Below are positions 1 to 40,615 of a stretch of DNA of 40,615 nucleotides, piece by piece. The translations under genes were made by a program, and so were the position numbers. Within the stretch, counting starts at the first letter, position 1; each line of letters opens with the position of its first letter. The notes under the pieces were generated by a model. The model saw nothing but the letters and a program-made list of their open reading frames with translations. It was not told the origin of the DNA and made no database searches. The stretch comes from Ignavibacterium sp. (GTDB taxonomy: Bacteria; Zixibacteria; MSB-5A5; GN15; PGXB01), in the NCBI GenBank assembly GCA_020724775.1, contig DYGG01000031.1:1-40615 (forward strand). The letters run 5' to 3'.

Positions 1-110
1 CCGTTAATCTTATTTATCCAATACCAAATTTACACAAAAGAATTTACACTACTGCGACCGGTTCAAATTCTTGACAGTACACTCTTAGAATCCTTGCGTT
101 GCCTTTTTGA

Positions 111-815
111 ATGATTATAATACTTGTGATGCAAAATCTTTCTGCCAAAGAGGACCTGGCTAAAATCGCTTTCACCCGGGGCGCCGGCGTTTTCGGAGTC
201 TGCCGTATAGATAACTTTCGAGAAAGTTTTCATATCGAGATTCAGGGCCTTTCCCGGTCCCTGCCGTACGCTATTTCTATCGGTGTCCCTCTGGCCGAAA
301 CGGCGCTGGAGACCATTGTTGACCGCCCGAATATGATTTACAAGGCGCATTACCGTCAGGTAAACGCCGTTCTTGATGATATCGCTTTCGCTCTCGCCTC
401 CGAAATCATCCGCCTCGGATATCGCGCCCTGCCGATTCCGGCATCGATGGTTCTCAAGCGGTACCCCATGATTGCGCACCTGTCGCATCGCGAAATCGCC
501 TTCAAAGCCGGTCTCGGCTGGCGCGGACGAAACAATCTCCTCGTGAATAAAGATTACGGCTCTCAGATAAGGCTGGTGACTCTGTTGACAAATTTGGAGC
601 TTCCTTTCGATATACCCTTGACCGACGACTGCGGCGACTGCTTCGACTGCCTCCCCTGTTGCCCGGTAGGAGCCATTGACGAACTGGTTGAGAATTTTAA
701 TCTCGACGCCTGTTCCCAGCAGGTGCAGAAATTTGCCCGAGAAAATGATTATGGACACTATATCTGCGGCCTCTGCCTTAAACCGTGCCGCGGTAAGATA
801 CAAAACCAACTGTGA
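111..815 (+). CDS. QueG-like double [4Fe-4S] cluster protein
   Basis: The middle of this 234-residue protein (about residues 120-165) matches the epoxyqueuosine reductase family in the segment reading KAGLGWRGRNNLLVN followed by YGSQIRLVTLLTNLELP. It is followed by ferredoxin-like cysteines (CGDCFDC then CCPVGAI) and a second group near the C-terminus (ICGLCLKPC), enough for two [4Fe-4S] clusters. True QueG enzymes are well over 300 residues and have a C-terminal HEAT-like region; this one is much shorter, so queuosine synthesis is not assured and a generic electron-transfer or cobalamin-linked reductase role is possible. The start is uncertain: ATG at 111 or the in-frame ATG at 129; neither has a clear Shine-Dalgarno. 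Its stop lies just before the next gene, so the two are probably co-transcribed. Confidence 0.8.
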   Translation: MIIILVMQNLSAKEDLAKIAFTRGAGVFGVCRIDNFRESFHIEIQGLSRSLPYAISIGVPLAETALETIVDRPNMIYKAHYRQVNAVLDDIAFALASEIIRLGYRALPIPASMVLKRYPMIAHLSHREIAFKAGLGWRGRNNLLVNKDYGSQIRLVTLLTNLELPFDIPLTDDCGDCFDCLPCCPVGAIDELVENFNLDACSQQVQKFARENDYGHYICGLCLKPCRGKIQNQL

Positions 816-820
816 TTGCC

Positions 821-1360
821 ATGGGACGAATCAAGAATCCATTAGCGGCTCGATTGATTGTGGCCGCAATCTATTCGGCGCCGGAGGCGCTCGATTCCGC
901 CATCCGTATCTGCGAAAAGAAATTCGGCCGCGTTATTTTTGAAACTGAGCAGATTCCGTTCGACTACACCGATTATTACCAGGAAGAAATGGGCGACAAC
1001 CTGCGTCGCAAATTCTTCGCCTTTGAGAAAATGGTCAAACGGGATGAACTGGCCGATATCAAGCGCTGGACCAACAAACTCGAAGAAAAATTCGGTGACA
1101 AAGTGGGCGACTTTGTCTTTCGCACTGTCAATCTTGACCCCGGAGTCCTGACTCTTGCCAACCTGACTCTGGCCTCTACCAAAGATTTCGCGCATCGAGT
1201 TTATATCAATGACGGTATCTTTGCCGAAATTACATTGTTATATGAAAAAGGGGGGTTTCGCTTTCTTCCCTGGACATACCCGGATTATCGGGCGCCGATG
1301 ACCCTCGAGTTCCTGAATAGAGTTCGGGAGACTATGAAAAAAATGGAGTTTGCTGAATAG
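821..1360 (+). CDS. DUF4416 family protein
   Basis: A 179-residue cytoplasmic protein that I recognise as DUF4416 from its overall pattern: a short N-terminal strand (LIVAAIYSA), a central FDYTDYY with the following EEMG, a NLDPGVLTLANLTLAS block around residue 120, and FLPWTYPDYRAP near the end. The biochemical function of the family is unknown. No signal peptide or membrane segment is visible. A GTG at 812 would overlap the upstream stop codon by four bases (GTGA), which suggests translational coupling with the QueG-like gene; the ATG at 821 is chosen because the family usually begins only a few residues before the first strand. Neither start has a strong ribosome binding site. Confidence 0.75.
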   Translation: MGRIKNPLAARLIVAAIYSAPEALDSAIRICEKKFGRVIFETEQIPFDYTDYYQEEMGDNLRRKFFAFEKMVKRDELADIKRWTNKLEEKFGDKVGDFVFRTVNLDPGVLTLANLTLASTKDFAHRVYINDGIFAEITLLYEKGGFRFLPWTYPDYRAPMTLEFLNRVRETMKKMEFAE

Positions 1361-1412
1361 TATTGGACTAAATATAAGGCGCGGTCATAAGTCCGCGCCG
1401 TTGAGATACAGT

Positions 1413-2279
1413 ATGAAAAGTTGCGCCATTATTTTGCGGTATCTGGCTTTGGCGATTGTTTTATTCGCATTCGGCTGCGAGGATACGCGATACTCCACCA
1501 AACCGCGGCAAAGACCGGGACCATACCCACTTGAGACCGAAATCTCTCTTTCCCCTGACGGTCAGTATATCTCTTTTATCACCACCGATACAGTCATCCC
1601 CGAAAACAGCGGCATTTATCGCGCCCGCCTTTCCAATCCGTTGCGCGAAAAATTGGTGAGCGGAGACTCTTATCACTCGCCGGCCATCTCCTTCGACAAT
1701 CAACGGCTCGCTTTTCTTGAGAAGGGACGAATCCGTTATTACCTTCTGTCAAGTAAGACTATTATCCCCTCGGTGCTTCCCGACAGTTTTGCATCAATAA
1801 TTTTTATCAACGACTCCCAGCTGGTAGCCCATCGGGATAGTTCTTTGTTTCTGGTCGATGAATCCCGCAGCGCTGTTACTTTCTTGTTTCGCGGCTGGGA
1901 CCCGACTCTTCTGTCGCGGGGTAATTTTATATATATTGCCGGAAACAGGATGAACTATCGGATCATGGCCGGAAATGTTTTCGGCGATACCACCCTGCTT
2001 CAGACCGTCGTCTCTGATGCTGTCGTTCATTGGGCTACCAAACTAAGCAGTTTTAACCGTATCGCTTACGGAGTCGAATGGTTCGAGCAGAAATATATCT
2101 ACTCAGTCATCCCGGGACAGGATTTCATTTATATTGACAGTTCCTTACACGCCAAACCGTATCTGGTAGCCTTTGATATGATTTTGTTTACCGGAATTGA
2201 CGGCCGCATTTACAGTTCCGATTTTGATGGGGAACTTTCGGTTCCCTTTGTGCCGGAAGCGGGGGGAGATACTCAATAA
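1413..2279 (+). CDS. Putative lipoprotein with PD40-like propeller repeats
   Basis: The protein is read from ATG 1413 because that gives a signal peptide of about 21 hydrophobic residues ending in AFGC, a plausible lipobox with Cys22 as the acylated residue. The in-frame upstream start at 1350 would bury this signal. The mature part (about 265 residues) contains repeats of the TolB/PD40 kind, for example EISLSPDGQYISFIT near residue 45 and SPAISFDNQRLAFL near residue 90. It is therefore likely to be a small beta-propeller anchored in a membrane on the periplasmic side. No enzymatic motif is visible, and the specific role is unknown. The AT-rich methyltransferase island starts directly downstream. 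Confidence 0.65.
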   Translation: MKSCAIILRYLALAIVLFAFGCEDTRYSTKPRQRPGPYPLETEISLSPDGQYISFITTDTVIPENSGIYRARLSNPLREKLVSGDSYHSPAISFDNQRLAFLEKGRIRYYLLSSKTIIPSVLPDSFASIIFINDSQLVAHRDSSLFLVDESRSAVTFLFRGWDPTLLSRGNFIYIAGNRMNYRIMAGNVFGDTTLLQTVVSDAVVHWATKLSSFNRIAYGVEWFEQKYIYSVIPGQDFIYIDSSLHAKPYLVAFDMILFTGIDGRIYSSDFDGELSVPFVPEAGGDTQ

Positions 2280-2298
2280 GCCTAAGGGATAATTGTGA

Positions 2299-2330
2299 TT
2301 GACAAATCAAGAATTTGTGCCGAATATAAT
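2299..2330 (+). promoter_or_regulatory. Possible sigma-70 promoter of the methyltransferase island
   Basis: A perfect TTGACA (2299-2304) and a perfect TATAAT (2325-2330) lie upstream of the methyltransferase start at 2375. The spacer is 20 bases, longer than the usual 16-18, so activity is doubtful without an activator. Confidence 0.3.
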
Positions 2331-2374
2331 TCAGCAAGGTGAATATCTACGATTATTTGACGGAAATCTGACTA

Positions 2375-3316
2375 ATGAATAAAATACATTGCCATTCTAG
2401 TGAAGAGATGCCTGAGTTGATGGACGGGTCGGTTTCTCTCACCGTTACTTCCCCTCCTTATTGGAACGCCATAGATTATGACCGACATGCCGAAAATAAA
2501 GGCCAGTATTTCAGAACAAGGAATTACAGTAATGGTTTTGATGATTATGAAAATTACTTAAATTGGACTGCCAAAATATTTGAGGAGGTACTCAGAGTCA
2601 CCAAACCAGGTGGTTACTGCGGAATTGTTATTGGCACAGTACTTTACAACGGTAGACACTATCCGGTTCCTTTTGATTTGACGTCTCGTTTGGTCAGGGA
2701 GGGATGGGAGTTCCACCAGGATATTATATGGCACAAGTGCACCGCGGGGGTCAAAAGGGCCGGGGTTACTATTCAAAAGCCATATCCGGGTTATTATTAC
2801 CCCAATATTATGACTGAATATATTTTGATTTTTAGGAAATCTGGACCTGCGATTTACAAAACCATTGATGTCGAAGATAGAAAAAAGTCGCCCATAGCTA
2901 TAAATAAGCTGTTCACAATGGACGTTGCAAATAATATTTGGCATATTGCGCCGGTTCCACCGGATCTCTTGGATCATCCTTGCCCCTTTCCCGAGGAAAT
3001 ACCCTATCGACTTATTTCACTCTACTCATATACCGGTGAGTCAGTACTCGACCCTTTTGCGGGTTCCGGCCAGACTTTGAAAGTTGCTCGGCACCTAAAA
3101 CGTAAGTTCGTAGGTTACGAGATAATTGAGAAATATGTAAAATTGTCGGAAAAGCGCATAGCCGAACCGTTGGCTATCCGGGAGTATCAGTTGATTGCAG
3201 AGTTTGCGAAGATTCATTGGGATACACCATCGGGGGAAAGACAATCATCACAGGTCAAAAGAATTCCTGGACGCAGAAAAAAGTCACCCAAGAACTTAAC
3301 CCCTACTTTCTTATGA
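2375..3316 (+). CDS. Beta-class DNA methyltransferase, probably N4-cytosine specific
   Basis: This 313-residue protein has the catalytic motif IV as TSPPYW (residues 25-30) close to the N-terminus and the S-adenosylmethionine-binding motif I as LDPFAGSG (residues 225-232) near the C-terminus. That order defines the beta class. SPPY, rather than DPPY, is typical of enzymes that make N4-methylcytosine. The region between (about residues 105-215) should hold the target recognition domain. The C-terminal tail is basic (KRIPGRRKKSPK) and may contact DNA. The gene is visibly richer in A and T than its neighbours on both sides, which points to horizontal transfer. The next gene begins a few bases after its stop, so the two form a unit of restriction-modification type. 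Confidence 0.9.
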   Translation: MNKIHCHSSEEMPELMDGSVSLTVTSPPYWNAIDYDRHAENKGQYFRTRNYSNGFDDYENYLNWTAKIFEEVLRVTKPGGYCGIVIGTVLYNGRHYPVPFDLTSRLVREGWEFHQDIIWHKCTAGVKRAGVTIQKPYPGYYYPNIMTEYILIFRKSGPAIYKTIDVEDRKKSPIAINKLFTMDVANNIWHIAPVPPDLLDHPCPFPEEIPYRLISLYSYTGESVLDPFAGSGQTLKVARHLKRKFVGYEIIEKYVKLSEKRIAEPLAIREYQLIAEFAKIHWDTPSGERQSSQVKRIPGRRKKSPKNLTPTFL

Positions 3317-3322
3317 GGATTG

Positions 3323-4507
3323 ATGCAAGACGTTGAGAATCTAATCATTGCCATTGCAGAAATTGGGCGGCAGCATTCTTCTTCCCCGGTTTTGACAAAG
3401 ATTGACGCTTTCGCTCATTTTTTTGATTCGGCTAGTGAATTGATTGAGAGTGAATCAGACAGACGCGATGGAGCATGTACTCGCCGCAAGTTGCTAACAC
3501 GGTTTTTGTTGCTCAACGCCGTATTGGACCAAGGTCCGGATATTGAAGGCATCCGCCAATTATTGATAAGCGTGACAAATAGACTCTATGGCAGTGAAGT
3601 CAGATTCATTCACAAGCCTCTAAGTTTCTTCGAAGAAGTCGGGCTGGCAATTGAAGAAATTATGAGTGAACACGAAAATATTAAAAAAATCAGGGCAGCA
3701 TCTTGGGCCAAGTACAATGTCACCAGCGCCCGTAAGTATAACCTGTATATGGACAATTCTAAACAAACCCTAAATTACGCAATTTTCCGTTGGGGCGTTC
3801 CATTAGCTCTGCCTTTAGTGCTGGAAAAATCTTGTGATAACGCAGAGATAAGGTCGACCGCACTAATTGATTATCTCGAAAAATTCACTTCTGCCGAAAA
3901 CATGAGTACTTGACTCAAAGACGACGCCAAATTTGGATTAGGTAAGGCAATAGGCGACAAAGCATGTCATTTGTTCGCAAAGTGGTTTGTCTCAATATTC
4001 AAACTGTGCAGAAGGTCAGGATTATCATGGGGGGACTTTTCTTTTGAAGTTCCCTATGACTCCAACGCAGGAAGAGTTCTTTGGCGCACTGGATATTTGC
4101 TGACGTGGGCTGATGAAAAAGAATTCAAGAAATACGGAGTTGTTCAGCCGGATAAGGGCAAAGGTGGTGTCAACTACATCAGAGTTACCAATATTCGCGG
4201 CTTAGGCGCACAGAGGCCCTTGACCAAAGAAATGATGAGTGTTTATATAGACATAGCAGTAAATCACCTGAAGTCACATTCAAGATTACCTAAGAAAACT
4301 GAGATTCATCGAATTCAGCACGTTTTTCTGCATAAGAATTTCGAAAAGAATCGTCTTAATGTTGCGAATCTTGATGACGGTCTTATTTTCATCGGTACTA
4401 ATTACTGTTTCAATCATCCAAAGCCCCTCTGCACGCAATGCCCCATTAACAATTTATGCGAAGGTTACAATAAAGAACCAAGGCTGATTACTGATTTTGC
4501 GACTTGA
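3323..4507 (+). pseudogene. HhH-GPD (endonuclease III-like) protein interrupted by an in-frame TGA
   Basis: Two open stretches (3323-3910 and 3914-4507) lie in exactly the same frame and are separated only by one TGA at 3911-3913. No stop or frame change occurs between that codon and the next possible start, a TTG at 3971 without a ribosome binding site. Read through, the product would be 394 codons. The second half resembles the endonuclease III superfamily: VPYDSNAGRVLWRTG aligns with the catalytic Asp region (VDTHVxRVxxR), and the end carries C-x7-C-x2-C-x5-C, close to the [4Fe-4S] loop of Nth (C-x6-C-x2-C-x5-C). The first half is helical and of unknown family. It starts at ATG 3323 behind GAGGA, just after the methyltransferase stop. 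A CGA-to-TGA change would explain the break. A split gene or readthrough is possible. Confidence 0.6.
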
Positions 4508-4593
4508 CCTCTTTTCCCCTTGCCCTTAAGATTTCAATCCCCTATCCTACAATCTGTTAGTCGAAACCGGTAACAGGATTGTCTAAAACTATC

Positions 4594-4614
4594 GGAACGA
4601 AAACTTCTCGTTCC
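4594..4614 (+). promoter_or_regulatory. Small hairpin in the murA leader
   Basis: GGAACGA and TCGTTCC form a perfect 7-base-pair stem with a 7-base loop, ending 17 bases before the murA start. There is no T-run on either strand, so it is not a standard terminator. It may be a leader structure or chance. Confidence 0.25.
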
Positions 4615-4631
4615 CGTTAAAAGGATTTACG

Positions 4632-5891
4632 ATGGATCGATTTGTCATAAACGGCCGGAGGAAACTTAGCGGCACGGTCAAGACCGACGGCTCCAAGAAT
4701 GCCGGGCTCCCTATCATCGCCGGCGCCATTCTGATTGCCAGAGGGGATGTAGAACTGGAAAACATCCCGCCTCTCCGAGATATCTTTACCATCAAGAAAA
4801 TGATGGAGCATCTGGGGGCAAAAGTGGAGTATGACCCCCGGTCAATGAAAATGTCCATTGACGCCTCCGGAATCAATGAGAACACCGCTCCCTACGAACT
4901 GATGCGTCAGATGCGCGCTTCTTTTCTTGTCCTCGGTCCTCTGCTGGGACGACTGGGGGAAGCCCGTGTCTCGCTCCCCGGCGGCTGCTCTCTCGGGGCG
5001 CGACCGGTCGATTACCATATCAACGGGTTTAAGTCGCTGGGAGCGCAGGTAACCGAAGATGCCGGTTATATCATCGCCCGCGCCAAGCCCCTCAAAGGCG
5101 CAACTATCCATTTCGACCGCCCGTCTCATACCGGCACCGAAAATATTATCTTTGGTGCCGTCCTCGCCAAAGGAACTACCCGCATTGTCAACGCCGCCTG
5201 TGACCCGGAAGTGGTCGACGTCGCCAATTTCCTGAATCTTGCCGGGGCGAAAATCAAAGGAGCCGGAACTTCGACTATCGTTATTGACGGTGTAAAATCG
5301 CTCAAATCGGTCAAGTATAAAGTCTCCGGAGACCGTCTGGTCGCCGGCACTTTTCTCTGCTCCGGAGCGATTACCGGCGGCACGGTTGAAACCACCGGCA
5401 TCAATCCCTCACATCTGACCATGCTTTCACGAAAACTTTATGAGATGGGCTGCACTGTGACGGAAGGAAAGAGCAGCATTAAAGTTGTTGCCCCCAAGCG
5501 GCTTAAGCCGGTAAAAGTGGTCACTTTCCCTTTCCCCGGCTTTCCTACCGACCTTCAAGCCTGTATTATGGCGCTCGCCACGGTGGCGGAGGGAACAAGT
5601 AGCATCAAAGAGACTGTTTTTGAAGATAGATTTGGACATACTATGGAGTTGCGACGTCTTGGCGCTGACGTCACGGTGACGTCGGATGAAGCCATCGTGA
5701 AAGGCGTAGAAACCTTAAAGGGTGCCTCGGTGATGGCTTCAGATATCCGCGCCGGCGCGGGACTGGTCTTAGCCTGTCTTGCCTCTGAAGACGCCAGTGA
5801 AGTCCTGCGAGTTTATCATATTGACCGCGGTTACTGCCGGATGGAAGAAAAACTATCGTCATTGGGAGCCTATATAAAAAGAATGGAATGA
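4632..5891 (+). CDS. murA: UDP-N-acetylglucosamine 1-carboxyvinyltransferase (MurA)
   Basis: MurA transfers enolpyruvate from phosphoenolpyruvate to UDP-GlcNAc, the first committed step of peptidoglycan synthesis in the cytoplasm. The 419-residue length is normal for the family. The substrate-binding Lys-Asn pair is present (SKNAGLP, residues 21-27), and the catalytic loop reads LPGGCSLGARPVDYH with the catalytic Cys at residue 119, so the fosfomycin-sensitive Cys form is predicted. The C-terminal half shows the usual repeated alpha/beta inside-out barrel pattern (FPGFPTDLQA, then RMEEKLSSLGA at the end). The start follows AAAGGA at good spacing. It is not in a cell-wall cluster here; the next gene encodes an exported metallopeptidase and may be co-transcribed. 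Confidence 0.97.
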   Translation: MDRFVINGRRKLSGTVKTDGSKNAGLPIIAGAILIARGDVELENIPPLRDIFTIKKMMEHLGAKVEYDPRSMKMSIDASGINENTAPYELMRQMRASFLVLGPLLGRLGEARVSLPGGCSLGARPVDYHINGFKSLGAQVTEDAGYIIARAKPLKGATIHFDRPSHTGTENIIFGAVLAKGTTRIVNAACDPEVVDVANFLNLAGAKIKGAGTSTIVIDGVKSLKSVKYKVSGDRLVAGTFLCSGAITGGTVETTGINPSHLTMLSRKLYEMGCTVTEGKSSIKVVAPKRLKPVKVVTFPFPGFPTDLQACIMALATVAEGTSSIKETVFEDRFGHTMELRRLGADVTVTSDEAIVKGVETLKGASVMASDIRAGAGLVLACLASEDASEVLRVYHIDRGYCRMEEKLSSLGAYIKRME

Positions 5892-5930
5892 TATCGAATT
5901 GAAGTGACGTCTTTAATCACAGGATTGTAA

Positions 5931-8900
5931 ATGAAAAAAATAATAATATCGGCCGCCGCCCTTCTGATTCTATTTGCCCTCACCGCTGCTGCGCAGGAGA
6001 CCTACTTTGGCAAGAACAAAGTCCAGTACAAGGGTTTCTCCTGGCAGTATATACAGACCCGCCATTTCGATATCTACTTTCACGACCAGAAATATGAATC
6101 CGCCACCTTTGCCTCGGAAGTTCTCGAGTCGGCTTATGTTGTCGTCTCCGAGCAGTTAAATTACCGCGTTCGCAAGCGAATTCCGGTCTTTATATATAAT
6201 TCTCCCAACGATTTTCAGCAGACCAATATTATCTCCGAGTTGATTGATGAAGGGGTCGGCGGTTTCACCGAAGCCTTCAAGAACCGCATCGTTATACCAA
6301 TTAATGGTTCTCGTGAAGATTTTCGGCATGTCCTGCATCACGAATTGACCCATGCCGTCATTTACGATATGCTTTTCGGCAACATTTTTTCATCACTATT
6401 ATCCCGTCAGCGTCTCTTTGACCTGCCGCTCTGGTTTGCGGAAGGGTATGCCGAATACAGTTCCCGCTATGGCTGGGACTATTTTGCCGATATGGTGGTG
6501 CGCGATGCCACTATCAACAACTATCTTCAACCCCCGGACTATCTTGGCGGTTATCTGGCATACAAAGAGGGGCAAGCCCTTATAAATTACATTGTCGATA
6601 ATTACGGCGAGCAGAAATTGGGTGAAATCCTTGCCAAGGGGAAAATCCATCTAACCATGAATAAGGCGATGAAAGCCTCGGTCGGGATCACCACGCAGGA
6701 ATTATGGGAAGGATTTTCCAAAGAGATGAAACGTCGCTACTGGCCCGAAATCTCCAAGAGAAAAGAAGCCGGCGAAATAGCCAAACCTCTGACCGACCAT
6801 ACCAAGGATGGCTCCAATTTCAACGAAAAGCCGATCTTCTCCCCCAAAGGGGACCGTATCGCTATATTTTCCGACCGTTCTGATTATATAGAAATCTATC
6901 TCATCTCGGCGGTCGATGGACAGGTTATTGACCGTCTGGTCAAAGCGGAACGAACCGGCGACCTGGAGTCGCTTCATTCATATCTTTCCGGCATCACATT
7001 TTCCCCTGACGGCGAAAAAATTGCATTTGTGGCGAAGTCTTCCGGCAAGGATGCCATCTATTTCCTGACCACTAAAGATAAAAATATCTACCTGCGGAAA
7101 TTTTTCAATTTTAATAGCATACTCTCCCCGGTCTGGTCGTCGGATGGAACTAAACTGGCATTCTCGGCGCTGGTTGGTCGTCAGAGAAACCTGGTCATCT
7201 ATGATATTGCAGCCGATTCCACTTATCGACTCACTCAGGATGATTATGATGATATCGACCCCTCCTGGTACCCTGATTCCAAATCACTGGTCTTCTCCTC
7301 CGACCGGCCTCACCCCGACAATGCGCCGTTCCTCAGCCCTGATTATACACCGCAGGATTCTGTTGACTTCCGCAACATTTACAATCCCTTCGGGTATGGT
7401 AATTACAACCTCTTTGAAATAAGTATCGGTGACGGCAAGATTGAGCCGCTTAAGACCATCCCCGGCATGAATCGGGAGCCGGTTGTCTCCCCCGATGGCA
7501 AGAGAATCTGCTTTGTGTCAAACAACAACGGTATCGATAATCTCTATATAACAGTTATCGATTCCAGTAAGACTTTTGCCATTACCGATGTTCTCACCGG
7601 TGTCGGCTCTCCCAGTTGGTCTCCTGACGGCAAGCAGATCGCTTTTTCATCATTTGGAAAAGCCGGGTTTGATATCTATCTCATTAAAGAAGTCCAGCCG
7701 GCCGGCACCAACGGTGTTCTGGCGCCGACCGATTTCCTGATGGGTCGCTACAAAAAGTCCAAAGCACCGTCGACAGAAACTGTTGACTCTGTGATAGCCT
7801 CTGGCGATTCCTCCGGTGTGAATTTGCCGCTTGATTCGCTTGGGTTAGCAGCCCCGACCGCCGACTCAACGAATCTTCTCGCCGACTCCACCGCCCGGAA
7901 TTCATCGGATTCCACGGCGACCGCCAAAGACAGTTCCCGCATCGAGGATGGCCATTATGTCTATGTGTCTCCCGACGAAGAGCTGAAGGCCGACCCGCTG
8001 TCGGGAATATTCAAGGAGATTGCGGACAGCACGGCGCGGCAGAAAAATTATCGCTCCCCCGAAGAGCAAGCGATTTTTGATTCTATCGCCACGAGCAACC
8101 GTCTCCCCAGCGGGGAGTACAAAGTCTATCCGTACCGTGTGCGTTTCACTCCCGATTATGTCAGTGGCGGGTTATCTTACGACACCTTTTTCGGCTTGCG
8201 CGGTCAGTCGATATTTGTCTTCTCCGACTATCTCGGCGACCACAAAATCTATTTATTAACAGACCTGGTCAACACTATCGACCAATCCAACCTGCAATTG
8301 TACTACTTTTACAATCGCAAGCGGATAAACTGGGGCATTGGAGCCCTGCATACCAAGAATTATTATATCGATTCCTACGACCATTTATTCTCCGACCGTT
8401 TCTATGGGTTTCAGGGATATGTCTCACGCCCCTTCTCGAAATTTTTCCGCGCTGAAGCGGTTGCCTCGCAATTTTTTATCGACCGCGCGTATCACGACGA
8501 CAACGACCCCCGTCCCAATCGCTCGACCAAAGTGAGCACGGCGACATTCTCGCTGGTCCAGGACAATATTCTCTGGGGGATCACCGGTCCCATCAACGGC
8601 CGCCGCTCTCGAATCGACCTTACCGGAGCCTTCGATATATTCAACGATAAATCTATCTCCTTCTATTCAGCGGAAGTCGATTACCGCAAATACTGGCACC
8701 TGCGCAGTCTCTTTTCCATTGCCCTTCGGTTCTCCGGCGGCGCCTCCTGGGGAGACAATCCCAAGCGGTATTTCCTTGGCGGCACTACAAACTGGATTGG
8801 CGATGTTGTCGTGGATGCCTCCGTCTATAATGAAGAAAATCTCTATTTTGCCGATGTCGTCACACCCCTGCGGGGATTCGATTATTATGAACTTTCCGGC

Positions 8901-9224
8901 ACCCGGTATTTTCTTGGCAATTTCGAATTCCGCTACCCCTTCATTGATTATCTGAAGATGAATTTCCCCCTGCCGATGGCAATCCGCTATGTTACCGGCG
9001 CCATTTTTTACGACATCGGCGCCGCCTGGGAGAAAGATGAAATATTCAAAGGCGGCTCCTCCCGGGGCGACCCCCGTCTGCAAGATATAAAATCATCTTT
9101 CGGTTTTGGAATCCGCGCCAATCTCGGCTTTCTGGTGCTGCGGTATGACCTGGCATGGAGCACCGATTTCGCCTCCGTTGCGCACCATCCCAAATATTAT
9201 TTTTCGCTGGGAGCCGACTTCTAA
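5931..9224 (+). CDS. Exported metallopeptidase / PD40 propeller / outer-membrane beta-barrel fusion
   Basis: This 1097-residue protein starts with a clear signal peptide (residues 1-21, cleaved near AAAQE). Residues about 25-270 form a gluzincin-like peptidase domain: HELTH at 137-141 gives two zinc-binding His and the catalytic Glu, and the Glu of WFAEGYAEY (residue 171) is the likely third ligand. Residues about 285-610 contain PD40/TolB propeller repeats such as SPDGEKIAFVAK and WSPDGKQIAFSS. A Ser/Thr/Asp-rich linker follows (about 615-670). From about 740 to the end is a D15/BamA-type barrel, with alternating aromatic strands and a C-terminal Phe. The likely location is the outer membrane with peptidase and propeller in the periplasm. 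AGGA seven bases upstream supports the start. The substrate is unknown; a surface protease or envelope quality-control role is inference. Confidence 0.85.
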   Translation: MKKIIISAAALLILFALTAAAQETYFGKNKVQYKGFSWQYIQTRHFDIYFHDQKYESATFASEVLESAYVVVSEQLNYRVRKRIPVFIYNSPNDFQQTNIISELIDEGVGGFTEAFKNRIVIPINGSREDFRHVLHHELTHAVIYDMLFGNIFSSLLSRQRLFDLPLWFAEGYAEYSSRYGWDYFADMVVRDATINNYLQPPDYLGGYLAYKEGQALINYIVDNYGEQKLGEILAKGKIHLTMNKAMKASVGITTQELWEGFSKEMKRRYWPEISKRKEAGEIAKPLTDHTKDGSNFNEKPIFSPKGDRIAIFSDRSDYIEIYLISAVDGQVIDRLVKAERTGDLESLHSYLSGITFSPDGEKIAFVAKSSGKDAIYFLTTKDKNIYLRKFFNFNSILSPVWSSDGTKLAFSALVGRQRNLVIYDIAADSTYRLTQDDYDDIDPSWYPDSKSLVFSSDRPHPDNAPFLSPDYTPQDSVDFRNIYNPFGYGNYNLFEISIGDGKIEPLKTIPGMNREPVVSPDGKRICFVSNNNGIDNLYITVIDSSKTFAITDVLTGVGSPSWSPDGKQIAFSSFGKAGFDIYLIKEVQPAGTNGVLAPTDFLMGRYKKSKAPSTETVDSVIASGDSSGVNLPLDSLGLAAPTADSTNLLADSTARNSSDSTATAKDSSRIEDGHYVYVSPDEELKADPLSGIFKEIADSTARQKNYRSPEEQAIFDSIATSNRLPSGEYKVYPYRVRFTPDYVSGGLSYDTFFGLRGQSIFVFSDYLGDHKIYLLTDLVNTIDQSNLQLYYFYNRKRINWGIGALHTKNYYIDSYDHLFSDRFYGFQGYVSRPFSKFFRAEAVASQFFIDRAYHDDNDPRPNRSTKVSTATFSLVQDNILWGITGPINGRRSRIDLTGAFDIFNDKSISFYSAEVDYRKYWHLRSLFSIALRFSGGASWGDNPKRYFLGGTTNWIGDVVVDASVYNEENLYFADVVTPLRGFDYYELSGTRYFLGNFEFRYPFIDYLKMNFPLPMAIRYVTGAIFYDIGAAWEKDEIFKGGSSRGDPRLQDIKSSFGFGIRANLGFLVLRYDLAWSTDFASVAHHPKYYFSLGADF

Positions 9225-9272
9225 ACGCGAGATGTCAAACCGGATATGTACTCTGCACGGTGGTCAGGCTAA

Positions 9273-9764
9273 ATGAAAAATTTGTACATCGCTCGCCACG
9301 GCACCGCGGCGCCATCCGATTCTGCCACGCGGGACTTCGACCGCCGTCTACTCCCCCGGGGCCTGCAAGAAGCAGAACAGATAGGAGCCCGTCTCGCTCA
9401 AAACGGCGGTTTTATCGACTATATAATCTGCAGCCCGGCGCAGCGCGCCAGAGAAACAGTGGAAGTCCTGGCACGGCATTTCGCTTTCCCCAGAGAGAAA
9501 ATAGTTTTTGAAAAATCGCTTTTTGACTCGCCTGCCGTTGAGCATGTTCTACAACTGCTGAAAGAATTAGATGATGATTTCCGGTCGGTCCTGGTTTGCG
9601 GACATAATCCGGTTCTGCAGCAATTGGCTACGACTTTGAGTAGAGACTTCAGCGCCTCTATGCCGGCCGGGACTGTGGTGGGAATTACGTTCGAGTTAGA
9701 AAAGTGGCGTCAACTCAAAGAAAAAGCCGGTAAGGTCTGCTTCTTTGCCTGTCCCGAAGAATAG
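9273..9764 (+). CDS. sixA: SixA-like phosphohistidine phosphatase
   Basis: A 163-residue histidine phosphatase of the phosphoglycerate mutase superfamily. The phospho-acceptor motif RHG is at residues 8-10 (ARHGTAAP), and the second catalytic His lies in CGHNP (His111). The short length, the SPAQRARETVEVL segment after the first third, and the weak cap region match SixA, which in E. coli removes phosphate from His residues of phosphorelay proteins. Other small-molecule phosphatases of the superfamily share these motifs, so the substrate is not certain. It ends 27 bases from the convergent ABC operon, and no terminator hairpin is visible in the gap. Confidence 0.85.
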   Translation: MKNLYIARHGTAAPSDSATRDFDRRLLPRGLQEAEQIGARLAQNGGFIDYIICSPAQRARETVEVLARHFAFPREKIVFEKSLFDSPAVEHVLQLLKELDDDFRSVLVCGHNPVLQQLATTLSRDFSASMPAGTVVGITFELEKWRQLKEKAGKVCFFACPEE

Positions 9765-9791
9765 AAGTTCCCGTCGTAAGACAATAATCGA

Positions 9792-10955
9792 TTAAACCGC
9801 CCGAAGCGAATCAACAATTTTCAGACGGGCCGCTCGGACCGCCGGAAGAAAACCACCCACCATTCCCATCGCTACGGCAAATATCAACGCCGAGAATACA
9901 ATATCGGGTGATATGGCAAAATTGAAGGCTATCTCCGAAAAAGTGTCCCAGTTGGTGGTCGATACGCGCACAAATCGAAGAAAATATGCCGCACCCAGCC
10001 CTAGTATTCCTCCGGCGAACGAAATGAAAACCGACTCCATGAAAAATACAAAGAGGATACTCATTCGACCAAATCCGAGGGCGCGAAGAGTTCCAATCTC
10101 CTTGGTTCGGTTAGCGACCGCCGCATACATTGTTATCATGGCGCCTACTATCGCTCCCAGACTGAAAATAAGGCTTATTACCGTGCCGGTAATCCCTAAG
10201 AAAGTCGTTATTGTTCGCGACTGATTGGCGTAGTACTCTTTCTCCCTGAGGACTTCCACCGGCAGCCGGCGGTCGTTCTCCAATCTTGCTTTCATGGCCG
10301 TAAACTGCGTCGTGTCCGCCATACGGAAAGTCAGCGAAGAATATACCGGTCGGCGGAAAGCATCCATCATCTGGTCAATATCCCCCCATAATTCCGAATC
10401 GAAGCCGGAGGACTGGGCGTCAAAGATTCCGACTACGGTCCATTCCCGGGCGCCGAAGCGAACTTTCTCTCCCAATCCGCACCCTGTAAATCTTTCCGCG
10501 GCCGATTTCCCCGCGATTATCTCCGACCCGGCATTCTGCCACATCCGCCCCTCTACGATCCGGATATTCGGTCTCAACGCCAGCGATTGCGGGGTCACCC
10601 CTCTTACCACCACATTGGCGGCGGAACTGTCGCTTCGTTTATCCAGACTTATCAGGACATAAATCTCATTGGTGAACAGTGGAGAGCCGTCACCTCCCCG
10701 GGCGATTTCCGGAGTGGTGCTGACCAGTTGCGCCTGTTCCAGATTCAAGATAGATTGCACTTCTGTTTGTGATGACTTCCGTATCACCACTACGTTTTCA
10801 TCCGAACCGGTAGCCACCAGCGTCGCCTTCAGTCCCTGGGACAGCATCATCGACCCGGCAAAGACAAAAACTACCAGACTGACTCCCAGGACGGTCAAAG
10901 TCGAGGTAATCTTGTGCTTAACTATATTCCTGAGGGTGTAATTTATCGGTATCAT
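9792..10955 (-). CDS. MacB/FtsX-type ABC transporter permease
   Basis: A 387-residue inner-membrane protein with the MacB permease plan: one N-terminal membrane helix (about residues 15-38), a large periplasmic domain, and three C-terminal helices (about 255-280, 305-330 and 345-370). The FtsX signature region is seen around AVANRTKEIGTLRALGFGRMSILFVF. It ends with RAARLKIVDSLRAV, the usual cytoplasmic tail. It is the last gene of the operon adaptor-ATPase-permease-permease and starts 13 bases after its paralogue. The pair probably makes a heterodimeric mechanotransmission-type exporter that passes substrate to the adaptor and an outer-membrane partner not encoded here. Confidence 0.88.
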   Translation of the reverse strand: MIPINYTLRNIVKHKITSTLTVLGVSLVVFVFAGSMMLSQGLKATLVATGSDENVVVIRKSSQTEVQSILNLEQAQLVSTTPEIARGGDGSPLFTNEIYVLISLDKRSDSSAANVVVRGVTPQSLALRPNIRIVEGRMWQNAGSEIIAGKSAAERFTGCGLGEKVRFGAREWTVVGIFDAQSSGFDSELWGDIDQMMDAFRRPVYSSLTFRMADTTQFTAMKARLENDRRLPVEVLREKEYYANQSRTITTFLGITGTVISLIFSLGAIVGAMITMYAAVANRTKEIGTLRALGFGRMSILFVFFMESVFISFAGGILGLGAAYFLRFVRVSTTNWDTFSEIAFNFAISPDIVFSALIFAVAMGMVGGFLPAVRAARLKIVDSLRAV

Positions 10956-10968
10956 TAAATCATTTCCT

Positions 10969-12126
10969 TTAATCTACCACGCGCAGTCCATCGACAATCT
11001 TTATTCGCAGCGCTCGCTGTATCGGGAATATCGATGCCCCCAGTCCGACCAGCAGGGCGGTTCCGATACAGAGAAGATACGCCACGGTATCGGGAGCAAA
11101 GCCGGGGAAAAACTGGCTTAACGCGATACCGACCAGATTGCCGACAACGGCAAGCAATGCAGTCCCAATCAATCCGCCAAGGATAGCCATAAAGAATGAT
11201 TCCCCCAGTATCAGTCCCACCAAATGGTATCCCCGAAACCCCAGCGTCCTCATAAAGGCATGCTCCGAAATCCGCTCCCGCGCGGTCATCGCCATCGTGT
11301 TTGCCAGCACCAGCAATATAACCCCGATTATCAGGAAGGAGACAATCCGCAGTCCCAGGATGATGGCGCTCGACATCTGAATGAAACTCAACTGAAACTC
11401 CTTTTCCGTCTCCGTCAGAGTCTCCGCCAGTGAATTCTTGAATCGCGCATCTACCTGTTTGGCAATCTCGGCCGAACGATTGGGGTCATCGATTTTCAGA
11501 GCGTACCATCCAATCTGCCCCGCACGACCCGGTGAGTCACGACGCATCACCTCGTCCAGATAATCGAAGCGCATGATAAATGCCGTTTCATCGGTATTGA
11601 CATCCCTTCCGGTATAGACTCCTCTTATTACGAAGTCCCAGTCTCCCGGATAGATGGTCCCAATCAACGTAATCGGGTCGCCAATTTTCCACCCGAAACG
11701 GTCCGCCAGGCGACGTCCCACAATCACCGCCTTCCGCTCCTCTTTAAATTCCTCAAACTGTTCGGGGGGCAAAATGAATTCCGGGAAGAGCGTAAAGAAA
11801 TTGCTCTGGTCAACGGCATACTGGGGGAAAAAATTCTTCGGGTCAACATAGATACCGCCAAACCAGGCGGCATAAGTGACATCTTTCACCCCGTCAATTT
11901 TCAAAATCTGCTCTTTGTATGAAATCGGCAGAGTAAATATTATCGATACGGCGTTTCTTGTAACCAGCCGATCCGGCGCCGCCGCTTCCGCTCCCGAATA
12001 CCAGGCGGTTATAAAGGTCCGAATCAACCCAAAAGCCATCACCGCCAGCGCCAGACCCAGAACGGTCAGAAAGGTCCTCAATTTGTGGCGAAAGGCGTTT
12101 TTGTAAATCAGCCGGAATACTTTCAT
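10969..12126 (-). CDS. MacB/FtsX-type ABC transporter permease
   Basis: A 385-residue paralogue of the following permease, with an N-terminal membrane helix (about residues 15-38), a periplasmic domain (about 45-245) and three C-terminal helices. The FtsX signature lies at TARERISEHAFMRTLGFRGYHLV. The C-terminus ends IQRALRIKIVDGLRVVD, parallel to its neighbour. Its start codon overlaps the stop of the ATPase gene, which indicates translational coupling. Two different permeases rather than one MacB with a fused ATPase put this system closer to LolCDE or YknXYZ-like exporters. The substrate is unknown. Confidence 0.88.
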   Translation of the reverse strand: MKVFRLIYKNAFRHKLRTFLTVLGLALAVMAFGLIRTFITAWYSGAEAAAPDRLVTRNAVSIIFTLPISYKEQILKIDGVKDVTYAAWFGGIYVDPKNFFPQYAVDQSNFFTLFPEFILPPEQFEEFKEERKAVIVGRRLADRFGWKIGDPITLIGTIYPGDWDFVIRGVYTGRDVNTDETAFIMRFDYLDEVMRRDSPGRAGQIGWYALKIDDPNRSAEIAKQVDARFKNSLAETLTETEKEFQLSFIQMSSAIILGLRIVSFLIIGVILLVLANTMAMTARERISEHAFMRTLGFRGYHLVGLILGESFFMAILGGLIGTALLAVVGNLVGIALSQFFPGFAPDTVAYLLCIGTALLVGLGASIFPIQRALRIKIVDGLRVVD

Positions 12127-12821
12127 CAGGTCAACTCCCCTTTATCCAGATGGCGGATAGTCTTCGCTTTGTCGGCCGCGCGCGGGTCATGCGTCACCAT
12201 GATTATCGTTTTGCCGTACTCTTCATTCAGACGCGACAGAAGATGCAGGATATCCTCGGCTGACTGCTTATCGAGGTCACCGGTCGGTTCATCGGCGAGA
12301 ATCAGCGAGGGGTCCGAGACTATTGCTCGCGCAATCGCTACCCGCTGCTCTTGTCCTCCCGACAATTGACGGGGGTAATGTTTCATCCGGTCGGCTAATC
12401 CGACTATCGAAAGGGCTGTCTCCACATGCTCTTTCCGTTCTTTCTTGGACAGATGGGTCAAAAGCAGTGGGAGTTCCACATTTTCATACGCTGTCAGAAC
12501 CGGCAGGAGATTATAGAACTGGAAAATGAATCCGATATGGCGCGCCCGCCATTTTGCCAGATCTCTTTCGCTCAAGCGGCTCACTTCTTCTCCGGCAACT
12601 TTGAGCGACCCCGAGGTCGGCTGGTCAATACCGGCAAGGAGATTCAAAAGGGTCGATTTGCCCGAACCGGAGGGTCCCATCAGCGCCACAAAAGCGCCGG
12701 CCGGTATTTCCAGATTGATATTGCGCAGAACCGGTATCTCAAGAGAATCTCGATAGTATGACTTATACAGGGAACTGATTTGCACCGCTGGTTCCAACAT
12801 GACATCATCCTTATTATTCAT
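12126..12821 (-). CDS. ABC transporter ATP-binding protein (LolD/MacB family)
   Basis: A 231-residue nucleotide-binding subunit. Walker A is GPSGSGKST (residues 49-57), the signature is [14 protein letters not shown], and Walker B plus D-loop reads [12 protein letters not shown], followed by the switch His in MVTHDPRAA. The sequence between ([20 protein letters not shown]) is typical of the LolD/MacB/FtsE group that drives FtsX-like permeases. It overlaps the adaptor gene by four bases at its start and the permease gene by one at its end. It should energise export by the two downstream permeases from the cytoplasmic face. Confidence 0.95.
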
Positions 12822-14014
12822 TTGGTTATATCTACTTTGTCGCCGCTCTTCATGCCCCCGGTCGGCGCCAGCACGACTTCATCGCCGACTTCCAAGCCTG
12901 CCGTAATTTCGACCATATCCCCCAACTGACGACCGGTCTCCACCGGCGTTTCCTGGACCAGGCCGTTTAATACCTTAAATACGACACGTTTCTCGTTTCT
13001 GGAAGTCAAAGCGCTTCTGACAACCGTTTTTATCGGCTGCGCCAGGGCGGTATCGGTCGGTGTCAGAGGCATGAAATTGACCCGGGCTGACATTTCCGGT
13101 AACACCCTGGAATCAATCTTGTCAAAGGCGACTTTGGTCAGCACCGTTGCGCGCGTTCTGTCGGCGGTCGGCACAATTTTTTTCACATTCCCCGGATAGA
13201 CCATATTGGGGTAGGCATCAAGGATAATCTCGCAAGGCTGCCCGACCTTCACTTTGTTGATATTCGACTCGGAGACATCCGCCTCTACCTCCAGCGATTT
13301 CATATCGGCAAGCGTCACGACCGCTCCGCGGCTCGATAGAGCGGAAGCAAACGGCGCCACCATCTCCCCCACATCGGCATGCTTAATCAACACAGTGCCG
13401 TCGAAAGGGGCGCGGATAATGGTATTCTCAAGAGCAACCTCGGCTGCTTTCACGCCGGCAATTCCGGCATCGACATCGGCAAGCGCTCTCAGATGCAAAG
13501 CATTAGCGGCATCAAGCATTTCCTGGGTGGCATAACCGCTCTCAAATAATCTATTCTGACGGGAGAGATTGAGCGAAGCCTCGATGGAATCGGCGCGCGC
13601 CCGTTTCAGCCGGGCTGCGGCAAGGTCCAGTTCCGCCCGAATGTCGTCATTTTCAAGTTCCGCCAAAACTTCACCGACTCGGACGCTGTCCCCTTCTTCA
13701 ACATTCAGCCGACGTAATCGTCCTGTCGCCTTGGAAGAGACATCGGCTTTAACCTGCGCCACCACATATCCCGTAGCAACCAGTTCCACAGTCGCCTCAG
13801 CGCCGGTTATCAACTGGACCGTCGCTGTATTCACTTTCACCGCCGGCGTCACCTGCTTGACAATATTCAGATAAATCAAGTAAACCACCATCGGCAGAAG
13901 TACCCAAAGAAGATGCAGCCACCGCTTCCATTGCCCCGGAGGGCCGCTTCGTTTATTCCGGTCTATCTTCAGGGCCGAGAGGTCGGCATTATATGATCTG
14001 GGCTCATCGGTCAT
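12818..14014 (-). CDS. HlyD/MacA-like periplasmic adaptor
   Basis: A 398-residue membrane-fusion protein. A single membrane anchor lies at about residues 32-52 ([17 protein letters not shown]). A split lipoyl/barrel-sandwich domain follows: [22 protein letters not shown], then [18 protein letters not shown], and after a coiled-coil hairpin (about 120-190) [18 protein letters not shown]. Beta-barrel and membrane-proximal domains end the protein ([37 protein letters not shown]). This is the layout of MacA and RND adaptors. It is the first gene of the efflux operon. No outer-membrane TolC-like gene is in the window. Confidence 0.92.
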
Positions 14015-14094
14015 CGCTTTTTCTCAATTCATTAACTTAGTTTGATGATTTTCTCTGTGGTATCGAAGTGAATATACTCCGCTCCCGCAGTACC

Positions 14095-14123
14095 ATTATA
14101 TCACTTTATTTCACTGTCTGCAA
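14095..14123 (-). promoter_or_regulatory. Sigma-70 promoter of the efflux operon
   Basis: On the minus strand TTGCAG (-35, plus-strand 14118-14123) is followed by a 17-base spacer and a perfect TATAAT (plus-strand 14095-14100) with the extended -10 TG. Transcription should start near 14088, about 74 bases before the adaptor start codon. Confidence 0.6.
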
Positions 14124-14186
14124 TCTTGCTGACACTATAGAGGTAATGCCCCGTCACTTTTTGTTTTTCAAGAGCGCCTTCTGAGG

Positions 14187-16082
14187 TCATTCTTCCAATC
14201 CTTCCTGAAGTCCTATCCCCTGACGGCGCGCTTCTTCCAGGAGCCATGGCGCCAATCGCGCGATGGCGAGGGCATGATAATTTGCCACGGCGGTATCTTT
14301 CTGGTCAAGCGCTATTCTTGTCAGAAAATAGTGGGAATGCCAGTCATATTCATTCAGACTGACCGCCCGGTTAAAATAATGCTTGGCGCTATCGATATAA
14401 TTCAAACGATAGAAAGCCCGCCCTATCCCGTAATTCAGCAGAAAATAATCCTTCCCCAGAAACTGCCGCGCCTGCTCAAAGCATAAAATCGCATCCACAA
14501 ATTCTCCGCCGTTGTAGTTATCAAACCCGGCTTTGAGGTTTTGCGGAAAACCTACTTCTGGAAGAACGGTATCGCGCGACATATCGACTACCCCCCATCT
14601 TTTATATATCGAAACCCAGCGCATAACATTCTCCCGGGGAAAGCCAATAGGAAAGTAATTCTTGCGAAATTCGGAGTGAAGAAACAGCGCCTGCTCGGCC
14701 GGCGCCGACGGTTTATATTCCGTCGAGAAAAAAATGAAATCCGGCGATTGCTCCAGAAGATACCGCGAGTTGAAACGGCGCTCTTTCCAGGTAGATTTCA
14801 ACCCCGGAATATTCTCCGGATGGCGGGCGATATGACGGTCGGTCAGTCCGAGCATATCAATGACCCGATGCCCCGGAAGAGCATACCCGAGCATCCCGAT
14901 GGTGCTCGCCGCAATCGTGAAATCGCCTCCCATATATCTTCGAAGCATCATGGAGGCATATTCCATCTTCCCCACCAGCGCCTTTTCCAGATGACGGTAG
15001 GTCACGGTATGGCTATACCCCCGATAGAAACTAAGACCCGATAGTCCCGCCAATAATACCACCGTTATCGGCATCGCCAGTTTCTCACCCGCTTTCAACC
15101 GCCATGTCGCTCTTTCCACCAGCGCCTTCGTCCCCAACCCAAAGAGAAGTGAAAGCGGCGCCAACACCGGCACGAAAAACCGATAGACCTTCAAGACATC
15201 CCCACCAATCCAGACGAGGTAAAGCAGGTAAACGGCAATAAAGATGTAAAGAAGAGAATATCGCTTCCAGAGAAACGGCGCCGCCGCAATCGGAATCAGG
15301 AAAACCAATCCATATAATCCGGCGGTCGAAAAGTAAAACCATAGATACTCCAGTCCGCTGACTAAATATTCCAGTCCGACACCGCTTTTGGCATAAAAGG
15401 AATTCGGAAGCAGTTCACCGTAGTAAAGCAGTTTGAACAGGGCGTACGGGAGCAGCAGAACTCCGTATAGAAGCAGCAGCCTCCAAGGGAATTCTCTGTC
15501 ACGATACAGGCGGTGCAGCAGAATTGCACCCAATGGCACTACGCCGTCGGGCCTGAGCAACGTTGCTATAGCCAGAAGCCACGGAGTTAGAGATGGTTTC
15601 CGGTATTCCGCCAGCAGGGCTCCCAGCACTACCAGGGCAAAGGCGGCGCTTTCCATGCCGGATGTTGACCAGTACGGCAGCGCCGGGCTGGCAAGAAGCA
15701 GCAACGACCCGCTCAAAAAGTAAAGCCATTGCCCTTTTTTATGGTGAGATGCAATGAGCAGGAAAAGAAAACCAAAAAGCGACACGCCCGATACCAGACC
15801 CAGAATTCTGGCAATCAGTTCAAACTTGATTCCGGCGAAAAGATTTACGGCTGAGATGAGAATCACCCAGAGAAAATTGGTGTACCCTTCAATCCGCTCC
15901 CCGATATTGAACACCAAACCATTTCCATTCAGGAAATTGGCGGCATAGCGGTACGAAATATAGGCGTCATCCTGCTTTACTTCAAAAAGTTGGCACAGAT
16001 ACAGAAAACCCACAATCAGCGATAGAAACAGTAGAATGGTCGGGATAGGCCAGCGATGCTCTTCGAAACTTCTCTCAGACAT
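14187..16082 (-). CDS. GT-C membrane glycosyltransferase with C-terminal TPRs
   Basis: A 631-residue polytopic membrane protein. The first helix is at about residues 14-31 and is followed by QDDAYISYRYAANFL (Asp38-Asp39), the acidic loop typical of GT-C enzymes that use polyprenyl-phosphate sugars (ArnT, AftB and PMT-like). About ten helices continue to residue 360. A soluble part follows, and residues about 530-620 look like TPRs (LLNYGIGRAFYRLNYIDSAKHYFNRAVSL). It probably glycosylates a lipid, glycan or protein on the periplasmic side; donor and acceptor cannot be told. ATG 16082 is preferred because AGGA lies six bases upstream; ATG 16124 is a possible alternative. It stands alone, divergent from the redox cluster. 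Confidence 0.8.
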   Translation of the reverse strand: MSERSFEEHRWPIPTILLFLSLIVGFLYLCQLFEVKQDDAYISYRYAANFLNGNGLVFNIGERIEGYTNFLWVILISAVNLFAGIKFELIARILGLVSGVSLFGFLFLLIASHHKKGQWLYFLSGSLLLLASPALPYWSTSGMESAAFALVVLGALLAEYRKPSLTPWLLAIATLLRPDGVVPLGAILLHRLYRDREFPWRLLLLYGVLLLPYALFKLLYYGELLPNSFYAKSGVGLEYLVSGLEYLWFYFSTAGLYGLVFLIPIAAAPFLWKRYSLLYIFIAVYLLYLVWIGGDVLKVYRFFVPVLAPLSLLFGLGTKALVERATWRLKAGEKLAMPITVVLLAGLSGLSFYRGYSHTVTYRHLEKALVGKMEYASMMLRRYMGGDFTIAASTIGMLGYALPGHRVIDMLGLTDRHIARHPENIPGLKSTWKERRFNSRYLLEQSPDFIFFSTEYKPSAPAEQALFLHSEFRKNYFPIGFPRENVMRWVSIYKRWGVVDMSRDTVLPEVGFPQNLKAGFDNYNGGEFVDAILCFEQARQFLGKDYFLLNYGIGRAFYRLNYIDSAKHYFNRAVSLNEYDWHSHYFLTRIALDQKDTAVANYHALAIARLAPWLLEEARRQGIGLQEGLEE

Positions 16083-16479
16083 TTTTATTCCTGCGGAAAC
16101 TACAAATATATCGCTTTTATCCATCAATGTCAAAACCTCACCCTACCGGGCAATCTCGGGAGATCACTCACGGGAGCAGAAATGCTATATACCTGACGGC
16201 GTTCTTGGCAGCGGGTAATTTTTACCCACCGGTGCGATTGTCCCCATAGAAATATCCAATTTCGACAGAAGCAGTCTAATATCCTCTTTCGTTCTCGCTC
16301 TCCCTCGGACGGGTCCTGGAAGCGCCGCCCTGCTATATGTTAGAGTGATTCTATAGTGGAATCCCCGTTCTATTATTGATTGTTCTGATTGCAGAGTACC
16401 CTCTTTATTTTTTCGGCACAGCAATTGCCATTACAGAAGTAGAGAGACCTGTCAGCAACGCAAAATATGGGAGAGACTG
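16083..16479 (+). other. Intergenic region between glycosyltransferase and four-Cys protein
   Basis: This divergent region of about 400 bases holds no convincing gene. It contains a 15-base perfect palindrome (GGGTAA-TTT-TTACCC, 16213-16227) that could be an operator, and a sigma-54-like element near its right end, listed separately. A 79-codon minus-strand frame at 16185-16424 has no recognisable features. Confidence 0.5.
16414..16429 (+). promoter_or_regulatory. Candidate sigma-54 (-24/-12) promoter
   Basis: CGGCACA-GCAA-TTGCC has the invariant GG (16415-16416) and GC (16427-16428) at the exact 10-base spacing of sigma-54 promoters, and matches the consensus TGGCACG-N4-TTGCW at most positions. 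The predicted start would be near 16440, 40 bases before the four-Cys gene. The element is partly palindromic (GCAATTGC), so a weaker match exists on the other strand. Confidence 0.4.
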
Positions 16480-16800
16480 ATGCCTAAACGGATTACCGAA
16501 AGAACTATCAATGACCGGGAAGTCGCGGCGCCGCCCTCAGTAGAGCCGGTCAGCCTATGTGCCACCTGCGACTCCGTAGAAACCTGTGTATTTTTCAAAG
16601 AGCACAAGGGCGCCATTCAGTACTGTGAGGAGTATCTTGCCGTTCAGAATACTCCAGCGACTAAGATTGAGACAGTACCTGAGACCGGGCGGTCTTTGGA
16701 AACTGACGCCAAAGGGCTTTGTGTCAACTGCCAGAAACTGCCCACCTGCGTTTTCACCCGTCCGGCTGAAGGAGTCTGGCACTGCGAAGAGTACGCCTGA
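16480..16800 (+). CDS. Small protein with two copies of a C-x2-C-x5-C-x(11-12)-C-E motif
   Basis: A 106-residue soluble protein whose only eight cysteines fall in two tandem motifs: C27, C30, C36, C49 and C81, C84, C90, C102. Each motif ends CEEY and is preceded by a hydrophobic residue. A third copy of this motif opens the NuoE-like protein encoded downstream (C11, C14, C20, C33). The four-Cys sets suggest binding of zinc or an iron-sulfur cluster. The segment between the motifs is acidic and probably flexible. The start follows GGGAGAG at good spacing. I do not know a named family. A metal chaperone, redox carrier or adaptor for the downstream complex would fit, but none is shown. Confidence 0.75.
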   Translation: MPKRITERTINDREVAAPPSVEPVSLCATCDSVETCVFFKEHKGAIQYCEEYLAVQNTPATKIETVPETGRSLETDAKGLCVNCQKLPTCVFTRPAEGVWHCEEYA

Positions 16801-17169
16801 GGCGTGAACGCTGAGCGGATGCTTGAGCGTTTGAAGATACTTATCCCTCGGTTGCTGGCGGCAAATTAATCCCCATTTGACCGAAAAGATGTGTGGACTC
16901 GCCAGGCTTTCCTCAGGTGAAATTCTACTCGCCGGGTAATATTTCCTCACTTAATAACAAAAATCACAAACTCCTATCATAATTCTACACTTTTTTGTCG
17001 TCTCTGGTAGACTATTTCAAGTTTTTTATCAGCAACAGGTTACAGGTGACAAAATCTTGGTTATTATCCCCTTGCGGTACTGCTCTGATTTGCTTAAGAT
17101 GGCATATATGTTATGGTACACTAATTGCTCTATTTTTGAGAAAATGCCTATAGTTATGTACAAATGACG

Positions 17170-17182
17170 CTCCAAGTTGGAG
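17170..17182 (+). promoter_or_regulatory. Palindrome CTCCAA-G-TTGGAG upstream of the nuoE-like gene
   Basis: A perfect 13-base dyad. If the promoter with -10 at 17159-17164 is used, the dyad covers the transcription start, an ideal place for a repressor. It could also be chance. Confidence 0.3.
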
Positions 17183-17218
17183 ATTTTCGCAGGTGGGGAG
17201 GCTGGGGGCTTCGACATT

Positions 17219-17245
17219 GTTCTTGAAATCTGTCCTGTCAAGAAC
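17219..17245 (+). promoter_or_regulatory. 8-bp inverted repeat in the redox operon leader
   Basis: GTTCTTGA (17219-17226) and TCAAGAAC (17238-17245) are exact reverse complements around an 11-base loop. It may be an operator half-site pair or an mRNA hairpin. It does not match the usual Rex site. Confidence 0.35.
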
Positions 17246-17359
17246 CTTATACCTGCCAGACTCGCCTCAATTCCCAGCGTCGCTTCGGAGGAGATTTTTT
17301 TCTGACTGCAAATACTTCCTGATACAACCCGGGAGGATGACTTTGAGGAGGAATGATTG

Positions 17360-18298
17360 ATGAATTCAAACAGTTCTGTTACAGATCTCTGCTCGACCTG
17401 TAACTACTTCGCCACCTGTGTCTACCGGCAGGAACGCGAGGGACCTATTCAGTTCTGCGAGATGTTTGTCGAGGTAGTGGAAAAGCATAAAGAGGGGTAT
17501 GGGGGGCTTATTGCTATTCTTGAAGAGATTCAATCGAAGTACGGCTATCTGCCCCAGGCGGCGTTGAGAACGGTAGCCGAGAAAACCGGTCGTTCATTAG
17601 TAGATATTTACGGCGTGGCGACTTTCTACCGTCTTTTCAGCCTCGAGCCGCGCGGCAAGCATCTCGTCTCCGTTTGCAAAGGGACGGCCTGTCATGTGCG
17701 AGGCGGACCGACCATCGCCGAGGAATTCGAAACTCAACTTGGAATCGGCGCGGGCCAAACCACTTCTGACCGGAAATTTACTCTGACCACTGTCAACTGT
17801 CTTGGCGCTTGTGCCCTTGGTCCGGTCGTCGTTGTCGACGGCCATTATTACTCCAATGTGAAAAAATCCGAGGTCAAAGGAATTATCAGCCGCAGCGATG
17901 TCGAAGAAGAGCGATATGTCATTCCGGCTGACGAGCAGACCTTCCCTCTGGAAGTCAGTTGCCCGCGCTGCAATCACAGTCTGATGGATAAGGAGCATCT
18001 TCTGGATAATGCCCCGGCAATCCGGGTCACTATCTCCTTTGACGGTCATCACGGATGGCTCCGTCTTTCCTCGCTTTACGGGAGTTATAATATTGAGTCC
18101 GAGTACAAACTGCCGCACGACCGGATAGTCAATTTCTTCTGTCCGCATTGTCATGCCGAACTGGTCGGCGGCTCCAAATGCCCCGAATGCAGCGCCGCCA
18201 TGGTACCGATGATTGTTCGCGGCGGCGGCATCATTCAGATCTGCTCCCGGCGCGGATGCCGCGGACATATGCTCGACCTCAACGGAGTAAACGTCTAA
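17360..18298 (+). CDS. NuoE-like [2Fe-2S] subunit with Cys-rich extensions
   Basis: The centre (about residues 45-190) is a NuoE/HydC-type thioredoxin-like [2Fe-2S] subunit: ILEEIQSKYGYLPQAAL and the GVATFYRLFSLEPRGKH segment, then CKGTACHVRGG and CLGACALGPVVVVDGHYY supplying the four cluster cysteines. At 312 residues it is about twice the usual size. The N-terminus carries the four-Cys motif of the upstream small protein (C11, C14, C20, C33). The C-terminus (about 205-310) has CPRC, CPHC, CPEC and a final CSRRGC, like paired zinc ribbons. ATG 17360 follows GAGGAGG; a TTG three bases earlier is unlikely. It should pass electrons to or from the NuoF-like subunit encoded next. The function of the extensions is unknown. 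Confidence 0.88.
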   Translation: MNSNSSVTDLCSTCNYFATCVYRQEREGPIQFCEMFVEVVEKHKEGYGGLIAILEEIQSKYGYLPQAALRTVAEKTGRSLVDIYGVATFYRLFSLEPRGKHLVSVCKGTACHVRGGPTIAEEFETQLGIGAGQTTSDRKFTLTTVNCLGACALGPVVVVDGHYYSNVKKSEVKGIISRSDVEEERYVIPADEQTFPLEVSCPRCNHSLMDKEHLLDNAPAIRVTISFDGHHGWLRLSSLYGSYNIESEYKLPHDRIVNFFCPHCHAELVGGSKCPECSAAMVPMIVRGGGIIQICSRRGCRGHMLDLNGVNV

Positions 18299-18349
18299 TG
18301 ATACTCTCCAACCATTCACGATATCGCTAAATATTATCAGGAATATGGC

Positions 18350-21300
18350 ATGGAAAAATTGAAGTCAATCGAAGAATTCAGCGCGTTGCAGGGCCGTCTG
18401 GCGGCTGACCGTGATGACGCCATTCCGACCGTCGTAATCTCGGCCGGGACCTGCGGCCAGGCCAGCGGCGCCAACGACCTTATTCGTATAGCCAAACGGG
18501 AGATTTTGGCGCATAACCTGACCGATCGCGTTCACCTGCGGGTGACCGGATGTCACGGCTATTGCGAAATTGAGCCGTCGGTACTGATCGAGCCCTCCCG
18601 TACTATCTATCCCAAAGTAACCGAGAACGACATGGTGCGGATAATTGCTGCCGTCGCTCATGGCGAAGTAATTCAAGACCTGCTTACCCAGGATCGCTTC
18701 AGCGGTAAGCGACTGGAGAAAATGGAAGAACTCCCATTCTACCGCAAGCAGGTTCGCACTATCCTCTCTCGCAATGAAAAAATCGACCCAATTCGAATCT
18801 ACAATTATATCGAAAGCGGCGGTTATGCCGCTCTGGCGAAGGTTCTTCAGAAAGGGGAACCGGGCTGGGTCATTGATGAAGTCAAGGTATCCAAAATCCG
18901 TGGGCGTGGCGGCGCCGGTTTCCCCACCGGAATCAAGTGGGAAATGCTCGCCAAACAGCCCGGCAAACGCGGCAAATATTTGGTATGTAATGCCGATGAA
19001 GGCGATCCCGGCGCCTATATGGACCGCAGTGTTCTTGAAGGAAACCCACACAGCATTATTGAAGGGATGATTATCGGCGCCTTTGGTACCGGCGCGACCA
19101 AAGGAGTCATTTATGTGCGTCACGAATATCCGCTGGCTATCAAGCATCTGGTGATTGCTTTGCATCAGGCGCGTGACCTGGGGTTCCTCGGGGAAAATAT
19201 TCTTGGCACAAAATTCAATTTCGAGATAAATATCGTCCGCGGGGCCGGGGCGTTTGTCTGTGGTGAGGAGACCGCTCTTATCGCTTCCATTGAAGGGAAA
19301 ATGGGCGAGCCGCGTCAACGTCCCCCATACCCGGTGCAGAAAGGGATTAACGGCTGCCCCACCGTTATAAACAACGTCGAGACCTGGGCGAATATTCCCG
19401 TCATCATCAATGAAGGCGCTGCCGGCTTTACCCGGACCGGAACTGCCAGCAGTTCCGGCACCAAAATTTTCAGCCTGGTCGGCAAAGTGAGGAATACCGG
19501 GCTGGTGGAAGTCCCCATGGGCGCCTCCATCAACTCTATTGTCAACGAGATTGGCGGCGGTCCGGTCGGCAACAACAAAATCAAAGCGGTGCAGACCGGC
19601 GGTCCCTCCGGAGGATGCATTCCGGCAAGCATGTTTGACCTTCCTATCGATTTCGATTCCCTTGCCAAAGCCGGTTCCATCATGGGCTCCGGCGGCATGA
19701 TTGTTATGGATGACCGCACCTGCATGGTCGATGTCGCCAAATATTTCATGAACTTCCTCAAAGATGAGTCCTGCGGCAAATGTTTTACCTGTCGCAAAGG
19801 AACCCAGCGGATGTATGAAATTCTGGATGATATCTCGAAAGGGAACGGCACTCTCGAAAAACTGCAACTACTGGAAGAACTGGCTCTGGTCGTGAAAGAT
19901 ACCACCATGTGCGGCCTGGGTCAGTCTGCCGCCAATCCGGTGCTTTCAACCATCCGTTACTTCCGCAGTGAATACATGGAGCACATTATACACAAGCGCT
20001 GTCCCGCCGGAGTCTGCAAGGAGTTGGTGGGGGCGCCGTGTCAGTCCAGTTGTCCGCTGGGCACGGAAGCCTGGCGCTATGTGGCACATATCGCCCGCGG
20101 TGAGTACGAGCAGGCCTACCACGTGATACGGGAAGCCAATCCCTTCCCCTCGGTCTGCGCTCGTGTCTGCAACCATCCCTGTGAGGAGCATTGCCGCGCC
20201 GGAGCCAGCGGCGGACAGTCGGTTGCTATCCGCGCTCTCAAACGGTTTGTCACAGACCGCATCGACCCCGCTTCTTACAAACCACTTAGATTGGCGGAAG
20301 CCGATGACGTAAGCCCCAAAGTGGCGATTGTCGGCGCCGGTCCGGCCGGACTTACGGCCGCACACTACCTCTCCCTGAACGGTTATCGCGTGACCGTCTT
20401 TGATTCCGAGAAAAAGCCGGGAGGGATGATGTTCACCGCCATCCCGCCTTATCGCCTGCCCCGGGAGGTCATCGAAAAAGAGATAGAATCACTTATTGAC
20501 GAAAAAGTCGAACTGAAATTGAACTCCAGTCTTGGAAAGGATTTCAGTATCGACAGTCTTTTCGCCGATGGATATAAATCAGTCTTCCTTGCCCTTGGCG
20601 CTCATAAGAGCAAGCGGCTTGAAATTGAGGGAGAAGATGTGCAGGGGGTATATCCCTCAATGCAGTTCCTCCGCGGATTCAATGTCCAGGGAAAGAAACT
20701 TGCCCGCGGCAAGGTCGGCGTAATAGGCGGCGGCAACTCCGCAATTGATGCCGCTCGGGTGGCTATTCGGCAGGAAGATGTAGAAAGCGTCACCGTCTTC
20801 TACCGTCGCACCCAGAATGAGATGCCGGCCTTCGAGGAGGAGATAGAAGCCGCCTTGCAGGAAGGAATCGCCCTCGAGACTCTGGTAACGCCGCTGCGCG
20901 TTCTTTCTACCAGTGGCCATTTGACCGGCATCCAGTGCCTGCGCAACAGCCTCGGAGAACCTGATTCCAGCGGACGTCAGCGACCGGTCCCAATACCCGG
21001 AAGCGAATTTGTCGCCGCGCTTGACACACTCATCGTCGCTATCAGCGAAGGCTCTGACATCGATTGCATCTCCGTGGCAAGTTCGATGAAGATTGACACC
21101 GATGAAAAGAGCAGTACTGTTAGAGTCGATACGGAAACTCTTGGCACCAATCGCCCCGGCGTCTTTGCCGGCGGCGATCTGACGACCGGACCTAACACTA
21201 TTGTCGATGCCATCGCAGCCGGCAAAAGAGCGGCAATTATGATTGACCGCTATATCCGCGGCGAAGCGCTTAAACAGCCGGGTCAGGTCCGCCTGCCGCA

Positions 21301-21526
21301 AATCTATGTCGAGCCGGCGCCGGCGTGCGACCAGCCGCTGGAAGCGGGAACAAGAGTCGATACTCCGCGTGCCGCCGTGCAGTGGCGCAAACGGGGGTTC
21401 GCCGAGGTCGAAATGTCCCTGACTGTCAAAGAAGCGACCCGCGAAGCCTGCCGCTGCCTGCGCTGCGACCTCGAATTTACCAAACCTCCGACCCCGGAGA
21501 AAAAACAGATTCAAGTAGGAGGTTGA
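18350..21526 (+). CDS. NuoF-GltD fusion: NADH/FMN and NADPH/FAD oxidoreductase
   Basis: A 1058-residue fusion. Residues about 25-110 are a thioredoxin-like [2Fe-2S] domain (GTCGQASG, GCHGYCEIEP). Residues about 145-545 are NuoF: GRGGAG (185-190) and CNADEGDPGAYMDRS for NADH and FMN, RGAGAFVCGEETALIASIEG, an SLBB region, and the [4Fe-4S] ligands C475, C478, C481 and C521. Then comes a GltD/NfnB-like module: a double-cluster domain (C551, C556, C564, C568; C603, C607, C611, C615), FAD-binding GAGPAG (662-667) and a second Rossmann motif GGGNSA (793-798) with YRRT after it, as in NADPH-binding GltD. The tail ends RCLRCD. One chain therefore joins both nicotinamide pools. HydB-type proteins instead end in a ferredoxin domain. 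Cytoplasmic; core of the proposed complex. Confidence 0.92.
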   Translation: MEKLKSIEEFSALQGRLAADRDDAIPTVVISAGTCGQASGANDLIRIAKREILAHNLTDRVHLRVTGCHGYCEIEPSVLIEPSRTIYPKVTENDMVRIIAAVAHGEVIQDLLTQDRFSGKRLEKMEELPFYRKQVRTILSRNEKIDPIRIYNYIESGGYAALAKVLQKGEPGWVIDEVKVSKIRGRGGAGFPTGIKWEMLAKQPGKRGKYLVCNADEGDPGAYMDRSVLEGNPHSIIEGMIIGAFGTGATKGVIYVRHEYPLAIKHLVIALHQARDLGFLGENILGTKFNFEINIVRGAGAFVCGEETALIASIEGKMGEPRQRPPYPVQKGINGCPTVINNVETWANIPVIINEGAAGFTRTGTASSSGTKIFSLVGKVRNTGLVEVPMGASINSIVNEIGGGPVGNNKIKAVQTGGPSGGCIPASMFDLPIDFDSLAKAGSIMGSGGMIVMDDRTCMVDVAKYFMNFLKDESCGKCFTCRKGTQRMYEILDDISKGNGTLEKLQLLEELALVVKDTTMCGLGQSAANPVLSTIRYFRSEYMEHIIHKRCPAGVCKELVGAPCQSSCPLGTEAWRYVAHIARGEYEQAYHVIREANPFPSVCARVCNHPCEEHCRAGASGGQSVAIRALKRFVTDRIDPASYKPLRLAEADDVSPKVAIVGAGPAGLTAAHYLSLNGYRVTVFDSEKKPGGMMFTAIPPYRLPREVIEKEIESLIDEKVELKLNSSLGKDFSIDSLFADGYKSVFLALGAHKSKRLEIEGEDVQGVYPSMQFLRGFNVQGKKLARGKVGVIGGGNSAIDAARVAIRQEDVESVTVFYRRTQNEMPAFEEEIEAALQEGIALETLVTPLRVLSTSGHLTGIQCLRNSLGEPDSSGRQRPVPIPGSEFVAALDTLIVAISEGSDIDCISVASSMKIDTDEKSSTVRVDTETLGTNRPGVFAGGDLTTGPNTIVDAIAAGKRAAIMIDRYIRGEALKQPGQVRLPQIYVEPAPACDQPLEAGTRVDTPRAAVQWRKRGFAEVEMSLTVKEATREACRCLRCDLEFTKPPTPEKKQIQVGG

Positions 21527-21531
21527 GATAT

Positions 21532-22209
21532 ATGGTAACACTTACTATAAATGGCGTTGAAGTTACTGTTGAAGACGGCACCACCGTCCTGGAGGCGGCC
21601 CGCTTTCTCGGGTTTCCGATTCCGACCCTATGCCACATGGAGGGACTCTCCCCTTACGGCGCCTGCCGTCTATGCGTTGTCGAAATCGGACAGGAACCGA
21701 AATCACGTCTGGTCACATCCTGCACTTATCGCGCCGAAGAAGGGTTGATTGTCAGAACCGCGTCATCACAGGTGATGAAAGCACGCATGATGATTCTGGA
21801 ACTGCTTCTGGCTTCCTGTCCTCAGTCGAAAGTGATACAGGATTTAGCCTCCAAATTCCAGGTTCGCCAGCAGCGATTCCGCCAGGAACATGAAGATTGC
21901 ATTCTTTGCGGCTTATGCGTCCGGATGTGCGAAGAGCAGATGATGGCAAAAGCGATTGGTTTTCGCGGGCGGGGTGAGAAACGGAGTATCGGAACGCCCT
22001 TCGATATCCGCTCCGAGCAGTGCCGGTTGTGCGGCGGATGTATGTATGTCTGTCCGGCGTGCCAGTTGCGTTGCACCTATGCCGAGCCCGATAAGGCTAT
22101 CTGCGGCGGATGCGCCAATATCCATCCCCCCTGCTATATTAAAGAGCAATTTGATGATATGATGTGTTATATGGACCCCTGTGTCGCCTGTGAAATAATC
22201 AAGAAATAA
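21532..22209 (+). CDS. NuoG-like iron-sulfur subunit without catalytic domain
   Basis: A 225-residue protein. Residues 1-75 are a plant-type [2Fe-2S] domain with C34, C45, C48 and C64. A bacterial-ferredoxin-like double-cluster region follows (C123, C126, C129, C133; C164, C167, C170, C174). The C-terminal 50 residues add C177, C181, C191, C194, C201, C212, C217 and C220, enough for further metal sites. The His-Cys3 cluster found between these parts in NuoG and HndD is not seen, and there is no molybdopterin or H-cluster domain. It thus looks like a pure electron wire. ATG 21532 follows GTAGGAGG and lies five bases after the previous stop; longer in-frame starts lie inside the preceding gene. 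Confidence 0.88.
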   Translation: MVTLTINGVEVTVEDGTTVLEAARFLGFPIPTLCHMEGLSPYGACRLCVVEIGQEPKSRLVTSCTYRAEEGLIVRTASSQVMKARMMILELLLASCPQSKVIQDLASKFQVRQQRFRQEHEDCILCGLCVRMCEEQMMAKAIGFRGRGEKRSIGTPFDIRSEQCRLCGGCMYVCPACQLRCTYAEPDKAICGGCANIHPPCYIKEQFDDMMCYMDPCVACEIIKK

Positions 22210-22238
22210 TATGATGAAAATATAGGAGGAACAACTAA

Positions 22239-23822
22239 ATGACTTACTCGAGAGTAAATGCCACGGCGGCGACCCTGACTAAAAACAGAACCGAGCACTC
22301 GGTCGTGCCCGTTTCCGGAATGTGTGTCACCTGCGTCGACGGGTGCGTCGGCATGTGCGAAATCGGCAAATCAGCCTATCGCGGACATGAAGTTATCTAT
22401 CCGCAGCCATTCGGTGTCATTACCACCGCCGGTGAGAAAATCTATCCGGTCGATTACTCCCATTTCAATATCAGCGGCACCGCCGTCGGGGCTCACGGTA
22501 TTGAAGCGGATAGCGATAAAGCGATATTCCCCAATGTCAATCTTGAAGTCCATTTCGGTCACGACAAGGGCATCAAATTTCGTCTCCCCTGGATAATCCC
22601 CGGTATCGGCTCTACTGATATCGCCAAGAACAACTGGGAAGGATTGGCAATCGGTTCGGCTCTTGCCGGGACCGGCTTGACCATCGGCGAAAATGTGGTT
22701 GGTATGGATATGGAATCGGTCATACAGAATGGCCGGGTGGTCGATACCTCCGACCTCAAACGGCGGGTTAGTCTTTACAAGGACCATATGCGGGACGGCT
22801 ACGGGGCGATTATTGTTCAGGCAAACATTGAAGATACCCGTCTCGGCGTTCAGGAATATGCCATTCAGAAACTCGGTGTGCAGGTAGTGGAGTTAAAATG
22901 GGGACAGGGCGCCAAGAACATCGGCGGCGAGGTCAAAATCCGCAACCTGAAAAAAGCCCAGATTCTATATGAGAGAGGGTATGTCGTTCTCCCCAATCCG
23001 ACCGACCCGACCGTAATCAAAGCCTTTGAGCGAGGCGCCTTCAAAGAATTTGAAAGACATTCTCGTGTCGGTATGGTAACCGAGGAGTCTTTCGCCACCC
23101 GGGCTCAGGAACTTCGCGACGCCGGCGCTAAATATGTTTTCCTGAAGACCGGTGCTTATCGCCCGGCCGACCTGGCGCGAGCAATCGCTTTTGCCTCCAA
23201 GTACAAAATCGACCTGCTGACCGTTGACGGCGCCGGAGGCGGTACCGGTATGAGCCCTTGGCGGATGATGAATGAATGGGGCGTGCCGCCGGTGGAACTT
23301 CATTCCATGCTCTACTTCTACGCTAAAAAACTCGCCGATAAGGGAAAGCATGTTCCGGCGCTCGCTGTCGCCGGCGGTTTTACTTTTGAAGACCAGATAT
23401 TCAAGGGACTGGCTCTTGGGGCTCCCTTTGTCAGACTGGTCGGCATGGCGCGTGGACCGATTGCGGCGGCTATGGTTGGCAAGACCATCGGTAGAACTAT
23501 CGATGAGAACCAGTTGCCGGTCTATGTCGAACGGTTCGGTAACAGTATAGACGAGATTTTCGTCACTGCTCATGACCTGCGCAAGGAACTGGGGGATGCC
23601 GCCTTCGAGAAAATCCCCACCGGCGCCCTTGGCTTGTACACCTATTACGAGCGTCTGGCGCAGGGACTTCGTCAGTTAATGGCAGGAACACGCAAATTTG
23701 CTATGAATCATATCTCCCGTGACGATATCTGGGCTCTCACCAAAGAGGCCTCGGAAATCAGCGGCATCCAATATGTGATGGACGTGGACAAGGCGGAAGT
23801 GGAGAAGATACTCAATTTCTAA
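22239..23822 (+). CDS. Stand-alone glutamate synthase-type FMN-binding protein
   Basis: A 527-residue protein with the FMN-binding TIM barrel of the glutamate synthase large subunit: ELKWGQGAKNIGGEVKIRN, LLTVDGAGGGTGMSPWRM, and AVAGGFTFEDQIFKGLALGA, the phosphate-binding end of the barrel. The glutaminase domain and the GXGXG C-terminal domain of GltB are absent. The cysteines for the GltB 3Fe-4S cluster are also absent: the only four Cys are C29, C32, C36 and C40 in a new N-terminal C-x2-C-x3-C-x3-C motif. A conventional glutamate synthase role is therefore unlikely. It follows AGGAGGAAC at 22226 and is last in the operon, before a terminator, so it is probably a subunit or direct partner of the upstream NADH/NADPH module. 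Confidence 0.85.
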   Translation: MTYSRVNATAATLTKNRTEHSVVPVSGMCVTCVDGCVGMCEIGKSAYRGHEVIYPQPFGVITTAGEKIYPVDYSHFNISGTAVGAHGIEADSDKAIFPNVNLEVHFGHDKGIKFRLPWIIPGIGSTDIAKNNWEGLAIGSALAGTGLTIGENVVGMDMESVIQNGRVVDTSDLKRRVSLYKDHMRDGYGAIIVQANIEDTRLGVQEYAIQKLGVQVVELKWGQGAKNIGGEVKIRNLKKAQILYERGYVVLPNPTDPTVIKAFERGAFKEFERHSRVGMVTEESFATRAQELRDAGAKYVFLKTGAYRPADLARAIAFASKYKIDLLTVDGAGGGTGMSPWRMMNEWGVPPVELHSMLYFYAKKLADKGKHVPALAVAGGFTFEDQIFKGLALGAPFVRLVGMARGPIAAAMVGKTIGRTIDENQLPVYVERFGNSIDEIFVTAHDLRKELGDAAFEKIPTGALGLYTYYERLAQGLRQLMAGTRKFAMNHISRDDIWALTKEASEISGIQYVMDVDKAEVEKILNF

Positions 23823-23844
23823 ATTCTGTTAATCCCCACTTTGG

Positions 23845-23876
23845 CGGCCGGATATCTTTCCGGCCGTTATTTTTTT
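23845..23876 (+). terminator. Rho-independent terminator of the redox operon
   Basis: CGGCCGGA and TCCGGCCG form a perfect 8-base-pair stem with a 6-base loop, followed by TTATTTTTTT, 22 bases after the FMN protein stop. Confidence 0.9.
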
Positions 23877-23906
23877 GTCATTATTGAGTCGGTGGGGAAA
23901 TAAAGA

Positions 23907-23979
23907 TAGCGGTACGGGGAATCGAACCCCGGTTTGATGGCTGAGAACCACCCGTCCTAGGCCACTAGACGATACCGCC
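23907..23979 (-). tRNA. tRNA-Glu (anticodon CTC)
   Basis: The minus strand folds as a full cloverleaf. The 7-base-pair acceptor stem is GGCGGTA with TACCGCT, ending in a G-U pair. The D-arm has the Glu-typical TCGTCTAGTGGCCTAGGAC. The anticodon stem GGTGG/CCATC encloses loop TTCTCAG, giving anticodon CTC, which reads GAG. The T-arm is CCGGGGTTCGATTCCCCG. The discriminator base is A. CCA is not encoded, so it must be added after transcription. Confidence 0.96.
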
Positions 23980-24086
23980 AGAAAACCAACGAGCGGCTAA
24001 TATAATACCAATCATCATTTTGTCAAGTCCGCTTGTTTTAATCCCCAATAGAGACTATATTTCCCCGAAATCTGACAGGAGGTGCC

Positions 24087-26570
24087 ATGCCGGCTACTAA
24101 ACATAAAAGTCTCAAACCGTCCGACCTGACTCCCAATATAAATCTCAAGAAACTTAAAATTACCTCTTCCCGGGATATCCCCGCCTGTAAGAACATCATC
24201 GGGCAGGACCGCGCCATAAAATCTATCGACCTTGGACTGAAAATTCATACCCGTGGATACAATATTTTCGTTACCGGGCTGGTAGGCACCGGACGTACCA
24301 CCACCATCAAGCATATCTTAGAAGAACTTGATACCGTCAAACCGGAACTCTCCGATATCAGTTATGTCAACAATTTCCGCGACCCCGATTCCCCTATAGC
24401 CCTGATATTCAAAGCCGGCTCGGGACGGGAGTTCAAGCGAGACATCGAATATACCATATCGACACTGCGGAAGTCCGTTCCCAAAATCATCCTCAGCGAA
24501 GACTACAAAGATAAGCGCAACCGTATCGGTTCCGATTTTACCTCCCGACAGAAACTCCTCATTGATGAATTCGAGAAGAAGATGGTTGCCGACGGTTTTG
24601 TCATGGTGCAACTTCAGGTCGCCCTGGGTGTCCGCAACGAACTTCAGCCTCTAATCGACGGTGAACCGGTGCCGATGGAGCGGCTGGAGCGGCTGGTCAA
24701 GGAAGGGAAATTTGCCGCCGACAGACTCGAAGACCTCGGCAAGAAATTCGAAAAACTGCATCGCGAGATGGGGATTGTTGAGATTGAAGTCAAGAAACTC
24801 TCGGCAAAGTTAGAACAAGCCCTGGAAAAACTCGATTATTCCCTCATCGCCCCGCTGGTCACAGACAAGATTGATGTCCTCAGAAAGAAATACCCTGACC
24901 CTAAGGTAGTCGCTTATCTTGATTCCGTACAGGAAGCGCTCCTCAGCGACCTCGACCGTTTCCGCGAAGCCGGTCCCCGGCGGGGAGAGGAAGAAGCGCC
25001 GCCTTTCCGCAAAAAAGAACCGTTCGAGGAATTCGCTGTCAACCTCATTCTCGACAACTCCGAGACCAAGACCGCTCCGATTGTCATCGAACACTCCCCC
25101 ACCTACCGTAATCTGTTCGGCGCGACCGAAAGAGTGGTGGACCGTTTTGGTTACTGGCGCACTGATTTTACCCGCATTCGCAGCGGCTCAATACTGAAAG
25201 CGCTGGGAGGATTCCTGATTATCAACGCTTTGGACCTTCTCACCGAGCCGGGGGTCTGGCATCCTATAAAAAGAACCCTCCTGAGCGAGCAATTGGAAAC
25301 CGGCAGTTTCGACCCGTTTTATATGATGGCCGGCTCCGGATTGAAGCCGGAACCGATTCCGATTAAACTGAAAGTGGTTCTGATTGGCGAGCGACGTCTG
25401 TACGACATGATGCTCAACTACGAAGAGGATTTCAAAAAGATTTTCAAAATCAAGGCGGAGTTTGACCATGTCATGCCTTTCAGCAACCGGGCAGTGCGCG
25501 ACTATGTTTCCTTTGTCAGAAAGGTGACCGACAGTGAAAACCTCCTTCCTTTCGAACTTTCCGGTCTGGAAGAAGTGCTGTCTTACGGTAGCCGCCTTGC
25601 CGGTAGAAAAGACCGTCTTTCCACCCGCTTCACCAATATTTCCGACCTGATCCGCGAGGCGTCCCTTTGCGCCTCCGAGAAAAATCATAAAGGGGTGACC
25701 GGCGATGATGTCCGCTGCGCTGTCCGGCATGCCACCGAGAGAGTCAATCTCATCGAAGATAAGATTCAGGAGATGTACGAAAAAGAACTCTACCTTATCT
25801 CCGTTAAGGGGAAAGCGGTGGGGCAAATAAACGGGCTTTCGGTTTATGATACCGGCGAGCATAGTTTCGGACGTCCTACCCGCATCACCGTGCGGACTTC
25901 GGTCGGACGGGCCGGCGTCATCAATATTGAGCGCGAGGCGGAACTCTCCGGTCCTATTCATAATAAAGGGGTTCTGGTGCTCTCGGGATATCTTCGCGGC
26001 AAATTCGCCCGCAACAAACCGCTGGTGATGTCGGCCTCCATCTGCTTCGAGCAGTCTTATTCGGGAGTGGACGGTGATTCGGCTTCATCGACAGAGGTAT
26101 ATGCAATACTCTCGGCATTATCAAACATTCCAATCGACCAGGGAATAGCGGTTACCGGGTCGGTCAATCAGAAAGGGGAGATTCAGCCGATAGGGGGGGT
26201 CAATCAAAAGATTGAAGGTTTCTTTGATGTCTGTAAAGTTAAAGGGTTGACCGGCAAGCAAGGAGTAATTATCCCCAGGCAGAATGTTCCCGAACTATTG
26301 TTGAAGCCGGAGGTGGTCGAGGCGGTGGCGAAAAATCGATTCCATATCTATCCGATTGCGACCATAGAAGAAGGGATTGAAATACTGACCGGCAAACCGG
26401 CCGGAAAAGAACTTCCCAAAGGTGGTTTTACCAAGGGTTCCGTATTTGACCTGGTCGATAAGGCGCTCGACAAATTTGCCAAGCAGATTAAGGAAAGCGG
26501 CGACGGTGATGGCGAAGCGGCGGCGCGCAAAGCGCGGGCGCTGGCGAAACGGCGGGCAAGGAAACGCTGA
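24087..26570 (+). CDS. Lon-family ATP-dependent protease (LonB/YcbZ type)
   Basis: An 827-residue cytoplasmic protease of the AAA_32/Lon_C class. The nucleotide-binding loop is GLVGTGRTT (about residues 52-60), with Arg at the usual Walker A Lys position, as I recall for this subgroup. An insertion with coiled-coil character follows (about 170-300). The C-terminal protease domain has the catalytic Ser in DGDSASSTE and the catalytic Lys in NQKIEGFF, preceded by GSVNQKGEIQPIGG. There is no Lon N-terminal substrate domain and no membrane anchor. The tail is highly basic (KARALAKRRARKR). AGGAGGT before the ATG is a strong ribosome binding site. It should degrade misfolded or specific regulatory proteins; substrates are unknown. 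Confidence 0.92.
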   Translation: MPATKHKSLKPSDLTPNINLKKLKITSSRDIPACKNIIGQDRAIKSIDLGLKIHTRGYNIFVTGLVGTGRTTTIKHILEELDTVKPELSDISYVNNFRDPDSPIALIFKAGSGREFKRDIEYTISTLRKSVPKIILSEDYKDKRNRIGSDFTSRQKLLIDEFEKKMVADGFVMVQLQVALGVRNELQPLIDGEPVPMERLERLVKEGKFAADRLEDLGKKFEKLHREMGIVEIEVKKLSAKLEQALEKLDYSLIAPLVTDKIDVLRKKYPDPKVVAYLDSVQEALLSDLDRFREAGPRRGEEEAPPFRKKEPFEEFAVNLILDNSETKTAPIVIEHSPTYRNLFGATERVVDRFGYWRTDFTRIRSGSILKALGGFLIINALDLLTEPGVWHPIKRTLLSEQLETGSFDPFYMMAGSGLKPEPIPIKLKVVLIGERRLYDMMLNYEEDFKKIFKIKAEFDHVMPFSNRAVRDYVSFVRKVTDSENLLPFELSGLEEVLSYGSRLAGRKDRLSTRFTNISDLIREASLCASEKNHKGVTGDDVRCAVRHATERVNLIEDKIQEMYEKELYLISVKGKAVGQINGLSVYDTGEHSFGRPTRITVRTSVGRAGVINIEREAELSGPIHNKGVLVLSGYLRGKFARNKPLVMSASICFEQSYSGVDGDSASSTEVYAILSALSNIPIDQGIAVTGSVNQKGEIQPIGGVNQKIEGFFDVCKVKGLTGKQGVIIPRQNVPELLLKPEVVEAVAKNRFHIYPIATIEEGIEILTGKPAGKELPKGGFTKGSVFDLVDKALDKFAKQIKESGDGDGEAAARKARALAKRRARKR

Positions 26571-26610
26571 ATATTAAAGAATCTTAAAGACCGGTAAAGG
26601 GGAGGAAACC

Positions 26611-27240
26611 ATGCAGAGGCCGATAGGAACGGTGGTAATCATACTGTCTGTTGCCATTGCGTTCTTCCTGGCAGGATATTACTGGAAGTCTTTCCAGATG
26701 CAGAAAACAGCGGTCGTGCCGGAGGGAGAATCGGATAAGATGGCGGATTCGACTTGCGAAAGAGATAGCCTGATGGTCACTTTTGACAGATTTCCTGAAA
26801 GATATCTGCGGTTGTACTACGTGGACGTAGAAACCTATGCTCCCCAAACGGCATACTACATACTAATACCAGAAAATCTGTCGGTCCGAAGCAAATTGGA
26901 GTTCATAGCCAGCAGATCGTCTCAACTCTATTATGGCAATGCCCCTATCAAAGTCGATTCCATTGCACATCAGGACGGCGAAGAAATCGCATATGTTAAT
27001 ATGTCGGAACCGCCGGGGGAGAAGATTGGTCCCTGGCTTGGGTTTCATTTCCAGGGGAGCACCGGAGGGTATATCACAACATATGTATTGAAGGAGTCGT
27101 TTCTCCAGAGAGAGTACTCCGGGGATTGGGTCGATGGCGTGATATTCTGCTATCAGGGAAAACCGATAATGCCGGATTCCTGGGACCATATATTTCTTGA
27201 CGGGTATTTTTCACGAAGCGAGGTTACCCGGAATCCATAA
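26611..27240 (+). CDS. Membrane-anchored GerMN-like protein
   Basis: A 209-residue protein with one N-terminal membrane anchor (about residues 6-25) and a periplasmic domain. From residue 65 on, the pattern resembles the GerMN fold: LRLYYVD, then KLEFIASRSSQLYYG, PIKVDSIAHQDGEEIAYVNMSE, GSTGGYITTYVLKESFLQ and WVDGVIFCYQGKP. GerMN domains occur in sporulation proteins and also in envelope proteins of non-sporulating bacteria, where their role is unclear. The gene begins 40 bases after the protease stop and may be read with it. It converges on the fibronectin-III gene. Confidence 0.65.
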   Translation: MQRPIGTVVIILSVAIAFFLAGYYWKSFQMQKTAVVPEGESDKMADSTCERDSLMVTFDRFPERYLRLYYVDVETYAPQTAYYILIPENLSVRSKLEFIASRSSQLYYGNAPIKVDSIAHQDGEEIAYVNMSEPPGEKIGPWLGFHFQGSTGGYITTYVLKESFLQREYSGDWVDGVIFCYQGKPIMPDSWDHIFLDGYFSRSEVTRNP

Positions 27241-27265
27241 ATGGGAACTTGAGGGGAGGCGGCTT

Positions 27266-29260
27266 CTACCGCACTACCACCAGTTTGCCGTTTCGCTGAG
27301 AGCCTTTCAGGTACCAAAGATAGGTGCCGGAGGCGACCGGTGTCCCGGAATCGTTGGTGCCATCCCAGGAAAGGTCATCACCGGTCAGATTGCTCCAACT
27401 TCGTACGGTTGAACCGGATACGGTCATCAATACCAGTTCCGTGCCTGACGGCAAGTCGGTAAAAGTCACGGTGGCGTTCAAGTGAGGATTGTAAGGATTG
27501 GGGTAGGCGTGACTCACGGGGGAAAGTGAAAAACTGGCGACGCTGCTGTAACTGAAATCATTGGCGCGCGCCCGCCAGAAGTATGTCTGATTTCCTTCCA
27601 GAGTCTCCTCGACCTTCCACGACGTAGTCGCCCCCTCCTCCTGCGGAACAGGAGGAGAGGTGACGACCAGGTTAATGAAGAAGGAATCGGTCGCTACTTC
27701 AAAGTAGTACCGATTGGCGCTTGAAGCACTTACATTGGAGACGGTCAGGGTCGGTTTTGACGAATGCAGGTTGACCAATGAAGATGGGCTCAGAAGTTGA
27801 ACCTGCAGGTCGTTATCATCAGTGGAAATCTCTACCTGCGCCTGACAGAATGCCAGATTGGAAATGAGCGAGGCATTGCTGTTCTCATCACAGGCTTTCA
27901 AAGCCACGTAAAAGTACTCCCCCGGCGTAAGACCCTCCATGGTCATTGATTCGGTCGTCCCTGACGACAGCGGAGTCGGAACCGCGGCATAGGTATTGAC
28001 GCTATTCCAATTGAGTTCCGTAATCTGACTCTGCGAATATTTTAGAATATACTCGCTGGCTCTTCCCAGGGAGCCATCATCGCCGGAGGCAGTCCAGGTT
28101 AGATTGATTTCGCCGCTTTCGATACCGGTTTCGGCGCTCAGGTCCTGAATCGGGGATGGTGGTGTCTGGTCAACTGTGCTCCGGCTGACAACGTTGGAGA
28201 TCCCCGACCAGTTCGGAATTTCATCGGCGACCTTTATCGCAAAGAAGTATTTCGTCCCCTGATTCAGACCGGTGACGGTGAAGGATTCGTTCTGTCCGGC
28301 CGGTTTTGGGGTCGGTTCGCCGGTAGCCTGTGTCGCCGCATTGAAGTTCGCCGCGGTGATGGAATCGGTAGAATAACGGACGTCATATTGCGAGGCGGTT
28401 CCGAAGGTACCGTCATCTCCGACCGAAAGCCAGGTTTGAGTAACGGACGACGCGGTGGCGGTGGTGGCGGCAAGGGAATTAATCGCGGATGGGGGAGTAG
28501 TTTCGCTTGACGTAGCCCGTGAGGCGATATTGGACAGGGCTGACCAGTTGGGGACTTCATCGGCGGTTTTGATGGCAAAGTAATATGTGGTATTCGCCTG
28601 CAGGCCGTTGACAACAAAAGTCTGGGCGCTGCCGGCTGCCAGCGGCGTTGGCTCGCCGGTTGCCTGAGTCGCACTGTTCCAGTTGGCATCGGTTATAGTC
28701 GCCGTCGCATAACGGATATCATACTGCGCCGCCGTCCCAACATTGCCGTCATCACCCGGCGCCGTCCAGGATAACGTAACGCTGCTGGTAGTGGAACTGG
28801 TTGCCGCCAGAGTGGTAATTGCCGACGGCGGGGTCACCTCAGCCGTGGTCGCTTTGGTTACCACGTTCGATAGGGATGACCAATTGGGGACTTCGTCAGC
28901 AGTCTTGATAGCAAAATAGTAAGTTGTGCTCGGCTGCAAACCGGTAACATCAAAAGTCTCAATTGACCCGGCCGGCTGCGGCACCGGCTCATTTGATACC
29001 TGAGTGGCGCTGCTCCAACTGGCATCGGTTATTGGCGTCAATGAGTACCGGATTTCGTACTGTGACGCCTGCCCCAGAGAGCCGTCATCACCCGGCGCGG
29101 TCCAGGTCAAGGTCACCGAATTGGGGGTCGCTGCGGCGGCCGACAAACCCTGCGGCACACCGAGCGCATTCCCCGGCGCCAGTATCGTGAATAGAAGCAA
29201 GCCGAATACAAAATATTCTATCTTACGCAGTACTACTTCAAACCTCGATGTACCAGACAT
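27266..29260 (-). CDS. Secreted fibronectin type III protein with FlgD/type IX-like C-terminus
   Basis: A 664-residue exported protein. ATG 29260 is chosen because AGGAGGAG lies directly before it and it gives a signal peptide of about 34 residues (FGLLLFTILAPGNALG). Four fibronectin-III repeats of about 112 residues follow (about 35-480), each with a WTAPGDDG-type block, a QYDIRYS-type strand and, in most copies, a phrase such as DEVPNWSSLSNVV. A further Ig-like region leads to a C-terminal domain beginning YPNPYNPHLNATVTF and ending GKLVVVR, the FlgD-like/type IX secretion tail pattern. It is probably a surface or secreted adhesin or structural protein. No enzyme domain is visible. Longer in-frame starts (up to 29389) are less likely. 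Confidence 0.85.
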   Translation of the reverse strand: MSGTSRFEVVLRKIEYFVFGLLLFTILAPGNALGVPQGLSAAAATPNSVTLTWTAPGDDGSLGQASQYEIRYSLTPITDASWSSATQVSNEPVPQPAGSIETFDVTGLQPSTTYYFAIKTADEVPNWSSLSNVVTKATTAEVTPPSAITTLAATSSTTSSVTLSWTAPGDDGNVGTAAQYDIRYATATITDANWNSATQATGEPTPLAAGSAQTFVVNGLQANTTYYFAIKTADEVPNWSALSNIASRATSSETTPPSAINSLAATTATASSVTQTWLSVGDDGTFGTASQYDVRYSTDSITAANFNAATQATGEPTPKPAGQNESFTVTGLNQGTKYFFAIKVADEIPNWSGISNVVSRSTVDQTPPSPIQDLSAETGIESGEINLTWTASGDDGSLGRASEYILKYSQSQITELNWNSVNTYAAVPTPLSSGTTESMTMEGLTPGEYFYVALKACDENSNASLISNLAFCQAQVEISTDDNDLQVQLLSPSSLVNLHSSKPTLTVSNVSASSANRYYFEVATDSFFINLVVTSPPVPQEEGATTSWKVEETLEGNQTYFWRARANDFSYSSVASFSLSPVSHAYPNPYNPHLNATVTFTDLPSGTELVLMTVSGSTVRSWSNLTGDDLSWDGTNDSGTPVASGTYLWYLKGSQRNGKLVVVR
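28060..29150 (-). repeat. Tandem 336-bp coding repeats (fibronectin-III)
   Basis: Related segments recur at an exact 336-base (112-codon) step: the block starting GACCAGTTCGGAATTTC at 28206, GACCAGTTGGGGACTTC at 28542 and GACCAATTGGGGACTTC at 28878. The last two are nearly identical for over 40 bases. The fourth repeat is more divergent. The DNA similarity suggests recent duplication or continuing recombination within the gene. Confidence 0.75.
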
Positions 29261-29590
29261 ATCTCCTCCTGCAAAAGGTCCGCTCCAAAGAACTAATCGA
29301 CAGACCATATAGATATCCAAATTCCGTGCCGGTACAGGGGTGATTGTGTAACGCCTGATTTCCAAATATCTTAGCGCGGCATGTCGCATTCTACGGATGT
29401 TGTTTCAGCCCCCTTGTGCCGTTCATTATTGAACCAGTGCCAGAGATTTGAACATCAGGTCAGGATAAGTACATCGAAATCGTCATATTATCGGTGATTG
29501 TCTTTCCCCCTTCAATAATTCACCGCCACCGGAGAGCCATTCTATGACTCCGTCTGATGGCGGTGAAATTGAATCGTTGCTGTATTCGTT
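29261..29590 (-). other. Intergenic region before the fibronectin-III gene
   Basis: About 330 bases between two minus-strand genes. It contains a large imperfect hairpin next to the upstream gene, listed separately. I see no convincing promoter, and no gene other than the unlikely N-terminal extension of the fibronectin-III reading frame. Confidence 0.4.
29519..29567 (-). terminator. Large hairpin after the outer-membrane protein gene
   Basis: TTCACCGCCA (29519-29528) pairs with TGGCGGTGAA (29558-29567), and inside it CGGAG (29530-29534) pairs with CTCCG (29548-29552) around a 13-base loop. It starts 24 bases after the stop of the minus-strand gene at 29591. No clear T-run follows, so it may be a weak terminator or an mRNA-stabilising structure. 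Confidence 0.4.
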
Positions 29591-30433
29591 CTATTGGCCC
29601 AGCGCTACCTTCAGGTCGATTCCCCAGACATAGTTGATATTCTCTTTGACGCCTATAAGGTCATCATCATCCAGCGGCGCCGCAAAATGAAGACTGGGAA
29701 TTATCCGGTTGAAACTATATCCGAGAGAGAATTTGAACGATTGAAGGTTTCTTTCTCCAAAGTCCAATCCTTGCTCTGTCAGCCAGACTCTGGTGCCAAT
29801 GCCGAATCCTACAAGGAGCCGGTTCTGTTCGTAAAAGAACTCAAGTCGCCCGTCCGCAAGCAACTCATCATCATAGGGGTCGCCTTGATTCAGCAGGGTC
29901 GAGCCAATTGAGGCTCTCAGAGTAATCCCCGCCGGCGAGGAATATTTATACCCGCCTGACAAGTAAATAGTCGTGACTTCCGGAAAAAAGGCTTCAAACT
30001 TCTCAAAATCGGTGTACGCGCCGATTAAGATGGCGCCGTAATCTTCACTTTCCTCAGATATCAACGCTGGCCTGAATCCGAGAGTAAAGACAGGTGACGA
30101 CCCCTGCCGTTCATATCGAAAACCGAGATAGGGATTGCCGATTAGAAATCCCGTTCCCTCTCCGCCGATATTGTCATCATAGTTGGATAGCGGCAGTTCT
30201 CCGATTATGAAAAATCCGCTCGGCAGTTTTGCCTGACCGCGCAGAGTGATAACAGATGATGCAAAGGATAAATCGTTTTCCTCACTGAAACTCGCTTTAT
30301 TAAAGTGAAGACTGATTTCAGACTGGTTGTACTCCTCCAGAAGTCCTCCATTCGCCCGAATATCTTTGCCCATTGTCGTTAAGATTATTATCAGAGCGAC
30401 GATGAGCAGCCTTCCTCTTACCTCTTTTTTCAT
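29591..30433 (-). CDS. Putative outer-membrane beta-barrel protein of unknown function
   Basis: A 280-residue exported protein. ATG 30433 is preferred because AAAGGAAGG lies just upstream and it gives a good signal peptide (about residues 1-27, with a LLIVALIIILTT core). The mature part is made of alternating hydrophobic strands with many Tyr, Phe and Gly (for example GFLIGNPYLGFRYERQG and FVIGELPL-like strands), ending in a short strand (IDLKVALGQ). This resembles the transporter-like or porin-like barrels often annotated as MetA-pathway or DUF3187-like proteins, but I cannot name a family. It lies between a lipoprotein gene and the fibronectin-III gene on the same strand. Confidence 0.55.
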   Translation of the reverse strand: MKKEVRGRLLIVALIIILTTMGKDIRANGGLLEEYNQSEISLHFNKASFSEENDLSFASSVITLRGQAKLPSGFFIIGELPLSNYDDNIGGEGTGFLIGNPYLGFRYERQGSSPVFTLGFRPALISEESEDYGAILIGAYTDFEKFEAFFPEVTTIYLSGGYKYSSPAGITLRASIGSTLLNQGDPYDDELLADGRLEFFYEQNRLLVGFGIGTRVWLTEQGLDFGERNLQSFKFSLGYSFNRIIPSLHFAAPLDDDDLIGVKENINYVWGIDLKVALGQ

Positions 30434-30507
30434 CTTACTCACCTTCCTTTCAGGTTTAATCATTCATCAACTCAGTCAGGCGCCCCCTTGCCTGACTATT
30501 TCCTGGC

Positions 30508-31821
30508 TCAAAAAGTTCGGCACGCCGCCCCGGTCAAACCGGCTGCTTCCAGTTTTGATGCCACCGGACGCCAGTCGCTGTCATAGCAGCGGATTTCCTC
30601 CTGGAAACCGTTAACTCCGCTGGAGCGGACTACCAGACGGTTAAAGAGTTTTCCTCCGTTTGGGTCATCGGAAGTTCCGAGTTTCTGGTACTTGCTGCCG
30701 ATCGCCTCCCATCTCTCGCCGACCATATAACCGGAATGGATTTCCCGCACTTCGGCCTGCATCAGGGCGCCGGTCGGCTCGCCGGTCAGGGGATTGACCG
30801 GTATCGCCGTCAAAGTGCCGCTGGCGAAGAAGTGGAACTTATAACGACCGGTCGCGGTCCATTCTACTGTCTGCGTCAGATGCACCGGTCCCTGAACATA
30901 GAGATAGTCGTAGGGCGATGAGGCGCAGAACGGCTTGGGAATGGTCTGGTTGAAATCGATGACAAAATCCTGCGTCCGTACTTCTGAATTCCGCGCCACT
31001 TTCTGCGCCAGATTCAGAATCAACGCCTGACCATCAGTGCCGATTGACACGTCTTCGCTCACATCCCCCAGCGGTCCGCCGATAACAGCCCGCAGTTCCA
31101 CCGGCAGTCCATTGTAGATAATCGCCGGGATAGTCCGGAAAGGGGCATCGTTAATGTTTCCGACCGGAATCATCGGGACAGTTGGGTCAAGCAGTCCACT
31201 TCGGATAAAATCGGCGATAACCAGTTGCTCTGCTATCTCCCAGTTGATTACCTGATGGTCGGTGGTACCGGGAATCAGGATTTCAAAATGGGCGTTGCCG
31301 ATAGTCCATTCCCCCGCTTTGAATAGCCGCAGATGAAAGCGGGCTGGGCCATAATCGCCGCAGGCAAGTTGGATTACTCCGCCCAGCCAGCCGCTGTTTT
31401 CGGCAAATCCGGTCTGGACATCGCCGATAGCATCATCCCAGGTGGCGTTGAAAGGGGCGACCGGCGGAAAGCCGAAAGCAGACCGGTCGCCGTCAAGCGA
31501 CATCAGCGCCGCCCGGATATCACGCGGGTCCGCCTTACCGACAAAAATCAGGTTAATTGGGTCCTGCGGCTCGCCTGAAAAATTGCTGCCGGTGTAAGGC
31601 CAAAAGCGAAGCGCCTTATCGCCAAATGAGATGTCCACCAGCGGCGCCGGCGCCGGGTAATTCGCCGAAGTATGAGCCGCCGCAAACAGTTCATTGAACT
31701 CCTGGTCGGCGCTTTCTGACGCTGCGGCGCTGTCGGCCAGGGTCGGCATTGCTCTCTGGCAACCGACCACCCCCAGACAGAGGGCGCAGAGTGTCAGGGT
31801 GACAAAAGTTCCGATTCTCAT
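30508..31821 (-). CDS. Lipoprotein of unknown function
   Basis: A 437-residue protein with a signal peptide ending in a lipobox (LGVVGC, Cys21), so it should be lipid-anchored. ATG 31821 follows GAGGAGG. The mature protein shows no recognised catalytic motif. It has several Trp- and Gly-rich strands and looks mostly beta (for example FHFFASGTLTAIPVNPLTG and a GSKYQKLGTSDD loop near the C-terminus). The segment FIFVGKADPRDIRAALM-like near residue 90, together with the later FRLRLFKAGEWTIG-like stretch, resembles proteins predicted to sit in periplasmic or surface assemblies, but that is not firm. The next gene on the strand is the barrel protein. Confidence 0.6.
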   Translation of the reverse strand: MRIGTFVTLTLCALCLGVVGCQRAMPTLADSAAASESADQEFNELFAAAHTSANYPAPAPLVDISFGDKALRFWPYTGSNFSGEPQDPINLIFVGKADPRDIRAALMSLDGDRSAFGFPPVAPFNATWDDAIGDVQTGFAENSGWLGGVIQLACGDYGPARFHLRLFKAGEWTIGNAHFEILIPGTTDHQVINWEIAEQLVIADFIRSGLLDPTVPMIPVGNINDAPFRTIPAIIYNGLPVELRAVIGGPLGDVSEDVSIGTDGQALILNLAQKVARNSEVRTQDFVIDFNQTIPKPFCASSPYDYLYVQGPVHLTQTVEWTATGRYKFHFFASGTLTAIPVNPLTGEPTGALMQAEVREIHSGYMVGERWEAIGSKYQKLGTSDDPNGGKLFNRLVVRSSGVNGFQEEIRCYDSDWRPVASKLEAAGLTGAACRTF

Positions 31822-32142
31822 CTGAAACCTCCTCGTTAAATGGTTAGGTTGTGGTTAAGTATGATTCTTCGATGATGACTGGTTCACCGTCGCTCACCGT
31901 TTCGAGGAGTGCTAATGCAAGAGCGATGCCGACCGACCCGGAAGCGCAGCGTCTCGCTAAGATGTTGCCGCGCAATTTGACCCAATGATTGGCGCATCTT
32001 ATGTACAATATAATGATGGATAGTTCTTATCCAGTTTTGCGGCGCCCTGGATACCTGCTATCTCCTTTCTATATCCCTTGACATGAATATCAACTTCTTT
32101 ATATTTACTTCTGACCCAAATATCATCCCCGGAGAATCTGGC
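31822..32142 (+). other. Divergent region between lipoprotein and sigma-54 activator genes
   Basis: About 320 bases. It holds the activator promoter (listed), a direct repeat TCACCGT at 31884-31890 and 31894-31900 (10-base period), and a possible 21-codon ORF (31915-31980) with a well-placed GAGGAG. No RNA gene is evident. Confidence 0.4.
32078..32105 (+). promoter_or_regulatory. Sigma-70 promoter of the GAF/sigma-54 activator gene
   Basis: TTGACA (32078-32083), a 16-base spacer and TATATT (32100-32105). It overlaps the longer in-frame start at 32083, which supports ATG 32143 as the true start. Confidence 0.55.
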
Positions 32143-33729
32143 ATGAATGATGAGCCGAAAATCGAGCGGTTGCAATCGGCGCTGGAAGAGTTGCGGAGTA
32201 TCAACCGTGTGGTTGACAAGGTCAGCCGCACCCGCGAAACCAACCATATCATGTCGATTATCATCGATGAGTTGGTGGCTCTCTCTGCGGCCGACCAGGG
32301 GGTTATTAGCCTTATCACCGCCGAAAAGAAGGCGGAGTTGACCACAGTGGTGCGGAAGAATCAATTGAACGGCGAAATTCCGTATCAATTAAATGAGCAG
32401 ATCACCGGATGGGTGCTCAAGAACAAGGCGATTCTCAAGATTGATGACTTCAAGGGCGATGACCGCTTCCCCGGTCTTGCCGCTGACAACAGCACATATC
32501 AGGCGGTGGTCTGTTTTCCGATGATGGCTCGCGGCGAAATAATCGGACTGACCACCCTGGTGCGCAATCGCGGGAAGGAGGCGTTCGGCGATGATATCTG
32601 CCGGGTCGCGGGCATTATTATCTCACAGACCGCCCAGATACTGAGCAACGCTATTCTCCTGGAAGAATTGGCGCGCAAAAATAAACTGCTTGAGGTCTCC
32701 CGGCGAAAACTGCATGAGGATAATATCCGTCTGATGAGCGAACTCGACAAGCAGTTCGCCTTCGAAAATATAATCGGAAAGTCGACGGCGATTAAGAGAG
32801 TTCTGATGACTGCCTCCAAGGTTGCCGCCAACGATTCTCCCCTTATAATCACCGGTCCGACCGGCACCGGCAAAGAACTTCTCGCCCGCGCCATACATTA
32901 TAACAGCCCCCGGCGTCAGAAACCGTTTGTCATCAAAAACTGTGGAATCAAAACGGAGACACTGCTGGAGGCGGAACTGTTCGGATATGTCAAAGGGGCG
33001 TTCACCGGCGCCGACCGGGATAAGCCGGGACTTTTTCGTGAAGCCGACGGCGGCTCGATATTTCTCGATGAAATTGGGGAAGCCCCTCTCTCCACGCAGG
33101 TGGCAATCCTGCGCGTGATTGAGACCGGCGAAATCAGGCCGGTAGGGGCATCCGGGACGGAGTATGTCAATGTTCGCGTGATATCGGCGACCAACAGGAA
33201 CCTTCAGGAAGAGATGCAAAAGGGGCAGTTCCGCCCTGACCTGTATTATCGTCTCAGTACTTTTCTTATCGGACTTCCGCCGCTGCGGGAGCGGCGGGAA
33301 GACATCCCGCTTCTGGTGCACCAATACCTGCAGCGGTTAAGAATCAAACTTGGCATTGAAACACTGAGCATAACGCCGTTGGCGATGAGTCTTTTGAGTC
33401 GCTATGACTGGCCCGGCAATATTCGACAATTGGAAAATGAACTGGAGCGTGCCGCGGTTGTCAGCGAGCAAAGCGGAATTATTGACGTCTCCGACCTCTC
33501 CCCGGAGATATTCGGCAAGGTCTATGAAGAAGTGCCGGAGACCGAGGCGCCGGAGGGGTATATGAGAAGCGTGGTGGAGAAAGTTGAGCGGGATTTGATT
33601 GGGGCATCGCTGGCGAAACATAAAGGGAATATACTTCAAACATCGAAAGCACTCGGGCTAACCCGCAAAGGGCTGAAAGATAAAATGGCGCGTTACGGCA
33701 TCAAGTCATCAGATACTGATGAAGATTGA
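32143..33729 (+). CDS. GAF-domain sigma-54-dependent transcriptional activator
   Basis: A 528-residue enhancer-binding protein. Residues about 20-185 are a GAF sensor domain. The AAA+ domain spans about 210-440, with Walker A GPTGTGKE (238-245), the sigma-54-contacting GAFTGA loop (285-290), Walker B GGSIFLDEIGE, and RPDLYYRLSTFLIGLPPLRER. A Fis-type helix-turn-helix ends the protein (KGNILQTSKALGLTRKGLKDKMARYGI). All motifs needed to activate sigma-54 RNA polymerase are intact. There is no receiver domain, so activity is probably set by a ligand of the GAF domain. GGAG eight bases before ATG 32143 and the upstream promoter decide the start. Its GAF domain resembles that of the phosphatase at the right edge. 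Confidence 0.94.
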   Translation: MNDEPKIERLQSALEELRSINRVVDKVSRTRETNHIMSIIIDELVALSAADQGVISLITAEKKAELTTVVRKNQLNGEIPYQLNEQITGWVLKNKAILKIDDFKGDDRFPGLAADNSTYQAVVCFPMMARGEIIGLTTLVRNRGKEAFGDDICRVAGIIISQTAQILSNAILLEELARKNKLLEVSRRKLHEDNIRLMSELDKQFAFENIIGKSTAIKRVLMTASKVAANDSPLIITGPTGTGKELLARAIHYNSPRRQKPFVIKNCGIKTETLLEAELFGYVKGAFTGADRDKPGLFREADGGSIFLDEIGEAPLSTQVAILRVIETGEIRPVGASGTEYVNVRVISATNRNLQEEMQKGQFRPDLYYRLSTFLIGLPPLRERREDIPLLVHQYLQRLRIKLGIETLSITPLAMSLLSRYDWPGNIRQLENELERAAVVSEQSGIIDVSDLSPEIFGKVYEEVPETEAPEGYMRSVVEKVERDLIGASLAKHKGNILQTSKALGLTRKGLKDKMARYGIKSSDTDED

Positions 33730-33760
33730 GTCGGTTTCAAAACCAAAAAGGGCTTGAGAT

Positions 33761-34066
33761 ATGAAGGCATTGCGTATAATCGGTTTTGCGCTGACCGCTC
33801 TTGCTATTATCGGTTTTTTTACCGTAGCGGATGAGTTTCGTCATACCGGAGAACTTTACGGAAATATCGGCGTCCTGTTAGCCGGAATTGTCCTCAGCAT
33901 TGCCGGTTTCGACAACCCTCTATCGCGACGATTAAGACTCTATTGGCTGGCTATCGGACTCGGTATCGGTTTACTCCTGGGAGCGGCGCTGGATAATATG
34001 CTTCTCGGAATGGCGATCGGAATTTTAATCGGCGCCTCGATTATGGCTCTGAGAAGAAAAAACTGA
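33761..34066 (+). CDS. Small integral membrane protein
   Basis: A 101-residue hydrophobic protein with three to four predicted membrane segments (about residues 5-22, 34-50, 60-76 and 78-95) separated by short polar loops and ending in a basic tail (RRKN). Two Gly-rich helices (GIGLLLGAAL and GIAIGILIGAS-like) could pack tightly. No family is recognised. It lies 31 bases after the sigma-54 activator gene on the same strand and is probably co-transcribed. Confidence 0.6.
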   Translation: MKALRIIGFALTALAIIGFFTVADEFRHTGELYGNIGVLLAGIVLSIAGFDNPLSRRLRLYWLAIGLGIGLLLGAALDNMLLGMAIGILIGASIMALRRKN

Positions 34067-34176
34067 AAGTGACGGCCCGAAATTGAGCATGCCTGACGTC
34101 TGCTTCTTCCCATCGTAATACATGGCGGTTAATGCCTCCAAGCCGATTTAGTCTATAGCGCAGCCGGTTGTTTAAT

Positions 34177-36789
34177 TCATGCTGAACCGGCGGCAAGAGC
34201 TTCAAAACGGGGTTTGCCACGAAGCGGAATCCAGAGGGGGTCAAGTTTCAGATAAGGGGGCGAAACAAATCCGGGGATATTCATCAGAAACTCCAATTGA
34301 TTGATCGCTTCGTCATACTCGCCGAATATCACCAGAATCTCCGCCAGGTTGACCACCCAGAATGGGGCATCGAACGCTTCCCGTGAAGTCGGAAGAATCT
34401 CCAGCGCTTTGCGGGCATGCCCGAGGGCTTTTTCTTTATTGCGAAGGCCGGCGTATGCCACCCCGAGACTGCTGTGGAGACGGGCATCATCCGGGCGCTC
34501 GGCGATTTGACGGATAATCAGGTCAGCTGCCCGCTGGGAGAATCTTTGCTCGTCTCCGGTATGCCCCAAAAGCCGATGAAACTGCGCCACCTGCAAGTAA
34601 TAGGCGACAGTATCGGCGAACGGTTTCAGTTGTCCGAGACTGGCGGCGACATTCGGCTCAATAACTCGCATAAGCCACCAGTAATATTTGGAGCCGGCAA
34701 GATATGCCTGACCCGGCGCTTGCGTCAGTATCTTCCGGGCGGATTCGGTATCGCCAATTCGAAGAACATGTAACCAGGCTTTATAAATATATCCCAGAGC
34801 CATATCGGGAGCGATGGAAACAGCCAGGTCGAGATACCGGGAAGATTCTTCATAGTGACGCATCATCCCATATGTGAGCGCGACCTCAAAGGCTTTAAGA
34901 TGAGAGCGGGGGTCAAGTTCGAGAGCCCGTTTGAAATTGTGCAGCGCCTCATCGAATCGCCCCTGCCGCCGCTGGACGGCGGCGAGGGCATTGTAGAGGT
35001 CGCTGTTGTTGGGCTGGCTTTTGAGAGCAATCTGAAATTCCCTCAAAGCGTTCTGAAAATCGAGATGACCATGATAGTAATAGTATCCGAGCGCCAGATG
35101 CCCTTCGACCAGGTCAGGATTGAGTTCCAATGATTTGAACGCCGCCGTTTCGGCCTTCTTCAGACGGGTGGCGGAGTGGTCGTAATTTTCCCAGTACATG
35201 CTGGCATGACCGCGCGCGAGCATGGCGTATGCCAGCGCAAAATTAGAATCAAGAGATATCGCCTGCTCGAACATTCTGATAGAAATATCGATGTCATCCT
35301 TGAACCAGGAGCGGTTAAAATAATCAATACCACGGAGGTAGAAATCGTAAGCGGCAAGACTGGTCGTGGGGCTCTCTTCGGAACCGGCGGCATCTTTCGA
35401 CCGGACCGCGATTTTGAACGCCCGCGTGAGGTCATCGGCGATGTCAGCCTGCAGTGCAAAGACTTTGTCGAAGACTTTTTCGTACGATTCTGCCCAGAGA
35501 TTGGTGCCATCCGAGGAGCGGACCAGACTGATACTGACTTTTACTTGCGCCGGGGAATGGTTCTTGTCCCAGTAGATAGTGCCGGTCAACAGATAGTTGG
35601 CGCCGAGTTCTTCGCCTATCTCCTGGGGCGGGAGTTGGGCACCTTTGTACTTCATGGCGCTGGCGCGAGAGATAACACTAAGTTCCTCGAATTTCGCCAG
35701 TCGGGTGGTGATGGCATCGGTCATGCCGTCGGCGAAATAACTATCCTCGGGAACGCCGAGATTCTCAAACGGCAAAACGGCAACAACTTTCTTCCCCTCC
35801 AGGTCATTCTTAAAGAGACGGCTTGAAAAAATGACCAGAATCAATATCGCTATCACGACCACGGCTGAAAAAAGCGTCGCCATCGGACGCAGTCCCTTTC
35901 GATGCCCTTTCACTGTCCCTGGGGAACTGTCGCTCTCGATAGCGTTCAGAAGGTCTTGTTTGAGTGCCTCCGCCGACTGGTGACGATTCAGTGGGTCTTT
36001 ATTCAGAAGGCGAAGCACAATCTGTTCCAGCGATGAGGGGATGGTCGGTCGAAGTTTGGAGGGGGCAATCGGGGTCTCATTGACAATGGCATAAACTATC
36101 GAGGCTTCATATTCGCCGGTGAACGGGAGCCGTCCGGTGAGCATCTGGTAAAAGGTGACGCCAAGCGAGAAGAGGTCGGAACGGGCGGTCACTTTTTCGC
36201 CTTTGACCTGTTCCGGGGAGATATACTGAATCGTGCCGGTGGTGGATTGGGATGAGGTCGAAAGTTCTTTACCGTCAATATGTGCCAGTCCAAAGTCGAG
36301 GATTTTGACTCTGCCGTTATTGTCAATATGGACATTGGACGGTTTGATATCGCGATGAATCACGCCGGCACGGTGCGCCGCGGCGAGCGCCTCGCAAATC
36401 TGGACGGCATATTCCACCGCTTTATCCGGGGGCAAAGGAGAATTTTCGATAATCTCTTTAAGGGAGCTGCCTTCGGCTAATTCCATAGCAATGAAGGGCG
36501 CTCCGTTGAAATCGCCGATTTCATAAATAGTGATGATATTGGGATGACTCAGTTGGGCGGCGGCGCGGGCTTCATTGAGAAACCGGGCGCGCAACTCATC
36601 GTCTCTTCTCAATGCTTCCGGGAGAAATTTCAGGGCGACGCGCCGATGAAGGCGGGTATCTTCTGCCAGATAGACCTGTCCCATACCGCCGGAGCCAAGA
36701 TATGAATGAATAATATATTGATTGACGGCAGTGCCGGCGGCAAAGGTCTCTCCCGAAGCGTAGAATTGGTCTCCCCTATCGCTAAGCAT
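34177..36789 (-). CDS. Ser/Thr protein kinase with TolB-like domain and TPRs
   Basis: An 870-residue membrane-spanning kinase. The PknB-type kinase domain covers about residues 26-285: glycine loop GSGGMGQVY (32-40), catalytic Lys54 (ALKF), HRDIKPSN (Asp147) and DFG (165-167). One membrane helix lies at about 303-323. The extracytoplasmic part begins with a TolB/FlgO-like domain (VAVLPFENLG, YFADGMTDAITTRLAK) and continues with about eight TPRs to the end. In such proteins the kinase faces the cytoplasm, while the TPRs bind partners outside. The substrate is unknown. It is followed on the same strand by nothing within 110 bases, and preceded by a second kinase of similar plan. Confidence 0.93.
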   Translation of the reverse strand: MLSDRGDQFYASGETFAAGTAVNQYIIHSYLGSGGMGQVYLAEDTRLHRRVALKFLPEALRRDDELRARFLNEARAAAQLSHPNIITIYEIGDFNGAPFIAMELAEGSSLKEIIENSPLPPDKAVEYAVQICEALAAAHRAGVIHRDIKPSNVHIDNNGRVKILDFGLAHIDGKELSTSSQSTTGTIQYISPEQVKGEKVTARSDLFSLGVTFYQMLTGRLPFTGEYEASIVYAIVNETPIAPSKLRPTIPSSLEQIVLRLLNKDPLNRHQSAEALKQDLLNAIESDSSPGTVKGHRKGLRPMATLFSAVVVIAILILVIFSSRLFKNDLEGKKVVAVLPFENLGVPEDSYFADGMTDAITTRLAKFEELSVISRASAMKYKGAQLPPQEIGEELGANYLLTGTIYWDKNHSPAQVKVSISLVRSSDGTNLWAESYEKVFDKVFALQADIADDLTRAFKIAVRSKDAAGSEESPTTSLAAYDFYLRGIDYFNRSWFKDDIDISIRMFEQAISLDSNFALAYAMLARGHASMYWENYDHSATRLKKAETAAFKSLELNPDLVEGHLALGYYYYHGHLDFQNALREFQIALKSQPNNSDLYNALAAVQRRQGRFDEALHNFKRALELDPRSHLKAFEVALTYGMMRHYEESSRYLDLAVSIAPDMALGYIYKAWLHVLRIGDTESARKILTQAPGQAYLAGSKYYWWLMRVIEPNVAASLGQLKPFADTVAYYLQVAQFHRLLGHTGDEQRFSQRAADLIIRQIAERPDDARLHSSLGVAYAGLRNKEKALGHARKALEILPTSREAFDAPFWVVNLAEILVIFGEYDEAINQLEFLMNIPGFVSPPYLKLDPLWIPLRGKPRFEALAAGSA

Positions 36790-36967
36790 ATCGTTTCCCT
36801 GACTCCAATGATACGTTGAAACTTCACAGCTTGGTGCGGCTTCATTTAAAGATAGAGCCGAAAAAAGTTCTCCGCAATTGAATTATTGCACCGCTCTAAT
36901 CACCAACCTGAGTGAATACCGGCTTCTTTCTACTTAGAAGCTGCCGTTCATCGGTCAGCAGGATTTT

Positions 36968-39373
36968 CTATGCCGCCTGAATCTTGGAGGAGGCAAAAAG
37001 AGCGGAGAAATGCGGGTCTAAAGCAGCCTCCTTTTCGGAGGGTCCGGCATGAGCTTTCAGAGCGCGGTCAAGAGAGGCGCGCGTCTTTGCCTGGTCGCCG
37101 GTCAGAGCATAGACTCGCGCCAGATGATAAATTATATCCCCGTCAAGTTCTTCAATTGCTTCCAGATTATGTACGATATTGAGCGCTTCCGGAATGCTCC
37201 CTAATCTGGCCAGGGCGAGTGCGCGGTAAGCCTGGATATGGGGATTGTTGAGGTCATTGGCGATAGCCTCTCGCGCCAGTTTCTCCGACTGCTGGAAGTT
37301 CCGGCGCGCTTCTTCCTGATTGCCGCAGATTTTCTCGAGCAAGCCAAGATAGTAGTAAGCGATGAAAGAGAAATAGTTCTCCCGGACCGATTCTTTAAGA
37401 CGGATGCGGGCTTCCTCGTACTCCTTCATTATTATCAGCACAAATCCGGCATCGATATAGGCGTTGGGGTCCCCTTTGTACTTCAGCGCCAGGTAAAAAT
37501 TCTCGAGGGCAAGGTCCAGCACTCCCAGCCTCATATAGACCGTGCCTAAGCCGTAATAGGCGCGCCCGTAATCGGGCGCCAGTTCAATCGCCCGCTGCAA
37601 GGTCGCCATGGCGGCGGTATAGCGGCGCAGGTCCATATTGATGATACTGAGAAGAAGAAGCGTTTCCAGGTCGTTGGGAGCGTAACGCAGAGCCATATTC
37701 GCCCAATAGACCGATTTTTCGTGGTCTCTGGCAAGTTCCTTCAGCCAGGCGAGAGTCCGGTAGCCGATGGCAAACTTGGGATTTAGTTCCACTGCCCGCA
37801 GGAGCGATTTCTCTCCTTCAACATAGTTGCCGATTAACATATAATACCGTCCCAGAGAGCGATGCGCCTCCGGAAGTTGCGGGGAGATCTGAATGGCTTT
37901 GAGAGCCTCTGTCTTTGCCATGGCGATTTTCTCTTCGGTGCGGTCATAATATGCCATAAACTGAAAGGCGTAAATATCGGAAAGTCCCGAGTGCGCATGC
38001 GCCAGCATCGGGTCAATCTCCAGCGCTTTCTTGAACATCCGCTCCGCAAGAAGCAGTTCTTCCGGCTTATTCATCCGGTAATAATTCTTTCCCTGAAGGT
38101 AAAAATCGAATGCGGCGACATCGGTGCGCAGATGCCCTTCGGATTCGACCGCCTGCTGGCCGGTCAACTCGAAAAGTTTCTCAGCCGTGTCATGGGCGGC
38201 TTGAGAGAGAACAGTGAAAATGCTCTCGGCGTCGGATTCATAATTCTCGCCGGAAACAAGAGCGGCATTCTGACGGGTGTAGATTTTCAGGTGGAGTTTA
38301 ATCTTCTCCTGCCATTTCATCAGGGAGCCAATAATGATGAAATCGGTGCGGAAGCGCTCAAACATCTCCCGAATGTCACGGGAATACGAAGTGGATGGTT
38401 CCGCCGCGATGACCAGGTTGGTGCGGCGGGAAAGTTCATTGATAAGTTCCTCGGTAAAGCCGACACAGAAATATTCCCAACTGGTATCAGGGGAGAGATT
38501 TTTCAGATCAATGACGGTGACCGTCTGGCGCGATTTCAGTTCATCGGTTGGGCATGGTTTTCCCTGGGTTCGCAGGCAGGATTCCATCTGCTCGACGACC
38601 TCGGCAATGCCGACAAAGCGGGCGGAACCTTGCTTGGCAAGAAGTTTGAGCAAGAAACCGTCTGACCAGGAAGGCAGTTCTTTTTGAATGCTGGTAGGCG
38701 GCGGCGGTTCCTCATGCAGTATGGAATAGACGATGGCAGCGGAATAGACTCCTTCAAAGGGGCGGCGTCCGGTCAGTAATTCGTACAGCACCACTCCGAA
38801 ACTGAAGATATCGGAAAGACAGGTTACATTCTCGCCGGTAATTTGCTCGGGCGAAAGATAATACAAGGTTCCTTCAATGTTGCCGAACTGGTCGACACTG
38901 TCGGCATAAGCCGATTTTGCCAGACCGAAATCGAGGATTTTAGCGACGCCGTCAGGGGCGATTTTAATATTTTCCGGTTTGAGGTCGCGATGAACCAATC
39001 CCTGGTCGTGCGCCGCTTTCAAACCGAGAGCCACCTGGCGAGCCAGTTCCCAGCGGGTAGGCATATCGGCATCAAAGGCGGAGCGGAGGTCGTTTCCCGG
39101 CAAATATTCCAGCGAGATATATGATCGTCCGTTAACCTCGGAGTATTCCCAGACTTTGACAACATAAGGGGAATCGATTTTGGCGGCGGCACGGGCTTCG
39201 GAGGCAAGGCGCTCTTTATATCCGGGGGTTTTGGAAAGTTTGTCGGAGATAAGTTTGAGGGCGACGGTGCGGTCAAGACGAGTATCGACGGCGCGATAAA
39301 CCACCCCCATGGCGCCTGACCCAATCACCTCTTCAATATGATAATCGCCGAATTTAGAGCCGGGAGCAAGCAT
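36968..39373 (-). CDS. Ser/Thr protein kinase with TPRs
   Basis: An 801-residue kinase. The PknB-type domain covers about residues 10-270: GSGAMGVVY (18-26), Lys40 (ALKL), HRDLKPEN (Asp130) and DFG (148-150). Unlike its neighbour it has no clear membrane helix, so it is probably cytoplasmic. A TolB-like region follows (VTVIDLKNLSPDTSW, YFCVGFTEELINELSRRTN), then about ten TPRs from residue 425 to the end. GGAG before the ATG supports the start. It is transcribed divergently from a GAF/SpoIIE-type phosphatase across a 118-base gap, so the two may act on the same targets in opposite directions. Confidence 0.93.
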   Translation of the reverse strand: MLAPGSKFGDYHIEEVIGSGAMGVVYRAVDTRLDRTVALKLISDKLSKTPGYKERLASEARAAAKIDSPYVVKVWEYSEVNGRSYISLEYLPGNDLRSAFDADMPTRWELARQVALGLKAAHDQGLVHRDLKPENIKIAPDGVAKILDFGLAKSAYADSVDQFGNIEGTLYYLSPEQITGENVTCLSDIFSFGVVLYELLTGRRPFEGVYSAAIVYSILHEEPPPPTSIQKELPSWSDGFLLKLLAKQGSARFVGIAEVVEQMESCLRTQGKPCPTDELKSRQTVTVIDLKNLSPDTSWEYFCVGFTEELINELSRRTNLVIAAEPSTSYSRDIREMFERFRTDFIIIGSLMKWQEKIKLHLKIYTRQNAALVSGENYESDAESIFTVLSQAAHDTAEKLFELTGQQAVESEGHLRTDVAAFDFYLQGKNYYRMNKPEELLLAERMFKKALEIDPMLAHAHSGLSDIYAFQFMAYYDRTEEKIAMAKTEALKAIQISPQLPEAHRSLGRYYMLIGNYVEGEKSLLRAVELNPKFAIGYRTLAWLKELARDHEKSVYWANMALRYAPNDLETLLLLSIINMDLRRYTAAMATLQRAIELAPDYGRAYYGLGTVYMRLGVLDLALENFYLALKYKGDPNAYIDAGFVLIIMKEYEEARIRLKESVRENYFSFIAYYYLGLLEKICGNQEEARRNFQQSEKLAREAIANDLNNPHIQAYRALALARLGSIPEALNIVHNLEAIEELDGDIIYHLARVYALTGDQAKTRASLDRALKAHAGPSEKEAALDPHFSALFASSKIQAA

Positions 39374-39444
39374 AGCATTTTCTCCAGCGAAGCAGTCTTA
39401 GAGACTGCGGAAAGGTCTTGCCTAATGCCAAATTGTTAGTATTA

Positions 39445-39474
39445 TTGGTACAACTCAATCGCCAAGCATAATAT
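39445..39474 (+). promoter_or_regulatory. Possible promoter of the GAF phosphatase gene
   Basis: TTGGTA (39445-39450), an 18-base spacer and TAATAT (39469-39474), 17 bases before the phosphatase start. It is in the short gap shared with the divergent kinase. Confidence 0.35.
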
Positions 39475-39491
39475 AACCTGAGTCGTCCTGA

Positions 39492-40615
39492 ATGACAAAC
39501 AATTTTGATGCCGAAACCGTCCGCCTCCGCCAGGCTTTGGAGGAACTTTCGGCTCTCAACCAGATATCCAACGCCATAAACGCCTTGATGAGCGTGGAAG
39601 AGATTACGCAGGTAATTATCGACCACTGCCTGCGCAAGGTCAAAGCCTCACAGGGGGCGGTTTTTCTGCTGCAGGAAGAGGAGAATCATGCCGACCGGTT
39701 TCGGACGTTTGTCCGGGACTTTGCCCAGACCGATGAGCATATCCCCTTTCACCTCAACGAGAGCCTGACCGGCTGGATGTTAAAGAGCCGGGCGATATTT
39801 GTGAGCAATAACCCGTCGGAGGATGAGCGCCTCCGAGGGCTGCGGCTAAAGGAACTGCAGATTAGTTCGATTCTCTCGACGCCGCTATTGTCGCACGGGG
39901 GAATGATCGGCTCGCTGGTGATAATCAACAAGAAGATTCCGGGCGGATTCACCGATGATGACCGCCGCTTTCTCGGGATTGTCGGGACTCAGACCGCCAA
40001 AGTAATCGAGAATGCCCGCCTACTGGAGAAAGAAAAGAAACTGATTTCTATGCAGCGAGATATGGAACTTGCCCGGGAGATTCAGCAGCGTTTTCTTCCG
40101 CAGGGAACGCTGGAGTTACCGGGGTGTGCTGTCCTGGGATATAACCTGCCGGCAAGCGATGTCGGCGGCGACTTTTATGATATAATTCAGTTGGATGGAA
40201 ACCGTCTCTTTTTCTCCATCGGCGACGTGGTCGGCAAAGGGATTCCAGCATCGCTCTTGATGGCCAATGCTCAGGCGGTGCTCAGGTCACATCTGCTTAA
40301 AGGGGGAAGTTACAGCCTATCGCAACTGGCGGAGCGCCTCAACGGCTTAATCTGCCAGTTTACCAGCGTGGAGCAGTATATATCGGCCGTCATCGGAATC
40401 TATGAAACCGACAGCGGTAGAATGGAGTACATAAATGCCGGTCATCCCGCCGGGTTTATCGTCTCCGGAAACGGTGACGCAGTCCGACTGGAACCGTCAG
40501 ACCTGGTAATCGGGGTTCTTCCCGATTACGAGTTTCGGGTATATGAGACTTACCTTCAAAATGATGACCTGCTGCTTTTTTACTCGGATGGAGTGACGGA
40601 ACTTTTTGACATTTC
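39492..40615 (+). CDS. GAF-domain PP2C-type (SpoIIE/RsbU) phosphatase, cut by the window end
   Basis: The reading frame from ATG 39492 stays open to the last base, giving 374 residues without a stop. Residues about 15-175 form a GAF domain (ITQVIIDHCLRKVKASQGAV, HLNESLTGWMLK, GGMIGSLVIINK). A short coiled linker (MQRDMELAREIQQRFLPQ) leads to a SpoIIE-type Ser/Thr phosphatase domain with metal-binding GGDFYD (225-230), GDVVGKGIPASLLMA, YINAGHPAGF and, at the edge, LFYSDGVTEL. Its length so far suggests only a few dozen residues are missing. RsbU-like phosphatases usually dephosphorylate anti-sigma antagonists or other kinase targets; here the TPR kinases next to it are natural counterparts. 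The family assignment is firm, the target is inference. Confidence 0.92.
   Translation, partial: MTNNFDAETVRLRQALEELSALNQISNAINALMSVEEITQVIIDHCLRKVKASQGAVFLLQEEENHADRFRTFVRDFAQTDEHIPFHLNESLTGWMLKSRAIFVSNNPSEDERLRGLRLKELQISSILSTPLLSHGGMIGSLVIINKKIPGGFTDDDRRFLGIVGTQTAKVIENARLLEKEKKLISMQRDMELAREIQQRFLPQGTLELPGCAVLGYNLPASDVGGDFYDIIQLDGNRLFFSIGDVVGKGIPASLLMANAQAVLRSHLLKGGSYSLSQLAERLNGLICQFTSVEQYISAVIGIYETDSGRMEYINAGHPAGFIVSGNGDAVRLEPSDLVIGVLPDYEFRVYETYLQNDDLLLFYSDGVTELFDI

Follow-up and report, generated by a model that had tools for sequence, protein, structure and literature searches.

Results

A small protein with two Cys4 modules precedes a NuoE-like subunit that carries a third

The window (the whole stretch of DNA analysed, 40,615 nt) contains a forward-strand locus whose first gene encodes a 106-aa protein, here called M2 (16480..16800, ORF translation). 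All eight Cys residues of M2 fall inside two Cys4 modules: module 1, C27-x2-C30-x5-C36-x12-C49-E50 (16558..16629), and module 2, C81-x2-C84-x5-C90-x11-C102-E103 (16720..16788). A further module, C11-x2-C14-x5-C20-x12-C33-E34 (17390..17461, counted from the ATG at 17360), is fused to the N terminus of the NuoE-like protein encoded downstream. The Cys positions in the translations confirm an earlier note, which described the motif twice in the small protein and once at the start of the NuoE-like protein. That note also listed finer resemblances between the three copies. The x2 and x5 spacings are common to all, as are V-F or V-Y after the third Cys and the C-E-x-[YF] end (CEEY, CEEY and CEMF), but the last spacing is x12 in module 1 and the NuoE copy, and x11 in module 2. 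Similarly, Thr precedes the third Cys in all three copies but is not a feature of the family, where it occurs in 36%. The six frames of the window hold three matches to the motif, and 0 of 100 order-1 Markov windows held any; the expectation per shuffled window proteome is 0.0005, and the probability of at least one match in a shuffled 8-Cys protein is 0.0003.

Profile searches, in genomes that are mostly MAGs, found relatives of M2 in the window's phylum (at least 48/132 genomes), in the phylum to which a Phycisphaerales MAG (L004) belongs (at least 15/294 genomes), and in at least 10 further genomes from other families. The eight Cys show no variation among 50 non-redundant relatives, and the linker between the modules is variable. 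The spacing is x12 in 50/54 first modules and x11 in 52/54 second modules. In the family alignment, module 1 conforms to GLCxTC...C-x12-CE[EM]F and module 2 to KGLCxNC..R..C..PKP..GVWHCEEY; hence, the two modules are distinct types, each with its own spacing. Two loci outside the window's phylum (L168 and L172) have three to five module copies, as tandem genes or in one long protein.

M2 and the module, including the 50 members, matched no Pfam or NCBIfam family over the cut-off; PADLOC likewise gave no match, and a PDB search with the module protein returned nothing credible. Specifically, there was no match to the ferredoxin families Fer2 and Fer4 in the 50 members and no radical-SAM domain in M2, in which the fourth Cys lies at x11-12. 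Viral contigs and plasmids yielded no relatives of M2, and no account of the Cys4 module emerged from literature searches. AlphaFold models were of low confidence and gave no usable fold, both for M2 with one relative (pLDDT 43) and for five aligned module copies (pLDDT 47). The best explanation of these data is that the module is a portable Cys4 unit of ~30 residues, and that M2 consists of two such units on a flexible linker.

The enzyme operon combines NADH, FAD and glutamate-synthase domains

The NuoE-like subunit (17360..18298, 312 aa) belongs to the NuoE/HydC thioredoxin-like [2Fe-2S] family, as judged from a PF01257 match (E=2.6e-47, residues 38-178) and the cluster Cys at 106, 111, 147 and 151; its nearest PDB chains are HydC and related proteins. 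Its C terminus is zinc-ribbon-like (PF13453, E=1.8e-5, residues 273-308). This region (17960-18298) contains eight conserved Cys, matches the zinc ribbon only in part, and is an extension that marks this type of operon. Domain matches identify the next two genes, also on the forward strand, as a 1058-aa fusion of NuoF (NADH/FMN/4Fe-4S) to a GltD-like FAD/NAD(P) domain (18350..21526) and a ferredoxin subunit resembling HoxU and the HydA N terminus (21526..22209). The last encodes a 527-aa glutamate-synthase synthase domain without a glutaminase domain (22239..23822, forward strand; PF01645, E=4.1e-14), here called GltS. The GltS protein starts with a Cys cluster of its own (MCVTCVDGCVGMCEIG), and a tRNA-Glu gene lies directly after the gene on the reverse strand (23905-23980).

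The operon therefore joins NADH/FMN (NuoEF), FAD/NAD(P) (GltD), ferredoxin-like clusters (HoxU) and a glutamate-synthase domain. As in GOGAT, PF01645 and GltD-type domains are encoded in one operon; unlike GOGAT, there is no detectable glutaminase (GATase_2, PF00310), in cis or in trans, in the window's genome, which is 95.7% complete. Hence, the complex may differ from ordinary glutamate synthases, which depend on glutamine; electrons for the synthase could come from the NADH/NuoEF module. The nearest characterised enzymes are Stn (the Sporomusa-type Nfn) and the Nfn/Bfu bifurcating enzymes (PMC7483475, PMC9304861), which likewise combine NuoE-like, NuoF/HydB-like, GltD/NfnB-like FAD and NuoG/HydA-N-like ferredoxin domains. 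However, GltD is fused to the NuoG-like domain in Stn, whereas in the window it is fused to NuoF and the ferredoxin subunit is separate; the window operon also adds a glutamate-synthase subunit, and its NuoE carries a Cys4 module. The likeness is drawn from subunit domains, and bifurcation by the window complex is putative.

The Cys4 module is absent from the complex-I NuoE (contig C40) and the HydC-type NuoE (contig C81) of the same genome. A motif match beside HydC on contig C81 was rejected as a module, being an ordinary ferredoxin-type protein.

Module genes have σ54 promoter-like sites and upstream dyads

Two palindrome-promoter pairs are found in the window, all on the forward strand, one for M2 and one for the NuoE operon. 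A σ54 (-24/-12) promoter-like site for M2, CGGCACAGCAATTGCC (16414..16429, score 0.89), lies 66 nt upstream of the ATG at 16480, and 202 bp upstream of this site is a palindrome, CGGGTAATTTTTACCCA (16212..16228), that is a probable enhancer of an NtrC-type regulator. A second such site, TGGTACACTAATTGCT (17114..17129, score 0.95), is located 243 nt upstream of the NuoE ORF, with a second palindrome and probable enhancer, CGGGTAATATTTCCTCA (16933..16949), a further 181 bp upstream.

Sites of this kind (score ≥0.85) are present upstream of 62% of 56 module genes, compared with 3% of 269 other ORFs; in shuffled sequences the share is 2%. A de novo dyad search upstream of module-gene promoters returned CGGGGA-N5-TCCCCG, the core of which occurs in 19/52 regions (shuffle maximum, 2). 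At ≤1 mismatch, the dyad is found in 34/81 module-gene upstream regions and 16/429 controls, the former being the same set as was used for discovery; the median distance from dyad to -24 element is 187 bp. Both dyads in the window are variants (CGGGTA...) that are individually weak; that at 16212..16228 has 3 mismatches to the main consensus.

The regulator linked to module genes has the receiver, AAA+ domain with GAFTGA, and Fis HTH of an NtrC-type σ54 activator, and RpoN is present in the window's genome. From the sequence enrichment, the regulator would probably bind the dyads and activate the promoters. In the window's genome, the kinase and regulator are encoded on another contig (C27), in front of a paralogue of M2, so we infer that the window genes are regulated in trans. 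No good σ54 site was found upstream of this paralogue. The paralogue locus (L062, 1425-1754 and 3343-5103) adjoins a gene for an NDH-2-like oxidoreductase.

Gene order and co-occurrence link the module to glutamate enzymes and a two-component system

We collected 66 loci, related to one another, by the module alone, from the window's phylum, Planctomycetota and other families. One or more standard neighbours are present in 64 of them, in a single order: histidine kinase, NtrC-type σ54 regulator, module(s), [glutamate dehydrogenase], [module(s)], NuoE, NuoF/GltD, HoxU, GltS, where brackets mark genes that may be missing. The kinase or regulator is found in 49 loci, NuoE/NuoF/GltS genes in 47, and glutamate dehydrogenase in 18. 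Of the two loci without standard neighbours, L130 is a short contig and L127 has a weak, divergent member of the family. Some module loci adjoin glutamate dehydrogenase without NuoE, and four (L062, L063, L070 and L092) consist of kinase, regulator and module without the enzymes nearby.

A profile search for co-occurrence, as proposed in the earlier note, found the module associated with NuoE over 132 genomes (43/5/14/70 with both, module only, NuoE only and neither; odds ratio 43, Fisher P=5e-17, relatedness ignored). For the kinase/σ54-regulator pair in the same genomes, the counts are 44/4/9/75 (odds ratio 92, P=2e-21, relatedness again ignored). Thus, the module tracks the kinase/regulator pair slightly more closely than it tracks NuoE. 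The module is missing from 14/57 NuoE-bearing and 9/53 kinase-bearing genomes; hence, neither NuoE nor the kinase requires it. Most module-less NuoE operons with full flanks have no adjacent kinase or regulator; L179 is a clear exception, with kinase and regulator directly before NuoE and no module.

The module is fused to two different enzymes

Most NuoE proteins in these operons are ~283 aa long and lack the module. N-terminal fusions occur in the window's family and in two further genomes (G110 and G523), and a C-terminal fusion of a type-2 module occurs in G066 only. Module-fused NuoEs are scattered in the NuoE tree, in which many branches are weak. Whether module and NuoE are fused in G256 (L131) is doubtful, given an ATG between the two. 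In G066 (L088, 9900-10320), a degraded and incomplete second copy of the NuoE end comes after the NuoE end and module; this C-terminal fusion may have arisen by recombination.

Type-2 modules are also fused to the N terminus of glutamate dehydrogenase, in G482 and G526, where the module runs into the conserved start of the enzyme without an intervening Met. A search of the phylum of G482 returned G482 alone, the one genome of that phylum covered; hence, the dehydrogenase fusions are in two different phyla. Glutamate dehydrogenase has no electron-transfer cofactor and needs no cluster. Fusion to two unrelated, functionally linked enzymes is the best evidence that the module acts with both. Since both are operon enzymes and the fusions are in separate lineages, the module appears to belong to the pathway, with a role in docking or sensing, and not to have arisen by chance, and a NuoE-specific electron or cluster role is not favoured.

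Discussion

What is the function of the Cys4 module? We propose, with a probability of about 0.5, that it is a metal-binding docking and/or redox-sensing part of a σ54-controlled glutamate regulon. The kinase and NtrC-type regulator (a GAF-type kinase, where linked) would act via the dyad enhancer on the σ54 promoter, behind which M2 would usually be the first gene. There is probably one metal centre per module; our first guess is a [4Fe-4S] cluster, with Zn2+ as the alternative. SPASM/Twitch sites offer an analogy, limited to the first three ligands: in AhbD, a SPASM enzyme, CX2CX5CX20-38C ligates a [4Fe-4S] cluster (PMC10452713). The shared feature is CX2CX5C followed by a fourth Cys; here, however, the fourth Cys is 11-12 rather than 20-38 residues away, and the module stands alone or as an N- or C-terminal tag. 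M2 would most likely dock with, and/or sense redox for, the NuoE-NuoF/GltD-HoxU-GltS complex and glutamate dehydrogenase, with the kinase perhaps another partner, and where either NuoE or the dehydrogenase has a fused module, this would tether that enzyme to the same partner.

The earlier note had suggested a functional link between M2 and the neighbouring redox subunit through cluster delivery, docking or electron transfer. A functional link between the module and the redox complex is strongly supported by gene order, repeated fusion and co-occurrence, and docking between the module and a partner is possible. Mechanisms centred on NuoE fare less well, given the slightly closer tracking of the kinase, the loci and fusions with glutamate dehydrogenase, and the NuoE-bearing genomes that lack the module.

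The second-ranked reading, which we consider doubtful, is that the module is an electron carrier. Each copy would bind a [4Fe-4S] or [2Fe-2S] cluster, M2 would be a two-cluster, ferredoxin-like donor or acceptor for NuoE-NuoF/GltD-HoxU, and the NuoE-fused copy would be an extra entry or exit cluster. This is consistent with four Cys per module and eight in total, with the position of the NuoE copy next to a [2Fe-2S] subunit, with the SPASM precedent, and with the relationship of the complex to bifurcating Stn/Nfn enzymes. It fits poorly with a module that is fused to or neighbours an enzyme without an electron-transfer cofactor, and with the lack of any ferredoxin family match. Furthermore, most NuoE copies do without the module, as does the operon in 14/57 genomes, which makes obligatory electron transfer less likely.

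Third, and in our judgement unlikely, the module could be purely a regulator: a Zn or redox switch acting on the linked histidine kinase or regulator, with the fused enzymes reporting their own state. The slightly closer tracking of the kinase, the scarcity of neighbouring kinases and regulators at module-less NuoE operons, and the four loci with kinase, regulator and module but no enzymes nearby all agree with such a role. Nonetheless, the module is usually co-transcribed with the enzymes from the target promoter and not with the kinase, and in L179 the kinase and regulator stand directly before NuoE with the module absent.

It is very improbable that M2 delivers or assembles iron-sulfur clusters for NuoE, as might be supposed of a small Cys-rich protein beside Fe-S subunits. 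The module is fused to glutamate dehydrogenase, neither the complex-I nor the HydC NuoE locus of the window's genome carries it, and many NuoE operons of the same type lack it. Lastly, the motif is short, but a chance or trivial match has a negligible probability, being already refuted by an expectation near zero and by conservation in several groups with fixed gene order.

If the module does dock or sense, it would represent a new link between redox state and nitrogen metabolism in phyla that have received little study. We tentatively suggest a broader role, for which the odds are low: the module may be a metal-centre signalling or docking tag of a new class, through which a dedicated σ54 two-component system responds to the redox or iron-sulfur state of the enzymes that handle glutamate. 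Such a tag would also unite glutamate dehydrogenase with an NADH-linked glutamate-synthase-like complex, and gene fusion would have moved it from enzyme to enzyme in different phyla. M2 represents a previously undescribed small protein family that now has a concrete context and candidate partners. Our analysis predicts a complete regulon, comprising enhancer, σ54 promoter, regulator and targets, and it suggests that an NADH/NuoEF module is coupled to an unusual glutamate-synthase-like complex, for which no glutaminase could be detected.

The predicted regulon resembles NtrB/NtrC in its kinase, its receiver-AAA+-Fis regulator with GAFTGA, its -24/-12 promoters with upstream dyads, and its glutamate-gene targets. 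It differs in that the kinase has a GAF-like input and the first target gene encodes a Cys4-module protein. The GAF-like input region of the linked kinases is soluble and conserved, and includes near-invariant Cys (C56 and C228 of the alignment) that are a possible sensing site.
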